The translations under genes were made by a program, and so were the position numbers. Under the pieces are notes generated by a model. It was not told the DNA's origin. It was given only the letters and a program-made list of their open reading frames with translations, and did no database searches. Shown here piece after piece: positions 1 to 64,000 of a stretch of 64,000 bases of DNA (position 1 is the first letter of the stretch; each line of letters begins with the position of its first letter). This stretch comes from Pedobacter sp. SYSU D00535 (GTDB lineage Bacteria; Bacteroidota; Bacteroidia; Sphingobacteriales; Sphingobacteriaceae), in the NCBI RefSeq assembly GCF_017355855.1, contig NZ_JAFEWD010000002.1:496001-560000 (forward strand). Direction: 5' to 3'.

Positions 1-2
1 CG

Positions 3-350
3 AAAGAAGAAGAGCAGGTCGCCCGACTTTTCCAGGAAATGTTGAAACAGAATTACGGGCTTGACCTTGTTCTCGCCAAGGCGTTTATAAAGCCTCCTGC
101 AAGTATCATTCGTTTTAGTTCGGCCTATACGGGGGATGCTGAGGGCTATCATCTTACCATTAATCCTGATCAGGTGAACCTTGCTGCTAAAGGCGACGGG
201 TTACTCTACGGAACGCAGACGCTTCTTCAATTGTTTCCTGCTGCCAAGAGCTTGCAATTGGAGTTGCCCTGTCTGGAGGTTCTGGATCAGGCAAGCGGGG
301 AGAAGGGAAATCGAAAAGCCGGAGTTCAGAAGCTTTACTTTCCTCAATAG
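3..350 (+). pseudogene. GH20 beta-N-acetylhexosaminidase remnant, N-terminal domain only
   Basis: The frame is open to the left edge of the window, so the 5' end is not visible. What can be read matches the N-terminal (b) domain of family 20 hexosaminidases: an amphipathic helix (QVARLFQEMLKQNYG), then EGYHLTI, then GLLYGTQTLLQL, then LPCLEVLDQ. In intact enzymes that last strand leads straight into the catalytic barrel with a PRFxWRG motif. Here the similarity stops after LDQ and the frame ends at a TAG about 19 codons later, so the whole catalytic domain is missing. I infer a degraded gene or a deletion joint. A sequencing error is less likely, because I could not find the barrel motifs in the other frames downstream. 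Confidence 0.6.
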
Positions 351-427
351 AACCGGGTTGCAGATGAGTACAAAAGTGGCGCTGATTTTCTGTCAAATAA
401 GTATATTGGCGCTTCAAACCTAGAATA

Positions 428-1072
428 ATGAGATTTACGATCATTGCAGGAGCATTTCTCGCACTAACTATAGCTGCTTGCAGCAATTCTGACCAGCCTA
501 AGGATCAGGGCTTGGCGCAACAAGAAGGACAAAATAAGGAGGCAATTTCAGGTATAGGTGGTCCTTTTCGCTTTCATAAAGCCATTGAAGTAAAGCCTGG
601 ATTGACCTTTGACGTGGTGAGCTGGGGAAGGGGATCGGAGCACGTAGGCTCGTACCTGATTCTTCGTTCTGACTCGAGCCGTTTAAAATACAGAACTACT
701 TCCGGCGAGCTAGAGGGCACCATTGTGGATGCCTGGAATATGGATATGGACTCGGACGGAAATCCGGAGATATTTATCCAGTCAAAGGGAGAAGACAAGG
801 ATTCGTACCTGAATATGTATGTATATGAGTTTAATGATTCAGGATCAGCTCAGGAGCTTCGGTTTCCAGATTTAACTTCTTCTACCAAACGGACCTATCA
901 GGGAAAAGATTCTGTGTATATCAAGGAAGGAAGTTTGTACCGGGAGTTTCCGGTGTTTGATGAAGCGGATACCGCGGCCACCAATCCTACAGGAAAAAAA
1001 GTGCTTGAGTATGTGCTAAGAGGAAGCAGCTTTTCTGTGAAAGAAGTAAAGGAAGAGGATCAGAAGAAATAA
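428..1072 (+). CDS. Putative lipoprotein of unknown function
   Basis: This 214-residue protein starts with a short charged n-region, a hydrophobic stretch and a lipobox-like TIAACSNS, so Cys18 is probably lipidated and the protein sits in the cell envelope. The mature part opens with a Gln/Lys-rich linker. Near residue 105 it carries MDMDSDGNPEIFI, an Asp/Asn-rich loop like those of FG-GAP/VCBS-type calcium-binding repeats, but I see only one such loop. I do not recognise the family. It converges on the MNIO gene with a 22-nt gap and is probably unrelated to it. No clear promoter was seen in the 77 nt after the GH20 remnant. Confidence 0.75.
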   Translation: MRFTIIAGAFLALTIAACSNSDQPKDQGLAQQEGQNKEAISGIGGPFRFHKAIEVKPGLTFDVVSWGRGSEHVGSYLILRSDSSRLKYRTTSGELEGTIVDAWNMDMDSDGNPEIFIQSKGEDKDSYLNMYVYEFNDSGSAQELRFPDLTSSTKRTYQGKDSVYIKEGSLYREFPVFDEADTAATNPTGKKVLEYVLRGSSFSVKEVKEEDQKK

Positions 1073-1094
1073 GCCTAAATTTACTCATTTAAGG

Positions 1095-2216
1095 TCATTT
1101 CCATTTATTGGCCAGTGCCACAGCTGTTTCTAACATCCAGGGCTTCCAACTCTCTATATTCCAATCCGACTTAGAAAGGGACGAATGCTGGACACGGGAA
1201 TAGGTTTCAGCATAGCTGGAGGAAGTTTCAAGAATCTCAGAAAGCTCTAATTGTTGCTGATAAAGCGCCTCGTCTTCCACAGGCTGCGCTTCCAACAAAA
1301 TGTCCTCAGGAAGAAATCTGTTGACCGGAGCGGCCCCTTCTAACTGAACAGCCCGTTTTACGATTGCCTCCATCTTCAAAAAATCAGCGTAAAAGCCGGT
1401 TTTACTTTCAGCCGTCTTCAAACCGGCGCCCACTTGCTCCATCACCACGTACTTCAGTTCAGGGCATTTAGGGATGGCGAGTTCCAATAGTTGGAATACC
1501 TCTTCAGGTACGAGATCATCGTGGGTGTCACGCCGGATCTGTCTATTGGTTAAATGTTCGGAGCTTTCCCAGCTACCTCCGGAAATATGAATCTCACGGA
1601 CCCGATGCAGGGGATACAGCTGGATCAGCTGGTCGAAATCAAGCTGGAAATTATGAAGTTGACAAAAAAGGTTGTGAAGATCCAGGATGATAAAACCGTT
1701 GATCGGTTCCACAAGCTTCTCGAGAAATGCTCCTTGCCGTTGAACATCGTCTAAGGAAAAAGCAAAAGCTAAATTCTCTAATCCTATTGGGCAATGACAG
1801 GCCTCCTGAATACGTGCAAGCCGGTCGCGGCCTATTGCCAGGGTTTTTTCATTGCATGGGATGTTGAGCGGCGCACCGTGATGGAAGTTAGGACCGGTCA
1901 TGAAGCCGAAGTGCTCGGTAATGTGGTCGAATTTTAGGTGAGAAGCTGTTTGACGGAGCTGCTTTAGCCATTCTTTCTGCTCCGGCAGAAACCGGCCGGA
2001 AAATATAGAGAAGAAGACGCCGTGGCCGATCAGCCTGTTTTCCTTACTGTAAGTATGCAGAAGCTCCTGAAACCAGTCAGGAACCTCTGCAATTTTGTAC
2101 AGGGCATCAAACGACCATTCGATAGCTTCTACTCTTGACTCTGCCAGGAGAGGGATTGTGGCGGCAAGAATATCCCTGTCGAGGTTGCAAGCTACAGAAG
2201 AATAGACCGTCTTCAT
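1095..2216 (-). CDS. DUF692/MNIO-family multinuclear iron RiPP-modifying enzyme
   Basis: The 373-residue protein shows the signature of the DUF692 (MNIO) TIM-barrel family, whose members bind two or three irons and modify ribosomal peptides, often at cysteine. Likely metal ligands seen in order are H65 (GHGVFFS), E101-H102 (ITEHFGF), E147-N148 (GLENLA), D179 and N182 (LDLHN), H210 (EIHISGG), D230-H232 (DTHDD) and E260 (VVMEQVG). Family members are usually about 280 residues; here about 85 extra, mostly helical and acidic residues follow the barrel. No separate partner protein gene, which many MNIO loci carry, lies beside it. The gene starts 11 nt after the stop of the small precursor gene (2228-2392), so the two are almost certainly co-transcribed. 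Assignment to the family is secure; the actual reaction is unknown. Confidence 0.9.
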   Translation of the reverse strand: MKTVYSSVACNLDRDILAATIPLLAESRVEAIEWSFDALYKIAEVPDWFQELLHTYSKENRLIGHGVFFSIFSGRFLPEQKEWLKQLRQTASHLKFDHITEHFGFMTGPNFHHGAPLNIPCNEKTLAIGRDRLARIQEACHCPIGLENLAFAFSLDDVQRQGAFLEKLVEPINGFIILDLHNLFCQLHNFQLDFDQLIQLYPLHRVREIHISGGSWESSEHLTNRQIRRDTHDDLVPEEVFQLLELAIPKCPELKYVVMEQVGAGLKTAESKTGFYADFLKMEAIVKRAVQLEGAAPVNRFLPEDILLEAQPVEDEALYQQQLELSEILETSSSYAETYSRVQHSSLSKSDWNIESWKPWMLETAVALANKWK

Positions 2217-2227
2217 TCAAAAAACAC

Positions 2228-2392
2228 TTATCCCATGCCACAGGCAGGGCAGGGATCTGAAGTCGTTTTTGTCGTTTTTTCTTTAGCCGCTTGTTCCTGC
2301 TCAGGACTTGCTTCGTCCTCGGCCTCACAACTGGTAGTTTGCAGGGTGACACCCAGTAAGATCGCCCCCAAAAGTGCTTTAGGTAATTTCAT
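2228..2392 (-). CDS. Putative RiPP precursor: lipoprotein-type leader with C-terminal CPACGMG
   Basis: This 54-residue reading frame begins MKLPKALLGAILLGVTLQ, a positively charged start and hydrophobic core, followed by TTSC, a relaxed Bacteroidota lipobox with Cys22. Then come about 25 Glu/Ala/Lys/Thr-rich residues, and the protein ends DPCPACGMG. The two cysteines in the CxxC at the extreme C terminus are the obvious substrate for the MNIO enzyme encoded 11 nt downstream. The layout (export signal, charged linker, short Cys-rich core) resembles the exported precursors described for other MNIO clusters. If the lipobox is used, the product would be a lipid-anchored, modified peptide in the envelope. 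The coding call rests on the ATG, the signal-like N terminus, tight spacing to the MNIO gene and the non-random C terminus. Confidence 0.8.
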   Translation of the reverse strand: MKLPKALLGAILLGVTLQTTSCEAEDEASPEQEQAAKEKTTKTTSDPCPACGMG

Positions 2393-2461
2393 AAGAGTCT
2401 TTTTTTAACCCTTACGGAACAGAATAGAAAAGCGATACAAGGGGAAAAGCTTTTATCCTTA

Positions 2462-2469
2462 CAAAATTA
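2462..2469 (-). promoter_or_regulatory. Bacteroidota -7 box upstream of the precursor-MNIO pair
   Basis: On the minus strand the sequence is TAATTTTG, a full match to TAnnTTTG. It lies 70 nt upstream of the precursor ATG and just outside the 3' end of the DUF59 gene. No convincing -33 TTTG was seen at the expected distance. It suggests the RiPP pair can be transcribed separately from the suf operon, although read-through is possible because only a weak AAAAGCTTTT palindrome, with no T-run, lies between them. Confidence 0.45.
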
Positions 2470-2477
2470 GTGAAGGA

Positions 2478-2798
2478 CTATAAAAAGCCTAATTCCAACT
2501 TTGCTTCTTCGCTCATCATTTCCCGATCCCAGGGTGGGTCGAAGGTTATTTCCACCCGTACTTCTTTCACTTCTTCGAGCTCGCCCACTTTTTCCTGAAC
2601 GTCGCGAAGGATCTGATCTGCTGCGGGACAAGCAGGAGCCGTCAGGGTCATGGTGATTTTAGCAATTCCGTTTTCTTCGGTTAGCAGTTCATAAACCAGT
2701 CCTAGTTCGAAGATATCTACCGGTATTTCAGGGTCAAAGACCTCCTTCAGCTTATCAATTACTTTATCTTTTATTCCTAGTTTATCGATCACTATCAT
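2478..2798 (-). CDS. sufT: DUF59/MIP18-family Fe-S assembly protein (SufT-like)
   Basis: A 106-residue protein with the DUF59 core: DPEIPVDIFELGLVY near residue 22, the cysteine motif LTAPACPAAD near residue 52, and a C terminus FDPPWDREMMSEEAKLELG. Relatives help load or mature iron-sulfur clusters and occur as the last gene of many suf operons. Its ATG overlaps the sufE stop by four bases (ATGA), so the two are probably translationally coupled. It is the last suf gene here; the RiPP precursor gene starts 85 nt further on in the same direction. The symbol sufT is used for the family; its exact role in this organism is inferred. Confidence 0.88.
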   Translation of the reverse strand: MIVIDKLGIKDKVIDKLKEVFDPEIPVDIFELGLVYELLTEENGIAKITMTLTAPACPAADQILRDVQEKVGELEEVKEVRVEITFDPPWDREMMSEEAKLELGFL

Positions 2799-3226
2799 GT
2801 CGGCATCTTTTTAGTACTAGCCAGGGCCAGCGCGTATAACTTGATTTGCTTCACCATTGCGAGTAAGCCATTAGAGCGGGTAGGAGACAGGTGTTCTTTT
2901 AAGCCAATCCGATCAATGAAGTATAGCTCTGCATCCCGGATCTCTTCCGGTGTGTATCCCGATAGCACTCTGACAATAAGTCCCACCAAACCTTTAGAGA
3001 TAATGGCGTCGCTATCTGCATAAAAGATCAGCTTCCCGTCCTTATACTCAGGAAACAACCAAACTTTTGATTGGCAGCCTTTAATAATATACTGATCTTG
3101 TTTTAGTTTCGGATCCATTTCGGGCAGTTCCTTTGCTTCCTCGATAATGTGTTCGTACTTGTCCATCCAGTCGCCAAGGAACTCGAATTCTTCTATCAGC
3201 TCGTCTTGTTTTTCGTTAATCGTCAT
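2795..3226 (-). CDS. sufE: SufE sulfur-acceptor protein
   Basis: At 143 residues it has the normal SufE size and carries the conserved acceptor cysteine C51 in KGCQSKVWL. SufE takes persulfide sulfur from the desulfurase SufS and hands it to the SufBCD scaffold in the cytoplasm. It starts 10 nt after the sufS stop and overlaps sufT, which fits a single transcript. The C-terminal IGLKEHLSPTRSNGLLAM segment is typical of the family. No oddities were seen. Confidence 0.95.
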   Translation of the reverse strand: MTINEKQDELIEEFEFLGDWMDKYEHIIEEAKELPEMDPKLKQDQYIIKGCQSKVWLFPEYKDGKLIFYADSDAIISKGLVGLIVRVLSGYTPEEIRDAELYFIDRIGLKEHLSPTRSNGLLAMVKQIKLYALALASTKKMPT

Positions 3227-3236
3227 CCTGATCTTT

Positions 3237-4490
3237 TTATACCAGCATTTTTATTGCTCTTCTAAGGCTCTCCAAAAACTTGTCGATTTCTTCCATGGTG
3301 TTGTAGACAGCAAAGGAAGCGCGCACAGTTCCAGGGATACAGAAGAAGTCCATAATAGGCTGGGTACAATGGTGCCCGGTCCTTACCGCTATTCCCATTT
3401 TATCAAGCAACACACCTACATCATAAGGGTGGGCTCCGCGAATATTGAGCGAAAGAGAACTTGCTTTGGCTTTTGCTGTTCCGATAATCTGTACTTCAGG
3501 TAGTTGTAATACCTGTTCTGTCGCATATTTTAGTAGTCCCGCTTCAAACCTGGCGATTTCATTTATCCCAATTTCCCGGATAAAATCTACCGCTGCTTTT
3601 AATGTAATGGCTCCCTCGATGTGTGGCGTCCCTGCTTCGAATTTAAAAGGAAGGTCGTTGTATTCCGTCTTAACGAAAGTGACCGTTTTAATCATGTCAC
3701 CCCCTCCCTGATACGGAGGAATTTTATTCAGCCATTCTTCCTTCCCGTAAAGGACACCGATTCCGGTAGGACCGTACATTTTATGTCCGGAAAAGACGAG
3801 AAAGTCGCAATCGAGACTTTGAACATCTATGGGAATATGGTGAACAGCCTGGGCAGCGTCGATTAGTACGGCGCTTCCGTTTTTGTGGGCCAGTTCTATA
3901 ATTTCCTTCACGGGATTGATAGTTCCGAGCGTGTTGGAAACATAACTCACTGCCACGATTTTTACTGTTTCGTCCAGAAGCTTTTCAAACTCATCAAGAA
4001 TGATTTCACCGTTTTCGTCGATAGGGATTACCTTGAGCGTGGCATTCCGCTTCTCGCAAAGCATCTGCCAGGGCACGATATTCGAATGGTGTTCCAGTGA
4101 GGTAATGACAACAGAGTCTCCCTCGTTCACCGCATAACGACCGAAACAATCTGCTACAAGGTTGATACCTTCAGTCGTTCCTTTGGTAAAGATTACTTCT
4201 TTAGATTGCCTCGCATTGATAAATTCCGCTATCGTATTCCGGCTTATTTCATATGCATCTGTCGCCTTCTGACTAAGATAATGTACCCCCCTGTGAATAT
4301 TACTGTTCATCTCCACGTAATACTTGTTGGTGGCATGGATCACCTTCCATGGCTTTTGAGTGGTAGCTGCATTGTCCAAATAGATCAGCGGCTTTCCAAA
4401 CACGTCCTGATGTAAAGCAGGAAATTCATGGCGTACGGGAGCACCCTGATATTCAAGATATGAATAATTTATTTCTGACTTAATTTCCAT
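3237..4490 (-). CDS. sufS: Cysteine desulfurase SufS
   Basis: A 417-residue PLP enzyme of the SufS/CsdA group that removes sulfur from cysteine for Fe-S cluster assembly. Visible features are LDNAATTQKP near residue 38, the histidine pair in SLEHHSN, D211 in DAAQA (PLP nitrogen), the Schiff-base lysine K237 in FSGHKMYGPTG, R370 and the persulfide-bearing C375 in RTGHHCTQP. The N terminus is slightly extended (about 20 residues before HEFPAL). It lies 23 nt after sufD and 10 nt before sufE in the same operon. Confidence 0.96.
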   Translation of the reverse strand: MEIKSEINYSYLEYQGAPVRHEFPALHQDVFGKPLIYLDNAATTQKPWKVIHATNKYYVEMNSNIHRGVHYLSQKATDAYEISRNTIAEFINARQSKEVIFTKGTTEGINLVADCFGRYAVNEGDSVVITSLEHHSNIVPWQMLCEKRNATLKVIPIDENGEIILDEFEKLLDETVKIVAVSYVSNTLGTINPVKEIIELAHKNGSAVLIDAAQAVHHIPIDVQSLDCDFLVFSGHKMYGPTGIGVLYGKEEWLNKIPPYQGGGDMIKTVTFVKTEYNDLPFKFEAGTPHIEGAITLKAAVDFIREIGINEIARFEAGLLKYATEQVLQLPEVQIIGTAKAKASSLSLNIRGAHPYDVGVLLDKMGIAVRTGHHCTQPIMDFFCIPGTVRASFAVYNTMEEIDKFLESLRRAIKMLV

Positions 4491-4513
4491 TAGTCTCCTT
4501 TCTGATGATCCGG

Positions 4514-5836
4514 TTAGGCGGTTACGAGGCTGTCCGTATCCAACTTAGCTTGCAATAGCTGAAGCACGTATTCCTGCAGTGCCTTTATTGGTATTCGGGA
4601 ATGCACGTCCAGAACAAAGGCCTCTATCAGCATTTTTCTTGCTCTTTCTTCACTAATTCCGCGTGTTTTTAAATAGAAAAGCGCCTGCTCATCTATCTGC
4701 CCGACAGTAGATCCATGTGAACATTTCACGTCATCCGCAAATATCTCGAGCTGAGGTTTGCTATTAATGGTAGCCTGATCGCTCAAGAGGATATTGTTGT
4801 TCTGTTGAAAAGCATTTGTTTTTTGTGCATCCAGACGTACAAATATCTTCCCATTAAACACCCCATGGGAGCGATCCATCATGATTCCTTTATAGAGCTC
4901 CATGCTGTTTGAGTTGGGCATTTGATGATCAACCACCGTATGATTATCTACGTGTTGTGTTCCATTTGTAATGTATGAACCTAGTAGATTGGTCTCAGTA
5001 ACGCTGCCTTTCAACCTGCAGTTAAAGTTGTTGCGGATGAAAGCTGCGTTCCCCAGCGCAAGATTAGAATTGTTATATACACTTGTCTTAAATTGCTCCA
5101 CCTCGCGATGATGAATCAAGTTCAGGTCTTCTGCGGCGGCGTTAATGAGATGGGTATGCAATACAGCCGACTGCGCAACTTGAACTTCACTCACGTAACT
5201 CGCAAGGACAGACGCTTGTCCATCTGAGTGGAAGGTTTCAATTAGCGTCGACTCGCTCAATTCCTCTGCAATAACCAGCAAGCGGTAAGGAATAATGGAA
5301 GGAGAGCCGGCTTCACTGAACTTGTGGATCAGATGGATCGGCTTTTCGATCAGTTTTTTCGCTTTGACGTGCAGCACATAGAAGTTTTTGAAGAACGCTG
5401 TATTGAACGCAAGCATAGCGTTGTTATCATCCACTGCTATGCTTCCTAACAGCTGCGAGTAGGAGGGATTAGCAAGGGCTGCCTGTGTGTCCAGGAAGAT
5501 AAGCCCCTCCGGCAGCACATCGCTCTGTTCTATTGCGAGGACGCCATTGATAAGGACCAGCCGGCAGGCATCTAAGCCAGCAATGGATTCCTCAGCTTTT
5601 GCAAACGAGATACTTGGTGGCCGTAGGCTGAAGTCTTGCTTTAGAATTCGGTTGAGGTTCGTGAAACGCCACTCCTCGTCTTTAATAGATGGAAACCCCT
5701 TCCGACTAAAGACCTGAAACGCTGCCGCTCGTTTGGCAAGCAAAGTTTCGTCCTCGAAAGACCGTTCCGGAAGATGATCTTTTTCGAAGCTTTCTATAAG
5801 CGATTGATATGTTGAATTAAATATTCCCTGTTCCAT
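4514..5836 (-). CDS. sufD: Fe-S cluster scaffold subunit SufD
   Basis: This 440-residue protein is the SufD partner of SufB and SufC in the SufBCD scaffold. Recognisable parts are the N-terminal helical region with GFPSIKDEEWRFTNL, the beta-helix core, DDVKCSHGSTVGQIDEQALFY near residue 370, and the C-terminal LKTRGISEERARKMLIEAF. The conserved C and H in KCSHG are present. The family is well known to diverge strongly at the N terminus, as it does here. It begins 57 nt after the sufC stop. Confidence 0.94.
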   Translation of the reverse strand: MEQGIFNSTYQSLIESFEKDHLPERSFEDETLLAKRAAAFQVFSRKGFPSIKDEEWRFTNLNRILKQDFSLRPPSISFAKAEESIAGLDACRLVLINGVLAIEQSDVLPEGLIFLDTQAALANPSYSQLLGSIAVDDNNAMLAFNTAFFKNFYVLHVKAKKLIEKPIHLIHKFSEAGSPSIIPYRLLVIAEELSESTLIETFHSDGQASVLASYVSEVQVAQSAVLHTHLINAAAEDLNLIHHREVEQFKTSVYNNSNLALGNAAFIRNNFNCRLKGSVTETNLLGSYITNGTQHVDNHTVVDHQMPNSNSMELYKGIMMDRSHGVFNGKIFVRLDAQKTNAFQQNNNILLSDQATINSKPQLEIFADDVKCSHGSTVGQIDEQALFYLKTRGISEERARKMLIEAFVLDVHSRIPIKALQEYVLQLLQAKLDTDSLVTA

Positions 5837-5893
5837 TCTTTTACTCTTGGAGTTAAATCAAAAAGAGTTAGGTCGGTGATTGTCTGGAAGTCC

Positions 5894-6649
5894 TTAACCT
5901 CCTACGACTTCCTCGCGCAACCAGTCGTAACCTTTCTCCTCCAGTTGCAGTGCGAGATCCTTGCTGCCAGATTTGACGATTCTGCCTTCGAACAGGATAT
6001 GTACCACATCCGGGACAATATAGTCGAGCAAACGCTGATAGTGAGTAATCACCAGAAAAGCATTTTGTTCTGAGCGTAGTTTGTTGACACCTGCAGCCAC
6101 TACCCGTAGCGCGTCGATATCCAATCCTGAATCTGTTTCATCCAGAATAGCCAGCTTTGGCTCGAGCATAGCCAACTGTAAGATCTCATTACGTTTTTTC
6201 TCGCCGCCAGAAAATCCTTCATTAACTGAACGGTTCACGAGCGAAGTTTTAAGTTCCACCAGTTCCTGCTTTTGCTTAAGCAACTGCATAAACTCTTTCG
6301 CTGAAAGGGGAGGCAGACCTTTATGAGTCCGTATTTCTTCGAGTGCAGTTTTAAGGAATGTCATATTGGACACGCCAGGGATTTCCACGGGGTATTGAAA
6401 GGCTAGAAATAGTCCTTCCCGCGCGCGTTCCTCAGGAGCAAGGTCGAGCAGGTCCTTACCTTCAAAAAGAGCTTCCCCGCCGGTAATTTCAAAGCCTGGA
6501 TTGCCTGCCAGCACGGAAGCTAAGGTACTTTTCCCAGAACCATTCGGGCCCATAATTGCATGGATTTCGCCCGCTTTAATTTCCAGGTCGATACCTTTCA
6601 GTATCTCTTTGTCGTCAACTTTCGCCTGTAAGTTTTTTATCTTTAACAT
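5894..6649 (-). CDS. sufC: Fe-S assembly ATPase SufC
   Basis: A 251-residue ABC-type ATPase that drives conformational change in the SufBCD complex. Walker A is GPNGSGKST (34-42), the signature is [10 protein letters not shown] (146-155) and Walker B is [12 protein letters not shown] (167-178). The KRNE form of the signature is typical of SufC and not of transport ATPases. There are no membrane segments. It lies 92 nt downstream of sufB, the largest gap in the operon, and that gap holds a hairpin (6671-6701). Confidence 0.97.
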
Positions 6650-6670
6650 AGCTTATATTAATTTTAAAGG

Positions 6671-6701
6671 CCAGAATGACGCTTGTGTCGTTGCATTCTG
6701 G
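6671..6701 (-). other. Inverted repeat between sufB and sufC
   Basis: CCAGAATG (6671-6678) and CATTCTGG (6694-6701) form a perfect 8-bp stem with a 15-nt loop in the mRNA between sufB and sufC. There is no T-run after it on the minus strand (the sequence continues CCTTTAAAATT), so it is not a standard terminator. It could stabilise or process the sufB message, which would allow different sufB and sufCDSE levels; that is inference. Confidence 0.4.
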
Positions 6702-6741
6702 TTTTGATAACGAACATATTTATTCCCTTCCGGGAGCGTCT

Positions 6742-8184
6742 TTATCCTACACTTCCATCCAGTGAAACTGCCAGCAACTTCCTGGCCTCTACAGCAAACT
6801 CCATGGGCAGCTTATTTAAAACTTCACTTGCATACCCGTTTACAATTAAGGCTACTGCTTTCTCTGTATCGATACCTCTCTGATTTAAATAGAAGATCTG
6901 GTCTTCTGCAATTTTAGAAGTGGTAGCCTCATGTTCTATCACCGAAGAGCTGTTCCGGTTCTCAATGTAAGGAAAAGTATGGGCGCCACAACGGTCACCT
7001 ATCAGTAGCGAATCGCACTGGGTAAAATTCCTGGATCCAGGCGCCGAGGCGTGGATGCTTACCTGCCCCCGGTAGCTATTGTGGCTGTTACCTGCGGAGA
7101 TTCCTTTTGAGATGATCCTGCTGCGTGTGTTCTTGCCCAGGTGGATCATTTTAGTACCGGTATCGGCCAATTGCTTGTTTCTGGTCAAGGCCACCGAATA
7201 AAATTCACCTACCGAATTGTCGCCTTTCAGGATTACGCTAGGATACTTCCAGGTAATCGCAGAACCGGTTTCAACCTGCGTCCAGGAGATCTTCGAGTTT
7301 TTTCCTTTGCAGATCCCACGCTTGGTAACAAAGTTATAGATACCGCCTTTCCCTTCTTTATCTCCGGGATACCAATTCTGGACTGTCGAGTATTTTATTT
7401 CAGCGTTATCTAAAGCTATAAGCTCCACCACTGCCGCATGCAATTGGTTCTCGTCGCGCATAGGAGCAGTACATCCTTCAAGATAGCTGACATAACTTCC
7501 TTCGTCGGCTACGAGTAAGGTTCGTTCAAACTGCCCCGTATTCTGCGAGTTGATGCGGAAATAGGTAGACAACTCCATCGGACATCGAACACCTTTTGGT
7601 ATGTAGGCAAAAGAGCCGTCGGAAAACACTGCTGCATTTAAGGCCGCAAAGACATTATCTGTTTGTGGTACTACAGTTCCCAGGTATTTTTTCACCAGTT
7701 CAGGATGATTTTGGACCGCTTCCCCGAATGAACAGAAGATAATACCCTGCTCTGCAAGTTTCTCCCGGAATGTTGTTGCCACCGACACGCTGTCAAAAAC
7801 AGCGTCTACTGCTACTCCCGATAGTAATTTCTGTTCTTCCAGCGGAATGCCTAACTTATTAAAAGTGTCTAGCAACTCTGGGTCCACCTCATCGAGACTT
7901 TTTAGCTGATTTTTCTTTGGCGCAGCGAAATAGGAAATGCCCTGGAAATCAATTTCAGGCATTGGAAAGTTCTGCCAATCCGGCATAGACATCTGCAGGA
8001 AATGCTTGAAAGCCTTCAATCGCCACTCAAGCATCCATTCAGGTTCGTTTTTCTTTTCGGATATATAGCGTATGGTGTCTTCATTTAGCCCTTTAGGGGC
8101 CAATTCCATCTCTATGTTAGTAGTAAATCCGTAGTCATACTCATTGGTCGCCAATGTCGACAATAAGTGTTCATCTTTACTCAT
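6742..8184 (-). CDS. sufB: Fe-S cluster scaffold subunit SufB
   Basis: A 480-residue SufB, first gene of the operon sufB-C-D-S-E-T. The family landmarks are clear: [18 protein letters not shown] near residue 196, [10 protein letters not shown] near 235, [17 protein letters not shown] near 258, and the C-terminal [20 protein letters not shown] with [16 protein letters not shown]. SufB is the main site of cluster assembly in the SufBC2D complex. No Rrf2/IscR-type regulator gene lies next to it. The 5' leader has a short CAGCC-GGGAA-GGCTG hairpin just before the start; its role is unknown. Confidence 0.97.
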
Positions 8185-8382
8185 TATGTACTCCCTTTCT
8201 TTACAGCCTTCCCGGCTGCAGTTGATGATTAAATTAGTAACACATCCAAGCCATTTATGGTTGAATGTTTTTCTGCAATATAGGTAGCAATAGCCGTTCC
8301 TTAATTCACCGGAAAGTCGGTTTTTTGCAAGGACAGTGTCAAGAAAGGTAGCCGTAACTCCTGTTTTATGTGTCGTTTACCT

Positions 8383-9483
8383 TCACGACTTTTTCCTGAT
8401 TCTGCTGAACACCATCGGAACCAGATACAGAGAGGGCAGGAGCACAAAAATGATTAGCGTAGTTGAGATAGGGTATAAATGCAGTCGATGAAGCGCTCCA
8501 AAGTTGTATAAAGAATTGAGATAGATGAACAAAGGCTTAAACAGAATGACGAGCACAACATGGAAGGAGAATACTTCAAGAGAATATCTGCCAATAAGGC
8601 AAACCGGCCTGAAAGTAAACCAAGACGTGTATTTAGCAGATATAAAATAAATTATGTAGGCGATGGCAGAAAAGTTTAACAATCTCAGGGGACGCAAGTG
8701 ACCTTTATCCGTTAGTTGAGCTATTAAATTCTGGGAAAGGCCTAAATGAGTTCCAAAAACTTTTAATACAAAGAATACGAGGGCTGTAAAGATGGCAACC
8801 CTAAAGATGTTTTTATTACTTTTTAGTATTCCGAGTTGTTGGTGATAAGTAAGATATCCAAGGTGAAGCCCAATCAAAAACAAAAGTTGCCAACAGAAAG
8901 CATTAAAAATGCCGTAATGCACCCCTGGAAGTAAATTAGTGATAGGATCAGTGATGCTGCTGCTTGCAACAAGGTAAACCAGCCCTGAAACAATTAGAAT
9001 CGGCACTGCCCTTGCACGACTAAATTGTTTTATAGCAAAAGGTACAAGTAGCAGAAAAAGCGCATACATGGGTAGTATATCCAAAAATGGCGGCTGGTAT
9101 AAAAGGACGCTCCCTAAAAGAAGTTGCCTGATAGGGTCTTCAAAAGATAAGTGCCGTTCTTTCCAATAAAGCTGCATAGGGTCGGAACTCAAAATCACCA
9201 GCATAGTGAATAGGAAGAGGGCAAGGTGATAGCCGTAAACTTTTACCGCCCTACTGATTGCAGACTTTTTTATAAATGCTTCTCCTTTTGTAGCGAATTT
9301 GTAAGAATAAACAAGACCCGCAGTTAGTCCTGAAATAAAAACAAAGGCTTCTGCCGAAGTTACCCAGCCAAAGGATTGGAAGGTGAAATCGCGAATGATA
9401 CTCTTTTGATTAAGTAAGTGATTGAAACTAATTAATATGAGGAAAAAGCCTCTAAAAAAGTCCAACTGATAATTTCTCTCCAC
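8383..9483 (-). CDS. OpgC-family membrane acyltransferase-like protein
   Basis: A 366-residue polytopic membrane protein with about ten hydrophobic segments. The N terminus has the family pattern YQLDFFRGFFLILISFNHLL, then FGWVTSAEAFVFISGLTAGLVYS, which is how OpgC-type proteins begin (the enzyme that succinylates periplasmic glucans in proteobacteria) and is related to the acyltransferase-3 fold. The acyl donor and acceptor in this organism are unknown. It is divergent from the MFS gene at 9682, with 198 nt between, and stands alone on its transcript. Confidence 0.75.
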   Translation of the reverse strand: MERNYQLDFFRGFFLILISFNHLLNQKSIIRDFTFQSFGWVTSAEAFVFISGLTAGLVYSYKFATKGEAFIKKSAISRAVKVYGYHLALFLFTMLVILSSDPMQLYWKERHLSFEDPIRQLLLGSVLLYQPPFLDILPMYALFLLLVPFAIKQFSRARAVPILIVSGLVYLVASSSITDPITNLLPGVHYGIFNAFCWQLLFLIGLHLGYLTYHQQLGILKSNKNIFRVAIFTALVFFVLKVFGTHLGLSQNLIAQLTDKGHLRPLRLLNFSAIAYIIYFISAKYTSWFTFRPVCLIGRYSLEVFSFHVVLVILFKPLFIYLNSLYNFGALHRLHLYPISTTLIIFVLLPSLYLVPMVFSRIRKKS

Positions 9484-9620
9484 GGTAGAAAATGATTTAT
9501 CTCCACAACAACCTTATTTTCTACATTGTTTGCAAAGAGTTCGAGATCAACTAACAGTTTAGCAAAACACGTCTATCAGCTGAAAACAAGAAAAACAGGC
9601 TAGTGTAATAATTGAAGCAA

Positions 9621-9654
9621 TTTTGGTAAGAGAAAATTGAGATGCCTACCTTCG
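9621..9654 (+). promoter_or_regulatory. Promoter of the MFS gene at 9682
   Basis: TTTTG at 9621-9625 and TACCTTCG at 9647-9654 are separated by 21 nt. The first matches the Bacteroidota -33 element and the second matches TAnnTTTG at seven of eight positions. The GTG start follows 27 nt after the -7 box. Confidence 0.5.
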
Positions 9655-9681
9655 CGGCCTAAAGTGTAAAAGGTACAATAA

Positions 9682-10869
9682 GTGAAAAGAAAATTACTAC
9701 CGCTGGCGGCAGGGGGACTGGGGATCGGGACTACCGAATTTGTAATGATGGGTGTTCTTCCAGATGTAGCGAAGGAGTTTGCTATCTCTATTCCTGATGC
9801 TGGCCATATGATTTCAGCCTATGCATTGGGGGTTGTTATTGGTGCTCCTACATTAGTAGTCGCCAGCAGCAGAATGGCTCCTAAAAAGATTCTGCTTGGT
9901 TTGATGTTGCTATTTACCATTTTTAATTCCATGTCGGCATTTGCTCCAAACAGCGCCATACTGTTCATTTCGAGGTTGCTGGCGGGCTTACCTCACGGGG
10001 CATTTTTTGGGGTCGGCTCCGTGGTTGCCAGTCGTTTGGCTGAAAAAGGGAAGCAGGCACAAGCAATATCAACGATGTTTAGTGGCTTAACTATCGCCAA
10101 CCTGTTAACTGTCCCTCTGGGCACGTACATTGGTCACGAATACTCCTGGCGATATACTTTCGGCGGCATAGGATTAATTGGGTTGCTTACCGTGGCATCT
10201 ATTTACTTTTTTCTCCCCTCGATTCCACCTGGCAGGACGAAAAGTGTCGCGGCAGAACTGCGGGTGTTCAAGAAGATAGAGCCCTGGTTGATTTTTATGA
10301 TCACGGCGATCGGTACAGGCGGTTTGTTCTGCTGGATCAGCTACATAGCACCATTAATGACCGAAGTCGCTAATTTCTCTGCGTCGGCGGTTCCCTATAT
10401 TTTAATGATTGCAGGGTTGGGAATGGTAGTTGGGAATATTGTAGGTGGAAAGCTGGCCGATAGCCTGAAGCCGCTCAGTGCCTGCATTGTTTTGCTTATC
10501 GCGATGGCCATTACCTTACTGCTTATCTACTTTTTCTCAGGTAGTCAAATTCTTTCCGTGCTTTTTACCTTCATCGCCGGCAGTTGTTCTCTCGCTCTGG
10601 CAGCTCCGATACAAATGCTGATGATTGAGAATTCAAAAGGTGCAGAGATGATAGGAGCTTCTATTACTCAGGCTGCTTTCAACCTTGGCAATGCACTCGG
10701 TGCTTTCTTGGGCGGCTTACCAATCGCAGCAGGCCTGGGTTACACTTCACCATCAATGGTCGGAATGATAATGGCACTGGGAGGAGTGGGGTTTGCCTGG
10801 CTGATGATCTTTAGACAAAAACGAGATTCAGAGGGAGCACCTGGTTCTCAACCTGAAACATTGATATAG
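9682..10869 (+). CDS. MFS transporter, AraJ-like sugar/drug efflux type
   Basis: A 395-residue major facilitator protein with twelve predicted membrane helices. It starts at GTG; the N terminus LPLAAGGLGIGTTEFVMMGVLPDVA is characteristic of the AraJ/YdhP branch of exporters, and a second-half repeat begins near residue 205. The loop between helices 2 and 3 (SSRMAPKKILLGLM) fits the MFS A-motif position but is weak. The substrate cannot be told. The gene converges on the SNF2 helicase with an 11-nt gap. Confidence 0.85.
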   Translation: MKRKLLPLAAGGLGIGTTEFVMMGVLPDVAKEFAISIPDAGHMISAYALGVVIGAPTLVVASSRMAPKKILLGLMLLFTIFNSMSAFAPNSAILFISRLLAGLPHGAFFGVGSVVASRLAEKGKQAQAISTMFSGLTIANLLTVPLGTYIGHEYSWRYTFGGIGLIGLLTVASIYFFLPSIPPGRTKSVAAELRVFKKIEPWLIFMITAIGTGGLFCWISYIAPLMTEVANFSASAVPYILMIAGLGMVVGNIVGGKLADSLKPLSACIVLLIAMAITLLLIYFFSGSQILSVLFTFIAGSCSLALAAPIQMLMIENSKGAEMIGASITQAAFNLGNALGAFLGGLPIAAGLGYTSPSMVGMIMALGGVGFAWLMIFRQKRDSEGAPGSQPETLI

Positions 10870-10880
10870 GTTGGCCGACC

Positions 10881-13800
10881 CTACCGTAGGCTTTTAGGAA
10901 CAGTGGGGCTAAGCAGTTTCAGCAGATCTTGTTTAGTAAGGGATTGGAAGAAAGAACCTTCAGCGTCAATAAGCTTTTCAGCAAGCAGGCTCTTGCTTTC
11001 CTGTAGCTGTAGGATTTTCTCTTCCACGGTGTTGGGACAGATCATTCTTACCGCCACTACTTTTTTCTTTTGTCCGATACGGTATACCCGGTCGATGGCC
11101 TGACTTTCAACAGCAGGATTCCACCAGGGGTCTAGCAGGTACACGTAGTCAGCTTTTGTTAGGTTTAGTCCTGTTCCTCCAGCTTTCAGGCTGACTAAAA
11201 ATACCCTAACACCTGCGTTGTTTTGAAACGCTTCCACTGCACTTTGTCGGTCTCTGGTTGCTCCAGAAAGGTAACTAAAGCTGATATTTCTTTTCTCCAA
11301 CTCTTTTTTTACAAGATCCAGCATCGTAACAAATTGCGAGAATACGAGGATTTTATGATTATTGGATTTGGCAGAAATCTGTTCGAGCAGCGCTTCTATT
11401 TTCGAAGATCCGATCTCGTCCAGCATGGGTTCATGTAAGAGAAGAGGAGAATCGCAGATCTGCCGTAATTTCGTAAGACTCCTTAATACATGTATTGCGT
11501 TTTTAGCGATATCGTCATTAGGAATGCCCTCGATGTAGTCTCTGATCTCTTGTTCATAGCGCTCATAAACCTTACGTTGAGGCTCCTGCATCTCGCAATA
11601 CAAGATCATCTCCGTCTTTTCCGGCAGCTCGGCAGCGACTTGCTTTTTAGTTCTTCTGAGGATGAATGGTTTGATTAGATTTTGTAGTTCTGTGGCTCTG
11701 GTACGATCTTCAAATTTATCTATCGGAGTGGAATATACATCCCGGAAATACTGTTTGCTTCCCAATAGGCCAGGACAAGCAAACGAAAGTTGAGCGTATA
11801 AATCGAAGGTGTTGTTTTCAACAGGCGTGCCTGTTAAAATGATTCGATTCCTTGCTTTTAGGAGGCGGGCAGCCTTGTAACGCTGCGACTCGGGGTTTTT
11901 TATGTTTTGTGATTCGTCCAGGACTGCATAATTAAAATCAAACTTCTTTAGGATATTAATATCGGAAAGAAGGGTTCCGTAGGTGGTTATTACAATGTCG
12001 TAATCAGCTAACGAACTGATTTCTGTCACTCTTCCGGCTCCATGCAAGGTATACGCCGTTAGGTCAGGGGCAAACTTCGCAATCTCCTGCTGCCAGTTAA
12101 AAATCAGCGATGTAGGCACTACAAGCAGGTTGCAGGATGGACCTCTTTTTTGCTTCTGAAGTAGGATAAAAGCAATTACCTGAACCGTTTTCCCGAGTCC
12201 CATGTCGTCTGCCAGACAAGCGCCGAAATTATAGTCGTCCAGGAAATTAAGCCAGTTTAGTCCCTGTTGCTGATACTCTCTCAACTCCCCGCGGAAACCA
12301 GCTGGAACTTCTACTTCTTTTATCGATTCAAAACTGTTCAATGAATGATGCAGTTCATCCAGTTCTATTCGGATGTCGTTCGGTAGTACTTCCTCCTCAA
12401 ATAGCTGGTTGATCAACAGGAAGTTGGATTTCGGGATGGCAAATGCGTCGTCCATGTAGTCGGTCGCATCGAAAAAGCGCTTTAACTTCTCAAGCCATTC
12501 ATCCGGCAGGAGTCCCAGGGTCCCGTCATCCAGCTGAACGTACTTGCTCTTATTCTTGACCGCCTTTTGAATTTGTTTCAAGCTCGCCTTTTTCTTCCCG
12601 TATTTAACCTCGACATCTACGTTGAACCAGTTCAGACCGCTTTTTATTTGAACGCCCACCTTCGCCTTGTACTGACTAAGTTTGTTGTTTCTGATCTTGT
12701 TAAAGCCCAACACTTCAATGCCCATTTTTTCCCACTCTTCGAACGCGTTTAGAAACCAGTCTTCCTGCAAAAAGCGATCTTTCCGCAAGTAGAAGTAGGG
12801 GATGCCGTCTTCCAACTGCTCCAGGAAATTCGGATGTTGTCGGGCTAATTGAGATATAAACTCGAACTCAGCCTGATTGTCGCGTTGCACATAAAAAGCA
12901 TCTCCATGGATGCCGGAAGCGTAAATTTGTCTTCGGCTTAAGATTGCTATTTCCTCCCGCCCATACCGCATTACCGGCTCCAGATCAATATAGGGATCAG
13001 AATCAGTGAGGTAAACGAGTTTCCTCGGCGGCTCGTCGAAGCTATTTTCTTTGAGCTGTTCAGCTGTGGCCGGCTTCAGGTAAGTGTAGCGAACGCTGAC
13101 GTCCTCCTCAAGTTTGGCTAAGAAGCTTTCCCTGAATTCAGCAAACTTGCTTTCGTGGACTTTCAGTTCGTAATCGTTCTGCTTAAATAGGGTAAAAAGC
13201 TTTAGCGTGTTCAGGTTGCCAATCAAATGGAGCTCGCCCCCCAAATCCACAAAGTAGTCAAACTTTAGCTCCACATCTTCCAAAGGTGTGTTGATATCAT
13301 TTATTGAAATCCAAGCTCTTATTGTGTGAAATGCTCCCTCTTTTGATACGGACAATTTGAGGTCGCTTAAAACCTCCCCAAAATGCATCTGCTTCAAAGC
13401 TTTTGGTATCAACCCTTCTGATATGTTAAGGAAGTGTTGATAGATTCTCAGGTTTAGCGGGTTTTTTAAGATCAGTTTAAGGCCATCAATCAAAAATTGC
13501 GACGGTTCTTTTTGCACCGGGTTTTCAAATAGAGAGACGGCGGTGTAAAACTTCGCTTCGGCCGGGTCTTCAGCCTTCCATACAAATTCTGCAGAAGCAA
13601 GTTGCTGTATCGGCGCTCTTATTTTTCCGCTAGCGGTTATTTCTGCCTCAGCTAGCTGAACCAGCAGGTGCCTGTAATATTTGTGCTGCCTCAGCACCAG
13701 GAAATGCTCTTTTTTTTCGGTGTCGGCATTAAGAAGCCGGGCTGGTTTATGCGCTTTCGTAAGCTGTTCCCGGAGTTGCAGGTTGCTCTCTTTTGTTACT

Positions 13801-14300
13801 GGTATCAGTCCTTTTAAACGAGGTTTTATGGACAATCGATCGCTTGCTAATGCTAGTTCAAAATATTGCTCCAGTTCCTTCTCATTCTCGAGGCCGTATG
13901 GTTCAGCGAATTTTTTAAGCTTTTCATTTCGTACCTGTTTATCGAAGAATAATCTTAAATCAGGCTTTTTGACTATATTATAAAGGGCTTTGGCCTGAAA
14001 CTGGCAGAGCTTTGGACCTGAAAAACTACAGCTGCAACCTACCAGCAGACTTTCCTCCCGAATGGTGACGGTCACCGCAACAGGGTTTGGTAACGACTGG
14101 TCGATAAAGAAAATTGAATCGATCTCGGCTTCTTCGGCCACCAAGTCGGTGAGCGATCGCGGAGAAGGATAGAAAGCCTCGGCACCGTGAATTTGAATAT
14201 AAACCTCGTTCAATAATTGTATATCAAAAGGTGCGATAACAGTGCGGTGCTGTTCCAGGCTTGTCCTTTGCTCGTTCATCCTCTCCAAATATGCGATCAA
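10881..14300 (-). CDS. SNF2-family DEAD/DEAH helicase
   Basis: This 1139-residue protein has a C-terminal Swi2/Snf2 motor: Walker A in DDMGLGKTVQV near residue 700, DESQ (motif II) in VLDESQNIKNPESQ near 793, LTGTPVENN, and the second RecA lobe ending QAIDRVYRIGQ near 1067. The N-terminal 600 residues resemble bacterial SNF2 proteins that start with a SWIM zinc finger. Here the finger reads C89-x-C91-x7-C99-x-F, so the usual final His of CxCxnCxH is replaced. Such proteins translocate on double-stranded DNA, probably in repair or chromosome remodelling. A second in-frame ATG lies 7 codons in. Confidence 0.9.
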   Translation of the reverse strand: MIAYLERMNEQRTSLEQHRTVIAPFDIQLLNEVYIQIHGAEAFYPSPRSLTDLVAEEAEIDSIFFIDQSLPNPVAVTVTIREESLLVGCSCSFSGPKLCQFQAKALYNIVKKPDLRLFFDKQVRNEKLKKFAEPYGLENEKELEQYFELALASDRLSIKPRLKGLIPVTKESNLQLREQLTKAHKPARLLNADTEKKEHFLVLRQHKYYRHLLVQLAEAEITASGKIRAPIQQLASAEFVWKAEDPAEAKFYTAVSLFENPVQKEPSQFLIDGLKLILKNPLNLRIYQHFLNISEGLIPKALKQMHFGEVLSDLKLSVSKEGAFHTIRAWISINDINTPLEDVELKFDYFVDLGGELHLIGNLNTLKLFTLFKQNDYELKVHESKFAEFRESFLAKLEEDVSVRYTYLKPATAEQLKENSFDEPPRKLVYLTDSDPYIDLEPVMRYGREEIAILSRRQIYASGIHGDAFYVQRDNQAEFEFISQLARQHPNFLEQLEDGIPYFYLRKDRFLQEDWFLNAFEEWEKMGIEVLGFNKIRNNKLSQYKAKVGVQIKSGLNWFNVDVEVKYGKKKASLKQIQKAVKNKSKYVQLDDGTLGLLPDEWLEKLKRFFDATDYMDDAFAIPKSNFLLINQLFEEEVLPNDIRIELDELHHSLNSFESIKEVEVPAGFRGELREYQQQGLNWLNFLDDYNFGACLADDMGLGKTVQVIAFILLQKQKRGPSCNLLVVPTSLIFNWQQEIAKFAPDLTAYTLHGAGRVTEISSLADYDIVITTYGTLLSDINILKKFDFNYAVLDESQNIKNPESQRYKAARLLKARNRIILTGTPVENNTFDLYAQLSFACPGLLGSKQYFRDVYSTPIDKFEDRTRATELQNLIKPFILRRTKKQVAAELPEKTEMILYCEMQEPQRKVYERYEQEIRDYIEGIPNDDIAKNAIHVLRSLTKLRQICDSPLLLHEPMLDEIGSSKIEALLEQISAKSNNHKILVFSQFVTMLDLVKKELEKRNISFSYLSGATRDRQSAVEAFQNNAGVRVFLVSLKAGGTGLNLTKADYVYLLDPWWNPAVESQAIDRVYRIGQKKKVVAVRMICPNTVEEKILQLQESKSLLAEKLIDAEGSFFQSLTKQDLLKLLSPTVPKSLR

Positions 14301-14739
14301 ATTTTGAATGAATCTTTGTCTTTGTGTTTTTAATTCTTAGCGAATGAATTGACTTTATGGCTATGTCTTGAAATTGAGCACCGCTAGTTTCGCGATTTCC
14401 GTATTTATCCTCGTGCCGGCAGGTATAATCACGTGTTTTAGCCGTTATTCTACCCGAATTTGCCTGAAAGTTGCTGAATGGTAGCTTGATTGATACAGCA
14501 ATAGTAGCTCCTGCTCGAGGATACGAGGAGCATAGGTGTTAACTAATTGTTGTGTTATGAAGAAGATCAGTGTTAGAAAGCAAACCTTCCCGAAATGTTA
14601 TAGTGAGATAGATAATCGCCAGATTTGTCAGACTTTCCTTTCTCTCCCTTGTAAACTTAAACTTTCCTTTTTGTGCACATGATCTGCCACAACTCGTCTG
14701 ACGTCCAATTAATCAAATTAACTACTTAGTCCTGAATTT
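14301..14739. other. Intergenic region between two divergent genes
   Basis: This 439-nt gap separates the SNF2 helicase and the GH1-RmlD gene, which point away from each other, so promoters for both must lie here. I did not find a full TAnnTTTG box on either strand. A 41-codon frame starting MKKISVRKQ at about 14557 has no family features and is not called. No repeat or RNA gene was seen. Confidence 0.5.
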
Positions 14740-16941
14740 ATGGAGCAAAATGATCATATACAGGTTTGGGGTGGAATAGAGTCTACCATAAACCGGGTAA
14801 AAGATACCTATTTAGACCAGCTTGAGTATTGCGGTCACTATGATAGAGAAACAGATTTGGATTTGATTCACTCGCTTGGCATAAAAATGCTTAGGTACCC
14901 AATTTTGTGGGAGAAGCATCAGCCGGAGCCAACTACAGTAATAGATTGGAGCTTCGCCGATAGGAGACTGAACCGGTTGCGAGAGCTCGAAATTACGCCG
15001 ATCGTCGGGCTCGTTCATCACGGCAGTGGTCCCAGGTATGTGAACTTTTTCGACGGTACATTTGAAGAGGGGTTGGCGGCATATGCAAAACTGGTAGCCG
15101 AAAGATTTCCCTGGGCTGAATACTACACGCCGGTGAATGAACCTCTTACCACGGCACGCTTTTGTGGTCTTTACGGACACTGGTACCCTCATAAAAGGGA
15201 CAATTATAGCTTTTTTAAGGTGTTGCTAAGCGAGTGCAAGGCAACGGTGCTGGCTATGGAAACGATCCGAAAAATCAATCCGGAAGCGAAGCTCATCCAG
15301 ACGGAAGACCTTGGAAAGTGCCACGCGACCCCCTTGCTACAGTACCAAGCTGATTTAGAAAATGAACGCAGATGGGTTTCTTATGAGCTCCTGAGTGGAA
15401 AGCTCACCCCCGATAAGGTAATGTGGAAGTACATGGTTGATTCGGGGATTGATGAAAGCGAATTACATTTTTTTCTCGAGCATAATTGTCCACCCTACAT
15501 CTGCGGCTTTAATTATTACTTGACATCCGAAAGGTATTTGGACGAGAAGCTGAGCAGGTATCCTGAACAGTATCACGGTGGTAACGGGCGACATTCCTAT
15601 GCAGATATAGAAACGGTATTAGTTGATTTGGATGTAAAGACGGGCCCATCAGTATTGCTCAAGGAAGCCTGGGAACGACTGCAATTGCCTCTTGCTATCA
15701 CGGAGTGCCACCTTCATAGTAAAAGGGAGGAGCAGATGCGGTGGTTTAACGAGATGTGGAAAACGTTGAATCAGTTGAAGGCTGAAGGGGTTGATATTAG
15801 AGCTATTACCGCTTGGGCACTGTTTGGATTATATGGTTGGAACAGCTTGGTTACCCGTCCATGGGGCGACTATGAGCCGGGAGTATTTAATCTCAGTTCG
15901 GGAACTCCTAGGCCTACGGCTCTTGCCACATTTCTGAAGATGCTGAACAGAAATAATGCGTACGAGCATCCCGTGCTGGAAGGACAGGGCTGGTGGAAGA
16001 GCGAAAAGCGCCGAATCTATTACTCAAGTCGGCAGTCGCTCAAGTTAAACACGGCAAAGGTTGCTCCGAGTTGTCGACCGGTTCTGATTGTGGGTAAAAC
16101 AGGAACTCTTGGCTACGCTTTCCAAAAGATCGCAGAAGGAAGAAATATTCATTTCATTGCTACATCCCGTGGGGATATGAGTATCACCGATAGGGAACAG
16201 ATCGAAGCAACCATGCGCAAATTTAATCCCTGGGCAATCATTAATGCTGCTGGCTTTGTAGATGTTGACGCCGCAGAGACGATGGAGGAGGATTGCCTGG
16301 CAGCAAATTGTATTGGACCCGTACTGCTTGCCGATTTATGCAAGAAATATGGAATAAAGTTCCTGTCGTTTTCCTCCGATTTGGTTTTTGATGGAGAAAA
16401 AAATGAACCTTATCTTGAGAGCGATGCCCCTAATCCCCTTAACGTTTATGGCCGGAGTAAAGCGCTGGCCGAGCAAGAAATGCTTGCTGTAAACCCTGAC
16501 TCCTTAATTGTGAGAACGAGCAGCTTCTTTGGGCCTTGGGATAAGCATAACTTCGCTACAAGTCTTATCGTAAGTTTAAAAAACAACAGAACGGTTCAGG
16601 CTCCTACCGACATTTGTGTATCTCCAACTTACGTTCCCGATTTGGTGAATGAATGTTATAATTTATTGCTTGACGATGAGAGTGGTATCTTTCATCTCGT
16701 GAATCAACAGGGGGAAATGAGCTGGTACGAATTTGCTAGAAAAGTAGCGGAAACGGCAGGGCTTGACAGTTCGCTCGTCAGGTGGAACAAATTGAGTAGA
16801 ATGACGTCCAAGGCAGAACGCCCCAGGTACTCAGCACTGGGCAGCGAGAAAGGCATTAAACTTCCCACTTTTGATGATGCCTTGTTGCGATACTTAGAGG
16901 CGGTAGAGAATGCCTATTTCAGTCGCAAAAAGGTAGGATAA
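14740..16941 (+). CDS. Fusion protein: GH1-like glycosidase domain plus RmlD-like sugar-nucleotide reductase
   Basis: This 733-residue protein joins two families. Residues 1-420 are a clan GH-A barrel like family 1 beta-glycosidases, with the acid/base E134 in PVNEP and a likely nucleophile E322 in ITECH, and TAWALFGLYGW near 357. Residues 447-725 are an RmlD (dTDP-4-dehydrorhamnose reductase) type short-chain dehydrogenase: GKTGTLG (452-458), INAAGFVDVDAAE near 501, SSDLVFDG, and the catalytic pair Y570 and K574 in VYGRSK. There is no signal peptide, so it is cytoplasmic. The frame runs without break between the halves, so this is a true fusion and not two genes. A role in making or recycling a deoxysugar glycan is plausible but not shown by the neighbours. 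Confidence 0.85.
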   Translation: MEQNDHIQVWGGIESTINRVKDTYLDQLEYCGHYDRETDLDLIHSLGIKMLRYPILWEKHQPEPTTVIDWSFADRRLNRLRELEITPIVGLVHHGSGPRYVNFFDGTFEEGLAAYAKLVAERFPWAEYYTPVNEPLTTARFCGLYGHWYPHKRDNYSFFKVLLSECKATVLAMETIRKINPEAKLIQTEDLGKCHATPLLQYQADLENERRWVSYELLSGKLTPDKVMWKYMVDSGIDESELHFFLEHNCPPYICGFNYYLTSERYLDEKLSRYPEQYHGGNGRHSYADIETVLVDLDVKTGPSVLLKEAWERLQLPLAITECHLHSKREEQMRWFNEMWKTLNQLKAEGVDIRAITAWALFGLYGWNSLVTRPWGDYEPGVFNLSSGTPRPTALATFLKMLNRNNAYEHPVLEGQGWWKSEKRRIYYSSRQSLKLNTAKVAPSCRPVLIVGKTGTLGYAFQKIAEGRNIHFIATSRGDMSITDREQIEATMRKFNPWAIINAAGFVDVDAAETMEEDCLAANCIGPVLLADLCKKYGIKFLSFSSDLVFDGEKNEPYLESDAPNPLNVYGRSKALAEQEMLAVNPDSLIVRTSSFFGPWDKHNFATSLIVSLKNNRTVQAPTDICVSPTYVPDLVNECYNLLLDDESGIFHLVNQQGEMSWYEFARKVAETAGLDSSLVRWNKLSRMTSKAERPRYSALGSEKGIKLPTFDDALLRYLEAVENAYFSRKKVG

Positions 16942-17100
16942 AGATTGTAGCGGGATTTAACCCGCTACATAAATTCATTCAACTAGCTCGTCTCAGGGTA
17001 GAGCTGACTCTCCGAATTTATTGACAAAGCAAGCATACTTTCAAGATCGCCGCCGGAAGAGACTTCTGATGGTCTTCTTCTACAACCAGTAATGGCCCAA

Positions 17101-17221
17101 GAGGGGTTTAGTCCGCGCTCCACAACAGCGCCGCAGAGGCTCCGCCGAAAAGCAGGTTTTAGCGGAGCCTTTGCAGTAATGGTACCGTAGCGCTGCGCCG
17201 CTGGCCATACTCCGACCAGGT
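17101..17221. repeat. GC-rich intergenic element with strong hairpin, possible dispersed repeat
   Basis: The 475 nt between the fusion gene and the desaturase terminator hold no convincing gene. Their centre is much richer in GC than its surroundings. AGGCTCCGC (17137-17145) and GCGGAGCCT (17162-17170) form a perfect 9-bp stem with a 16-nt loop, followed by a second GC-rich stretch (GTAGCGCTGCGCC). A 70-codon minus-strand frame across it (17080-17292) looks like translation of a structured sequence, not a protein. The base composition and hairpin suggest a dispersed intergenic repeat; I cannot count its copies from one window. Confidence 0.4.
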
Positions 17222-17416
17222 GCGAACCGTTGAATGCTGAAGGTGTGAAAATGGTTATAGCAGGATGAGATGGGTCGGCTGCTTAAGTTCATTTTTACCT
17301 AGCTGCTTATTTCCTTTTTTCTTTTGCTTGTTCTTTTCAAGTTGCTTTTTGTAAAAGAAGCTTTTGACTTTCCCATAATTAGAACAGTAAATGAATAGAA
17401 GAAGAGTTGACTCCCC

Positions 17417-17453
17417 AAAAAAAAGACCGCCATAATCAATATGGCGGTCTTTT
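17417..17453 (-). terminator. Terminator of the desaturase gene
   Basis: GACCGCCATA (17425-17434) and TATGGCGGTC (17440-17449) form a perfect 10-bp stem with a 5-nt loop. On the minus strand it is followed by a run of eight T (the A-run at 17417-17424). It starts a few bases beyond the desaturase stop codon. Its symmetry would let it work on the plus strand too. Confidence 0.9.
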
Positions 17454-17455
17454 CT

Positions 17456-18184
17456 CTAGCTTTTTCGTAGCCTGATGATTTTACTCCAGTGAAGAAGTTT
17501 GATAATCGGAAATACAGGATCGACCTCGAACCATCGTTGTGCAAAATTAGCGCTGTTGGGATGTCGGTGGTGGTTGTTTTGAAACAGCTCACCAAGCATT
17601 AAAAAGTCAATTGGACTTGTGTTTTTGGAATGATCGTCGTTGTTAAAATTTGAATAACCGTATTTGTGACCACACCAGTTTACTATTGCACCTTGAATAG
17701 GGCCAATCATAAAATGAATCGGCAATAAAAGGAACATCCAGTAAGAGGATGCGAAGGCGAGATAAAAACAAAAGTACCCAATGCCAAACAATAATCTTGA
17801 TGGGATGCTGGATCCTATTCGGTCTATAAGAGGCCATTGAGGGAAATTCCCGGCAGGCTTATCAGCATCACTTTTAGACCTTTTTACATGATCCCGATAA
17901 GTGAGCACTGTTGCTCGCGTCATCTGAAACACATCCTTAAAAAAGTGCGGTGAGTGAGGGTCTTTTTCCGTGTCGCTGAAAGCGTGATGATCCCTGTGCA
18001 TAGTGGCGTAGGCAAAAGGATTCAAAAAGGAGGAGCCCTGAAAAATGTAAGTCATGAGGTAAAATGCCTTTTCCCAAAAATTGCTCATGCTAAATACCTT
18101 GTGGGATGCGTAGCGATGAAGGAAAAACGTTTGGAAAAATAAGGATAAAAACCAGTGGCTAATTAAAAATATGAGGATATACAT
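17456..18184 (-). CDS. Fatty acid (acyl-CoA type) desaturase
   Basis: A 242-residue membrane di-iron desaturase with the three histidine boxes of the delta-9 acyl-CoA/acyl-lipid family: HRYASH, HRDHH and NNHHRH. Four or more hydrophobic segments flank them. It introduces a double bond into membrane fatty acyl chains. I start it at the ATG giving MYILIFLISHWFLSLFFQT, the usual N terminus of this group. The longer frame would begin at 18244, inside the terminator of the upstream helicase (18242-18282), so it is unlikely. A terminator follows the gene closely. It is the last gene in a minus-strand helicase-desaturase pair that is probably separately transcribed. Confidence 0.9.
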   Translation of the reverse strand: MYILIFLISHWFLSLFFQTFFLHRYASHKVFSMSNFWEKAFYLMTYIFQGSSFLNPFAYATMHRDHHAFSDTEKDPHSPHFFKDVFQMTRATVLTYRDHVKRSKSDADKPAGNFPQWPLIDRIGSSIPSRLLFGIGYFCFYLAFASSYWMFLLLPIHFMIGPIQGAIVNWCGHKYGYSNFNNDDHSKNTSPIDFLMLGELFQNNHHRHPNSANFAQRWFEVDPVFPIIKLLHWSKIIRLRKS

Positions 18185-18241
18185 GCATTGATGGATTGGC
18201 TGAACTAAAGGACTTCCAGAACAGGCGGGTAAATAAATTAT

Positions 18242-18282
18242 CAAAGCGGTAAACGAGGGCGAGCCCAGGTTTTACCGCTTTG
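18242..18282 (-). terminator. Terminator-like hairpin after the DEAD-box helicase gene
   Basis: CAAAGCGGTAAA (18242-18253) and TTTACCGCTTTG (18271-18282) form a perfect 12-bp stem with a 17-nt loop, 9 nt past the helicase stop. On the minus strand an AT-rich stretch (ATAATTTATTT) follows but not a pure T-run, so termination may be partial. It helps fix the desaturase start downstream. Confidence 0.7.
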
Positions 18283-18291
18283 TGTGGTCTT

Positions 18292-19533
18292 TTAGTTGCT
18301 TGCGAAAGCCTTTTTCTTCGGACGGAAAGGGCGTCTTTTAGCGTTTTTTCCTTTGTTTGCTGCTGGTTTTGCAGGAGCGTGCGTCATCGCCCTGCCAACA
18401 ACAAAGTAGGGATGGTTGTCTACCACAGGAATTGTCTGTGAGGTAATTTTATTGATATCTCTTAGATACTCCTGTTCTTCCAGGTCACAAAAAGAAATAG
18501 CGGTACCTGAATTTCCAGCGCGACCAGTCCGGCCAATCCGGTGGACGTATGTTTCCGGTTGGTTCGGCAGTTCAAAATTAATTACGTATTTGAGTTCTTC
18601 TACGTCAATTCCCCTTGCCGCAATATCAGTTGCTACCAACACCCTGATTGCCCCGGATTTGAAATTAGTTAATGCCTTCTGTCTCGCATTTTGCGATTTG
18701 TTTCCGTGAATTGCATCGGCAGAAACATTAGCTCGATTTAATAATTTCGCTAATTTGTCTGCTCCAAATTTAGTCCGCGTAAAAACAAGGATATTTTCCA
18801 TCTCTTTGTTGTCAAGAAGATGCAACAGCAGAGATGCCTTGTCTTTTTTATCTACAGGATAAACAGACTGGCTGATTTTTTCAGCAGTTGAAGAGACAGG
18901 TGTCACTTCAACCTTTGACGGATTTCGAAGTATCGAATTAGCAAGTCCGGCAATTTCCGACGGCATTGTGGCCGAAAATAGCAACGTCTGTCTTTTAGCA
19001 GGAAGTTTGGCAATTACCTTCTTCACATCGTTAATAAAACCCATGTCCAGCATTCGGTCCGCTTCATCAAGTACAAAAAGCTGGATATGTTGGAGATTTA
19101 TTGCCTTTTGCGCCATAAGGTCAAGCAGTCTTCCTGGTGTCGCCACCAAAATATCTGTACCACTACGCAAACTGTTAATTTGATTGAACGCGGAAACGCC
19201 TCCAAAAATAACCAGGTGCTTTAAAGATGTATGTTTTCCGTAAGCTTCAAAACTTTCACTAATTTGAATAGCCAGCTCTCTGGTTGGCGTTAATATCAGC
19301 GCTCTGATCTCCTTTCTTGCAGCTTGCTTTGTCCGGTCGGAGTCAAGCAGATGTAAAATGGGAAGTGCAAAGGCCGCCGTTTTACCAGTGCCCGTCTGAG
19401 CACAACCTAAGAGATCTTTTCTTTCAAGAATAACAGGTATGGATTGTTCCTGGATAGGAGTAGGTTGCGTGTACCCCTCCGCTTTAAGCGCCTTCAGAAT
19501 AGAAGGGCTTAGATTTAACTTTTCAAATGACAA
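18292..19533 (-). CDS. DEAD-box RNA helicase, RhlE-like
   Basis: A 413-residue ATP-dependent RNA helicase. All core motifs are present: the Q motif (GYTQPTPIQEQSIP), AQTGTGKT (motif I), PTRELA, TPGRL, DEAD in VLDEADRMLD, SAT in FSATMP, and HRIGRTGRAG (motif VI). The C-terminal tail is short and very basic (KGKNAKRRPFRPKKK), as in RhlE proteins that act in ribosome assembly and RNA decay at low temperature. A second DEAD-box gene (35742-36992) is similar but not a recent duplicate. The upstream 245 nt are AT-rich and carry no recognised site. Confidence 0.93.
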   Translation of the reverse strand: MSFEKLNLSPSILKALKAEGYTQPTPIQEQSIPVILERKDLLGCAQTGTGKTAAFALPILHLLDSDRTKQAARKEIRALILTPTRELAIQISESFEAYGKHTSLKHLVIFGGVSAFNQINSLRSGTDILVATPGRLLDLMAQKAINLQHIQLFVLDEADRMLDMGFINDVKKVIAKLPAKRQTLLFSATMPSEIAGLANSILRNPSKVEVTPVSSTAEKISQSVYPVDKKDKASLLLHLLDNKEMENILVFTRTKFGADKLAKLLNRANVSADAIHGNKSQNARQKALTNFKSGAIRVLVATDIAARGIDVEELKYVINFELPNQPETYVHRIGRTGRAGNSGTAISFCDLEEQEYLRDINKITSQTIPVVDNHPYFVVGRAMTHAPAKPAANKGKNAKRRPFRPKKKAFASN

Positions 19534-19778
19534 ATTGTATTGTATTAAATTTAAAATTGTAACTACCAGATGATAAACAAGAGGGAGTTAATGCTGGTGC
19601 TCAATAAGAGCGGTACAATTGGATAGGAGATTATTTGCTCAACTAAACGAGAGTATTCACAAATATAACTTTAATATTTTACTTTTCCTACTAATACTTG
19701 TGCCTTCTTAGGGAGAGAGCACTTCATTAAGTTGATGACCGGTTTCGAAGCTCCAACTGATCTGCGGTAATAGGGATG

Positions 19779-19934
19779 CTATTCTTCCTCGTCGAGGTTC
19801 CCTATGAAGTCGTCATCGTCGAAGATTTCTTTTTCGAGCTGCTCTTCGTATTCTTCAAGCTCGGTTTTCTCCGGGTTGCTAATCAAGTCCTCCTCATCGG
19901 GATCAACGCTTGAAATATGCTGCTTTGTTAACAT
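19779..19934 (-). CDS. Small acidic protein of unknown function
   Basis: A 51-codon frame starting MLTKQHISSVDPDEEDL and ending FIGNLDEEE. Over a third of the residues are Asp or Glu, with a run DDDD near residue 40, and there is no signal peptide or membrane segment. Codon choice and lack of low-complexity DNA support it being real; the family is not one I can name. It belongs to a set of tiny acidic proteins in this window (see also 35530-35691 and 41906-42097). Confidence 0.55.
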   Translation of the reverse strand: MLTKQHISSVDPDEEDLISNPEKTELEEYEEQLEKEIFDDDDFIGNLDEEE

Positions 19935-20067
19935 CTGTTTTTAGATAAAACAGAAGGAAAACATTTTTGGTTTGCTGATTTCTTTTTTGGCTGACGAGGC
20001 TGCTCCGAGAGCAATAGGTCTATTTCTGAATCACTTAAATAAAAAAGTTTGAAAAAGGCCTTGTGGC

Positions 20068-20155
20068 ACATAGTTAACTTTCGGATATTTGTTTTACATC
20101 CTACATCTTAACTATGAAAAAATCCTCGAAACCTTTTCGGGGGTTTTCTTTTGTT
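20068..20155 (+). ncRNA. Possible small RNA ending in an orphan plus-strand terminator
   Basis: CCTCGAA (from about 20124) and TTCGGGG (to about 20145) pair to form a stem followed by TTTTCTTTT on the plus strand. No plus-strand gene lies upstream, because both neighbours are on the minus strand. A weak promoter, CTTG then 20 nt then GATATTTG, ends near 20095 and would give an RNA of about 55 nt. A 27-codon frame starting MKKSSKPFRGF overlaps it, so a leader peptide is another option. The evidence is thin. Confidence 0.3.
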
Positions 20156-20180
20156 CAAATGTTGTATTTCTGGAGTGTAA

Positions 20181-20471
20181 TTAAAGCCGCTTAATGCTAT
20201 TAATCCTTTTTGCTACCTCTTTTCCAAGTTCATCCAGCCATTGGGGATTGCCTTTACTGTGTAATCGGCACGACAATATTCCATTTTGCTCACGAGTGCA
20301 ATGAACAATTACTTCTTTTTCTTTTATAAATACCTCATAGTCACTGTCCGTTATTTTTCGCACTGAAGCATTTAATGTAAATCCGCCTTTGCTGTGATGG
20401 GTAATTTCAAATGCGATAGGCTCTCCTGAGCCAGTCCGCCGTGAGGCTGTAGCCAGATCAATATTAGTCAT
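20181..20471 (-). CDS. Small protein of unknown function
   Basis: A 96-residue soluble protein, MTNIDLATASRRTGS at the start and LGKEVAKRINSIKRL at the end, with alternating strand-like segments and a C-terminal amphipathic helix. I do not recognise it. Its pattern (short beta strands, a W in PQWL, then a helix) resembles three other small proteins in this window (21227, 44464, 47418). A small RNA candidate in the same direction ends about 180 nt upstream. Confidence 0.65.
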   Translation of the reverse strand: MTNIDLATASRRTGSGEPIAFEITHHSKGGFTLNASVRKITDSDYEVFIKEKEVIVHCTREQNGILSCRLHSKGNPQWLDELGKEVAKRINSIKRL

Positions 20472-20648
20472 GTTTTTAATAAGGGTGGTGTAGTATGAAA
20501 TTAGCGATAAAAGCTAGATTAAGAAAAACTTTTTTAAGGATACAATTTTGTTGAGGTTGTCTCGAGGGTTAATCTGGGAAGAGGGAATTAGTTCTTTATA
20601 GACAAATACCTGTACGCATCTCCAGGCACTGAACTTCGGCAACGCGAC

Positions 20649-20709
20649 AAAAAAAAGCCCGGCGTTTATGGGAAACATCCGGGCAACCTAAACCTTATCA
20701 CAATTTTGT
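20649..20709 (-). ncRNA. Small RNA candidate, copy 1 of a two-copy family
   Basis: On the minus strand the RNA would begin near TCACAAAATTGTGA, continue GTGATAAGGTTTAGGTTG, and end in the stem GCCCGG (20684-20679) with CCGGGC (20662-20657) and a run of eight T. The same core, loop (GATGTTTCxCATAAACG) and layout recur on the plus strand at 59421-59488. The terminator stem differs between copies by a compensatory change of one base pair (C-G here against G-C there, read at the fifth position), which argues for selection on RNA structure. The rest of the 414-nt gap (20472-20885) shows nothing else clear. Confidence 0.7.
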
Positions 20710-20715
20710 GAGCTG

Positions 20716-20723
20716 CAAATATA
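20716..20723 (-). promoter_or_regulatory. -7 box of small RNA copy 1
   Basis: TATATTTG on the minus strand, a full match to TAnnTTTG, 12 nt before the conserved RNA core. The other copy has TACCTTTG 11 nt before the same core. No good -33 TTTG is visible here. Confidence 0.6.
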
Positions 20724-20885
20724 GATTGGAAAGCAGCGTAAATTATCAGACTATTGCAATAATGGTAATAAGGTGTAAAATACGTGAATGTAGAAATTTC
20801 GAGAACAAATTTTGGGTGAAACGTTTTTTACCTTAAACTATGAAAACCCGCTTATCTATTAAATAAGCTAGCCAATTCCCTGAAT

Positions 20886-21092
20886 ATGCCTAATAACCGA
20901 AAGCGTACCTTGTGTAATGCCTGGCTTACTGCTAAAGCTGTGGCAGTTGTTGGCCTTGTGCTTTTTCTGTCCCAATTGATTTATTTTTCACAGAGAGCTA
21001 CTTCGCCTTTTGAGGAAATGATGTTTTATACAGTGTTATTTTCCCTTGTTGCCAACGGGGGTAGCATTTACACCATTTACAAGAAGTTTTGA
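20886..21092 (+). CDS. Small two-helix membrane protein, unknown
   Basis: A 68-residue protein with a basic N terminus (MPNNRKRTL), a first membrane segment around residues 17-34 (AVAVVGLVLFLSQLIYF), a short acidic loop (SPFEE) and a second segment around 45-62, ending YKKF. The positive-inside pattern predicts both ends in the cytoplasm. No family is recognised. It is followed by small genes on the same strand at a distance, with no tight operon. Confidence 0.6.
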   Translation: MPNNRKRTLCNAWLTAKAVAVVGLVLFLSQLIYFSQRATSPFEEMMFYTVLFSLVANGGSIYTIYKKF

Positions 21093-21226
21093 GGGGTTCT
21101 AACCATTGTTTGTTTGGTATTTAGCTTTAGCTGACAATACCGTCGGCGAGTAATTTCATGTGGTTTTGATCCATTGGTTCTGTAGAAAAACATTGGGATC
21201 GAACGGCTGTTTAAATCGAAAACTCT

Positions 21227-21445
21227 ATGGAACGATTTAGTATTACCGTGGGAGACCGCGTTTTCGATGTAGAAAGTAAGTTGCAAAAAGATTTTTATGC
21301 GGTCAGCTGCGGTTCAGAATCTGGCCTGCTGGGAAAAAACGAAAGAGGAGACTGGGAACTGATGCTTCCAAGTAGTGAAGCAGCGGACTTACCCGCAGAA
21401 GAGCTTGGAGCAGCAATTGAGGAATACATCGCGAGGAACAATTGA
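21227..21445 (+). CDS. Small soluble protein of unknown function
   Basis: A 72-residue protein: FSITVGDRVFDVES, then FYAVSCGSESGLLGKNERGDWELML, then a C-terminal helix ELGAAIEEYIARNN. The pattern Y-x-V-S, G-x-L, N, W, then a terminal helix is shared with the protein at 44464-44706, which suggests a paralogous family. It lies 71 nt before the methyltransferase start on the same strand. Function is unknown. Confidence 0.65.
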   Translation: MERFSITVGDRVFDVESKLQKDFYAVSCGSESGLLGKNERGDWELMLPSSEAADLPAEELGAAIEEYIARNN

Positions 21446-21516
21446 AGCTTCGTAATTTTGAGAAGTTTGTATATTAGCCAGACGCACAGAAAGTGAGTGC
21501 GGGAGAAAAGAACAAC

Positions 21517-22200
21517 ATGGAAGAAGTTAAAAATCAGTTTGACGCAATATCTAAAGAGTATGATAGACAACGCCCGTACTTGATTCCGTGCTTTCATGAC
21601 TTTTATACAGCTTGTTACCCTCTTGTCAAAAGAATGTCGGCTGCGAAAAGTCTTCTCGACTTAGGAGCTGGCACCGGTCTGTTTTCATATTTCGTTTATT
21701 TAATTCGACCAGAGCTCGATTTTACCCTTGTTGATCTTTCTCCTGAAATGTTAAACGCTGCCAGGGAGCGCTTTAAAGGATTGAAAAACTTTAGTTTCCT
21801 TGAACTCAACTTTGCAACAGAACCTTTTCCCGGGAAATTTGATATTATCATCTCTGCGCTGTCCATTCACCATTTGGATGATGAAGAGAAAAGGCTGTTA
21901 TATAAAAATGCCTTCGAGGCTTTGAATGACGGCGGGCTTTTCATCAACGCTGACCAAGTGTTAGGGCGTGGTCCCGGTTTTGATTCATTTTACAAAGAAA
22001 GCTGGATGGAGGCCGTGAAGGATTCCGGCCTTGAACCCGTGGCGATAAATAACGCTTTTCAGCGTATTCAGCTGGATAAGTTTGCGCCACTTGAAGCTCA
22101 GATCAGCATGCTGGAGGAGGCTGGATTTAGCGAGGCAGACTGCATCTATAAAAATCAGAATTTTGCTGTTTTTGCTGGTACTAAAGGCAATGTGTTTTAG
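21517..22200 (+). CDS. Class I SAM-dependent methyltransferase
   Basis: A 227-residue methyltransferase: motif I is LLDLGAGTGLFSYF near residue 45, the acidic end of strand 2 is TLVDLSPEML near 70, and motif IV is FDIIISALSIHHLDD near 105. I start it at ATG 21517, after GGGAG; a GTG 24 nt upstream (21493) is the alternative. The substrate is unknown, though the small-molecule type (UbiE/Methyltransf_25-like) is suggested by SIHHLDDEEK. It is the last gene in this plus-strand run. Confidence 0.85.
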   Translation: MEEVKNQFDAISKEYDRQRPYLIPCFHDFYTACYPLVKRMSAAKSLLDLGAGTGLFSYFVYLIRPELDFTLVDLSPEMLNAARERFKGLKNFSFLELNFATEPFPGKFDIIISALSIHHLDDEEKRLLYKNAFEALNDGGLFINADQVLGRGPGFDSFYKESWMEAVKDSGLEPVAINNAFQRIQLDKFAPLEAQISMLEEAGFSEADCIYKNQNFAVFAGTKGNVF

Positions 22201-22231
22201 CTACTTGTGTTTTGAATTAATGCCATCATCC

Positions 22232-22756
22232 TTAGTCGCTTAAACCTTTACTTAGTAGAAGGATTGCTTTTTCATGTAGGGGAGTAGTGCCCTTATTTTT
22301 AATCAGCGGATATTTTCCCGGTGTAAATTTAAATCCTTTAATCAAAATTATCTCGAACTCCGCTCTTGATCCTTTTGGGTCAGTGCTTAGCTGATTATAT
22401 TGTTTGACGGAACTGCTACTTTTCGGGTCGTAAATCCAGTCTACGCCTGTATAGTAGGATTGGTGACCTCTCATCTTTTTAAACTCCTCTTTGTAATTAG
22501 TCATCAGGTACTCTAAAAACTGGACGCCTGCTTCTGAAGACCATCTGGAATCAAAATTTTTGGGGAAGTCAAAAGGCTCAGAAATAATCCGGACCATACG
22601 CTTGTAGGGGATGGATTGCTTCCAGGTCGTATCAACAGAATTGACGTGTGTGTAGTTGTAGTTGCTCTCCATCACGATATAATGCTTTTCTTTCTCCTGG
22701 GCAGAACTTGTGATAGATATAATTATCAAGATGGCGTTTATTAGATATGTTTTCAT
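22232..22756 (-). CDS. Secreted protein of unknown function
   Basis: I start this 174-residue protein at MKTYLINAILIIISITSSAQ, a typical Sec signal peptide with cleavage after SAQ; the longer frame adds eleven unlikely residues. The mature part is rich in Tyr, Ser and Lys, with a WSSEAGVQFLEYLMTNYKEEFKK helix-like segment split by strands. No domain is recognised. It converges on the methyltransferase with 31 nt between. Confidence 0.65.
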   Translation of the reverse strand: MKTYLINAILIIISITSSAQEKEKHYIVMESNYNYTHVNSVDTTWKQSIPYKRMVRIISEPFDFPKNFDSRWSSEAGVQFLEYLMTNYKEEFKKMRGHQSYYTGVDWIYDPKSSSSVKQYNQLSTDPKGSRAEFEIILIKGFKFTPGKYPLIKNKGTTPLHEKAILLLSKGLSD

Positions 22757-23155
22757 TGAAATAAGATATGCTAGTATTACAGCTTCCAACGCTAAAGATA
22801 CTTTAGTTCTACGAAATTGATTTCAAATCGTTTACGAAACTTTTGGATAACAGGTTAATGCCTGTTACTATAAAAGTTCGTTAAAACTAGTGTATTTTTA
22901 AAAGCAGAGATTTCTATACAACTTAAACTTGAATTCTGCTCGATACCAAGGTAAATGCTTAGTCCAGGCAGGCTGTACCGAGAGCTAATTTAAGCCATTT
23001 TTAACATCCGGGAGTTGCCTAACGAACGTGCTGTAATTACATATTTTGGCAGGAACACTGGAAGGAAAGCCGTTGTAGTTGGCCGATCCCGACAGCATTT
23101 TGCAGAATGCCTCGCGGAAAAGTTAAAATTTGTTTTGACAGTTGACTAGAACGTA
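22757..23155. other. Intergenic region before the receiver gene
   Basis: About 400 AT-rich nt. AACAGG (near 22850) and CCTGTT form a weak stem with no T-run. The only good site is the promoter at its right end (23156-23163). Frames in the region are short and show no family features. Confidence 0.4.
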
Positions 23156-23163
23156 TATATTTG
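23156..23163 (+). promoter_or_regulatory. -7 box of the receiver-domain gene
   Basis: TATATTTG fully matches TAnnTTTG and lies 28 nt before the ATG. TTTTG about 18 nt upstream is a reasonable -33 element. Confidence 0.6.
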
Positions 23164-23191
23164 TTTAACTGACATTTATAAACACTCGGCA

Positions 23192-23578
23192 ATGTGTAAG
23201 GTATTAATAATTGATGATGACCCATTCTATCATCAAGTTACAAAGGCTTTTATCAAAAAATACGATTCTGTAGATGAACATACTTCGTATACCAATCCTG
23301 TAAACAGTTTGCTTGATCTTACGGAAGCTTATTTTGCATCCAAGCCCTTACCTGATATTATCCTGCTTGATCTGAATATGCCCGAGCTTTCCGGCTGGGA
23401 ATTTTTAGACACTTTTAGCACGATTTCTGCATTAACAGACCAACGTACTAAGGTCTATATCGTCAGTTCCTCTGTGGGCCAGGATGATAAGGACCGCGCC
23501 TTAAACTATCCCTGCGTTAAAGGAATTTACTCTAAGCCCGTATCTAATGCTGTTTTCGATTCAATTCTTGTGGGATAA
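23192..23578 (+). CDS. Stand-alone response regulator receiver protein
   Basis: A 128-residue CheY-like receiver. The acidic pocket is DDD near residues 8-10 (LIIDDDPF), the phospho-acceptor is the Asp in LLDLNMPELSGWEF near residue 60, the conserved Ser is in YIVSSSV, and the Lys is in YSKPV. There is no output domain, so it acts by protein contact or as a phosphate sink. No histidine kinase gene is adjacent, so the partner must be elsewhere. It has its own promoter (23156-23163). Confidence 0.9.
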   Translation: MCKVLIIDDDPFYHQVTKAFIKKYDSVDEHTSYTNPVNSLLDLTEAYFASKPLPDIILLDLNMPELSGWEFLDTFSTISALTDQRTKVYIVSSSVGQDDKDRALNYPCVKGIYSKPVSNAVFDSILVG

Positions 23579-23622
23579 GATGCGGAAGCAAACATAACCA
23601 AAGGCTTTCCGGTTTGTCCAAA

Positions 23623-23904
23623 ATGAATATTAATCCTTATACCAATCAGAAGATCTTGTCCATAACAGATGAGCTGGCTCTGGGTAGAAATCTTTTGGCC
23701 AATGAACGTACTTTGCTTTCATACGTCCGCACCTTTTTGTCGTTTCTTGTAGCAGGCGTTTCCTTAATTCAATTTTTTGATAACCGGTACATCGTTGTAA
23801 TTGGCTACACACTGATTCCCTTGAGCTTCCTATTTCTGATTGTCGGTTTTATAAGATACCGAAAGGTTAAGCAAGCCCTTAATAGGCTCCAGCAGAATGT
23901 TTAG
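23623..23904 (+). CDS. DUF202-family inner membrane protein
   Basis: A 93-residue protein of the DUF202 (YidH-like) family: the family signature LLANERTLLSYVRTFLSFLVAGVSL is followed by a second membrane segment (IVVIGYTLIPLSFLFLIVGFI) and a basic C terminus. I start it at ATG 23623; the longer frame uses TTG 9 nt upstream. Function is unknown. Its 3' end overlaps the FAH-family gene by four bases on the opposite strand. Confidence 0.85.
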   Translation: MNINPYTNQKILSITDELALGRNLLANERTLLSYVRTFLSFLVAGVSLIQFFDNRYIVVIGYTLIPLSFLFLIVGFIRYRKVKQALNRLQQNV

Positions 23905-24764
23905 AGTGGCTGTTCACTACAGCTTACTACTTTTTGTCTGGATTCTCCGAGACCGTCAATGCCTAGTTCAACTATATCTCCCGGTTTCAAATAAAATGGT
24001 GGATTTTGTCCTTTACCTACCCCCGAGGGTGACCCTGTAGAAATTATGTCGCCGGGTAGTAGTGTCATAAATTGGCTGATGTAGGAGATGATATAGGGAA
24101 TCTTGAAAATCATACTAGCGGTACTTGAACGTTGCATGAGAGTTCCATTTAGCTTTAGCCAGAGTTGTAACTTATCCAGGTCTGCTATCTCATCCGGAGT
24201 TACCAGATAGGGGCCTAGTGGTGCGAATGTGTCGCATCCTTTTCCTTTACCCCAAGTCCCGTTTCTCTCCAACTGAAATTCCCGTTCTGAAACGTCATTA
24301 TGGATCATAAAGCCTGCTATTGATTCCAGGGCAGCAGACTCAGACACATAGCTGCATTTTTTTTCAATGACGATAGCCAGCTCTACTTCCCAGTCTGTTT
24401 TCTTCGATCCCCGGGGGATAACAATTTCATCGAAGGGGCCTGTGATTGCTGAAGTAGACTTTAAAAAAATAACAGGCTCTGCTGGTAAATCCTGAACCAT
24501 CTCTATGGCGTGGTCCTTGTAATTCAGGCCCGTACACACAATTTTTGACGGTCGGGCTACAGGGCATCCCAGCCTGATGCATGTGGTAACTTCAGGCAGG
24601 GTGTCAAGGTGGTCGGAAACTATTTGCTTCAGTTTAGCGATCCCGGTTTTTTCAAAGAAATTCTCATCATAATCCCCAACAAACCCGGACAGGTCAACTA
24701 TCTTTTCGCCTATTTTAACTCCTGGCCGTTCCTGGCCTTTTTCTCCAAATCGAACTAGTTTCAT
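23901..24764 (-). CDS. Fumarylacetoacetate hydrolase (FAH) family protein
   Basis: A 287-residue enzyme of the FAH superfamily, whose members cleave C-C bonds or decarboxylate acylpyruvates with a divalent metal. The core starts at KIVCTGLNYKDHAIEM near residue 73; ligands lie in DWEVELAIVI (the E-x-E pair) and further on in HNDVSEREFQ; the C-terminal STGSPSGVGKGQNPP is typical. The substrate (acylpyruvate, ureidoglycolate or a sugar acid) cannot be told. It is a single-gene unit; no catabolic neighbours were seen. Confidence 0.88.
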   Translation of the reverse strand: MKLVRFGEKGQERPGVKIGEKIVDLSGFVGDYDENFFEKTGIAKLKQIVSDHLDTLPEVTTCIRLGCPVARPSKIVCTGLNYKDHAIEMVQDLPAEPVIFLKSTSAITGPFDEIVIPRGSKKTDWEVELAIVIEKKCSYVSESAALESIAGFMIHNDVSEREFQLERNGTWGKGKGCDTFAPLGPYLVTPDEIADLDKLQLWLKLNGTLMQRSSTASMIFKIPYIISYISQFMTLLPGDIISTGSPSGVGKGQNPPFYLKPGDIVELGIDGLGESRQKVVSCSEQPL

Positions 24765-24835
24765 TAAAGATAATTTGTGCGTGTCTTTGGAAGAAGTGAC
24801 AATTTCGGAAATTGTTTGTTCCCAGTGAGGTCTTA

Positions 24836-25519
24836 TTATAGGGAAGTTAACCTTGCCAGGTACTGATCGGAATCATCCTGATAAAGTATCTCCGTTCTCC
24901 ATCCTTCCTGTCGTGCCAAAGAAATTAGCGTTTCGGGATCCACATACACCCACTTAAACCATCTATCTCTCAGAGATTTGTATTGATATTGAAAAGATAC
25001 CTCTCCGAAGTAATTCATGGGCATAGGAACACCTTCCTGGTAGAGATAAGAAATGTCCGAAGAGTCGAAAATAATAGATCCGCCTTTATTGAGAATTTTT
25101 TTAGCGTGCTGCAAAAAGTCCCTGACTCTGCCGATTGTTCCACAAAGGCCAATGCCATTCATCAGCAATAAGAGCGTATCAAATTTCTCATTTTGATATT
25201 CGAAAATATTTTGGTTTTTTACCTTCTCAACTCCTCGCAGTTGCATAATCGTGCAGGCTATTTTCGAAATCTCTAATGCAGTGGTATCAAGTCTGTTTTG
25301 AAGAAGCAGGGAATGGCTTCCTGCCCCCGCGCCAATGTCGAGTACTTTTCCCCGGCATTCTGCCATTGCTATGAGCTCCAACTCGGGCATGTCTTCTTCT
25401 GTTCTGAAAAAGACTTCAACCGGCATTTCCTCGGGCTCTCCATAAGATGTGTTAATCCACAAAACTTCCTGGAGCCGTTGATTGTAAAAGTCCACTAGCG
25501 CTTGACCGTATAAGTCCAT
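24836..25519 (-). CDS. Class I SAM-dependent methyltransferase
   Basis: A 227-residue methyltransferase with motif I GKVLDIGAGAGSHSLLLQ near residue 55, TALEISKIACTIMQ near 75, and a motif IV region FDTLLLLMNGIGLCG near 110. The MNGIGLCGT and DSSDISYLYQEG segments resemble small-molecule N- or O-methyltransferases. It differs from the methyltransferase at 21517. It is separated from the FAH gene by 71 nt and could share its transcript. Confidence 0.83.
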   Translation of the reverse strand: MDLYGQALVDFYNQRLQEVLWINTSYGEPEEMPVEVFFRTEEDMPELELIAMAECRGKVLDIGAGAGSHSLLLQNRLDTTALEISKIACTIMQLRGVEKVKNQNIFEYQNEKFDTLLLLMNGIGLCGTIGRVRDFLQHAKKILNKGGSIIFDSSDISYLYQEGVPMPMNYFGEVSFQYQYKSLRDRWFKWVYVDPETLISLARQEGWRTEILYQDDSDQYLARLTSL

Positions 25520-25568
25520 CAGGCAAAACTATCAATATCTTCCAATCTTTAGCTCATGACGTACATTT

Positions 25569-25598
25569 GGCCCTAGCGGTAGTAGGCGCATTAGGGCC
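25569..25598 (-). terminator. Hairpin just after the DUF3072 gene
   Basis: GGCCCTA (25569-25575) and TAGGGCC (25592-25598) form a perfect 7-bp stem beginning 2 nt after the DUF3072 stop codon on the minus strand. There is no T-run, so it is a weak or Rho-assisted terminator at best, or a 3'-end stabiliser. Confidence 0.4.
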
Positions 25599-25600
25599 TA

Positions 25601-25840
25601 TTAATCTTCCTTATTTAGTCCTCGGCCGGTTTTATGTTGAAGTTCGTCAATTTTCTTTGAAGCCTCTGCCTTCGTTAAGTCTTCAGGCAGTTCTTCTCCG
25701 GCTTCATCAGAAAGAGTCTTTAGATATGATTGTTGAGCTCCTGTCATTTCTTCGTCGCCCGTAGTCCAGTCGTCAGGGTTTTTAATTGTATTGGAGGCCT
25801 TGTTGTTCGTTTCCTGTTCGTTCATTTTTTCGTTTTCCAT
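25601..25840 (-). CDS. DUF3072 domain protein
   Basis: This 79-residue hydrophilic protein carries the DUF3072 core NPDDWTTGDEEMTGAQQSYLK, then EELPEDLTKAEASKKIDELQ. It resembles a small helical DNA- or protein-binding module, but no function is established. The first 20 residues are a Glu/Asn-rich tail. It sits between two hairpins (25569-25598 and 25871-25921). Confidence 0.85.
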   Translation of the reverse strand: MENEKMNEQETNNKASNTIKNPDDWTTGDEEMTGAQQSYLKTLSDEAGEELPEDLTKAEASKKIDELQHKTGRGLNKED

Positions 25841-25870
25841 AGTTTTTGTAATGTTCTAATCGTAAAACAG

Positions 25871-25921
25871 CTACAGAAGGCTGCCAGTCATCTGGAAAGA
25901 TGAGCTGGCAGCCTTCTGTAG
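25871..25921 (-). terminator. Very stable 23-bp hairpin after the DUF4142 gene
   Basis: CTACAGAAGGCTGCCAG (25871-25887) pairs perfectly with CTGGCAGCCTTCTGTAG (25905-25921). Inside it TCATCT (25888-25893) pairs with AGATGA (25898-25903) around a GGAA tetraloop, leaving one bulged G at 25904. It lies 18 nt past the DUF4142 stop. The minus strand continues CTGTTTTACG, so the T-run is short. It probably acts as a terminator, with a possible role as a 3' structural RNA element. Confidence 0.6.
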
Positions 25922-25939
25922 GATTTCTGGCTGGACAAC

Positions 25940-26461
25940 TTAGGGGTTCAGACTAGTGTTGATGGAGGTGGCAAGTTCGAGGTGAGCCCTTAATGCCGGA
26001 AGTTTATTCCTTGCATAGGTTCGTAAATCTCCATCATTCACCTGATCTTCAGCACTGTCAAAAAGTTGTACAGCATTTTGATGAGAGCTGACCATAAGCG
26101 ACATGTACGCTTTATCAAAAGCGGAGCCTGAAAGGCTGCTCAGGCTATTCACCTGCTGCTGTTGAGTCGTTGTTAGTCCGGAAGCGAGGGTAAGGCCTTT
26201 GGCTGAAGCAATAACTTGCAATTCAGCATTTGCCTGAGTGTGATCAGATACCATCATCGCCGCAAAGTTTCGAACAGTTTGATTGGAACTGCGGGTATCT
26301 GCAAGCGCACTTGCACTGACCTCGAGTAGATTTGAAGCCGAAGCCTGAGTCGTAAACTCCTGGCGGTCCATAGTGTCATCATCGTCGTCGTCTTTGCATG
26401 ATTGGACAACTAACGTGCTGCCTATAAGTAATAGCAGCAAAAAAAAGCCTTGTTTTTTCAT
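25940..26461 (-). CDS. DUF4142 lipoprotein
   Basis: A 173-residue protein with a lipoprotein signal (VVQSC, Cys22) followed by a run of six Asp, then the all-helical DUF4142 domain, a ferritin-like four-helix bundle; FAAMMVSDHTQANAEL and MVSSHQNAVQLFDSA are typical. These are envelope proteins often induced by stress, of unknown biochemical role. Conserved His and Asp/Glu residues lie on the helices. The gene stands alone, with a strong hairpin after it. Confidence 0.88.
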   Translation of the reverse strand: MKKQGFFLLLLLIGSTLVVQSCKDDDDDDTMDRQEFTTQASASNLLEVSASALADTRSSNQTVRNFAAMMVSDHTQANAELQVIASAKGLTLASGLTTTQQQQVNSLSSLSGSAFDKAYMSLMVSSHQNAVQLFDSAEDQVNDGDLRTYARNKLPALRAHLELATSINTSLNP

Positions 26462-26653
26462 AAGATAGATAAATTAATGTGTCAAAGTTTTAACAGTCTC
26501 TGTTTCTGGTGGTTTAACCTTTTTATACTTAACCTCGGGGAAATAAAATAAAAATAGAGCCCGTGTTTGTTAGGCCTGGGTTAAAAAATGTAAATGGATT
26601 ATTACTGATGACGCAACCTTTTTCATTTTCGCTATTTTCGTTGGATTTTAAGT

Positions 26654-29113
26654 ATGATTCGAGAAATTAGATTTTCAGCACTGTTGCTTCTACTGGGTTT
26701 TTCCCTGAGTGCGCAGACATCTCAACCGAACTCCTCTGAGATAAAACTTGAACTGGAAAAGCTGGCAGTAGCTGGAAATGTATTATACATTGCAGCCCAT
26801 CCCGATGATGAGAATACTCGGCTATTAACCTACCTGGCGAAGGAACGCAAACTGCGTACGGGATACCTGTCCTTAACAAGAGGAGATGGTGGACAAAACC
26901 TGATAGGTAATGAGCAGGCAGAACTACTGGGAGTTATCAGGACCCAGGAGCTTTTAGCGGCACGCCGTGTTGATGGAGCTGAACAGTTTTTTACCAGGGC
27001 TAACGACTTTGGTTTCTCTAAAACATCCGACGAAACTTTTCGGATTTGGGATAAGCAAAAGATCCTTAGTGATGTAGTTTGGGTGATTCGCCAGTTCAAA
27101 CCGGACGTAATTATTACGCGCTTTCCAGGGGATGCCCGAGCAGGCCATGGACATCATGCTGCTTCCTCTCTTCTTGCGCAGGAAGCCTTTAAGGCTGCAG
27201 CGGATCCGCTTTCTTTTCCTGAGCAACTTAAATACGTGAAGCCGTGGCAGGCGAAGAGAATCGTGTGGAATACTTTTAATTTTGGTGGAAACAATACAAC
27301 TGCAGAAGACCAACTGAAGATAAACGTGGGCCTTTACAATCCTCTTATAGGAAAAAGCTACGGTGAAATAGCAGCAGAAAGTCGTACGAAGCATAAGAGT
27401 CAGGGTTTTGGAAGCGCACTTCAAAGAGGAGAAGCTTACGAGTATTTCTATCACCTCGCCGGCGAACCCACTAAAACTGATCTTTTTGACGGGGTTGACA
27501 TCTCGTGGAAACGAGTCAGAGGGGCGGAAAGGATCTATGCCTTGATTCAAAAATTAAATAACGAATTTGATTATAAGGACCCGTCGAAGTCCGTCAGCGA
27601 TCTGCTCAAGTTGAGACAGCTGATTTCCGCAAGCCCCGAAGCTCGGTTCAAGCAAAGGGCTGTGGATGAATTAATTTTAGCTTGTGCTGGAGTATGGCTT
27701 GAGGCAAGCGCAGTTGAGTCCTCCTACAGTGCTTCTGACTCTATTCCGGTTCGGTTACAGGTAATTGCGAGAGTACCGGACGACTTTCCTTATCGCGTTT
27801 CTTTCTCGGAGGAGCTAAGCAGATCAGGGGACATTCCTTTACGCCCTAACGAGTTGAAAACTGTATCCGTTAAGGTTTTTAAAAAAGATGTTCAATATTC
27901 GCATCCCTACTGGTTACGCCAGGACCACCCTATTGGGATATATCAGGTTGCGAATCAACAGGAAATTGGCTTGCCCGAGGCTCAACCGGCCTATCAAGCC
28001 GCCTTTGCACTGCGGGTCGGGAAGGAAACCTTGCACGTTTTGCGGCCCGTGATTTACAAGTACGTAGACCAGGTGCGTGGAGAGGTCTATAAGCCTTTGG
28101 TAATAGCACCTGATGTTACAGCCACGCTTCCTGAAAAAGCATACTTGTTTCAAAATGGGAAAGCGAAGGCGATAAAGGTCGAACTGAAGAGTTTTAGGGA
28201 TACTGTATCAGGGATAGTGAAACCAGTACTTCCTCATGGTTGGAAAGCTATTCCAAGGCAGCATGAGTTCAAATTCGCAAGGAAGGGAGACACGCGATTC
28301 TATGAATTTCAAATAGTTCCTTCAAAAAATACTAACGGTAAAATTGAATTGAAGGTAATAACTTCTGAAGGGACGACCTTTGACAGAAGCCTCAAGGTTG
28401 TTCATTATGAGCACATTCCTGAGCAAGTGCTGTTTCCACCAGCGGAGGCCCGGGCAGAAAATATCGACGTAGCCTTGTCAGGGAAAAGGCTAGGATATCT
28501 GGCGGGTGCGGGGGATTTGGTAGGGGAGTCGCTTAAACAGATCGGCTACGAGGTAGTTACGCTTCAGGCGGAGCAAATTCCGAACATAGATCTTTCCACG
28601 TTCGATGCGATTGTAACCGGAGTCCGCTTTTATAATGTGAGTGAGCAGGCCAAAGTTGTGCAGGCAAAGCTCATGGATTATGTGAAGGATGGAGGGATTC
28701 TTCTTGTGCAGTATAACGTCAGCAACCCTTTAATGGTAAGTCAGTTAGGGCCGTATCCTTTTAGCTTAAGCAGAAGCCGGGTAACTGAAGAAGATGCTCC
28801 GGTAGTTCTGAACGACTCGAACACCAGGTTCTTCACCTATCCAAACCGCATAACCGAAGACGATTTCAAGGGATGGGTTCAGGAAAGAGGCTTGTACTTT
28901 GCCAGTGACATCGATCAACGATATTATACGCCTTTAGTGATGGCTGATTCAGGTGAACAAGCTAATAGGGGAGCTCTACTGATTGCGGACTATGGAAAGG
29001 GGCGCTTCATTTATAGTTCCCTGTCTTTTTTCAGACAGCTTCCAGCCGGCGTTCCTGGGGCATACCGAATATTTACTAACCTGATATCAAAAGAAAAAGG
29101 TGAAAGAAAATAA
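26654..29113 (+). CDS. PIG-L (LmbE) family deacetylase with C-terminal extension, secreted
   Basis: An 819-residue protein with a Sec signal peptide ending LSLSAQ. The PIG-L deacetylase domain begins near residue 42: the zinc motif is AHPDDE (H49, D51, D52), and GHGHHAAS near 167 gives the other histidine. Such enzymes remove acetyl groups from N-acetylglucosamine-type sugars. The C-terminal 250 residues look like a GATase-like fold (FDAIVTGVRFYNV, YVKDGGILLVQYN). A TATTTTCG box ending 13 nt before the ATG would leave a very short leader. It overlaps a 41-codon gene by 14 nt, which overlaps the symporter, so the three form a coupled unit. Confidence 0.88.
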   Translation: MIREIRFSALLLLLGFSLSAQTSQPNSSEIKLELEKLAVAGNVLYIAAHPDDENTRLLTYLAKERKLRTGYLSLTRGDGGQNLIGNEQAELLGVIRTQELLAARRVDGAEQFFTRANDFGFSKTSDETFRIWDKQKILSDVVWVIRQFKPDVIITRFPGDARAGHGHHAASSLLAQEAFKAAADPLSFPEQLKYVKPWQAKRIVWNTFNFGGNNTTAEDQLKINVGLYNPLIGKSYGEIAAESRTKHKSQGFGSALQRGEAYEYFYHLAGEPTKTDLFDGVDISWKRVRGAERIYALIQKLNNEFDYKDPSKSVSDLLKLRQLISASPEARFKQRAVDELILACAGVWLEASAVESSYSASDSIPVRLQVIARVPDDFPYRVSFSEELSRSGDIPLRPNELKTVSVKVFKKDVQYSHPYWLRQDHPIGIYQVANQQEIGLPEAQPAYQAAFALRVGKETLHVLRPVIYKYVDQVRGEVYKPLVIAPDVTATLPEKAYLFQNGKAKAIKVELKSFRDTVSGIVKPVLPHGWKAIPRQHEFKFARKGDTRFYEFQIVPSKNTNGKIELKVITSEGTTFDRSLKVVHYEHIPEQVLFPPAEARAENIDVALSGKRLGYLAGAGDLVGESLKQIGYEVVTLQAEQIPNIDLSTFDAIVTGVRFYNVSEQAKVVQAKLMDYVKDGGILLVQYNVSNPLMVSQLGPYPFSLSRSRVTEEDAPVVLNDSNTRFFTYPNRITEDDFKGWVQERGLYFASDIDQRYYTPLVMADSGEQANRGALLIADYGKGRFIYSSLSFFRQLPAGVPGAYRIFTNLISKEKGERK

Positions 29114-29225
29114 GCAGGAGTTGCCGCCGTTCGTCAAAAGTTGGAGTCAGTTCTACATGCTACTAGTTATCTGGCTGATTGTACTTATTGGTCTTTTTTA
29201 CCTTTTTACACAGTATTTTAGATGA
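29100..29225 (+). CDS. 41-residue single-span membrane peptide between PIG-L and the symporter
   Basis: The frame starts at GTG inside the end of the PIG-L gene (14-nt overlap) and stops at a TGA that overlaps the symporter ATG (ATGA at 29222-29225). The product has a polar N terminus (KENKQELPPFVKSWSQF), then one hydrophobic stretch (MLLVIWLIVLIGLFYLF), then TQYFR. Precise nesting on both sides and a clean membrane segment argue for a real small protein, possibly a helper of the symporter. It is too short for normal gene calling. Confidence 0.65.
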   Translation: MKENKQELPPFVKSWSQFYMLLVIWLIVLIGLFYLFTQYFR

Positions 29226-30928
29226 GTACAATAGACTGGTTTGTCCTGGTATTTACGTTGCTGGCTATAGTGCTCTATGGAGTGTATAAAAGCAGAGGAA
29301 CAAAAAATATAGAAGGCTATTTGCTGGGTAACCAGTCTTTACCTTGGTATCATGTGTGCCTTTCAGTGATGGCCACGCAAGCAAGTGCTATCACCTTTCT
29401 TTCAGCGCCAGGTTTGGCCTATTCAAGCGGAATGGGCTTCGTGCAGTTTTACTTCGGCCTCCCACTTGCCATGATCATTCTTTGCGTTGCATTTGTCCCG
29501 GTTTTTCATCGCTTAAAGGTTTATACCGCTTATGAGTATCTGGAACAGAGGTTTGACCTACGGACGCGAGCTCTGACGGCCTTTCTTTTTCTGATTCAAA
29601 GAGGCTTGTCTACCGGAATAACGATTTATGCTCCCTCAATCATCTTATCTACCATCTTAAATATAGATACTACCTACACTACTTTATTTATAGGCGGCCT
29701 AGTAATATGTTATACCGTTTACGGAGGAACAAAGGCAGTTTCATACACCCAATTGTTGCAGATGTCCATTATTTTTTCCGGATTGTTCATTGCAGGGGTG
29801 ATAGTTGTTCAGTTGTACCCTCCAACAGTTGGTTTTACACGAGCGATTGATATTGCGGGTAAAATGGGGCGGACCGAGGCTATTGACTTTTCTTTCGATT
29901 GGAATAATCAGTATACTTTATGGAGTGGCCTTATCGGAGGTTTTTTTCTACAACTCTCTTATTTTGGAACCGACCAAAGCCAGGTAGGGCGGTATTTGAC
30001 CGGCGCTTCAGTAGGTCAAAGTCGGCTAGGACTGTTGATGAATGGACTCGTGAAAATTCCCATGCAATTTCTGATTCTTTTAATAGGAGTTTTGGTATTC
30101 ACGTTCTATCAGTTTGAAAAACCTCCTATATTCTTTAACAAAGTCGAACTGGCTAAGCTTGAAAAGAGCAGGTTTGAACCTGAGTTAAGACAATTACAAG
30201 ACGACTTCTCAAAAGTATTTGATTTTAAAGAGCAGCAAGTACAGCTGTTGAATCAAGCCCTGGATGGCAATGACGAAGTTATTATCAATCAACAACGTAT
30301 TGCGTTGCAATCTGCTGATAAGGAGATAAAAAGAATCCGCGGGGAGATCACTGAATTGATGAAGAAAAATGATTCGGATGCAGAAGTAAATGATAACAAT
30401 TACATTTTTCTGAATTTTGTTACCACCTATATGCCTAAAGGGCTGATAGGTCTACTAATTGCAATTATATTTCTTGCTTCCATGGGTTCTACGGCAAGTG
30501 CTTTAAACTCATTAGCTTCTACTTCGGTGGTGGATATTTATAAAAGGCTGATCAATACAGAGGGGAGCGAGGACAGGTACCTTCGCGTATCCAGACTATT
30601 TACGGTAGTATGGGGACTTGTTTGTATCGGGATGGCACTGTATGCTAGTAAACTAGGCAATTTGATAGAAGCGGTAAATATTCTTGGATCCTACATCTAT
30701 GGAACTATTTTAGGCGTCTTTCTGGTAGCTTTCTTTCTAAAGAGAATAGGGGGGCGGGCAGTTTTCTTTGCTGCTATACTAGCAGAAATTATAGTATGCT
30801 TATGCGGATATTTTCAAGTTGTCGCCTATCTGTGGCTCAACGTAATAGGCTGTTTGCTGGTAGTGGTACTCGCCTGGCTTTTGCAGTTATTCAATAAAAA
30901 AGCCGCTGATATTTCTACCAGCGGCTGA
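29222..30928 (+). CDS. Sodium:solute symporter (SSS/SLC5 family)
   Basis: A 568-residue transporter with about 13 membrane helices. The N terminus (DWFVLVFTLLAIVLYGVYKS), YLLGNQSLPW, TFLSAPGLAYSSGMGFVQFYFGLPLAM and the STASALNSLAS motif near residue 423 are family traits. Between helices near residues 300-395 lies an unusual charged, coiled-coil insert of about 90 residues (AKLEKSRFEPELRQ, QQRIALQSADKEIKRIRGE), probably cytoplasmic. Sodium drives uptake of a solute, perhaps a sugar released by the PIG-L partner; the substrate is inferred only from linkage. Its last codons contain the terminator of the convergent gene. Confidence 0.9.
   Translation: MSTIDWFVLVFTLLAIVLYGVYKSRGTKNIEGYLLGNQSLPWYHVCLSVMATQASAITFLSAPGLAYSSGMGFVQFYFGLPLAMIILCVAFVPVFHRLKVYTAYEYLEQRFDLRTRALTAFLFLIQRGLSTGITIYAPSIILSTILNIDTTYTTLFIGGLVICYTVYGGTKAVSYTQLLQMSIIFSGLFIAGVIVVQLYPPTVGFTRAIDIAGKMGRTEAIDFSFDWNNQYTLWSGLIGGFFLQLSYFGTDQSQVGRYLTGASVGQSRLGLLMNGLVKIPMQFLILLIGVLVFTFYQFEKPPIFFNKVELAKLEKSRFEPELRQLQDDFSKVFDFKEQQVQLLNQALDGNDEVIINQQRIALQSADKEIKRIRGEITELMKKNDSDAEVNDNNYIFLNFVTTYMPKGLIGLLIAIIFLASMGSTASALNSLASTSVVDIYKRLINTEGSEDRYLRVSRLFTVVWGLVCIGMALYASKLGNLIEAVNILGSYIYGTILGVFLVAFFLKRIGGRAVFFAAILAEIIVCLCGYFQVVAYLWLNVIGCLLVVVLAWLLQLFNKKAADISTSG
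30896..30926 (-). terminator. Terminator of the DUF2911 gene, inside the symporter end
   Basis: AGCCGCTG (30901-30908) and CAGCGGCT (30919-30926) form a perfect 8-bp stem. On the minus strand it is followed by six T (the A-run at 30896-30901). It serves the minus-strand DUF2911 gene, yet lies within the last codons of the plus-strand symporter gene. Confidence 0.8.
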
Positions 30929-30940
30929 TCTTTAAGAAGA

Positions 30941-31783
30941 CTATTTTTTAGCATCGGCTAATAATGCTGAATGCAAACGAACGTATTCTTCGTTGTTAAT
31001 TTCTTTAGCTAGTTGTAAACCGGCTGTTGCTGTTGCTGCAGCTCCTTGCTTATCTCCGGCTTTTAGCTGGATTTTACCTTTCAGTAGCTTTATCCAGGGC
31101 GCTTTCGGCTCTGCGGCTTCTGCTGCGCTTGCCCACTCAAGTGCCTTTTTCAGGTCCTTGCCATTTTCAAAGTAATAGTTTGCTGCCTGAAAATAAGGTT
31201 TTTTCTCACCTTGCATGGCCGTTTCGATATTTGCCATCACACGACTGTCAATATCAGTAGTGATGCCAACGGACACTAAGGTATTGGCCCATTTCAATTC
31301 AAGTTGAGCGGCTGTAGGGTAAACTTGAGCAAATTGTATAGAGAAAGTCTCCGCCTTTTCCTTCAATGTTTCTGGCTTCACCTTAACCCGAAGTACATCT
31401 TCCGCCTGGTTATAGCTATAAGATCCCCACTGCTTGGCTGACTTATTGAAAATGATGGTCCATTCATTTTTACCAGGGATAGTGAAAAGTCCGTATTCAC
31501 CTGCAGGCAATGTCTGACCTTGAACTTTAACTTCATCAGTGAAAGTAATCAGCGTAGCCGAATTCGCCCCTGTTCTCCAAACCTTGTCGAAAGGTACAAG
31601 GTCACCAAAGATCTGACGACCTTTTACATTCGGGCGGGAGTAGCTGATTGTAATTTTACCAAGTCCAAAATCTTGAGAGATGGTTTGTGAACTGCTTGGT
31701 TGAGGCATTTTTAGGCCTTGAGCATCAGCTGTCATTGCTGATAAACCTACAGCAAGAATAGCTAGTGTTACAAATCTTTTCAT
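30941..31783 (-). CDS. DUF2911 domain protein, secreted
   Basis: A 280-residue protein with a Sec signal peptide (AVGLSAMTADAQ) and the DUF2911 domain: QDFGLGKITISYSRPNVKGRQIFGDLVP, then VWRTGANSATLITF, then LPAGEYGLFTIP. The C-terminal 100 residues are helical and look TPR-like (KALEWASAAEAAEPKAPWIKLLKGKIQLKAGD). Function is unknown; relatives are common envelope proteins of Bacteroidota. The minus-strand sequence TAATTTCG (31800-31807) matches the -7 box at seven of eight positions. Confidence 0.9.
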   Translation of the reverse strand: MKRFVTLAILAVGLSAMTADAQGLKMPQPSSSQTISQDFGLGKITISYSRPNVKGRQIFGDLVPFDKVWRTGANSATLITFTDEVKVQGQTLPAGEYGLFTIPGKNEWTIIFNKSAKQWGSYSYNQAEDVLRVKVKPETLKEKAETFSIQFAQVYPTAAQLELKWANTLVSVGITTDIDSRVMANIETAMQGEKKPYFQAANYYFENGKDLKKALEWASAAEAAEPKAPWIKLLKGKIQLKAGDKQGAAATATAGLQLAKEINNEEYVRLHSALLADAKK

Positions 31784-32164
31784 TGAAATTTTTTTTCTTC
31801 GAAATTAGTTTTAAAAGACATTGAGCCTATCATACGAACATCATCTTTTTGTGAAATTCTAAAACTTGCTTCTTCGTTTTCTCATATTTCTCGTCACGTA
31901 TGCACACGTTTTCTCGTACTTCATACACATATGCCTTCAAAGAGCAGGGAATCTAGTTCCCTTACCTTGAAGGAAGTGTTAATGCCAAAGACCTTTGTTC
32001 CTGTTTATATATTTTTAACGATGATTAAAAATTAATATGAAAGTTTTAAAAAAAACTTAACTTCGCAAGAGATTAATATTCTTTACGGTTATTATTTTAA
32101 GTTTTTCCGAAAAGAAGGAGTTTGGATTTAACCTTATTAAAATTTGAGTAAAAGATCAGCCTTG
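31784..32164. other. AT-rich intergenic region before gldK
   Basis: About 380 nt of low GC between divergent genes. Apart from a -7-like box for the minus-strand gene (31800-31807) and AT-rich stretches before gldK, I see no repeat, RNA or frame worth calling. Confidence 0.4.
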
Positions 32165-33595
32165 ATGAAAACCAACACGCTATTTAAATTGTCGTTCAGG
32201 ACAATTGTACTACTTTCTGCGTTTCTTACCTCGTGCAAATCGACCGACTTCTATGAACCTCCCACCGTGAACGCCTCGAGGGGGAAAACCGTTTTTGCTC
32301 CTCCGGGAATGGTTTATATTCCGTCCGGTACCATCTTATATAAGAGTGAAACAGAAGGAACCAGAAAGGTAAGCTTGAGTCCTTTCTTTATGGATGCTAC
32401 TGAGGTGACGAACTTTCAATACAGGGAATTTGTAAACTGGGTAGCGGACTCGATTGCAGTTACCGATATTCTTAAAGACGAGAAATATTTTGTGAAGCAG
32501 AAAGGCCGCACAAGGGGTAAGAAGGGTGCGCAGGATCTTGGAGCTGCTGCGGTAAAACAAATCGACTGGGAGAAAATAAGAGGCAGAGGAAAAACCGCCT
32601 TGTGGCAAAGTTCTAATTCTGATATACAGTCGAAATTAATTGCTGCAAAACTGATAGTGGAAGAGGGTGGCAAGTATATTTTGAATAAGGAGCTGGTGAA
32701 ATACTCTTACTATTTCCGACCAGTTAGTGGTCCGAACACCGGAAAATATACGAAGGAAAGTGTAAGCATTATCCCCGAGACGGGTGTTTGGGTAAACGAT
32801 TTTCCAAATTCCCAAATGGAGATAATGGCTGAAAATTATTACAATACCAAGTCGTTCAATCACCATCCAGTGGTCGGCGTAAATTGGAAACAAGCCCGGG
32901 CATATTGTAACTGGAGAGGAAAAGCCCAGGCCGATCTGATCAAAAAGAACAACTACTTAAGAGATTATAACCTTACTTATAATCTTCCTACTGAGGCTCA
33001 ATGGCAATATGCTGCCTCTGGTATCAGCAGACCTGAAAAAACTGATTCTTTAAGAAACGCTTTAGTAACTTATACAGATAAAAAGAGCAAAAAAGAACAA
33101 ATTCTTGTGAACTTCAAGCAGGAAGAAGGTGAGTATGCTATTGACGGTTCAACTTTTACATTGCCTGTTAAGACGTATGCACCAAATGCCTTTGGGCTTT
33201 ACAACATGGGCGGTAACGTTTCCGAGTGGACTTTAGATGCATTCAGTCCTTCTGCTCTGGAATTTGTTCATGACCTGAACCCGGTGCTTCAATACGATGC
33301 AGATGATACTGCTCCAGTGGCAATGAAGAGGAAAGTAGTTCGTGGAGGTTCTTGGAAGGACAGCGGGAAGCTACTGGATTATGTAACCAGGAATTACGAG
33401 CAGCAGGATGCAACGCATTCCTACATCGGATTTCGCTGTGTGATGTCTGCGCTTGAAGTGGTAACAGATCAGGTGCGCACCCGGAAATCTCTGGATAGCG
33501 TGAAGGAAAGCAAGAAAAAATCCAAGAGCAAGGGAGGCAAGAAGGGCAAGGCTAAAGAACAAAAAGAAGATTTGAAGTCAGCAAGCATTAAATAG
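32165..33595 (+). CDS. gldK: GldK/PorK-like lipoprotein with FGE-sulfatase (SUMF1) fold
   Basis: A 476-residue lipoprotein: signal sequence then LTSCKSTDF (Cys24), then the SUMF1 fold starting PPGMVYIPSGT, with FFMDATEVTNFQYREFVNWV, HHPVVGVNWKQARAYCNWRG, and the end VVRGGSWKDSG...SYIGFRCVM. GldK/PorK proteins form the periplasmic ring of the type IX secretion system with GldN, which is the next gene. I start it at ATG 32165, because the longer frame needs TTG and adds seven residues. The tail is very Lys-rich. Paralogues that are plain FGE-like proteins exist, so the link to gldN is the main reason for this name. Confidence 0.8.
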   Translation: MKTNTLFKLSFRTIVLLSAFLTSCKSTDFYEPPTVNASRGKTVFAPPGMVYIPSGTILYKSETEGTRKVSLSPFFMDATEVTNFQYREFVNWVADSIAVTDILKDEKYFVKQKGRTRGKKGAQDLGAAAVKQIDWEKIRGRGKTALWQSSNSDIQSKLIAAKLIVEEGGKYILNKELVKYSYYFRPVSGPNTGKYTKESVSIIPETGVWVNDFPNSQMEIMAENYYNTKSFNHHPVVGVNWKQARAYCNWRGKAQADLIKKNNYLRDYNLTYNLPTEAQWQYAASGISRPEKTDSLRNALVTYTDKKSKKEQILVNFKQEEGEYAIDGSTFTLPVKTYAPNAFGLYNMGGNVSEWTLDAFSPSALEFVHDLNPVLQYDADDTAPVAMKRKVVRGGSWKDSGKLLDYVTRNYEQQDATHSYIGFRCVMSALEVVTDQVRTRKSLDSVKESKKKSKSKGGKKGKAKEQKEDLKSASIK

Positions 33596-33614
33596 AACTA
33601 AGATTTTTTGAGAT

Positions 33615-34475
33615 ATGAAAAGAAGGTTACTCACAGTATTATTTGCAGTCTCGGCCTTGTCGGTGCTTGCCCAGGATGAACTTGATTCCTTGCCACCGGT
33701 AGTCGACGGCTTTTCAAGCTACAATGTTCTCGAGAAAGCAAGCCCGTTTGATTATCCACAAGTAAATCCTGTAAACGTTAAATTTTATAAACGGATTTGG
33801 AGAGATATTGATGTGCGTCAGGAGCAGAACCAGGTGCTCGCTTCTCCAGGTAATGAGCTTATAAACATGCTTCTGGAAGGTATTAAAAACAAAAAGATCC
33901 GTGTTTTTGATCCGTCTGACGACTCTTTTAAAAAGCCATTGACTATTGCTGAAGCTGAAAAAACTTTAAAAGGAGATAGCGTTTCGGTACCAGTTAAATT
34001 TGATGATCAGGGTAATGCTATAGAATGGGCCCAAATGGCGAGCGAGTTCAACCCCGAGAAGATCGTAAAATTCAGAATCAAAGAAGATGTTTTTTATGAT
34101 AAGCAGCGCTCGAAAGTAGAGACGAGGATTATTGGTATTGCGCCCCTAATGAAATTGGAGATTCAGGGAGTGGCCGACTCTACTCTAACAACGCCGGCTT
34201 TCTGGCTATATTTCCCACATTGCAGAGCCGTTTTTGCTTCAAAAAATATTTCTGACCTGAACCCCGACTTTGAAGATATGAGCATGGACGATTACTTCGT
34301 TCAAAGAAAGTTTGTTGGAAAGATCATACGGGAATCTACTCCCTCAGGCCAAAGAATCGCTGACTATGCGAAGGAAGCCTCAGAACAAGAGAAGGAGGCA
34401 CAAAGAATAGAACAAGGTATTCAGGACTACAAGAAGAAAGTCTGGAGTTACAGCACTAAGAAAGAGAAAGAGTAG
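33615..34475 (+). CDS. gldN: GldN/PorN-like type IX secretion ring protein
   Basis: A 286-residue secreted protein (signal ends VLAQ) with GldN family traits: NVKFYKRIWRDIDVRQEQNQVL, RVFDPSDDSFKKPLTIAEAEK, VKFRIKEDVFYDKQRSKVETRIIGIAPL, and PAFWLYFPHCRAVFASKN. GldN/PorN binds GldK/PorK to make the secretion ring on the inner face of the outer membrane. It follows gldK by 19 nt. The usual gldL and gldM motor genes, which normally sit between them, are absent here. A terminator follows at 34500. Confidence 0.85.
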   Translation: MKRRLLTVLFAVSALSVLAQDELDSLPPVVDGFSSYNVLEKASPFDYPQVNPVNVKFYKRIWRDIDVRQEQNQVLASPGNELINMLLEGIKNKKIRVFDPSDDSFKKPLTIAEAEKTLKGDSVSVPVKFDDQGNAIEWAQMASEFNPEKIVKFRIKEDVFYDKQRSKVETRIIGIAPLMKLEIQGVADSTLTTPAFWLYFPHCRAVFASKNISDLNPDFEDMSMDDYFVQRKFVGKIIRESTPSGQRIADYAKEASEQEKEAQRIEQGIQDYKKKVWSYSTKKEKE

Positions 34476-34499
34476 TTCTTATCCTGAAGAAAATACAAG

Positions 34500-34527
34500 G
34501 GCCGATGCATAAGTCATCGGCCTTTTT
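34500..34527 (+). terminator. Terminator after gldN
   Basis: GGCCGATG (34500-34507) and CATCGGCC (34515-34522) form a perfect 8-bp stem followed by five T. It ends the gldK-gldN transcript. Confidence 0.85.
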
Positions 34528-34564
34528 GTTTCTTTAAACCAATTGTATCAGTTAACTTGCTGTT

Positions 34565-35533
34565 ATGAATCGCATTGATCGTATCTCGGCTATTTTGATT
34601 CAGCTGCAAACCCGAAGAGTAGTAAAAGCTCAGGAAATTGCAGATAGGTTCGGTATCAGTTTACGCACCGTATACCGGGATGTGAAGGCCCTGGAGGAAG
34701 CAGGAGTGCCGGTAATCGGGGAGGCCGGGCTCGGTTATTCTCTCGTAGAAGGTTATCGACTACCACCTGTAATGTTCACCCGGGAAGAAGCTATAGCTTT
34801 TCTAACGGCCGAAAAGTTAGTTGAAAAACTTACCGATACGTCTACCAGTAGTAATTATAAATCGGCCATGTACAAAATAAAGGCCGTTCTCCGTACTTCC
34901 GAACGTGATTTTCTGGAAAATCTGGACGCGCATATTGAGGTGCTAAAGTCGAGGAGGCAGTCGGAAGGGATTGCAGATTTCGGCTTTATTCAGACAATTC
35001 TAAAGAGTATCGCGGAGAGAAAAGTACTTGCAATTAATTACTTTACCCACTACCGTCAAACTTTTACTCAACGGTGCATCGAACCCGTAGGGGTGTTCTA
35101 TCTGGATAGTTTCTGGCATTTGTTCGCGTTCTGCAAAATGAGGAACGACTACCGAGACTTCCGACTCGACCGGATAAGTGATTTAAAGATCACCGATGAG
35201 GGTTTTCATAAAGAACATCCATCTCTGAGAAAATATTTAGAGCAGCTATATGAGGATAGGGAACTACAGGAAGTAGTGATACAGGTAGAAAAGCGGACAC
35301 ATCTATTCCTTGAGAGCCAAAAGTACTATCACGGGTTTGTTTCAGAGACTGAAAAAGATGATTTTGTGGAGATGAGCTTTCTCACGGCTCATCTCGAAGC
35401 CTTCGCTCGCTGGTTTTTAATGTACGGCGATAAGGCCACGATAGTGACTCCTACAGAATTGAAAGACAGGGTTGGCGCTATACTTGAAAGTGTAGCAAGC
35501 AACCTAAGTCTCGCAAGAATGCACACTCCTTAA
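34565..35533 (+). CDS. HTH/WYL transcriptional regulator (YafY family)
   Basis: A 322-residue regulator. Residues 1-55 form a DeoR-like winged helix-turn-helix (RVVKAQEIADRFGISLRTVYRDVKALEEAGVPV). Residues 140-225 contain the WYL domain (AINYFTHYRQTFTQRCIEPVGVFYLDSFWHLFAFC), which senses small ligands or nucleic acids, followed by the WCX domain. Targets are unknown; the gene has no divergent partner. Its last four bases overlap the small acidic gene on the other strand. Confidence 0.9.
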   Translation: MNRIDRISAILIQLQTRRVVKAQEIADRFGISLRTVYRDVKALEEAGVPVIGEAGLGYSLVEGYRLPPVMFTREEAIAFLTAEKLVEKLTDTSTSSNYKSAMYKIKAVLRTSERDFLENLDAHIEVLKSRRQSEGIADFGFIQTILKSIAERKVLAINYFTHYRQTFTQRCIEPVGVFYLDSFWHLFAFCKMRNDYRDFRLDRISDLKITDEGFHKEHPSLRKYLEQLYEDRELQEVVIQVEKRTHLFLESQKYYHGFVSETEKDDFVEMSFLTAHLEAFARWFLMYGDKATIVTPTELKDRVGAILESVASNLSLARMHTP

Positions 35534-35691
35534 TCCGGAGGTGCGAAGGTTGGTAAATCTGTAGGCTCGTCATCTCCATCATTCAATGGCGAGTCGTCAA
35601 TCAATGATCCTTGCTCGAGGCCCGATTCATTTTCATTATTCAATGGAGAATCATCTATCAATGATTCATCATCCGGATCTGTCATTTTCAT
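35530..35691 (-). CDS. Small acidic protein with an internal repeat
   Basis: A 53-codon frame, MKMTDPDDES at the start and TFAPPD at the end. The sequence SLIDDSPLN occurs twice, 19 residues apart, and the DNA of the two units is also similar, so the gene probably grew by an internal duplication. It is rich in Asp, Ser and Asn with no membrane segment, as in intrinsically disordered proteins. The gene overlaps the convergent WYL gene end by 4 nt. The product is likely real but unknown. Confidence 0.5.
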   Translation of the reverse strand: MKMTDPDDESLIDDSPLNNENESGLEQGSLIDDSPLNDGDDEPTDLPTFAPPD

Positions 35692-35741
35692 AAGCAGGCT
35701 TTAGACAGGAGACAATTCTAAACCAATAGGGTTTTGAATTT

Positions 35742-36992
35742 CTAAGATCCTTGCCTGGCTTTTTGATTTTTCGACTTGAAAAATCGCTTGTGCTTTTGGT
35801 TACCGCTTTTTTTCTTTTTTTCGACCGGTTTAAATACTGGAGGTTCACCAAGGTGTTCCGGCAACGTTGCTTTAGGCACTTCGCGGTCTATCAGGCGTTC
35901 AATATTTTTCAACTTCCTTTGGTCTTTTTCATTAACCAGGGTGATCGCAGTTCCTGTTCGTTCAGCTCGGGCCGTGCGACCAATTCGATGGATATAATCC
36001 TCCGGATCCGAAGGACAGTCGTAGTTGATCACCAGCTCAATACCTTCAACATCAATCCCTCTTGAAATCACATCTGTTCCAATAAGTAGTGCTATCTGTC
36101 GGTTTCTAAACTGCAGAAGGATTTCTTCCCGCTCCGCCTGTTCTAGATCGGAATGAAAAGAGCGAACCTTGATAGCAGGCACTTTGAGTTTTTTGTAAAG
36201 TTCTTTCACCTTCTCCTTGGTGGATGCGAAGATAATTCCGCTATTGTATTTGCCCTCCGATAGGATATGCTGGATAAGCGGTATCTTTTGCTCATCATAC
36301 ACAAAGTAAACCTGCTGGTCGATACCTATTGCCGGTTGCGAGAGTGCGAGATTAATCTGCTCAGGATTATTTAAAACGGAACGAGCCAATGTCCGGATTT
36401 TCGGGGGCATGGTCGCGGAAAACAGCAGCGTCTGCCGTGTTTTAGGCAGGTAGCTCATAATACGCATCAAATCCTCCTGAAAACCCATGTCGAGCATTCG
36501 GTCTGCTTCATCAAGTACCAGGTATTTGAGGTGGTCAAGCTTGAGAAAACCGGAGCTGAGATGCGCAATAAGCCGACCGGGTGTAGCAATAAGAATGTTT
36601 ACCTTATTTTGAATTGCGGATCGTTGCTGCTCGTATACTTTGCCGTCGCCTCCCCCAAAAATAGCAACCGAACTTATGTCGGCGTAATAGGCAAGGCCCT
36701 CTACCTGCTGGTCAATTTGCTGAGCCAACTCTCGAGTAGGAGCAAGGACCAATGCGCTGATCTCATTTTCATCTTCCCGGCTTATTAATTCCAGGAGAGG
36801 CAAAAGGTAGGAAGCCGTTTTTCCGGTACCAGTTTGAGCACAGGCAATTAGATCTTTACCTTCTAAAATAACCGGGATTGCTTGTTGCTGGATTGCTGTT
36901 GGCTCCTTATAACCCATGCTAAGGAGTCCTTCATGTAAACTTGTATTGAAATTAAAATCTTCGAACGTCACTGTTTCTATAATCGGTGTCAC
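35742..36992 (-). CDS. DEAD-box RNA helicase
   Basis: A 416-residue helicase with all DEAD-box motifs: GYKEPTAIQQQAIP (Q motif), AQTGTGKT, APTRELAQQ, TPGRL, DEAD in VLDEADRMLD, FSATMP and HRIGRTARAE (motif VI). The basic tail (KKKKSGNQKHKRFFKSKNQK) is typical of the RhlE/CsdA group. It has a different tail and N terminus from the helicase at 18292, so both are probably maintained for separate roles in RNA metabolism. It stands alone on its transcript, divergent from proB. Confidence 0.93.
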   Translation of the reverse strand: MTPIIETVTFEDFNFNTSLHEGLLSMGYKEPTAIQQQAIPVILEGKDLIACAQTGTGKTASYLLPLLELISREDENEISALVLAPTRELAQQIDQQVEGLAYYADISSVAIFGGGDGKVYEQQRSAIQNKVNILIATPGRLIAHLSSGFLKLDHLKYLVLDEADRMLDMGFQEDLMRIMSYLPKTRQTLLFSATMPPKIRTLARSVLNNPEQINLALSQPAIGIDQQVYFVYDEQKIPLIQHILSEGKYNSGIIFASTKEKVKELYKKLKVPAIKVRSFHSDLEQAEREEILLQFRNRQIALLIGTDVISRGIDVEGIELVINYDCPSDPEDYIHRIGRTARAERTGTAITLVNEKDQRKLKNIERLIDREVPKATLPEHLGEPPVFKPVEKKKKSGNQKHKRFFKSKNQKARQGS

Positions 36993-37110
36993 AAGATAGG
37001 AAAAATATCAGGGTAAAAATAGGGGTAGCATCGCTAAAGCGAAACAAATTTCCTATTCGGTATGGTCTTTCTTTTACCTTTCGGCCCTTTTTCTTAGTTT
37101 TAGCCCTCTT

Positions 37111-38196
37111 ATGTCCTTATCCTATAAACGTATTGTAATTAAGATAGGCTCCAATGTTTTGACGAAGGAGAACGGCTTGCCTGACTATGACCGTATAGCC
37201 CATTTGGTGGATCAAATTGCGGAAATTAAAAAGCAAGGCAGAGAGGTGATTGTAGTTTCTTCAGGGGCTGTGGCTTCAGGAAGAAGTGTTTTAAGTGTAT
37301 CGGATAAGTACGATGCCGTGGCTACCAGGCAGCTATTCGCCTCTATCGGGCAGGTAAAACTCATCAATACTTATTCTGCTCTTTTTGAGAAAAAGGGACT
37401 GGTGTGCGCCCAGGTTTTGGTGACCAAGGAAGATTTCAGGGATCGCCTGCATTACTCTAACATGCAAAACTGCTTCGGCATATTATTGCAGCATGAAGTA
37501 GTACCAGTAGTTAACGAGAACGATGTTATTTCTGTTACCGAACTCATGTTTACGGATAATGATGAGCTAGCAGGGCTTATCGCATCCATGCTAAATGCTG
37601 ATGCTCTGATCATATTAAGTAATGTAGATGGTATATATAACGGCGATCCGAAGAATAAGGAGTCGAAGGTTATCGAAGAGATAGGGGAGTCGCTTTCGGG
37701 CTTTTCGTCGTTTATCACTACACAGAAATCTCAATTCGGCAGAGGCGGTATGATGACGAAATCCCACATGGCCCACAAAGTTGCGCAACTGGGAATTGCG
37801 GTTCATATTGCTAATGGTAAAACAGAAAATGTGCTGCCCAGGCTTCTGAATCACGAAGTAGTAAACACACGCTTTCTTCCAAGAAAGAATGCGTCCAGTA
37901 AAAAGCGCTGGATTGCCCATTCAGAAAACTATGCGAAGGGAGTGGTGCGGATTAATGCCGGCGCTAAAGAGGCTTTGACCTCCGCAAAAGCGAGCAGCTT
38001 GCTTCCCGTAGGGGTGGTTGAAGTAAAAGAAGAATTTCATAAAGGAGATATCATTAAGCTAATTGATGAGAATGAGAAGCTGGTGGGACTTGGAATTGCC
38101 GAGTATGGTTCGGATAAAGCAATTGAGCGGATCGGCCAGAAGAAGCAAAGACCATTGGTTCATTACGACTATTTATTTTTAAACCCCGAGATTTGA
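37111..38196 (+). CDS. proB: Glutamate 5-kinase ProB
   Basis: A 361-residue enzyme of the first step of proline synthesis. The amino acid kinase domain ([12 protein letters not shown] near residue 5, [11 protein letters not shown] near 48, [24 protein letters not shown] near 135, [12 protein letters not shown] near 210) is followed by a PUA domain from about residue 265. It overlaps or abuts proA closely, so the two form an operon. A near-consensus TAGTTTTA box lies about 15 nt before the start. Proline is a likely feedback effector, as in the family. Confidence 0.94.
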
Positions 38197-38198
38197 TT

Positions 38199-39446
38199 AT
38201 GGAACTTGATAAAATATTTGAGGATACGAGGAAAGCTAGCCGGGAGCTGGGACTACTTTCTGCAGAAAAGGTTAATGCAGTTTTGTCGGATGTAGCAGAC
38301 TTAGCAGTTCAGGAGATTCCGTTTTTGATCGGCGAGAACGAAAAAGACCTCGCCCGAATGAGTCCTGAAGATCCGAAATATGACAGACTGAAGTTAACCC
38401 CAGCGCGGATCGAGGATATTGCCAAAGACATCCGAAACGTGGTTAAACTCAGTTCTCCTCTTGGAGAAGTATTGCTTGAAAAGGGGTTGGAAAATGGTCT
38501 GGAAATAAAGAAAATACGGGTGCCGATGGGCGTTATTGGTGTGATCTACGAAGCCCGCCCTAATGTTACCTTTGATGTATTCTCCCTTTGCCTTAAGACG
38601 GGTAATGCCTCTATTTTGAAGGGAGGCAGCGATGCCTCATTTTCAAATGAAGCTATCATCTCCATCATTCATAAAGTTCTTGAAAAACATGGCTTGGATA
38701 AGGGCGCAGCTACTTTGCTTCCCGCGGATCGTAAAGCAACAGAAGCATTATTGAACGCTGTAGATTATGTAGATGTGATTATCCCCAGAGGTAGCCAGCA
38801 ATTGATAAATTTTGTTCGTGAGAATGCGAAGGTGCCCGTAATCGAGACGGGGGCTGGCATTGTACATACCTATTTCGACAAATCTGGAGATTTGGAAAAA
38901 GGAACGGCTATTATTAAGAATGCGAAGACGAGGCGGGTAAGTGTTTGTAACGCTTTAGATTGTCTGATAATTCATCAGGACCGGCTGGCAGATTTGGGCG
39001 AATTAACTGCTCCTTTGGCTGCCTCAGATGTGGAGATCTTTGCCGACGAGAGTTCGTACGAGGTGCTCGCAAAATCATATCCTACTCAACTTTTAAAACC
39101 GGCTTCAGCGGAGCATTTCGGCACAGAGTTTCTTTCCTATAAGATGTCGGTAAAGACTGCTGCCGGATTGGACGAAGCACTTGATCATATCGCAAATTAC
39201 AGCTCGAAGCACAGCGAGGCAATAATCGCAGAAGATGCAGAAGTTATTGAAAGTTTCCTTAATGCCGTTGATGCTGCCGCTGTTTACGCCAACGCTTCTA
39301 CCGCTTTTACAGACGGAGCACAGTTCGGCTTAGGTGCTGAAATTGGAATTAGTACGCAGAAGCTGCATGCGCGCGGTCCTATGGGGCTTGAAGAACTGAC
39401 GAGCTATAAGTGGGTGGTGAAAGGAAACGGACAGACCAGATCTTAA
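38199..39446 (+). CDS. proA: Glutamate-5-semialdehyde dehydrogenase ProA
   Basis: A 415-residue aldehyde dehydrogenase-fold enzyme that reduces gamma-glutamyl phosphate to the semialdehyde. The active-site cysteine is in [12 protein letters not shown] near residue 250, with [20 protein letters not shown] near 106 and a C-terminal [17 protein letters not shown] start it at ATG 38199, two bases after the proB stop, and not at the TTG overlapping it. The third step (proC) is not in this window. Confidence 0.94.
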
Positions 39447-39596
39447 CAGGCCCGCAATCGTTTCCGGTATCGATTGCACACTTATTTTATTTTAAACCTT
39501 TCTTTTCTCTCTGAAAGCTTGGTATGTTTATCAAACGGTTGCAAAGTTTACCGTTTCATAACCAATTATTATAGACGTTTTTTACGCCAAGAAGAG

Positions 39597-40724
39597 ATGA
39601 AGAGAAAGGTTTTTTATATTGCAGCAGCGCTGCTGGCTTCGAACTTATTTTTAAACTGTACAAAAAAAGAGGCTACTGCGCCGGAATCTACAACCACTAG
39701 CCCGGGGACAACCACACCCCCCACCACAACCAACCCTCCCACCACTACAAATCCACCCGCCACAAACCCCTTTCCGCTTGTCGGCTTTGCCACCCTTAAC
39801 AGCGGAACTACAGGAGGCGAAGGAGGAACTACCGTGTCAGCTACCACCTTTGCTGAGCTGAAGAATTATCTCGAGAGTTCTACCAAATATATTGTGAAAG
39901 TTAACGGCCGCATTTATAATGGAACTAAAGGAGGGAGGATCAATATCAACAATAACAAGACTCTTCTGGGCGAGGGGGCGGATGCGTTTTTAGATGGAAT
40001 TGGTTTAGCGATATCAAGCAAAAGCAATATCATTATTCGAAATGTTAAAATGAGCCTGGTGTCTATAACCGATCAAACAGATCCAGCAGTATATAGTCCT
40101 TTGGGCGACGAAGGCCGCCCTCAGATTCTTGTAAATAGTGGCGATTGTGTAAGTATAAGCGGTTCAAGTAAGAATATTTGGGTGGACCATTGTGAGATGT
40201 ACTCCATTGATCCGGCCGTGCAAACTAACCAGGATTTATATGACGGATTAGTTGATATAAAAAACAGCAGTGAATACATTACTATTTCCTGGAACTATTT
40301 TCACGACCATCATAAAACACACCTGGTGGGCTCAAGCGACAGCGACATTTTCGACAGAAAGATTACTTTTCATCATAATTATTATAATAACATCGGTTCG
40401 CGCTTGCCTCTTTTTAGATCGGGGAATGCTCACGTGTTCAATAACTACTTCTTCAAGATAAAAAGCTCTGCGGTCGACTCGCGAGTTGGTGCCTGTGTTA
40501 AAGTAGAAGGAAACGTGTTTGAAACGGTAAAAAGTCCGATTATCAGCAGCGGGACTCCGACGGGCGGTTATCAGCTGTCGGAAAACGTTTTTAGTGGCAT
40601 TACCGGGACCGTTGTTCCTACGACATCAACCTGTACCTTCACTCCGCCTTATAATTACGCGTTAACTTCAACAACAGCCCTGAAAGCCGAAGTGGTTGCA
40701 AAATCAGGTGTAGGGAAACTATAA
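39597..40724 (+). CDS. Pectate lyase, PL1-like, lipoprotein
   Basis: I start at ATG 39597, after AAGAAGAG, giving MKRKVFYIAAALLASNLFLNC and a lipidated Cys21; the longer frame adds 41 residues with no signal. A Thr/Pro-rich linker (residues 28-60) leads to a 310-residue right-handed beta-helix. The PL1 motifs are KNIWVDHCEM near residue 202 (the WxDH motif) and RLPLFRSGNAHVFNNYF near 280 (RxPxxR catalytic region). It cleaves homogalacturonan by beta-elimination at the cell surface. No SusC/D pair or other pectin genes are adjacent, so it is not in a typical PUL. Confidence 0.88.
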   Translation: MKRKVFYIAAALLASNLFLNCTKKEATAPESTTTSPGTTTPPTTTNPPTTTNPPATNPFPLVGFATLNSGTTGGEGGTTVSATTFAELKNYLESSTKYIVKVNGRIYNGTKGGRININNNKTLLGEGADAFLDGIGLAISSKSNIIIRNVKMSLVSITDQTDPAVYSPLGDEGRPQILVNSGDCVSISGSSKNIWVDHCEMYSIDPAVQTNQDLYDGLVDIKNSSEYITISWNYFHDHHKTHLVGSSDSDIFDRKITFHHNYYNNIGSRLPLFRSGNAHVFNNYFFKIKSSAVDSRVGACVKVEGNVFETVKSPIISSGTPTGGYQLSENVFSGITGTVVPTTSTCTFTPPYNYALTSTTALKAEVVAKSGVGKL

Positions 40725-40747
40725 AAAATTGATTTATTAAGGAAAGT

Positions 40748-40778
40748 AAGGCTGTCCGTTGTTCGGGTAGCCTTTTTT
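40748..40778 (+). terminator. Terminator after the pectate lyase gene
   Basis: AAGGCT (40748-40753) and AGCCTT (40769-40774) pair, with a 15-nt loop, followed by TTTT and GT. It begins 24 nt after the stop codon. Confidence 0.75.
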
Positions 40779-40906
40779 GTTCAATTAGCACTTTCTACCT
40801 TTAAAAAACATGGTGAAAGTTAGCGTAGTAGACGAGTGCATGTATCGCGAAATAACAAACCCAAAGAAATAGGTTGGTGAAGAATTAAAAAGTTAAGCGG
40901 GAGTAC

Positions 40907-40914
40907 TAATTTTG
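40907..40914 (+). promoter_or_regulatory. -7 box immediately before the HDAC-family gene
   Basis: TAATTTTG fully matches TAnnTTTG and ends only 5 nt before the TTG start codon at 40920, so the transcript would be leaderless or nearly so. The exact start site needs mapping. Confidence 0.5.
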
Positions 40915-40919
40915 TCTGC

Positions 40920-41819
40920 TTGAAAATAGCATTCGACAGTTCTTATTGCCACCCCTTGCCTGAAGGGCATCGGTTTCCAATGTTGAAGTACGAGCTCATT
41001 CCTGAACAGTTATTGTATGAAGGTCTCGTCACCGGGCTTGACCTTTTTTCTCCGGATCTGGTTCCCGAAGAGGTCATTCTACTGACGCATCAGAAAAATT
41101 ATTGGGAGCGACTCCGCGACCTCAGATTGAGCCCCAAAGAGGAGAGACGTACCGGTTTTCCCTTGTCAAAATCTTTAATTGAGCGAGAGCGGCGTATTGT
41201 TGGCGGAACAATAACCTGCTGTGATTTCGCTAGAGAATTCGGTATAGCATTCAATGTTGCTGGTGGCACACATCATGCTGGCAGCAATTGGGGAGAGGGC
41301 TTTTGTCTGTTAAATGATCAGGCAGTAGCAGCCAACTACTTACTCGAAGTAGGTAAAGCCAACCGTATTTTAATAATAGATTTGGATGTGCACCAGGGTA
41401 ACGGCACTGCTGAAATTTTTCAAAATGAAAAAAGGGTGTTTACTTTCTCGATGCATGCTGAAAAAAACTTCCCCTTCCATAAAGAAAAGTCTGACTGGGA
41501 TATTGGCGTGGCGAACGGTATTTCAGATGAGGAGTATTTGAATCTCTTACAATCGGCTTTACCGGAACTTTTCGCAACAGTAAGGCCTGATTTTGTTTTT
41601 TACCTTTCTGGCGTTGACGTATTGGCAACGGATAAATTAGGTCACTTAAGTTTGAGCAGGGAAGGCTGCAAAAGGAGGGATCGCATGGTTTTTGAGTATT
41701 GCAGTAGAGAGGGTGTTCCAGTGCAGGTAAGCATGGGCGGAGGCTATTCTCCCAAGATACAGGATATCGTAGAAGCTCATTGTAATACTTTTCGGGTTGC
41801 TCGTGATATTTATTTCTGA
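40920..41819 (+). CDS. HDAC/AcuC-family deacetylase
   Basis: A 299-residue arginase/deacetylase-fold protein starting with TTG; the first residues (KIAFDSSYCHPLPEGHRFPMLKYELIPEQLL) match the start of bacterial members, so this start is sound. Zinc and catalytic motifs are GGTHHAGSNWGEGFCLLND near residue 113, DLDVHQGNG near 150 and GVDVLATDKLGHLSLS near 225. Bacterial members deacetylate acetoin-related compounds, lysine residues or polyamines; the substrate here is unknown. It appears to have its own promoter and to be translated from a near-leaderless mRNA. Confidence 0.85.
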   Translation: MKIAFDSSYCHPLPEGHRFPMLKYELIPEQLLYEGLVTGLDLFSPDLVPEEVILLTHQKNYWERLRDLRLSPKEERRTGFPLSKSLIERERRIVGGTITCCDFAREFGIAFNVAGGTHHAGSNWGEGFCLLNDQAVAANYLLEVGKANRILIIDLDVHQGNGTAEIFQNEKRVFTFSMHAEKNFPFHKEKSDWDIGVANGISDEEYLNLLQSALPELFATVRPDFVFYLSGVDVLATDKLGHLSLSREGCKRRDRMVFEYCSREGVPVQVSMGGGYSPKIQDIVEAHCNTFRVARDIYF

Positions 41820-41905
41820 AAGAAAGTCGGGGCACGTTTCGATGGAGTAAATCTGAGATACCGGAAACAAAAATCGCATGGGAAGTTTTTATAGAAGTAA
41901 ATAAT

Positions 41906-42097
41906 ATGTTTAAGATGAATCAGGAATTAAATCAAAGAGAGCAAGACTTGGATCTACCGGGAGAAAACGAGCAGGATAATAATAACGCAAATCAGGATGA
42001 ACGCGACGGAGTTGAAACGGTAGTCAGTGATAACGACAATATGGACCCAATTCCCAGCGAGGAGCAGCTTGAAGAAAAGAAGAAGCCTGACAACTAA
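41906..42097 (+). CDS. Small acidic, Asn-rich protein of unknown function
   Basis: A 63-residue protein with no hydrophobic segment: MFKMNQELNQREQDLDLPGENEQ, then an Asn/Asp-rich centre, then EEQLEEKKKPDN. A second ATG lies three codons in. Disorder-type composition and small size match two other tiny acidic proteins in this window. It lies 75 nt upstream of tex on the same strand. Function is unknown. Confidence 0.55.
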   Translation: MFKMNQELNQREQDLDLPGENEQDNNNANQDERDGVETVVSDNDNMDPIPSEEQLEEKKKPDN

Positions 42098-42172
42098 ATG
42101 TGGATAAGCTTTTTTTGAATATTGAATAGATAGCTTCAAATTCGTACTCTTGAAGAAACCGACAAGTAGTAG

Positions 42173-44407
42173 ATGAATTTACATTTTAGAAAAATTGCGG
42201 GGGAGCTGTCTTTATCAGAGAAGCAAGTAAGCACTACCGTGGGATTATTAGATGAGGGTGCTACTGTGCCATTTATTTCTCGTTATCGCAAGGAATTGAC
42301 GGGTAGTTTGGATGAAGTGCAGGTGGCGGCAATTCGTGACCGCATAGAGCAGCTTCGTGAATTGGATAAGAGAAGAGAAGCTATTCTTAAATCGCTGATT
42401 GAGCTTGGAAAGCTGAGCCCAGAACTTGAAAAGCTAGTAAGAGAGGCTGAAACAATGACCAGCCTGGAAGATATTTATCTTCCCTACAGACCGAAGAGAA
42501 AAACACGCGCTTCTGCTGCAAGGGAAAAGGGTCTTCAGCCCCTTGCCGATTTGCTTTTGGAACAGGGGAGCTTTGATCCTGTTTTGGAGGCAAAGCGATA
42601 CCTGTCTGAAGAGAAGGGAGTTAAGTCTGAAGAAGATGCGCTTGCAGGGGCGAGGGATATCATTGCAGAGCACATCAATGAAAATGCCGAAGCCCGGGGC
42701 CAGATGCGGGAGCTGTTTATCGAAAAAGGCAGTTTCACCTCAAAGGTTATAGAAGGCAAAGAAGAGGAGGGAAGCAAGTATAAGGATTATTTTGACTGGA
42801 CAGAGCCTGTGAAAACTGCACCTTCTCACCGGGTGCTCGCGATGCGGCGTGCTGAGAAGGAACTTATTCTTTCGCTGGATATCTCCCCTGCGGAGGAAGA
42901 TGCTATTGGGCTTTTGAATCGGCTCTTCATAAAGAGCAGCAATCGCGCTTCTGAACAAGTTCTCTTAGCTATTAACGACAGTTATAAAAGACTTCTTAAG
43001 CCTTCGATTGAAACGGAGATCCGCTTATTCACCAAGCGAAAAGCCGATGAAGAGGCGATCAGAGTTTTCGCCGAAAACGCCCGACAGCTATTGCTGGCTG
43101 CTCCCCTTGGTCAAAAAAGGACGCTAGCTATTGACCCGGGATTTAGAACAGGCTGCAAAGTAGTCTACCTGGACGAACAGGGGCAGCTAATAGAAAATAC
43201 AACAATTTTCCCTCATACGGGAGCAGGAGGAGCAGCCGAGGCTGCTAAAACAGTACGGCACTTGGTGGATAAACATCAGGTAGAGGCAATTGCGATCGGC
43301 AATGGTACTGCCGGACGGGAAACCGAAGCTTTCGTTAGAGGGCTTCAGCTCGGGAACGTCACGGTAGTGATGGTAAATGAAAGTGGGGCATCTATTTATT
43401 CTGCTTCAGATGCCGCCAGAGAAGAATTTCCTGATAGAGACCTTACAGTTCGTGGAGCAGTCTCTATCGGACGACGGTTGATGGATCCTTTGGCGGAACT
43501 GGTGAAAATTGATCCGAAGTCTATTGGTGTCGGACAGTACCAGCATGATGTGGATCAGAATAAACTTCAGAGCTCTCTGGATGACACCGTTATTAGCTGT
43601 GTTAATGCTGTTGGCGTCGAATTAAATACTGCATCTAAGCAAATTTTAGCTTACATCTCGGGTCTTGGTCCTCAGCTGGCGCAAAACATAGTGGAATTCA
43701 GAAATAAAAACGGCGCTTTCAAAAGAAGAGAAGACCTTAAAAAAGTCCCCCGTTTGGGAGAAAAAGCTTATGAGCAGGCGGCTGGGTTTTTAAGAATCCG
43801 GAACGCTCAATATCCTCTCGATTCAAGCGCAGTTCACCCGGAGCGGTATTCGCTGGTGGAGAAGATGGCATCTGACCTAAATTGTCAGGTCGGAGATTTG
43901 ATGAAGGATGATTCGCTGCGAAAGAAAATAAGACTGGAAAATTACACGAGTGAATCGGTTGGATTGCCTACACTGACAGATATCATTCAGGAACTCGCTA
44001 AGCCGGGTCGTGATCCACGCGAAAAATTCGAGTCTTTCAGTTTTACAGATGGTGTTAATGATATTGCTGACTTGAGGGTAGGGATGAAGTTGCCGGGCAT
44101 CGTAACGAATATTACTAATTTTGGCGCTTTTGTCGATATTGGAGTACATCAGGACGGGTTGGTTCATCTTAGCCAATTATCTAATCGCTTCGTGAAGGAT
44201 CCGAACGAAGTAGTTAAAGTTCATCAAAAGGTAGAAGTTATTGTCACCGAAGTTGATGTTAACAGAAAACGCATTTCGTTGTCAATGAAAACAGAGGAGC
44301 AGGAGGCTAAGAAACCGAAGCAGAGACAAGGAGAACGTAAGGAGAAGAAACCTCAGGAGAGTGATATGGCGACGAAGTTGGCGGCTCTCAAAAGCAGGTT
44401 TTCTTAA
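42173..44407 (+). CDS. tex: Tex-family RNA-binding protein
   Basis: A 744-residue Tex protein. The N-terminal helical part has VPFISRYRKELTGSLDEVQ near residue 32; the YqgF/RuvX-like domain spans about 325-450 (LAIDPGFRTGCKVVYLDEQG); the helix-hairpin-helix part has AYISGLGPQLAQNIVEFRN near 500; the S1 domain is at about 645-715 (GMKLPGIVTNITNFGAFVDIGVHQDGLVH). The basic tail is disordered. Tex proteins bind nucleic acids and influence transcription; some affect toxin expression. A terminator follows directly (44436-44460). Confidence 0.95.
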   Translation: MNLHFRKIAGELSLSEKQVSTTVGLLDEGATVPFISRYRKELTGSLDEVQVAAIRDRIEQLRELDKRREAILKSLIELGKLSPELEKLVREAETMTSLEDIYLPYRPKRKTRASAAREKGLQPLADLLLEQGSFDPVLEAKRYLSEEKGVKSEEDALAGARDIIAEHINENAEARGQMRELFIEKGSFTSKVIEGKEEEGSKYKDYFDWTEPVKTAPSHRVLAMRRAEKELILSLDISPAEEDAIGLLNRLFIKSSNRASEQVLLAINDSYKRLLKPSIETEIRLFTKRKADEEAIRVFAENARQLLLAAPLGQKRTLAIDPGFRTGCKVVYLDEQGQLIENTTIFPHTGAGGAAEAAKTVRHLVDKHQVEAIAIGNGTAGRETEAFVRGLQLGNVTVVMVNESGASIYSASDAAREEFPDRDLTVRGAVSIGRRLMDPLAELVKIDPKSIGVGQYQHDVDQNKLQSSLDDTVISCVNAVGVELNTASKQILAYISGLGPQLAQNIVEFRNKNGAFKRREDLKKVPRLGEKAYEQAAGFLRIRNAQYPLDSSAVHPERYSLVEKMASDLNCQVGDLMKDDSLRKKIRLENYTSESVGLPTLTDIIQELAKPGRDPREKFESFSFTDGVNDIADLRVGMKLPGIVTNITNFGAFVDIGVHQDGLVHLSQLSNRFVKDPNEVVKVHQKVEVIVTEVDVNRKRISLSMKTEEQEAKKPKQRQGERKEKKPQESDMATKLAALKSRFS

Positions 44408-44435
44408 GTTAAAAAAAATGTTGGTGGAGCAAAAC

Positions 44436-44460
44436 CAACGGGGGCGCCCGTTGTATTATT
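44436..44460 (+). terminator. Terminator after tex
   Basis: CAACGGG (44436-44442) and CCCGTTG (44447-44453) form a perfect 7-bp stem with a 4-nt GGCG loop, followed by TATTATT. The T-run is interrupted, so efficiency is uncertain. The next gene starts 4 nt later at 44464, so read-through may supply it. Confidence 0.6.
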
Positions 44461-44463
44461 AAT

Positions 44464-44706
44464 ATGCATCAACATTTATCTGAAAATAAAGAGAAGAAAA
44501 CGTTCAACATCTACGTGAATTTGTTCTCCAACGGCGAATTCAGCGAAATGGTAGTTACGCAAGACGCAAATGAATATCAGGTAAGCTTAGAGGATACCTA
44601 TATGGGTACTCTTTCTTACAATGATGATAAGAGTTGGCAGCTGGTCAACGGCTCGATTCCTTCTTACCTCATATCTGATATTACAAGAAACATCGGCGTA
44701 AGTTGA
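44464..44706 (+). CDS. Small protein of unknown function
   Basis: An 80-residue protein: FNIYVNLFSNGEFSEM, then EYQVSLEDTYMGTLSYNDDKSWQLVNGSI, then a C-terminal helix SYLISDITRNIG. The order Y-x-V-S, G-x-L, N, W, L, then a helix is the same as in the protein at 21227-21445. It follows tex by 56 nt and converges with the cytochrome gene across a terminator. No function is known. Confidence 0.65.
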   Translation: MHQHLSENKEKKTFNIYVNLFSNGEFSEMVVTQDANEYQVSLEDTYMGTLSYNDDKSWQLVNGSIPSYLISDITRNIGVS

Positions 44707-44725
44707 TCATGTCAAACTTCTTTTG

Positions 44726-44763
44726 AAAGCAAAAGCCACTCATTTTTGAGTGGCTTTTGCTTT
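44726..44763. terminator. Bidirectional terminator, 17-bp stem
   Basis: AAAGCAAAAGCCACTCA (44726-44742) pairs with TGAGTGGCTTTTGCTTT (44747-44763) around a 4-nt loop. Each strand ends its stem in T-rich sequence, so it can terminate the small gene ending at 44706 and the cytochrome gene ending at 44779. Confidence 0.9.
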
Positions 44764-44778
44764 TAAGAACGAGAGGAA

Positions 44779-45762
44779 TCAGTTTGAAGCTACCATGGGA
44801 GAGAACTTAGTTACCTGATTTTTAACCGGCTTCAGGGTCCTCAGGTACGTATATATCGCTTCCAAATCCGTTGCTTTCATACCGGCATACATTGTCCAGG
44901 GCATTATCGTTTGAAAATCTCCGGGATTCACTTCTCTTTCTGCATTAGCATTTTCGTGTGCCTTAAATCTGCTTACAAACTGTTCTTTAGTCCAGCTGCC
45001 AATCCCAGTTTCTTTATCCGGTGTGATGTTCGCCGACGTTACTTTTCCTCCCGGTAGACCAAAGTCCTGGCCGCCCGCAAAGTCCATCCCCTCCATAAAT
45101 TCGCCTTTTTCCTGCTTGGTGTGGCAATCGCGGCAGGCAGCTGATCGAACAAGGTAAGCGCCATAGGCCAGCTGATTACTTTCGGAAGGAATGGGTGTCA
45201 AATTAGCCTCTTCAGGCATAGTATTCACCAGGAAGTTCAACGGAAAGTCAAGGCTTCGCTCTGGAGACGAAGTTGCTTGAGAAGGCAGTGTTCGGATATA
45301 AGCAATGATCGAGTAAATATCCTCTTTGTCCATCTTGCCATAAGATTTGTAGGGCATGATGGGAAAAATTGCTGAACCGTCTTTTTTAACTCCAGAAGTA
45401 ATTGCTCTGAATATCTCACCATCGGTCCAGTTCTTCAAATTGTATGGAGTGATGTTTGGTACATACACCTCTCCCGGAAATCCAACGTTATGATCAAACT
45501 TTTCTCCGCCAGTTCCAATACCTTTTGGGTCTAGTGGCCCTGAGAACTTTGACCAATCTCTGGTCGAATGGCAGTCAATACAGACGGCAACGTGGTTTGC
45601 GAGATATTTCCCCCGCGCAATTCTTTCAGGGGTTAATTCAACTTTCAGTTTCGGAGCCTCTTCCAGGTCTGGAAGGGCGAATTTAACATAGCTTAGACCG
45701 GCGCCAGCAAAAATAAAAATTGCAATTAGCACGTAGATAGTGATTTTTCCAGCTTTTTTCAT
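44779..45762 (-). CDS. Dihaem cytochrome c, membrane-anchored
   Basis: A 327-residue protein with an N-terminal signal anchor (KITIYVLIAIFIFAGAGLSYV) and two cytochrome c folds. The haem-binding motifs are C61-IDC-H65 and C210-RDC-H214; methionine-containing segments (IMPYKSYG near 135 and IMPWTMYAG near 290) are the likely axial ligands. It resembles subunits that carry electrons from periplasmic dehydrogenases such as alcohol or gluconate dehydrogenase, but no dehydrogenase gene is adjacent. It acts in the periplasm. Confidence 0.9.
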   Translation of the reverse strand: MKKAGKITIYVLIAIFIFAGAGLSYVKFALPDLEEAPKLKVELTPERIARGKYLANHVAVCIDCHSTRDWSKFSGPLDPKGIGTGGEKFDHNVGFPGEVYVPNITPYNLKNWTDGEIFRAITSGVKKDGSAIFPIMPYKSYGKMDKEDIYSIIAYIRTLPSQATSSPERSLDFPLNFLVNTMPEEANLTPIPSESNQLAYGAYLVRSAACRDCHTKQEKGEFMEGMDFAGGQDFGLPGGKVTSANITPDKETGIGSWTKEQFVSRFKAHENANAEREVNPGDFQTIMPWTMYAGMKATDLEAIYTYLRTLKPVKNQVTKFSPMVASN

Positions 45763-45966
45763 GTGATTGCGATAATTTAGTATGTCACAATATAGTAAAA
45801 ATCAATCGATTAAAACTTTTACTAGTTGAGATTGAAAGACGATGCAACTCATCAATTTGCTACAAGCTGCTAAAAAAAACTAGTATTCAAGACAGAACTA
45901 GTCCTAGGTGTTTTTATATTTGAAAGAACTGGGCTAGCCCGGGTCCATATAACCTTAAAAATTACT

Positions 45967-47376
45967 ATGAGATTCCATAAAATCGTTCTCCTGCTTTCCG
46001 GTGTACTGATGTTTAAACCTGCTGTGGCTCAGCAAAGAGACGCTGGAAAACCAAACATCATTTTCATTCTTGCAGACGACTTAGGGTACGGAAATTTATC
46101 AAGTTACAATCCTAAAACTCCTGTTTCCACACCCAATATTGATAAGCTAGCCCAAGAGGGTACAAAATTTACCAGATTTTACGCAGGAAGCACTGTTTGT
46201 GCTCCCTCAAGGGCATCGCTAATGACAGGAAAACACATGGGGAACGCTTACGTCCGGGGAAACGGAAACGTTTCTTTACGTGCAAAGGATACCACGCTCG
46301 CAGAATATTTGCAACGAAGCGGCTATGTTACGGGGATGTTCGGGAAGTGGGGACTAGGATTAGAAAATGAGCCGGGAGCTCCTCATTTAAAAGGGTTTGA
46401 CTCATTTTACGGATACTTGCTCCAGCGCCATGCCCATTATTATTTTACTGATCACTTGTTTCAGGTGAAAGATAAAAAGTTGACGAAAGTAAAAGTTGAT
46501 TCTTCTCAGTATACGCAAGATTTGATCATGGAAAATGCCTTAACGTTTATACAAGATCATAAAGACCGACCTTTTTTCCTGTACCTCTCAACTACTTTAC
46601 CTCATGCTGAACTTCAGGTGCCAGATACCTTACTGAGGCGGTTTCAGCATGCGGACGGAACTAGTAAGTTTGCTCCTGAAAAACCCTATATCCGAAAAGG
46701 GGAATCCTATCACACCCAGCTGCAGCCACGTGCTGCCTTCGCAGCAATGATGTATCGGCTCGATCAGGATATAGCAAGATTAATGCAGCAGCTCAAACAA
46801 CTCGGCATCGACGAGAATACTTACGTGTTTTTTACCAGCGACAACGGTCCTCACCAGGAAGGAGGTGGTGATCCTGAATTTTTTGATAGTAATGGTCCGC
46901 TGAAAGGGTTAAAACGAGACCTATACGAAGGGGGGATCCGGGTTCCTTTGCTAGTGAGAGCACCTGGAAAGGTTCCTGCAGGAAAAGAAAGAAATGACAT
47001 ATGGGCTTTTTGGGATGTGCTTCCAACGCTTGGCTCTTTAACTCAAACCGCAACCCCTTCGTCTATTGATGGCATCTCTTTTGCCAATGCCTTAAAAGGT
47101 CAGAAGCAGGCTAAACAGCACGATTACCTTTACTGGCAGTTTAATGAAGGAAACCATAAGGAAGCTATCATGCAGGGTGACTGGAAACTCATTCGCTTTA
47201 AGGAAAAAGGCAAAGCTGAAGTTCTGGAACTATACAATCTGAGAACAGATGTTGGTGAAGAAAAAAATGTAGCAACTGCTAATCCCGCTAAGGTAAAAGC
47301 GTTGAGAGCATTGATGGAAAAAGCAAAATCGCCTGCAGAACACCCGCTGTTTGACTGGTCTGCCGTAGAGAACTAA
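45967..47376 (+). CDS. Sulfatase, secreted
   Basis: A 469-residue sulfatase with a Sec signal (FKPAVAQ). The metal site uses D37-D38 in ADDLGYGN; the formylglycine motif is C78-A-P-S-R82, so the active Cys is converted by an FGE or radical-SAM maturase encoded elsewhere; MFGKWGLGL near residue 120 and FTSDNGPHQEGGG near 285 complete the core. It likely removes sulfate from algal or animal glycans in the periplasm. It stands alone, although a GldK-type SUMF1 protein (not a maturase) lies elsewhere in the window. Confidence 0.93.
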   Translation: MRFHKIVLLLSGVLMFKPAVAQQRDAGKPNIIFILADDLGYGNLSSYNPKTPVSTPNIDKLAQEGTKFTRFYAGSTVCAPSRASLMTGKHMGNAYVRGNGNVSLRAKDTTLAEYLQRSGYVTGMFGKWGLGLENEPGAPHLKGFDSFYGYLLQRHAHYYFTDHLFQVKDKKLTKVKVDSSQYTQDLIMENALTFIQDHKDRPFFLYLSTTLPHAELQVPDTLLRRFQHADGTSKFAPEKPYIRKGESYHTQLQPRAAFAAMMYRLDQDIARLMQQLKQLGIDENTYVFFTSDNGPHQEGGGDPEFFDSNGPLKGLKRDLYEGGIRVPLLVRAPGKVPAGKERNDIWAFWDVLPTLGSLTQTATPSSIDGISFANALKGQKQAKQHDYLYWQFNEGNHKEAIMQGDWKLIRFKEKGKAEVLELYNLRTDVGEEKNVATANPAKVKALRALMEKAKSPAEHPLFDWSAVEN

Positions 47377-47417
47377 TGCATCTCAAGTTGATGACAGGCC
47401 CAATATCGTGGAGGAGA

Positions 47418-47648
47418 TCAAATTTTCAAATGTTCTTCAAGTCGGGCTCCGATAGCTTCCAGCAAGCCTTTGGAAAGTTCAAATTTGCTAATGTGATTAT
47501 GCCAGGTATTGGTATCCTTTTTCTTATAAATGTTGTAAATCGTACTGTATAAGACCACCTTCACCTCCACCGTTTCGGGGGTAACGTGGGAGCTATCCAG
47601 AAATACGGAATAGATCCGGTCATCATACTCAACCTTAAAATCGATCAT
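47418..47648 (-). CDS. Small protein of unknown function
   Basis: A 76-residue soluble protein: IDFKVEYDDRIYSVFLDSS, a central strand pair with TVEVKVVLYSTIYNIY, then NTWHNHISKFELSKGLLEAIGARLEEHLK as a C-terminal helix. The strands-W-helix pattern resembles the proteins at 20181, 21227 and 44464. It lies between a sulfatase and a serine hydrolase with no operon signs. Confidence 0.6.
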   Translation of the reverse strand: MIDFKVEYDDRIYSVFLDSSHVTPETVEVKVVLYSTIYNIYKKKDTNTWHNHISKFELSKGLLEAIGARLEEHLKI

Positions 47649-47730
47649 GGGGCAAAGATAATTATCGGCTTCATTGCAGCACCGATTGTTGAAAGATTGC
47701 GCCCCTGACTGTTATGGGTAAGTTCGTGCT

Positions 47731-49077
47731 TTACTCTACTTTTTTTGCAAGATGGGTTTGTCCGCCTTGCAATAGTATTAGCTGTATCACTTTCCCGTTT
47801 TCGTCTCTTTTGAATTCAACTTCCGCATCGATTACTTTCAGGAAAAAACGATCTTCTTTTTCAGCAAATAGTTCGGCTCTCGGCTGACCAGTTGGTTGCC
47901 CGAAAAGCCTTTCACCCTCGGCGGTTATCGTTATTTTAAACTGAGGGGTAAGTTCATACACCCCGGTATATCGGCCAAGTACTTCAGCGTTAAGCTTGAT
48001 CTCTTTTTTGGGAGATGGCAGGGTGTAGCTTTTTTCATAAACAATGGCAAGTGCGTCTTTGGTAATTGCCATGAGGTTCGGATTTCCATAATTATTAACC
48101 ATAGCAACAAACACGTCGTCTTGAGGAACCATCGCAAGGTTAGACGTGAATCCAAAAATCCCACCCGAGTGAGATACAACCTGTTCTCCGTGTATACTGT
48201 CGATTAAAAAACCATATCCATACTTGTTTCGAACAGGGTTGAGGGCTGTCTTGAGAGATTCTTTTGATATCACTCTCCCTGAGATCAATCCGCGGTACCA
48301 ATTATAGAGGTCGCCCGTACTACTGTAGATCGCGCCAGCTGCGTAGGAAACACTGGAATCCACAAGGGAGGCTTCCACGTGTTCGGTTTCTGAAAGTACG
48401 AAATATCCTTTCGCTTTACGGGCATCTGATAGTCCACTGAAATTAAAACCGCTGGACTGCATGTTCAACGGGTTGAATACCATATCCCGGATTACTTGTT
48501 CATAAGGCTTTTTAGTAACACGCTGTATAATATAGCCTAAAAGCATATAACCGGAATTGCTGTAATTCCATTTTGTGCCAGGACTGAAGTCGAGTGGTTT
48601 ATCTTTGAAAAGAGCAATCATCGCTGTTTCGGAAATTGGCAGCGTTGCACTCTTGGCCATAAAAGTTTGATCGTTTGTATAGTTAGGAATGCCTGAAGTG
48701 TGCGTCAGAAGATGTTCGATAGTAATGCTGTCACCCTTGGGATAGCCAGGAAAGTATTTTGTGATTTTGTCCTTGGTGCTTAGCTTTTTTTGTTCCTGCA
48801 GCTTAAGTATAGCTACGGCAGTGAACTGCTTCGTTATAGAACCGATTTGGTAAATAGTATTTGCGTCGTTCTTAACGCTATCCTGCACGGATTTCAGACC
48901 ATAGCCCTCATGCAATAGAACTTTTCCATTCTGCGCTACTAGTACCGAGCCGTTGAATTTATGTAGTTTGGCATAGGTCTCAAACAGTTCTCTTAGCTTC
49001 TGTTCTTTATTTTGGGCGAATAAGAGGGCAGAAATTCCAATCAGGAATACTACCATTAGCAGGCGTTTAATATTCAT
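47731..49077 (-). CDS. Serine hydrolase, class C beta-lactamase family
   Basis: A 448-residue secreted enzyme (signal ends LLFAQ). The class C/esterase motifs are S80-I-T-K83 in YQIGSITKQF, Y171-S-N173 in NYSNSGY and HSGG in VVSHSGGIFG near residue 303. The C-terminal 100 residues form a beta-rich domain like DUF3471. The family includes D-amino peptidases and esterases as well as lactamases; resistance should not be assumed. A Pedobacter-like envelope role in peptidoglycan or peptide turnover is inferred. Confidence 0.9.
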   Translation of the reverse strand: MNIKRLLMVVFLIGISALLFAQNKEQKLRELFETYAKLHKFNGSVLVAQNGKVLLHEGYGLKSVQDSVKNDANTIYQIGSITKQFTAVAILKLQEQKKLSTKDKITKYFPGYPKGDSITIEHLLTHTSGIPNYTNDQTFMAKSATLPISETAMIALFKDKPLDFSPGTKWNYSNSGYMLLGYIIQRVTKKPYEQVIRDMVFNPLNMQSSGFNFSGLSDARKAKGYFVLSETEHVEASLVDSSVSYAAGAIYSSTGDLYNWYRGLISGRVISKESLKTALNPVRNKYGYGFLIDSIHGEQVVSHSGGIFGFTSNLAMVPQDDVFVAMVNNYGNPNLMAITKDALAIVYEKSYTLPSPKKEIKLNAEVLGRYTGVYELTPQFKITITAEGERLFGQPTGQPRAELFAEKEDRFFLKVIDAEVEFKRDENGKVIQLILLQGGQTHLAKKVE

Positions 49078-49119
49078 ACTGATTTAGAATACATTACCAG
49101 CCCACTTGTTACAGTTGTG

Positions 49120-50271
49120 TTAAAGTTCAGCCTGCTGCCGTTTTTTGTATCGGAATACAAGGCTTGAAAACGGGATAATTAGCAGACCGGCGATAAAAAA
49201 TGAAATGAACGCGCTCCGAAGACCCAAGGCATGGGCAATATAACCGATCATCGGCGGGCCAATCAGCATTCCTGTGATGACATAAGTTGTGATAATAGAA
49301 ATGGTCATTCCAGGTGAATATTTCTCAGTCGTACCCGCAAGCGTAAAAGTCATTGGGATCACAGATGCCGTTCCAAAGCCAACGAGTGAAAAGCCGATAA
49401 GAGCGGGCCAAAAGGTAGGAAAAGCGATAGCTAAAAAGATTCCGAGCGCTATTAGTACCGAACTAATAATGAACATCCTCGGCATTCCAATTCGATCAAT
49501 AATCCTGTCGGACACAAAACGGGAAAGCGCCATGAAGGTCATGAAAATAAGATACCCAGCTGTGAATATTTCTTCATCCACAACCTCTTTAAAATAAATC
49601 CCACTCCAATCGAACATACCACCTTCGCAAAGAGCAGAAAGAAAAGCTAGCACTCCAAGGAAAAAAATGAATGGATCCGGCTTGCCTATAATCAATTTGT
49701 TTCCGGAAGGAGAGCGATCGTTCCTCATTAGAAAAGGATAGGCAAAGGCGGTGGCGACCAGCGTAATGGCGGTTACAATAAAAAAGTGTGTGGTGATGGA
49801 GGTTTGAAAGTTTAGCAGAATAGTGGAAAAACCAACACCAACAATCCCGCCCGTGCTCCAAAGGCCATGAAAAGCGCCGTTTATTTTTCTGTTATATATT
49901 TTTTGAAGGGTGATAGCCTGCGTATTCATAGCGATATTCAAAACTCTCATTGAAAAGGCAAAAAGAAAGATCGCCGCAACAAGCGTAAGGGTTGATGTAG
50001 AATAGCTAATGAACAGTAGCGAGATGGCATTTGCCACAAATGCTGCCACAAGTGGAATACGACTATCGAAACGGGAAACAAGGAAGCCCGAAATTGGCAG
50101 TCCAAGCAAAGAGGCGATAGGCATAGTGAAGAGCAAAGATCCAAGCTCGGCCTCATTAAAACCAAAAGCAGTTTTTATTGTCGGAATCCGCGACGCCCAA
50201 GTCGAGAAGCAAAAGCCGGTTAAAAAGAAAAATATACTTAATGCTATTCTTTGTTTTTGTTTTAAATCCAT
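49120..50271 (-). CDS. MFS transporter
   Basis: I start this 383-residue protein at MDLKQKQRIALSIFFFLTGFCFSTWASRIPTIK, which gives the normal N terminus; the longer frame adds 19 residues. Twelve membrane helices are predicted, with the pattern NEAELGSLLFTMPIASLLGLPISGFLVSRFDSR for the A-motif region. The SRIPTIK opening is typical of a YfmO/FucP-like subgroup. Its substrate is unknown. It is 42 nt upstream of the serine hydrolase on the same strand, so they may be co-transcribed. Confidence 0.85.
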   Translation of the reverse strand: MDLKQKQRIALSIFFFLTGFCFSTWASRIPTIKTAFGFNEAELGSLLFTMPIASLLGLPISGFLVSRFDSRIPLVAAFVANAISLLFISYSTSTLTLVAAIFLFAFSMRVLNIAMNTQAITLQKIYNRKINGAFHGLWSTGGIVGVGFSTILLNFQTSITTHFFIVTAITLVATAFAYPFLMRNDRSPSGNKLIIGKPDPFIFFLGVLAFLSALCEGGMFDWSGIYFKEVVDEEIFTAGYLIFMTFMALSRFVSDRIIDRIGMPRMFIISSVLIALGIFLAIAFPTFWPALIGFSLVGFGTASVIPMTFTLAGTTEKYSPGMTISIITTYVITGMLIGPPMIGYIAHALGLRSAFISFFIAGLLIIPFSSLVFRYKKRQQAEL

Positions 50272-50419
50272 CAGATGCTGTCCTCGGTCTTTCTGTAAAA
50301 TCGGCCGCAAAAGTACGGTTAAGAGCACCTAAAACAAAGGATGGTTCGATTAAGATGTTGGCATATTGTAAAAAGATTTGGGCTCTATACTTATTTTATC
50401 TATTTTTTTCCAAATAATT

Positions 50420-51217
50420 ATGGAACGATCTCCTTCAATCAATTATAACGCTAATCAAGAGATGAAGCGCGTCCAAGCAGTTAGACGCTTCCGCAAGCAT
50501 AATCTCTATAACCTGGAAAATCTGGAAGAGCTTGTTACCATAGCATCAAACATTTGTCAGGCTCCTATCGCTTACATATCCCTAATAGATGAAGCGGACC
50601 AGGTTTTCATTGCGAAAAAGGGATTGGATATCGAAGGTATGGACCGGACAGAATCATTCTGCGACGAGACAATTCAACAGCCCGATCTCTTAGTTATTGA
50701 GGATGCAAGCCGGGACCCCAAGTATTCCTCTAATCCCTTTGTCGCTGGAGAGCCGTTTATAAGATTTTACGCGGGAATGCCAGTAAAGACACTTGAAGGA
50801 GACAATATCGGGACAATCTGTGTAATTGATAAAGAACCTCATCAATTAACTGACTATCAAAAAGAGAGCCTCAAAATACTTGCTAATCAAGCTATTTATC
50901 TTATTCAGCTTAGGATGGCGGTTGATGTTGTGAATACACAAAAAGAGTTAATCAGGAATTCGGAGGCAATTTTTAAAGACAAGTTTTTTGCTCAGAATGA
51001 GCAGATTAAGTCAATTGCCGTTTTTCTGGCTCACCAGGTAAGTGGTCCAGTAGCGAGCATGAAGGGATTAATGACTTTGGCAGGTGCTGCTTCTGTCCAC
51101 GAGACCAACGAATACATGAGGTTGATGGAGGTTGTTCTCGACCAGATGGATGAGGCCGTTCGCCTGGTTTCTTCCAGTGCATTCAACGCTTTAGAAGAAA
51201 CACCTTATATAAATTAA
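50420..51217 (+). CDS. GAF domain protein with HisKA-like segment but no ATPase domain
   Basis: A 265-residue cytoplasmic protein starting at ATG 50420. Residues 30-165 form a GAF sensor domain (IASNICQAPIAYISLIDEADQVFIAKKG, DRTESFCDETIQ, FYAGMPVKTLEGDNIGTICVIDKEP). Residues 180-255 look like a HisKA dimerisation helix pair: FLAHQVSGPVASMKGLMTLA, with H205 at the site of the phospho-histidine. The protein then ends, so the HATPase domain is missing. No kinase fragment lies downstream. It could be a phosphotransfer or signalling adaptor, or a remnant. A terminator follows at 51216. Confidence 0.85.
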   Translation: MERSPSINYNANQEMKRVQAVRRFRKHNLYNLENLEELVTIASNICQAPIAYISLIDEADQVFIAKKGLDIEGMDRTESFCDETIQQPDLLVIEDASRDPKYSSNPFVAGEPFIRFYAGMPVKTLEGDNIGTICVIDKEPHQLTDYQKESLKILANQAIYLIQLRMAVDVVNTQKELIRNSEAIFKDKFFAQNEQIKSIAVFLAHQVSGPVASMKGLMTLAGAASVHETNEYMRLMEVVLDQMDEAVRLVSSSAFNALEETPYIN

Positions 51218-51247
51218 GGGAAGGTGGTTCGCCTTCCCTTTGTTTTT
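51216..51247. terminator. Bidirectional terminator between the GAF and M48 genes
   Basis: AAGGGAAGG (51216-51224) and CCTTCCCTT (51232-51240) form a perfect 9-bp stem with a 7-nt loop, with TTTTT on the plus side. The stem starts inside the GAF stop codon (TAA). It separates two convergent genes. Confidence 0.85.
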
Positions 51248-51262
51248 ATTCCTGTTAGATGC

Positions 51263-52702
51263 CTATGGTTCTACAACTTTAAACAGCATACCCTGTGTTA
51301 CGCGGTCGGTTAACTTCATGCCGTTTAACACTGCGTGTTCCTCCAGACGGGTGGCAGCTACATTGTAGCTCCGAAGAGCCTGTTCAAGTGTACCCGTTTG
51401 CTTAACCGTTTTAACGCGTACCCGTTCCGCTTTTTTATTCAGTTTTGATGCGTCTGTTAGTTCGCGAAAGTTCTGCATGCTGGAGCTGAAGGTAGCAGTA
51501 TAGTTGTTAAATGTGTTGGCATTCGTCACACCGATTAAGTGATAGACATTATTCTGGTGTTGGATGAAATAGGAGAGCGTCCTTAAGGTCCCTTGTTCTG
51601 TAGTCTGGTCGGCAACTGCTGTAATAGCTCTTAACCCGTTCACTGTTGTTTCTCGGGATTCAACAGTAGTGAGGTTATATCGTTTTAAAGCAGCGCTTGC
51701 CGCCTCCTGTAGCGAAGCTCCTGGCGCCAAAGTTAGCATCATCATAGCACCACCATTTTCCGGTGCCATTTGGAATGCGGTAGGAGAGTTCTGATACTTC
51801 CATCCCTGAGGAATAGGGAACTGTAATTTTAATACCGGATGATAAAAGAATCCTTTCTCCACGAACCCTTGCTTCGGATCTTCTCCGAATACAATTCCGT
51901 CGATCATGCGGAGGTACGAGTCTCTTCCTACTTGTAGATTTTTCGCATTCAGTTTCTGTTGCATCTCTGTTGCCAATTGATTTACTGTAACCAGACGGTC
52001 TGCCGGATTCGGGTGGGTAGATAAGAAATTCGGGAGATCGCCGCTTCCGCTATTCTCGCTCTGCCGCTGCAAGGTGTTAAAGAATTGAGCCATGTGGTGT
52101 GCGTCGTAGCCGATTTTTGTTGAATACTCGACACCAAGACGATCAGACTCCCGCTCATCGTCTCTTCCAAACTTAAGGAACAAAAGACCCAACCCCTGCG
52201 AAGCAGTTTCTGCAAATTGTCCAAATTCCGGAGATATTACCATCCCCGCTATCATTCCCAACTGACCGAGCATGGCGTTACGCTGTTGAATAACAGAATG
52301 GCGGGCGGTGACGTGGCCGATCTCATGTCCTAACACCCCTGCGAATTCGGCTTCGTTGTTAAAGTGGGCCATAATGCCTCTGGTAAAGTAGACATAGCCG
52401 CCTGGTACCGCGAATGCATTTACTATTTCTGAATCCACAATGCGAAAGGTATATTCGAGATTAGGACGGTGGGAGACAGCGCCCATTTTCTTCCCGATTC
52501 GATTAATGAATTCCTGTAATTTCTGATCTTCATATAAGCCATATTGCTGGATAATTGCCGGGTCAGATTCTTTACCCATAGCTATTTCTTGTTCCTCTGA
52601 CATCAGAACGACTTGCCGTTTTCCGGTGACAGGATTTACGGCGCAGGTATTGAGCAGGAACAGACTCGCAATTAATCCGCTTGCGACAAATATTTTTTTC
52701 AT
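51263..52702 (-). CDS. M48-family metalloprotease lipoprotein
   Basis: A 479-residue lipoprotein (LLNTC, Cys20) with a zinc metalloprotease domain: H126-E-I-G-H130 in VLGHEIGHVTARH, and a third ligand in the E of DDERESDRLG near residue 190. Relatives (BepA/LoiP-like) degrade misfolded outer-membrane proteins and help envelope assembly. The C-terminal 150 residues carry a non-peptidase domain and a LysM-like terminus (VTQGMLFKVVEP). It is convergent with the GAF gene. Confidence 0.92.
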   Translation of the reverse strand: MKKIFVASGLIASLFLLNTCAVNPVTGKRQVVLMSEEQEIAMGKESDPAIIQQYGLYEDQKLQEFINRIGKKMGAVSHRPNLEYTFRIVDSEIVNAFAVPGGYVYFTRGIMAHFNNEAEFAGVLGHEIGHVTARHSVIQQRNAMLGQLGMIAGMVISPEFGQFAETASQGLGLLFLKFGRDDERESDRLGVEYSTKIGYDAHHMAQFFNTLQRQSENSGSGDLPNFLSTHPNPADRLVTVNQLATEMQQKLNAKNLQVGRDSYLRMIDGIVFGEDPKQGFVEKGFFYHPVLKLQFPIPQGWKYQNSPTAFQMAPENGGAMMMLTLAPGASLQEAASAALKRYNLTTVESRETTVNGLRAITAVADQTTEQGTLRTLSYFIQHQNNVYHLIGVTNANTFNNYTATFSSSMQNFRELTDASKLNKKAERVRVKTVKQTGTLEQALRSYNVAATRLEEHAVLNGMKLTDRVTQGMLFKVVEP

Positions 52703-52968
52703 AACACACTATTTAATAATTTTTGGATGCTGGTCAAGATCACCCACTTAGGGATCTTTCAAACATTAAGCCAGTATTTTCTTTAAAAGATTTTTCTTTA
52801 ATCGAAGTAATTAAAAAAGATCGGTCTTAACAATATTTAAAGACGATCAAAGTTTTTATACTTGGATTTAGCTTGGTGGTGAAGTAGATTCTGGTGGATG
52901 GCTAAAAATAGTTTATGCAGTAGTAAAGCAAAAACGCTTGCTGATTGTATAATGGAATTAAGAAAAAA

Positions 52969-53727
52969 ATGAATCTACGCTTACTAACTGCCGCTGTCTT
53001 TATTAGTTCTCTGTCTGCCTGTTCTTCGTTATACATGCCCAATGTACCTAATACTCCGATGTTAAGTGCTCCGGGAGAGCTGCATGCAAGTGCACATATC
53101 TCCCTAAGAGGTAATGCCAGTTTTAACACGGCCTATGCAGTTTCCAATCATTTGGGTGTAATTGCTAACGGTTCAATGATGAATAATCAACGGGATCGGA
53201 AAGATTTTAAACATAATCTTATCGAGGCTGGTGCTGGCTATTTCAGTACCTTTGGTCCTGCTAATAATCGGATTCTTGAAATCTATGGAGGCTTAGGAAG
53301 GGGTAGTAGCGAGCGTATTTACAAAGAACGCGATATGCAGGGCGCATTAACTTATGATCGGTTTGAAACATCTTTCAATAAGTTATTTTTCCAGGTAAAT
53401 TATAGCTCAAAGCGAAAAAGAGACTTGCGCATTTTTGGAGGGAATTTCCCCTTAAACTACGGTACTGCCCTACGTGCTAGTCATGTTTCAATGCGGGAGT
53501 TTACAAGAAATGATGTTGCTCAGGACCTGGAAGAGAACATTTTTCTCGAACCTGTTTTCTTCACCCGAATGTCCGTAAGCAACTCTGTACAAATACAGTA
53601 TACCAGCGGTAGTAACTTTGGTTTGTTCAATCGAAAATTTTTAACAGCAGGTAATTCGGTATTCACGATAGGGTTGGTGATTAACGTAGGAGGGAGAAAC
53701 CTGAATAGCACAGGCTCCCCCCGGTAA
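52969..53727 (+). CDS. Outer-membrane lipoprotein of unknown function
   Basis: I start at MNLRLLTAAVFISSLSAC, giving Cys18; the longer frame uses TTG. The 252-residue protein is rich in aromatic, alternating segments (FNTAYAVSNHLGVIANGSMM, RILEIYGGLGRGSS, NKLFFQVNYSS, SVQIQYTSGSNFGLF) like the strands of an outer-membrane barrel, or a porin-like protein. It ends NVGGRNLNSTGSPR. No domain is recognised. Its stop codon abuts the ferredoxin stop on the other strand. Confidence 0.65.
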   Translation: MNLRLLTAAVFISSLSACSSLYMPNVPNTPMLSAPGELHASAHISLRGNASFNTAYAVSNHLGVIANGSMMNNQRDRKDFKHNLIEAGAGYFSTFGPANNRILEIYGGLGRGSSERIYKERDMQGALTYDRFETSFNKLFFQVNYSSKRKRDLRIFGGNFPLNYGTALRASHVSMREFTRNDVAQDLEENIFLEPVFFTRMSVSNSVQIQYTSGSNFGLFNRKFLTAGNSVFTIGLVINVGGRNLNSTGSPR

Positions 53728-54048
53728 TTATTCAGCAGGACCGAGTAGCTTAATAGACAAACCAGAAATTGCTCGTCCTACTTTTATCTGACAGCTTAAC
53801 CTACTGTCATAGTCAGATTCTGGAACTGCTTCAAGCGTCATAATTTCTTGGTCCAGTTGTTCCGGAAGCAAGTTATCGCCCTGTATTACTCTGCAGTGGC
53901 AATCGGCACAAAGCCCCATTCCACCACAGGTAGCACGCATCGGATACTGGAAGGTTTTTAGCGTCTCCATTAAATTGAGATCGATGTCTTCGGGAATCTC
54001 CAGCTGCTGGATTCGTCCTTTTTGGTCCTCTACGGTAACAATAATCAT
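53728..54048 (-). CDS. [2Fe-2S] ferredoxin, adrenodoxin-like
   Basis: A 106-residue electron carrier with cluster ligands in CGGMGLCADCHC near residue 40 and a final Cys in SRLSCQI near 84, the C-x5-C-x2-C and C pattern of adrenodoxin-type ferredoxins. I start at ATG 54048; the reported longer start is a GTG one codon before. It follows the ferredoxin reductase by 2 nt in the same transcript and is probably its redox partner. Confidence 0.92.
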   Translation of the reverse strand: MIIVTVEDQKGRIQQLEIPEDIDLNLMETLKTFQYPMRATCGGMGLCADCHCRVIQGDNLLPEQLDQEIMTLEAVPESDYDSRLSCQIKVGRAISGLSIKLLGPAE

Positions 54049-54050
54049 CA

Positions 54051-55067
54051 CTAAAAAGTATTTACGCCATACACCGTCGTGTACTTAAAACTTAACTTCA
54101 GGTCCGGGTATACAAATTTGAAAGCACTCTGGGCCATTAAAGCCGCCTCGTGGAAGCCACAGAGAATAAGTTTTAATTTTCCCGGGTATGTATTTATATC
54201 CCCGATAGCAAAAACGCCTTCAATATTTGTAGAGTAGTCAATGGTATTTACCTCAATGGCTGACTTGTCGATGTTCAGCCCCCAGTCTGCTATAGGTCCC
54301 AGCTTAGGTGTAAGACCAAAAAGGGGGATAAGGTAATCTGCAGCAATAGTTTGCTGCTCCCGGTTCTTGTCCACAACTAACACATTCTTAAGCCTTCCAT
54401 TACCACTGATGGCTGTTATATTCGACTGTAGCACCAAATTGATTCTGCCTTGTTGGGCTAGTTCAACAACTTTTTCGGCTGAATCAGGAGCACCTCTGAA
54501 GCTATCTCCCCGATGCACTAAGGTTACTTCTGAGGCAATGTCGGCCAGAAAGATAGTCCAATCGAGTGCAGAGTCGCCTCCACCGGCTAAAACGAGCTTT
54601 TTATCCCTATACAACTCCGGGTTTCTAACCATGTACGAAACCCCTTTTCCTTCAAACTGCTCCAGGTTTTCAATTGCAGGTTTGCGTGGTTCAAAGCATC
54701 CCAGGCCTCCGGCTATCACCACCACCTTGCTATGTACTTCAGTATCCTCGAAGGTTTTTACGATAAAGCTCCCGTCTTCCAGTTTTTCCAATTCATCAAC
54801 CCGCTGACCAAGGGAGAAAGTAGGGTTAAATGGTTTGATCTGCTCCATCAAACCGTCCACCAGTTCCTGGGCATTTATCACGGGGAAACCCGGAATATCA
54901 TAGATGGGTTTTTGGGGATAAATCTCTGAGAGCTGGCCACCTACTTGGGGCAAGACGTCTACGAGGTGACAACGCATTTTCAGTAATCCAGCTTCAAATA
55001 CAGCGAATAAACCTACCGGACCAGCGCCTATAATGCAAATATCAGTTACAATCTTTTCCATACTCAT
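54051..55067 (-). CDS. Ferredoxin--NADP reductase, thioredoxin reductase-like
   Basis: A 338-residue flavoprotein of the YumC group. The FAD-binding motif is IIGAGPVGLFAVFEAG near residue 12, the NADPH-binding motif is KLVLAGGGDSALDW near 156, and FAIGDINTYPGKLKLILCGFHEAALMAQ near 285 binds the flavin. There is no redox CxxC disulfide, which separates it from thioredoxin reductase. It transfers electrons between NADPH and the ferredoxin encoded just downstream. The gene follows the LysR regulator by 59 nt. Confidence 0.9.
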   Translation of the reverse strand: MSMEKIVTDICIIGAGPVGLFAVFEAGLLKMRCHLVDVLPQVGGQLSEIYPQKPIYDIPGFPVINAQELVDGLMEQIKPFNPTFSLGQRVDELEKLEDGSFIVKTFEDTEVHSKVVVIAGGLGCFEPRKPAIENLEQFEGKGVSYMVRNPELYRDKKLVLAGGGDSALDWTIFLADIASEVTLVHRGDSFRGAPDSAEKVVELAQQGRINLVLQSNITAISGNGRLKNVLVVDKNREQQTIAADYLIPLFGLTPKLGPIADWGLNIDKSAIEVNTIDYSTNIEGVFAIGDINTYPGKLKLILCGFHEAALMAQSAFKFVYPDLKLSFKYTTVYGVNTF

Positions 55068-55126
55068 TTTTTATCAAAGATGAGCTGAAAGACCGCCTGG
55101 GGCAAATGACTATAATTGATCCAATA

Positions 55127-56026
55127 TTACTTTAGGTTATAGTTGGCCAGGCAGAAGCGTTTAAACGAGTCGATCAATTTGGAGTTGTGGCCGTGAAGTT
55201 GAATAAACTGAAACGTTCGGAAAATTTCCAGCCCTTTGATTTCAATTATAGCTAATTCGTTGTTCTTAACCTCCCTGGTAACAGTTTGGATTGAAAGAAA
55301 CGCGGCGGACTCAGAGTAAAGTAAATATTGTTTAATGCTGACACTGCTTTCCAGTTGAGCCTCAATTATTAGATCTTTCGGATTGATTCTTGCTTTTTGC
55401 AAGGCCTTGAAAATAACGTCCAAAGTGCCTGAGCCGTGCTCACGAAGTATCAATGGAATAGTTAACAGTTGTTGAGGTGTAATTTCAGCCAGTTTTGCCA
55501 GTTGACTTTTTGCTTTTGCTACCAAAACAATCTCGTCTTTCATAAACTGGTCGTAGGCGATCTGAGGATAATGAACATTTCCTTCAACCAGGCCAATATC
55601 AATTTTCTCTTCGAGGAGTTGCTGCGTAGTGAAGTCGGTGTTTCCCTGGACAAATTTAAAATTGACGGTCGGGTTGCTTTTCTTGAACGAAGCCAGAATT
55701 TTAGGAAGCACATGGTTGGCAATAGTAGTACTCGCCCCGATGCGCAGCGAACCGCCGGGAATGTTATTAACTTGGAGGAGTTCCGCTTCCATCTCTGCGT
55801 AGATGTCGAAGATCTTTTCAGCATGACGCATAAGGACTTCTCCGGATCTGGTTAAGGAGATGCTGTTGCCATTCCGCCTGAACAGTGGTACCGCAAGCTG
55901 CTGCTCCAATTCATGAATATGTTTAGTGACGGCAGGTTGAGTGATAAAAAGCTCGGCTGCGGCTTTGGTGAAACTGAGCTTTTGCGCAACGGTATAAAAA
56001 ACTTTTAAGCGGAAGTCGAATATCAT
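55127..56026 (-). CDS. LysR-family transcriptional regulator
   Basis: A 299-residue regulator with the LysR HTH (SFTKAAAELFITQPAVTKHIHELEQQLAVPLFRR, residues 18-52) and a periplasmic-binding-protein-like effector domain (PGGSLRIGASTTIANHVLPKIL near residue 90 onward). It resembles CysB/CbbR-type regulators. Its place directly before ferredoxin reductase and ferredoxin on the same strand suggests that it controls them, maybe in redox or sulfur metabolism; that is inferred. Confidence 0.92.
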   Translation of the reverse strand: MIFDFRLKVFYTVAQKLSFTKAAAELFITQPAVTKHIHELEQQLAVPLFRRNGNSISLTRSGEVLMRHAEKIFDIYAEMEAELLQVNNIPGGSLRIGASTTIANHVLPKILASFKKSNPTVNFKFVQGNTDFTTQQLLEEKIDIGLVEGNVHYPQIAYDQFMKDEIVLVAKAKSQLAKLAEITPQQLLTIPLILREHGSGTLDVIFKALQKARINPKDLIIEAQLESSVSIKQYLLYSESAAFLSIQTVTREVKNNELAIIEIKGLEIFRTFQFIQLHGHNSKLIDSFKRFCLANYNLK

Positions 56027-56194
56027 GATGAAAAGATTGGTCTAAGATAGCTTTTGGACGGGAAAAAACGGGGTTTGAAATACCGGCGTTGTAAACTAAA
56101 CCGGATAGGAGCGGATACCGGCCGGCGGCTAAGGCCTGAGGGCGTATGAGCGGATAGCCGGACAGGAGGTGTGCAATGGTAGACTGTTGGTTTT

Positions 56195-57325
56195 CTAATT
56201 CTTGTTAGCGGTAACAGTAGTAATAAATTGGTGCACCGTGAAGGTAGAGAGCTGTCCGCCTGGGCCGTTGAGGTTGTAGTCAAAGCCATGGGTAGCCCAG
56301 GGCAGGGTAAGGAGAAAATGCGGAACGCTGGCCGACTCTAACCTCCTGATAAGCCGTAGGTTGTGTTCATAAGCCACAAGAACATCGTTCTTACCGTGAA
56401 TCATGAGGGTGGGAGGGCTGTTTTTATCAACGAATTCGACCGGGGAGCTTTCGAAGTATTTTTCGGGAATTTCCTGGTAAGTGCCCCCAAGGTACTGTTC
56501 CATCACTTTTTTTGAATCCATTACCCACTTGCTGGCTGGTTGCGAGTAGCCCCACACCATATCGGCGGGGCCGTAAAGGCTGATAACACCTTGAATAGCA
56601 GCGGTTCTCTCGGTATAAGCGGCCATGAGTGCGACTTGCGCTCCGGCTGAACGGCCTAGCAGGACGAAGTTCGCCGTGTCGATATTTAGTTGTTGGTGGG
56701 ATCTGTTAAGAAAGGCGAGAGCCTGTTGTACGTCCTCCAGCGGGCTGGGACTGTGGTGGGCAGGCGCCAGCCGGTAATTTATAGCTGCAACGTGAAAGCC
56801 AGCTTTGGCAAGGTAATGATTCAGTTCGGGCAATTGGAAACTGTCGCCGCTGCTCCATGACCCACCGTGAATAACTACGATACAGGGTCTTTTTCCAACT
56901 TTTTGTGCCGGGTAAAAATTCAGTTGCAGTTGGGGGCTATTGCGGTAAATGAAAGTCTGATACTGGACTTTGTCGTCATAATTGCCCGAAAATAGCTTCG
57001 TGAAGCTGAGCGGCTGTGTTGGCGGAACTGCTGATTGTGGAAAAGATTTTCCGAACTTGCTGGCGAGGTTTTGTGACACAATATAGGCTCTGAAAATTGG
57101 ACTTATACTGAGTGCCAGTGCAATTAATCCCACCGTGGTTCCTGCTAGCTGGTACTTTTGTTCGCCAAGGAAACCAGACATCAAAACTAAAGAGATCAGG
57201 AAGGAGAGCAGTAGCGGGAACTCTGTGACCGCAACAGAAAGTAGCCACAAATGATAGGTGGGTGCTTTTAAAACAGCGAGCAAGGAAACCAGAAGGAGAA
57301 GTATGGAAAGTATCAGTCGGATCAT
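56195..57325 (-). CDS. Membrane-anchored alpha/beta hydrolase (esterase/lipase family)
   Basis: I start this 376-residue protein at MIRLILSILLLLVSLLA. About 125 residues of hydrophobic, multi-span N terminus precede an HSL-type alpha/beta-hydrolase: HGGSWSSGD (oxyanion hole), GRSAGAQVAL (nucleophile), a catalytic Asp in HGKNDVLV near residue 320 and His in THGFDYN near 348. The substrate is an ester of unknown type. The gene is divergent from DUF551 and runs toward LysR, with 168 nt between. Confidence 0.85.
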   Translation of the reverse strand: MIRLILSILLLLVSLLAVLKAPTYHLWLLSVAVTEFPLLLSFLISLVLMSGFLGEQKYQLAGTTVGLIALALSISPIFRAYIVSQNLASKFGKSFPQSAVPPTQPLSFTKLFSGNYDDKVQYQTFIYRNSPQLQLNFYPAQKVGKRPCIVVIHGGSWSSGDSFQLPELNHYLAKAGFHVAAINYRLAPAHHSPSPLEDVQQALAFLNRSHQQLNIDTANFVLLGRSAGAQVALMAAYTERTAAIQGVISLYGPADMVWGYSQPASKWVMDSKKVMEQYLGGTYQEIPEKYFESSPVEFVDKNSPPTLMIHGKNDVLVAYEHNLRLIRRLESASVPHFLLTLPWATHGFDYNLNGPGGQLSTFTVHQFITTVTANKN

Positions 57326-57448
57326 GAATTGTAGTGGCAGCAAGATAAAAAGAAATTAAGAGGCTTTCGGGAATTCTTCAAGTTGATCGAGTTTATTAGT
57401 TTCTTAAATAATGCTAATTTTATCGCTTCAGCTTTTTAAGGAAAAATA

Positions 57449-57649
57449 ATGGAGTGGATTTCTGTTGAAGATAGGTTACCAACCTCGGAAATGGATTTAC
57501 TGGTATGCACTAATACCTATTATATGGGAGTGGGATGGTACTATCCGCAAACACAAAAGTGGGATTTTGAGATTCAAAAACATACAGAGGCAGATTTGGG
57601 CGAAGTAACACATTGGATGCCGATGCCTAAGCCACCGGAGATATTTTAA
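57449..57649 (+). CDS. DUF551 domain protein
   Basis: This 66-residue protein is almost entirely the DUF551 domain: WISVEDRLPTSEMDLLVCTNTYY at the start and GEVTHWMPMPKPP at the end. DUF551 is common in phage and prophage genomes but also occurs in chromosomes; no other phage genes are nearby. Function is unknown. Confidence 0.85.
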   Translation: MEWISVEDRLPTSEMDLLVCTNTYYMGVGWYYPQTQKWDFEIQKHTEADLGEVTHWMPMPKPPEIF

Positions 57650-57653
57650 TGAA

Positions 57654-57679
57654 AAAGCCAGGACCGATGCCCTGGCTTT
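57654..57679. terminator. Bidirectional terminator between DUF551 and MATE genes
   Basis: AAAGCCAGG (57654-57662) and CCTGGCTTT (57671-57679) form a perfect 9-bp stem with an 8-nt loop. It lies 6 nt from the MATE stop. An A-run on the plus strand (57652-57656) gives the minus strand its T-run, so it best fits the MATE gene. Confidence 0.75.
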
Positions 57680-57684
57680 CGTCT

Positions 57685-59109
57685 TCAAACCTGCGTTCTT
57701 TTCCACTTACCTTTTCGGAACAACAAAATCCCAGTTAAGGTGATGGCTGTTTCGGCGATGGGAATGGATAAGAATACCCCCAGGGGACCTAGCTCGAACT
57801 GCTTTGCAAGCAAGTACGCCAATGGGATCTGGAAAAACCAGAACCCGCCCAGGTTGATCCAGGTAGGCGTCCAGGTATCGCCCGCACCGTTGAAGGAGTT
57901 GATAAGAACCATCCCGATACCGTAAACTATAAAACCCACGCTCATCACATGGAGCGCCAGTACTGCAATTTGCTGCACTTGGACATTGTTTGTAAAGAAC
58001 GATGCAAACAGATCAGCATTAAAAAATAGCAGTAAGGAGACGGTCCCCATGAAAATCATGTTGTATTTGGCGGTTATAATGACTGACCGTTCGGCTCGGT
58101 CGAGCTGTTTTGCTCCCAGATTTTGGCCAACCAGCGTAGCTGCTGCATTGCTTAATCCCCAGGCGGGAAGCATAAAGAACATCATCAGTCGCAAGGCCGT
58201 CTGATAACCAGCGGAGCCATCGTCGCCTCCGGTGGTAGCTACAAGTTGCGCAAGAAAAATCCAGCTGCAGGATGCTACCACAAACTGGAAGACACCAGGG
58301 GTGGCAATCTTTACCAGCGCGGCGATTTGCTGAAAATCTGGTTGAAAATCTGAAAATTTAACTTTCAAAGCACTTTTTCCTGAGAAGAGGTGGTATAGCT
58401 GGTAGAATACCCCTAAGCCGCGACCTATTGTTGTAGCGATTGCTGCTCCGGTAAGACCAAATGCTGGAATCGGACCGATACCGTTAATAAGGACCGGGCA
58501 TAGAATGATGTTGATAATATTGGCTATCCACAAACTCTTCATCGCGATGGCTGCGTCCCCAGCCCCTCTGAAAATACCATTGATTAGAAACAGCAGCACA
58601 ATAAATATGCTACTGCCCATCATGATACGGACAAATGGAGTTCCTTCTGCTGCTACTTCAGCGGATGCACCCATAATTAATAAGATGTCAGTGGCAAAGC
58701 TTATTCCGGCGATGGTGAGCAATAGAGTAAACCCTACTGCAATAAGTACCGCCTGCATGCCTGCCTTTGAAGCTGCTGCGCGATCTTTTTCACCGATACG
58801 CCGTGCTACTACAGCTGTTGCGGCCATACTCATACCTACTGCAAGCGAATATAAGATGGTGAGAACCGACTCTGTAAGTCCTACGGTTTGTATGGCGGCG
58901 CTACTATTGGGAAGATGTCCTACAAAATAGAGGTCAACCAGTGCGAACACTGATTCGAGCACCATTTCAAGCATCATAGGTATTGCCAGTAATACCACAG
59001 ATTTTCGGATACTACCTTGTGTATAGTCGGTTTCTTTGCCTTGCAAAGCGTATTGTACTGCTTTAAAAAAGTCAGAAAGTTTTCCTGTTAGCTGATTTGA
59101 GCTAGTCAT
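57685..59109 (-). CDS. MATE-family multidrug efflux transporter
   Basis: A 474-residue transporter with twelve membrane helices in two repeats. Family traits include MMLEMVLESVFALVDLYFVGHLP, TESVLTILYSLAVGMSMAATAVVARRIGEKD near residue 88, and the second-half GLSNAAATLVGQNLGAKQLDRAE near 318. MATE pumps export cationic drugs or metabolites with sodium or proton uptake. It is a single transcription unit; its terminator is at 57654-57679. Confidence 0.92.
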   Translation of the reverse strand: MTSSNQLTGKLSDFFKAVQYALQGKETDYTQGSIRKSVVLLAIPMMLEMVLESVFALVDLYFVGHLPNSSAAIQTVGLTESVLTILYSLAVGMSMAATAVVARRIGEKDRAAASKAGMQAVLIAVGFTLLLTIAGISFATDILLIMGASAEVAAEGTPFVRIMMGSSIFIVLLFLINGIFRGAGDAAIAMKSLWIANIINIILCPVLINGIGPIPAFGLTGAAIATTIGRGLGVFYQLYHLFSGKSALKVKFSDFQPDFQQIAALVKIATPGVFQFVVASCSWIFLAQLVATTGGDDGSAGYQTALRLMMFFMLPAWGLSNAAATLVGQNLGAKQLDRAERSVIITAKYNMIFMGTVSLLLFFNADLFASFFTNNVQVQQIAVLALHVMSVGFIVYGIGMVLINSFNGAGDTWTPTWINLGGFWFFQIPLAYLLAKQFELGPLGVFLSIPIAETAITLTGILLFRKGKWKRTQV

Positions 59110-59385
59110 AGAAGATTAATAAGTTAAGGATTAGAAAAAATACAGGCCTTGGGGCGCTGCAATTACAATTAAGGAAGGAGGGTGCCCTGTGATGATGCGG
59201 GCTGTTAAACTATCATCGTTCAGAAAGATTTCGCACAAATATAATTCTCTTTAGAGAAAATACCAGAACGATCAGCCGCTGTTTTTTTAATCATCGGTGT
59301 TTATATAAAATTACGTCCTTGATGAATGCCCTTTTGCGCGGGACGAATAAGGTACTAGAAGTGACAAAATAAATTATCAGAGGAA

Positions 59386-59417
59386 TTTGCATAATTCGAA
59401 ATTGTGCTCTACCTTTG
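59386..59417 (+). promoter_or_regulatory. Promoter of small RNA copy 2
   Basis: TTTG (59386-59389) and TACCTTTG (59410-59417) are spaced by exactly 20 nt, both full matches to the Bacteroidota consensus. It is one of the two best promoters in the window and lies 11 nt before the conserved RNA core. Confidence 0.75.
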
Positions 59418-59420
59418 TTT

Positions 59421-59488
59421 CGTCACTATTGTGATAAGGTTTAGGTTGCCCCGATGTTTCTCATAAACGCGGGGCTTTTTTATTTTTT
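59421..59488 (+). ncRNA. Small RNA candidate, copy 2, upstream of alaS
   Basis: The RNA reads TCACTATTGTGA (a small 5' hairpin), GTGATAAGGTTTAGGTTG, then the stem GCCCCG (59448-59453) with CGGGGC (59470-59475), then TTTTTATTTTTT. It shares this order and most bases with the minus-strand copy at 20649-20709. One stem pair is changed in both arms (compensatory). The terminator ends about 107 nt before the alaS -7 box, so it is probably a separate transcript and not an alaS attenuator. The 270 nt before its promoter, after MATE, show nothing clear. Confidence 0.7.
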
Positions 59489-59594
59489 ATATTTTCACAT
59501 CCCATCTTAAACTAGTTGTATTTGCGTGTGTAGAAAGCCCTTTTCTGACAACACCAAACTCGCATTTTGATAGCCCAGTTTTCGCATCTAATAT

Positions 59595-59602
59595 TAACTT
59601 TG
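59595..59602 (+). promoter_or_regulatory. -7 box of alaS
   Basis: TAACTTTG fully matches TAnnTTTG and lies 20 nt before the alaS ATG. No good -33 TTTG is at the right distance (TTTTG is about 25 nt upstream). Confidence 0.5.
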
Positions 59603-59622
59603 CAGACTCAAAATATTACAGG

Positions 59623-62253
59623 ATGACTACTAAAGAGATAAGGAAAGCTTTTTTAGATTTTTTTGAAGGAAAACAGCATCAGATTGTTCCTTCTGCCCCT
59701 ATTGTTGTGAAAAACGATCCAACGCTAATGTTCATCAACGCGGGGATGAATCCATTTAAAGAAATTTTCCTTGGGGAGGCTCCTGTAAAATATCCACGCG
59801 TAGCAGACACTCAGCGTTGTCTTCGGGTTTCTGGAAAGCATAACGATCTGGAGGAGGTAGGAATCGATACCTACCACCACACCATGTTTGAGATGTTGGG
59901 TAATTGGAGTTTTGGTGACTACTTTAAGGAAGAGGCGATTGAATGGAGCTGGGAGCTACTTACTTCGGTATATGGTATACCTAAAGACCGGTTATATGTA
60001 ACCGTTTTTCAGGGAGATGAGAAAGAGGGTCTTCCAAAGGATCAGGAGGCTTACGACTTCTGGAAAAAATGGATTGCAGAAGATCGGATCCTTTTAGGCA
60101 ATAAGAAGGATAATTTCTGGGAGATGGGCGATACAGGCCCTTGTGGTCCCTGCTCGGAAATTCACGTCGATTGCCGTTCTGACGAAGAGCGTGTAAAGGT
60201 TGACGGAAAAGCGTTAGTAAATAACGATCATCCTCAGGTAATCGAAATCTGGAACAACGTATTCATGCAGTTCAACCGGCTGAAGAATGGCTCTTTGCAG
60301 CCTTTACCGGCAATGCACGTGGACACTGGAATGGGACTGGAACGCTTGGTGCGTGTGTTGCAGCAAAAGTCATCTAACTATGACACTGATACATTCCAGC
60401 CTTTAATCCAATTTATATCTGGAAAAAGCGGCATTCCTTACAATCAGGGAGAAAGCAACGGAAAAACTGATATCGCAATGCGGGTAATGGCTGATCATAT
60501 CCGGGCGATTGCTTTTGCTATAGCAGACGGACAACTTCCTTCAAATAACAAAGCTGGATATGTGATTCGACGGATTCTCAGAAGAGCAGTTCGATACTCT
60601 TATACCTTTTTGGGTTTCAAAGAACCCTTCTTCAATACATTGGTTCCGGTCCTTGCCGATCAGTTTGACGGAGTATTTCCGGAGTTGAAAGCACAGCAGG
60701 ATTTCGTGCAGAAGGTAATTCTGGAAGAGGAAGTTTCCTTCCTTAGAACACTGGCTACTGGTATTCAGCGATTCGAAAAATATGCTGCAGAGAATAAAAG
60801 CGTTGCCGGCGATTTTGCTTTCGAGCTGTATGACACTTTCGGCTTCCCAATAGATCTTACCCAACTTATGGCGAGGGAGAAGGGACTTTCTGTAGATATG
60901 GACGGCTTCAACTCGGCTTTGGAAGAGCAGAAAACACGGTCGAGGGCGGCAACAGCAATTGATGCAAGCGACTGGGTTGTGGTACATGAGGGAGAGGAGA
61001 ATGAGTTTGTAGGATATGATGTGTTAGAAGCTGAAGCTAAAATTTTGAAGTACCGTAAAGTGGCTGCAAAAGGGAAGGAGCAATATCAGATCGTGCTTGA
61101 TCGAACACCTTTTTATGCAGAAAGCGGAGGCCAGGTCGGAGATTCAGGAGTTCTTGTTTCCGTTGGTTCTGACGCTCATGCTATAAAAATTACAGATACA
61201 AAAAAAGAAAACGCTTTGATCGTTCATTTTTCAGATGAACTACCTGCAGATCCAGCAGTAACATTTATTGCGAAGGTGGACGAACCAAAACGTTTGTCTA
61301 CCGAAAATAATCACTCAGCTACCCACTTACTTCAGGCTGCGCTACGTGAAGTGCTGGGCACACACGTACAGCAGAAGGGGTCGCTAGTAAATGCAGACTA
61401 CCTTCGGTTTGACTTTGCTCATTTTGCGAAGGTTACGGAAGAGGAGATTGAGCGTGTAGAGGCAATTGTAAATCAACGTATTCGTGAAAATATTGGCCGT
61501 GTTGAAGAACGTGCTATCCCTTATCAGGAAGCGATAGGCCGAGGCGTTACGGCTTTATTTGGTGAAAAGTATGGCGATTTCGTCAGAGTAATCACCTTCA
61601 ACCCTGAATTCTCGATGGAACTCTGTGGTGGTACCCATGTAAAATCAACAGGTCAATTGGGCTACTTCAAAATAATCTCGGAGGGTGCAGTTGCTGCGGG
61701 AGTTCGGCGCATTGAAGCGATCACTGGAGAAGCTGCGGAGGCCTATCTGACTCAGCAGAGCAAACTAGTGAACGAGCTTAAGGCTCTCTTAAAAAATCCG
61801 AAAGATCTGACAAAATCGATCGAGGGCTTGCTGGAGGAAAATGCGAAGCTCAAAAAGGAATTAGAGCGTAACGTATTAGAAAAGGCTGGAAGCTTGAAAA
61901 GCGATCTTGCAGCCAAGGTCCAAAATGTAAATGGAGTAAACTTAATCGCCGAAAAAGTAGATCTTCCGAGTGCGGAGGCAGTTAAAAATCTTGCTTACAA
62001 CCTCAAGGACATCGTTGATAACCTTTTCCTGGTATTGGCGACTGAAAATGAGGGTAAACCGGGACTGACCGTCATGATTTCTGAGAATTTGGTAGAGGAG
62101 CGAGGTTTGCACGCTGGAAACATCGTCAGAGAACTGGCGAAAGAAATCCAGGGCGGCGGCGGTGGACAGCCGTTTTATGCTACCGCGGGCGGTAAAAACC
62201 CTGCAGGATTGGCTGCTGCGCTTGAAAAGGCCCGAGCTCTGGTTGCGGGTTAA
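59623..62253 (+). CDS. alaS: Alanine--tRNA ligase
   Basis: An 876-residue class II aminoacyl-tRNA synthetase of normal size. The catalytic core begins [21 protein letters not shown], motif 2 region [17 protein letters not shown] near residue 85, and [19 protein letters not shown] near 243. The editing domain has [11 protein letters not shown] (HxxxH, near 565) and CGGTHV near 668, which removes mischarged serine and glycine. The C-terminal part has the oligomerisation coiled coil and [17 protein letters not shown]. The terminator follows at 62275. Confidence 0.98.
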
Positions 62254-62274
62254 CAAGAATATAAATAAGGAAGA

Positions 62275-62310
62275 GGGTTTGTTTTTAAATAGAAAACAAA
62301 CCCTTTTTTT
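62275..62310 (+). terminator. Terminator after alaS
   Basis: GGGTTTGTTTT (62275-62285) pairs with AAAACAAACCC (62293-62303) with a 7-nt loop, followed by seven T. It starts 22 nt after the alaS stop codon. Confidence 0.92.
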
Positions 62311-62339
62311 GTTAGTTATATCGGAAACTGGGGGTATCT

Positions 62340-63056
62340 ATGCAGTTCGATAAAATTAACAATAAAGGGCAGGCTCGTTTATTCAAAAATGGTTTTCTAG
62401 AGAGTTTAACCAAAACTAGACCCTGGGTTATCTACAGTATATATATCCCTTTGTGCGCTTATTTGCTGTACTACAGTTATTCGCAGCTTGAGTTTTCGAT
62501 CCCTTTCATAGCTGGCCTCTTTTTCTTGGCCATGTTAGTGTGGACGTTATTTGAATACTTCGCTCACCGGTACCTATTTCATTTCGAAGCAGAATCCGAG
62601 CTGGGGAAGAAGATTATTTATATTTTTCACGGCAATCATCACGAATATCCTCGGGATCGAGAGCGTCTGTTTATGCCTCCTGTTCCAAGTATTATCCTGG
62701 CAACAGTTGTTTTCTCGCTAATCTACCTTGGTTCGTATCTGCTGGCTGGTAGTGGTAGTTACGCCTTCGTGTTTTTTCCAGGTTTTTTAATAGGCTACCT
62801 GATTTATGTATCTATGCATTATGCTATTCATGCATTTGCACCTCCCAGAGCTTTGAAAGGTTTATGGCGAAACCATCACTTGCATCATTACAAGTATCCA
62901 GAAAAAGCTTTCGGCGTAAGTTCCGTCTTTTGGGATATCATTTTTCGAACGCTTCCCGAAAGTGAAAAGAAAGAGACACGCGAGAAGATAGAGACAACTA
63001 ATACGGTTTATATCCCGAATAAATTCTCAACGACCACTAATAACTTAAAATCTTAA
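62340..63056 (+). CDS. Sterol desaturase-family protein, likely fatty acid 2-hydroxylase
   Basis: A 238-residue membrane di-iron enzyme. The histidine motifs are FEYFAHRYLFHF near residue 75, FHGNHHEYPRDRERLFMPP near 102, MHYAIHAF near 160 and NHHLHHYKYPEKAFGVSS near 178, with four hydrophobic segments. HGNHHEYPRD and the R-rich follow-up are typical of the FA2H/Scs7-type 2-hydroxylases of sphingolipid and ceramide fatty acids, which fits an organism that makes sphingolipids. Its 3' end overlaps the convergent OmpA-family gene by 20 nt. Confidence 0.85.
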   Translation: MQFDKINNKGQARLFKNGFLESLTKTRPWVIYSIYIPLCAYLLYYSYSQLEFSIPFIAGLFFLAMLVWTLFEYFAHRYLFHFEAESELGKKIIYIFHGNHHEYPRDRERLFMPPVPSIILATVVFSLIYLGSYLLAGSGSYAFVFFPGFLIGYLIYVSMHYAIHAFAPPRALKGLWRNHHLHHYKYPEKAFGVSSVFWDIIFRTLPESEKKETREKIETTNTVYIPNKFSTTTNNLKS

Positions 63057-64000
63057 ACTCGGTCCGTCTGTTTTTCTGGCGACCTTCCTCTGTAGTGTTG
63101 CTGAGAAGTGGCTTACTTTCTCCATATCCCTTGAAACTTAGTCGCTGCGGGGCAATCCGGTTGTTCACCAAATAGCCATATACGCGTCTGGCCCGATTCT
63201 CGGAGAGGACCTGATTGGTCTTTTCTTCGCCTACGTTGTCAGTGTGGCCGGCTATCTCAATGCTCACTTTCGGATTGGCATTCATGAAATGGATAAGCTG
63301 TTGTAGCTCTACCTCAGACTCAGGTAGAAGGTCTGCTTTGTTCGTTTCGAAAAATATGTTGCTGAGGGTAGCAAGTTTTCCTACTTCAATTTTTTGTAAG
63401 GGTACTTCAATCGTAAAGGGTTGGGCTGATGAACTGCTCCGGTTTAAAGGGAAGTTCTGCGAATACAGAAGATAGCCCTCCTTTTCAACGGTGAATGCGT
63501 ATGATTTTCCGACTGGCAGGGTAGAGAGAAATTGTCCATCCTCATTACTTTGGTCATCAAAAGCTGTATGTCTGCTACTGAGTTCCGTTATTTTTACGTT
63601 TGCTATTAAGCATTCTTTGGTTTTCTCATCCAGCACTATTCCTTTTATATAGGTTACCGACTTCGGTCGTGAATAGACAGGCAGCTCGAACGAGTGAAGG
63701 TCCAGCCCTCCGAGGCCGCCTTCTCTGTTGGATGCATAATAAGCGGTTCTGCCGTCGCTACTGATCGTTAAGCTACTTTCCTCCGCGAAGGTATTTATAG
63801 GATAGCCCAGGTTTTCCGCCTTAGCCCAATTGCCGCTAGCGTCTTTCCTGCTGACAAACAAATCTTTATCACCCATTCCGGGCCAGCCATTGGACGAAAA
63901 ATAAAGTGTTTCATTATCGGGATGAATGAATGGAAAGTTTTCATCATAAGCCGTGTTGATCGAGGGGCCCAGGTTCTCCGGAGCGGACCAGCCGCCATCT
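63037..64000 (-). CDS. OmpA-family protein with PD40 propeller (PorE-like), 5' end outside the window
   Basis: Read on the minus strand, the frame is open to the window edge (position 64000), so the N terminus is missing; the first ATG inside the window (63876) is not the true start. Visible order: WD40-like PD40 repeats (DNETLYFSSNGWPGMGD, SSDGRTAYYASNREGG), a carboxypeptidase-regulatory-like fold (VTYIKGIVLDEKTKECLIANVK), then an OmpA C-terminal domain (FETNKADLLPESEVELQQ, AGHTDNVGEE, LSENRARRVYGYLV) that binds peptidoglycan. Such proteins include PorE, which anchors the type IX secretion system to the cell wall; TPR repeats would be expected in the missing part. The assignment as PorE is probable, not certain. 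Confidence 0.8.
   Translation of the reverse strand, partial: DGGWSAPENLGPSINTAYDENFPFIHPDNETLYFSSNGWPGMGDKDLFVSRKDASGNWAKAENLGYPINTFAEESSLTISSDGRTAYYASNREGGLGGLDLHSFELPVYSRPKSVTYIKGIVLDEKTKECLIANVKITELSSRHTAFDDQSNEDGQFLSTLPVGKSYAFTVEKEGYLLYSQNFPLNRSSSSAQPFTIEVPLQKIEVGKLATLSNIFFETNKADLLPESEVELQQLIHFMNANPKVSIEIAGHTDNVGEEKTNQVLSENRARRVYGYLVNNRIAPQRLSFKGYGESKPLLSNTTEEGRQKNRRTEFKILSY

Follow-up and report, generated by a model that had tools for sequence, protein, structure and literature searches.

A two-gene MNIO locus of Pedobacter sp. SYSU D00535 that very likely belongs to the DybA/DybH type of RiPP lipoproteins

Introduction

The closest described system is DybA/DybH of Dyadobacter crusticola (Chen et al. 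2025 preprint, PMC12636315), cited here, like the other papers below, from the portion of its text available to us. The precursor DybA is modified by DybH alone, with a mass change of -4.03 Da at its CPACGMG motif, and NMR assigned a macrocycle and a hydantoin to the product. One motif thiol lies in the macrocycle and one is free, and an internal Cys of DybA is lipidated in E. coli. A change of -4 Da was reported for DybH, ChsH and HymH. In Bacteroidota, according to the same preprint, an MNIO and its precursor can form the whole cluster.

The chryseobasin system of Chryseobacterium, ChrA/ChrH, shares its CPACGMG motif and MNIO subfamily with the locus described here (PMC10214503). Its cluster is larger, including a DUF1772 protein (ChrI), an epimerase and a peptidase, and its product is S-methylated, at +10 Da (PMC10214503). 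ChrA has a signal-peptidase-I signal, unlike the probable lipoprotein signal of the present precursor, and ArlAH gave a mixture of both products, with -4 and +10 Da (PMC12636315). Bufferins, oxazolins, methanobactin and pearlin (TglH) share the MNIO fold and iron ligands, but have other precursor motifs and partner proteins.

The present locus lies in a window of 64,000 nucleotides, meaning the whole stretch of DNA analysed. With DybA/DybH it has in common two genes, a CPACGMG end, a Cys after a predicted signal sequence, a ChrH-like MNIO with an extra C-terminal domain, and no partner-protein gene next to the pair. It differs in its organism and in its position after a SUF operon, and the likeness is judged through family models. 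In all likelihood, the locus is a DybA/DybH-type RiPP-lipoprotein (‘DAG-RiPP’) cassette, because its precursor passes the NCBIfam model NF050125 and not the ChrA model, the iron ligands and Cys22 are present, and the pair is conserved.

A lipoprotein RiPP type ending in CPACGMG is already described in the available text of PMC12636315 and has its own NCBIfam model, so the window locus would be a further member of that kind. A first, sequence-only reading had proposed a possible relative of the Chryseobacterium system that was not wholly new; the kinship stands, while the room left for novelty closes, since the precursor type is described and model NF050125 exists. With the related loci read here, it enlarges a class of lipidated RiPPs that was described very recently by members found independently.

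Structure of the locus

The features of the locus are as follows.

1095..2216, minus strand: MNIO (DUF692) gene encoding 373 aa, of the ChrH/DybH subfamily, with the additional domain at the C terminus (PF05114, NF050165, Foldseek)
2228..2392, minus strand: precursor gene, 54 aa, DybA-type (NF050125 ChrA_rel_RiPP; frame read and NCBIfam match)
2231..2251, minus strand: CPACGMG C-terminal motif, predicted macrocycle and hydantoin site (pattern scans and loci read; chemistry from the available text of PMC12636315)
2252..2326, minus strand: variable linker, 25 codons (mean pairwise identity 31% in 21 pairs of relatives)
2327..2392, minus strand: signal peptide, codons 1-22, ending in Cys22, the predicted lipidation site (context TTSC; precursors that pass NF050125 share a Cys where the signal ends)
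2462..2492, minus strand: possible Bacteroidota-type promoter, TTAG-N19-TAATTTTG (one mismatch to consensus)
2478..8184, minus strand: SUF Fe-S assembly genes sufB-C-D-S-E-T, upstream, given as context and not as part of the system (NCBIfam/Pfam)

The 54-codon frame (2392-2228) and the DUF692/MNIO gene (2216-1095) that comes after it lie 11 nt apart. Frames, strand, gap and CPACGMG end were all re-read in the sequence as previously given, with both genes on the minus strand. The DNA pattern for CPxCGxG plus a stop has a single match in the whole genome, at the 3' end of the precursor gene, and this exact pattern therefore yields no second MNIO substrate elsewhere in the genome. The window MNIO is also the sole PF05114 match in the genome.

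Related loci were read in 12 cases: the window, L002, G003, G769, G074, G119, G564, G1043, G261, G315, G101 and a plasmid of Hymenobacter volaticus. In 11 of these 12 MNIO loci, a same-strand frame ending in CPxCGxG lies upstream, at a spacing of 2-27 nt or in short overlap except in G1043; the MNIO starts in L002, L032 and L034 are our choice and give overlaps of 16 nt with the precursor. The search for such upstream frames in Bacteroidota, which the sequence-only reading had proposed, thus returned the expected pairs with a variable linker. Its worry that the motif codons might change without keeping the motif is answered by synonymous differences, with CPxCGxG retained in 12/12 precursors (11 loci).

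By these comparisons, the 54-codon frame is a conserved gene. Its shortness would suit a chance frame, with the MNIO acting on something else, but that reading is scarcely credible beside a match to a curated family at E 2.3e-22, the similar frames at related loci and the lone CPxCGxG-stop in the genome. The proposal that the two genes form an MNIO RiPP locus akin to the Chryseobacterium system, with a precursor destined for export, is upheld. The accompanying remarks that the precursor had gone uncalled and is too short for ordinary gene finding find no support, and a curated model covers it.

The MNIO enzyme

The window MNIO scores 107.2 bits against Pfam PF05114 (cut-off 25); with the ligands and Foldseek matches given below, it belongs to the MNIO superfamily, which has a TIM-barrel fold. 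Its nearest curated model is NF050165 (MNIO_ChrH), at 399.8 bits and under the equivalog cut-off of 600, so that the sequence is compatible with a product at either -4 or +10 Da. The match spans profile positions 11-360 of 363 and therefore takes in the extra C-terminal domain that the ChrH subfamily has. C-terminal helices are predicted at 316-372 in a low-confidence AlphaFold model (two sequences, mean pLDDT 60.5, poor). Weak as this model is, TglH and MbnB chains fill the first seven places among its Foldseek matches.

In TglH, the iron ligands of sites 1 and 2 are His71, His107, Glu151, Asp184, His216 and Glu258, and those of site 3 are Asp184, Asn187, Asp229 and His231 (PMC10880893). A phmmer alignment to 8hci maps E147, D179, N182, H210, D230, H232 and E260 of the window enzyme onto seven of the nine ligand residues. 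H65 and H102 fall outside this alignment and align with His residues of another MNIO, 3bww; they are thus putative ligands and the presumed equivalents of TglH His71 and His107. All nine are invariant in an alignment of 11 sequences (A1). The earlier statement that the likely iron ligands are all present agrees with this, seven by alignment and two by inference.

The same reading had suggested a metal binder. A role in buffering copper or another metal, as with bufferins or methanobactin, would be in keeping with the shared enzyme superfamily, the CxxC in the precursor and the free thiol in the product of a relative. Yet the enzyme scores 88.9 bits against BufB (cut-off 310) and 24.8 bits against MbnB (cut-off 325), lies far under the HvfB cut-off, and has no TglH model among its NCBIfam matches. 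The DybA product, which keeps one free thiol, is reported to be without an absorbance feature of the methanobactin or bufferin kind (PMC12636315). A metal buffer is highly improbable, and the suggestion of a metal binder is left unsupported.

No partner-protein family was found by NCBIfam and Pfam in the genes adjoining the pair (428-1072, sufT and sufE). The first of these, convergent with the MNIO gene, encodes 214 aa that begin like a lipoprotein and have no significant family match.

The precursor peptide and its proposed product

The precursor (MKLPKALLGAILLGVTLQTTSCEAEDEASPEQEQAAKEKTTKTTSDPCPACGMG, 54 aa) matches NF050125, ‘chryseobasin-related MNIO class RiPP peptide’, at 79.5 bits (cut-off 40), and reaches 22.5 bits against the ChrA model NF050124 (cut-off 50), so that both window proteins fall below the chryseobasin cut-offs. 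We infer that NF050125 corresponds to the DybA type. Cys22 follows a hydrophobic stretch, as in six other NF050125 members. Its lipobox context, TTSC, is weak: Thr and Gln stand at -3 and -4, which by the usual rules we take to make a weak lipobox. The frame begins with a signal-like stretch, in line with the earlier reading; what that reading had not included is Cys22, which probably marks this stretch as a lipoprotein signal.

A chryseobasin proper would have an MNIO that also S-methylates (+10 Da) and a peptide secreted through signal peptidase I and not lipidated. The motif is the same, ChrH is the nearest curated enzyme model, and five precursors, from four of the related loci, lack a Cys where the signal ends. 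The window precursor, however, fails the ChrA model, passes a separate ChrA-related model and has Cys22, and the three enzymes named above gave -4 Da (PMC12636315), which together make a chryseobasin proper quite improbable. Because of the ArlAH mixture (PMC12636315), the sequence still allows methylation.

By analogy with DybA, the iron enzyme of the preferred DAG-RiPP cassette very probably rewrites the last seven residues of the precursor into a ring. Once the precursor is made, its C-terminal CPACGMG would enter the active site of the cytoplasmic MNIO without a partner protein. The enzyme, relying on O2 and on a centre of two or three irons, would remove four hydrogens from the motif, linking its two cysteines in a thioether macrocycle and rearranging the backbone to a hydantoin, with one free thiol and a change of -4.03 Da. 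The signal peptide would then direct Sec export, Lgt would put diacylglycerol on Cys22, and LspA would cut before it; an N-acyl chain may follow. The resulting lipopeptide of 33 residues would stay anchored in the membrane, its free end bearing the modified ring. All four steps are carried over to the window locus by analogy, and the final membrane-anchored location is presumed for DybA too. As a guess at its role, the membrane-displayed ring might bind something at the cell envelope. The LysC fragment TTSDPCPACGMG has an unmodified monoisotopic mass of 1138.409.

A surface-export signal was considered and rejected. The published motif is C-X-K-(D/E)2 (PMC5080379), which by eye is absent from the window precursor, where CEAEDE stands instead. 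By eye it fits the precursors of G003 and G769, two of the seven that carry a lipoprotein Cys, and not that of the window, so surface display is not claimed.

Genomic neighbourhood

A functional link with the SUF genes was likewise rejected. With the six SUF proteins of the window as tblastn queries, none of the 11 other loci (9-18 kb each) has a SUF gene; the sole matches, at 25-29%, are to sufS (L032) and sufC (L041, L048) and are read as general relatives. In the same-genus genome G002, the SUF operon has other genes after sufT, and there is no MNIO match. The adjacency is probably incidental, because SUF is absent at 11/11 other loci, G002 differs after sufT, and the pair has a promoter candidate of its own. 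The loci read show that the two-gene unit occurs without the neighbour genes of the window.

The Bacteroidota promoter consensus is TTTG-N19-21-TAnnTTTG. The -7 element of the candidate falls between sufT and the precursor gene, in a gap of 85 nt, and the last part of sufT holds the -33 element. At the density of the pattern across the window, about 0.006 occurrences are expected per 85 nt of one strand. Null results came from a sigma-70 promoter scan (3 sites; shuffles 1.6, sd 1.3) and a terminator scan (1 site; shuffles 2.4, sd 1.7).

Distribution and variation of related loci

The MNIO_ChrH enzyme subfamily is sparse. Matches occur in 4/400 genomes of the order and 5/340 of the class (E up to 1e-40 for both); with an E limit of 1e-30, the phylum sample gave 6/395. 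These samples overlap, and the genome itself is counted in each figure. Two other genomes of the genus have no MNIO_ChrH match, and a direct scan of the genome collection confirmed one relative. On the Hymenobacter volaticus plasmid NZ_CP095062.1, the precursor-MNIO pair adjoins ParA and replication-initiation genes (L049, 1230-9119); the PLSDB gene table, described as incomplete, does not list its precursor (7791-7958). This patchy spread and the plasmid copy together suggest that the pair may move between genomes. The available main text of PMC12636315 uses none of the terms horizontal, plasmid-borne, surface-exposed and iron-sulfur.

Twelve precursors are encoded in the 11 loci. A Cys stands at the signal end in seven of them, the window included, and all seven pass NF050125; the five that lack it (four loci) fall under the cut-off, among them that of G315, at 22.7 bits from the phylum scan, the other four having been scanned directly. 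The motif varies as CPGCGMG (G003, G1043), CPPCGMG (G1043) and CPPCGKG (G564).

In G1043, the two CPxCGxG frames lie 169 and 467 nt upstream of a single MNIO (L048, 9058-9565, minus strand), as tandem precursors ending in CPGCGMG and CPPCGMG; both are without Cys at the signal end and under the NCBIfam precursor cut-offs. The G564 precursor (L041, 9604-9810, minus strand), in which Lys replaces the Met of the motif, is also under these cut-offs.

G101 has no CPxCGxG end either near its MNIO, among frames under 300 aa, or in the genome. Its MNIO has 292 aa and is without the extra C-terminal domain. On contig C41 (L035, 401-5254), the MNIO is followed by proteins whose similarity to S41 C-terminal proteases and to TPR repeats is weak and partial, an arrangement that recalls the split cyanobacterial type in the available text of PMC12636315. 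L035 might, at a guess, be a foreign contig in this assembly.

In the phylum sample, the CPxCGxG DNA pattern matched in 8/395 genomes, five times beside a ChrH-type MNIO; the remaining three are not true motif-plus-stop ends (one in-frame stop, two ending TGG), and the reversed control pattern matched in three genomes (counted from the listing). NF050125 matched in 7/395 at E 0.001, and three matches were over the cut-off (G000, G074, G119). The four below it comprise the G315 precursor without Cys and partial matches in G131, G307 and G385, which fall at the start of frames of 201-323 aa (L016, L014 and L015, respectively).

Conservation of the signal peptide

The N-terminal part of the precursor has been proposed to be under relaxed selection (PMC12636315). 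When the seven loci whose precursors carry a lipoprotein Cys are compared in pairs (21 in all), mean identity is 58% in the signal, 31% in the linker and 58% in the MNIO, and signal identity exceeds MNIO identity in only 10/21 pairs. As controls, three window lipoproteins (GldK, an M48 BepA-like protein and one more) were compared with their best matches in G003 and G769. The M48 control had no full-length counterpart in G003 and was dropped there, leaving five of six possible pairs, whose signals are 22-42% and mature parts 44-70% identical. Unrelated lipoprotein signals average 34% and reach at most 50% (31 pairs); the L061 signal, which was ended at the first of two Cys lying close together and may be 1-2 residues short, is outside this set. 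Precursor signals against unrelated ones reach 53%, and the lowest precursor pairs stand at 45%. The controls are few, with orthology by best match, and gapped alignment of short stretches raises all identities. On these comparisons, the proposal of relaxed selection would be qualified: the linker appears to fit it and the signal peptide does not.

It is conceivable, if rather unlikely, that the signal peptide does more than direct export, either holding the precursor for the MNIO before export or giving rise to an active freed fragment, in a two-gene cassette mobile among Bacteroidota, plasmids included.

Between the window and the Hymenobacter plasmid, 18/22 signal residues are identical, and 5/17 identical non-Met residues share their codon. 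In the MNIO, codons are shared at 76/216 identical residues (Met and Trp left out). This codon usage points to conservation at the protein level and not to recent DNA exchange.
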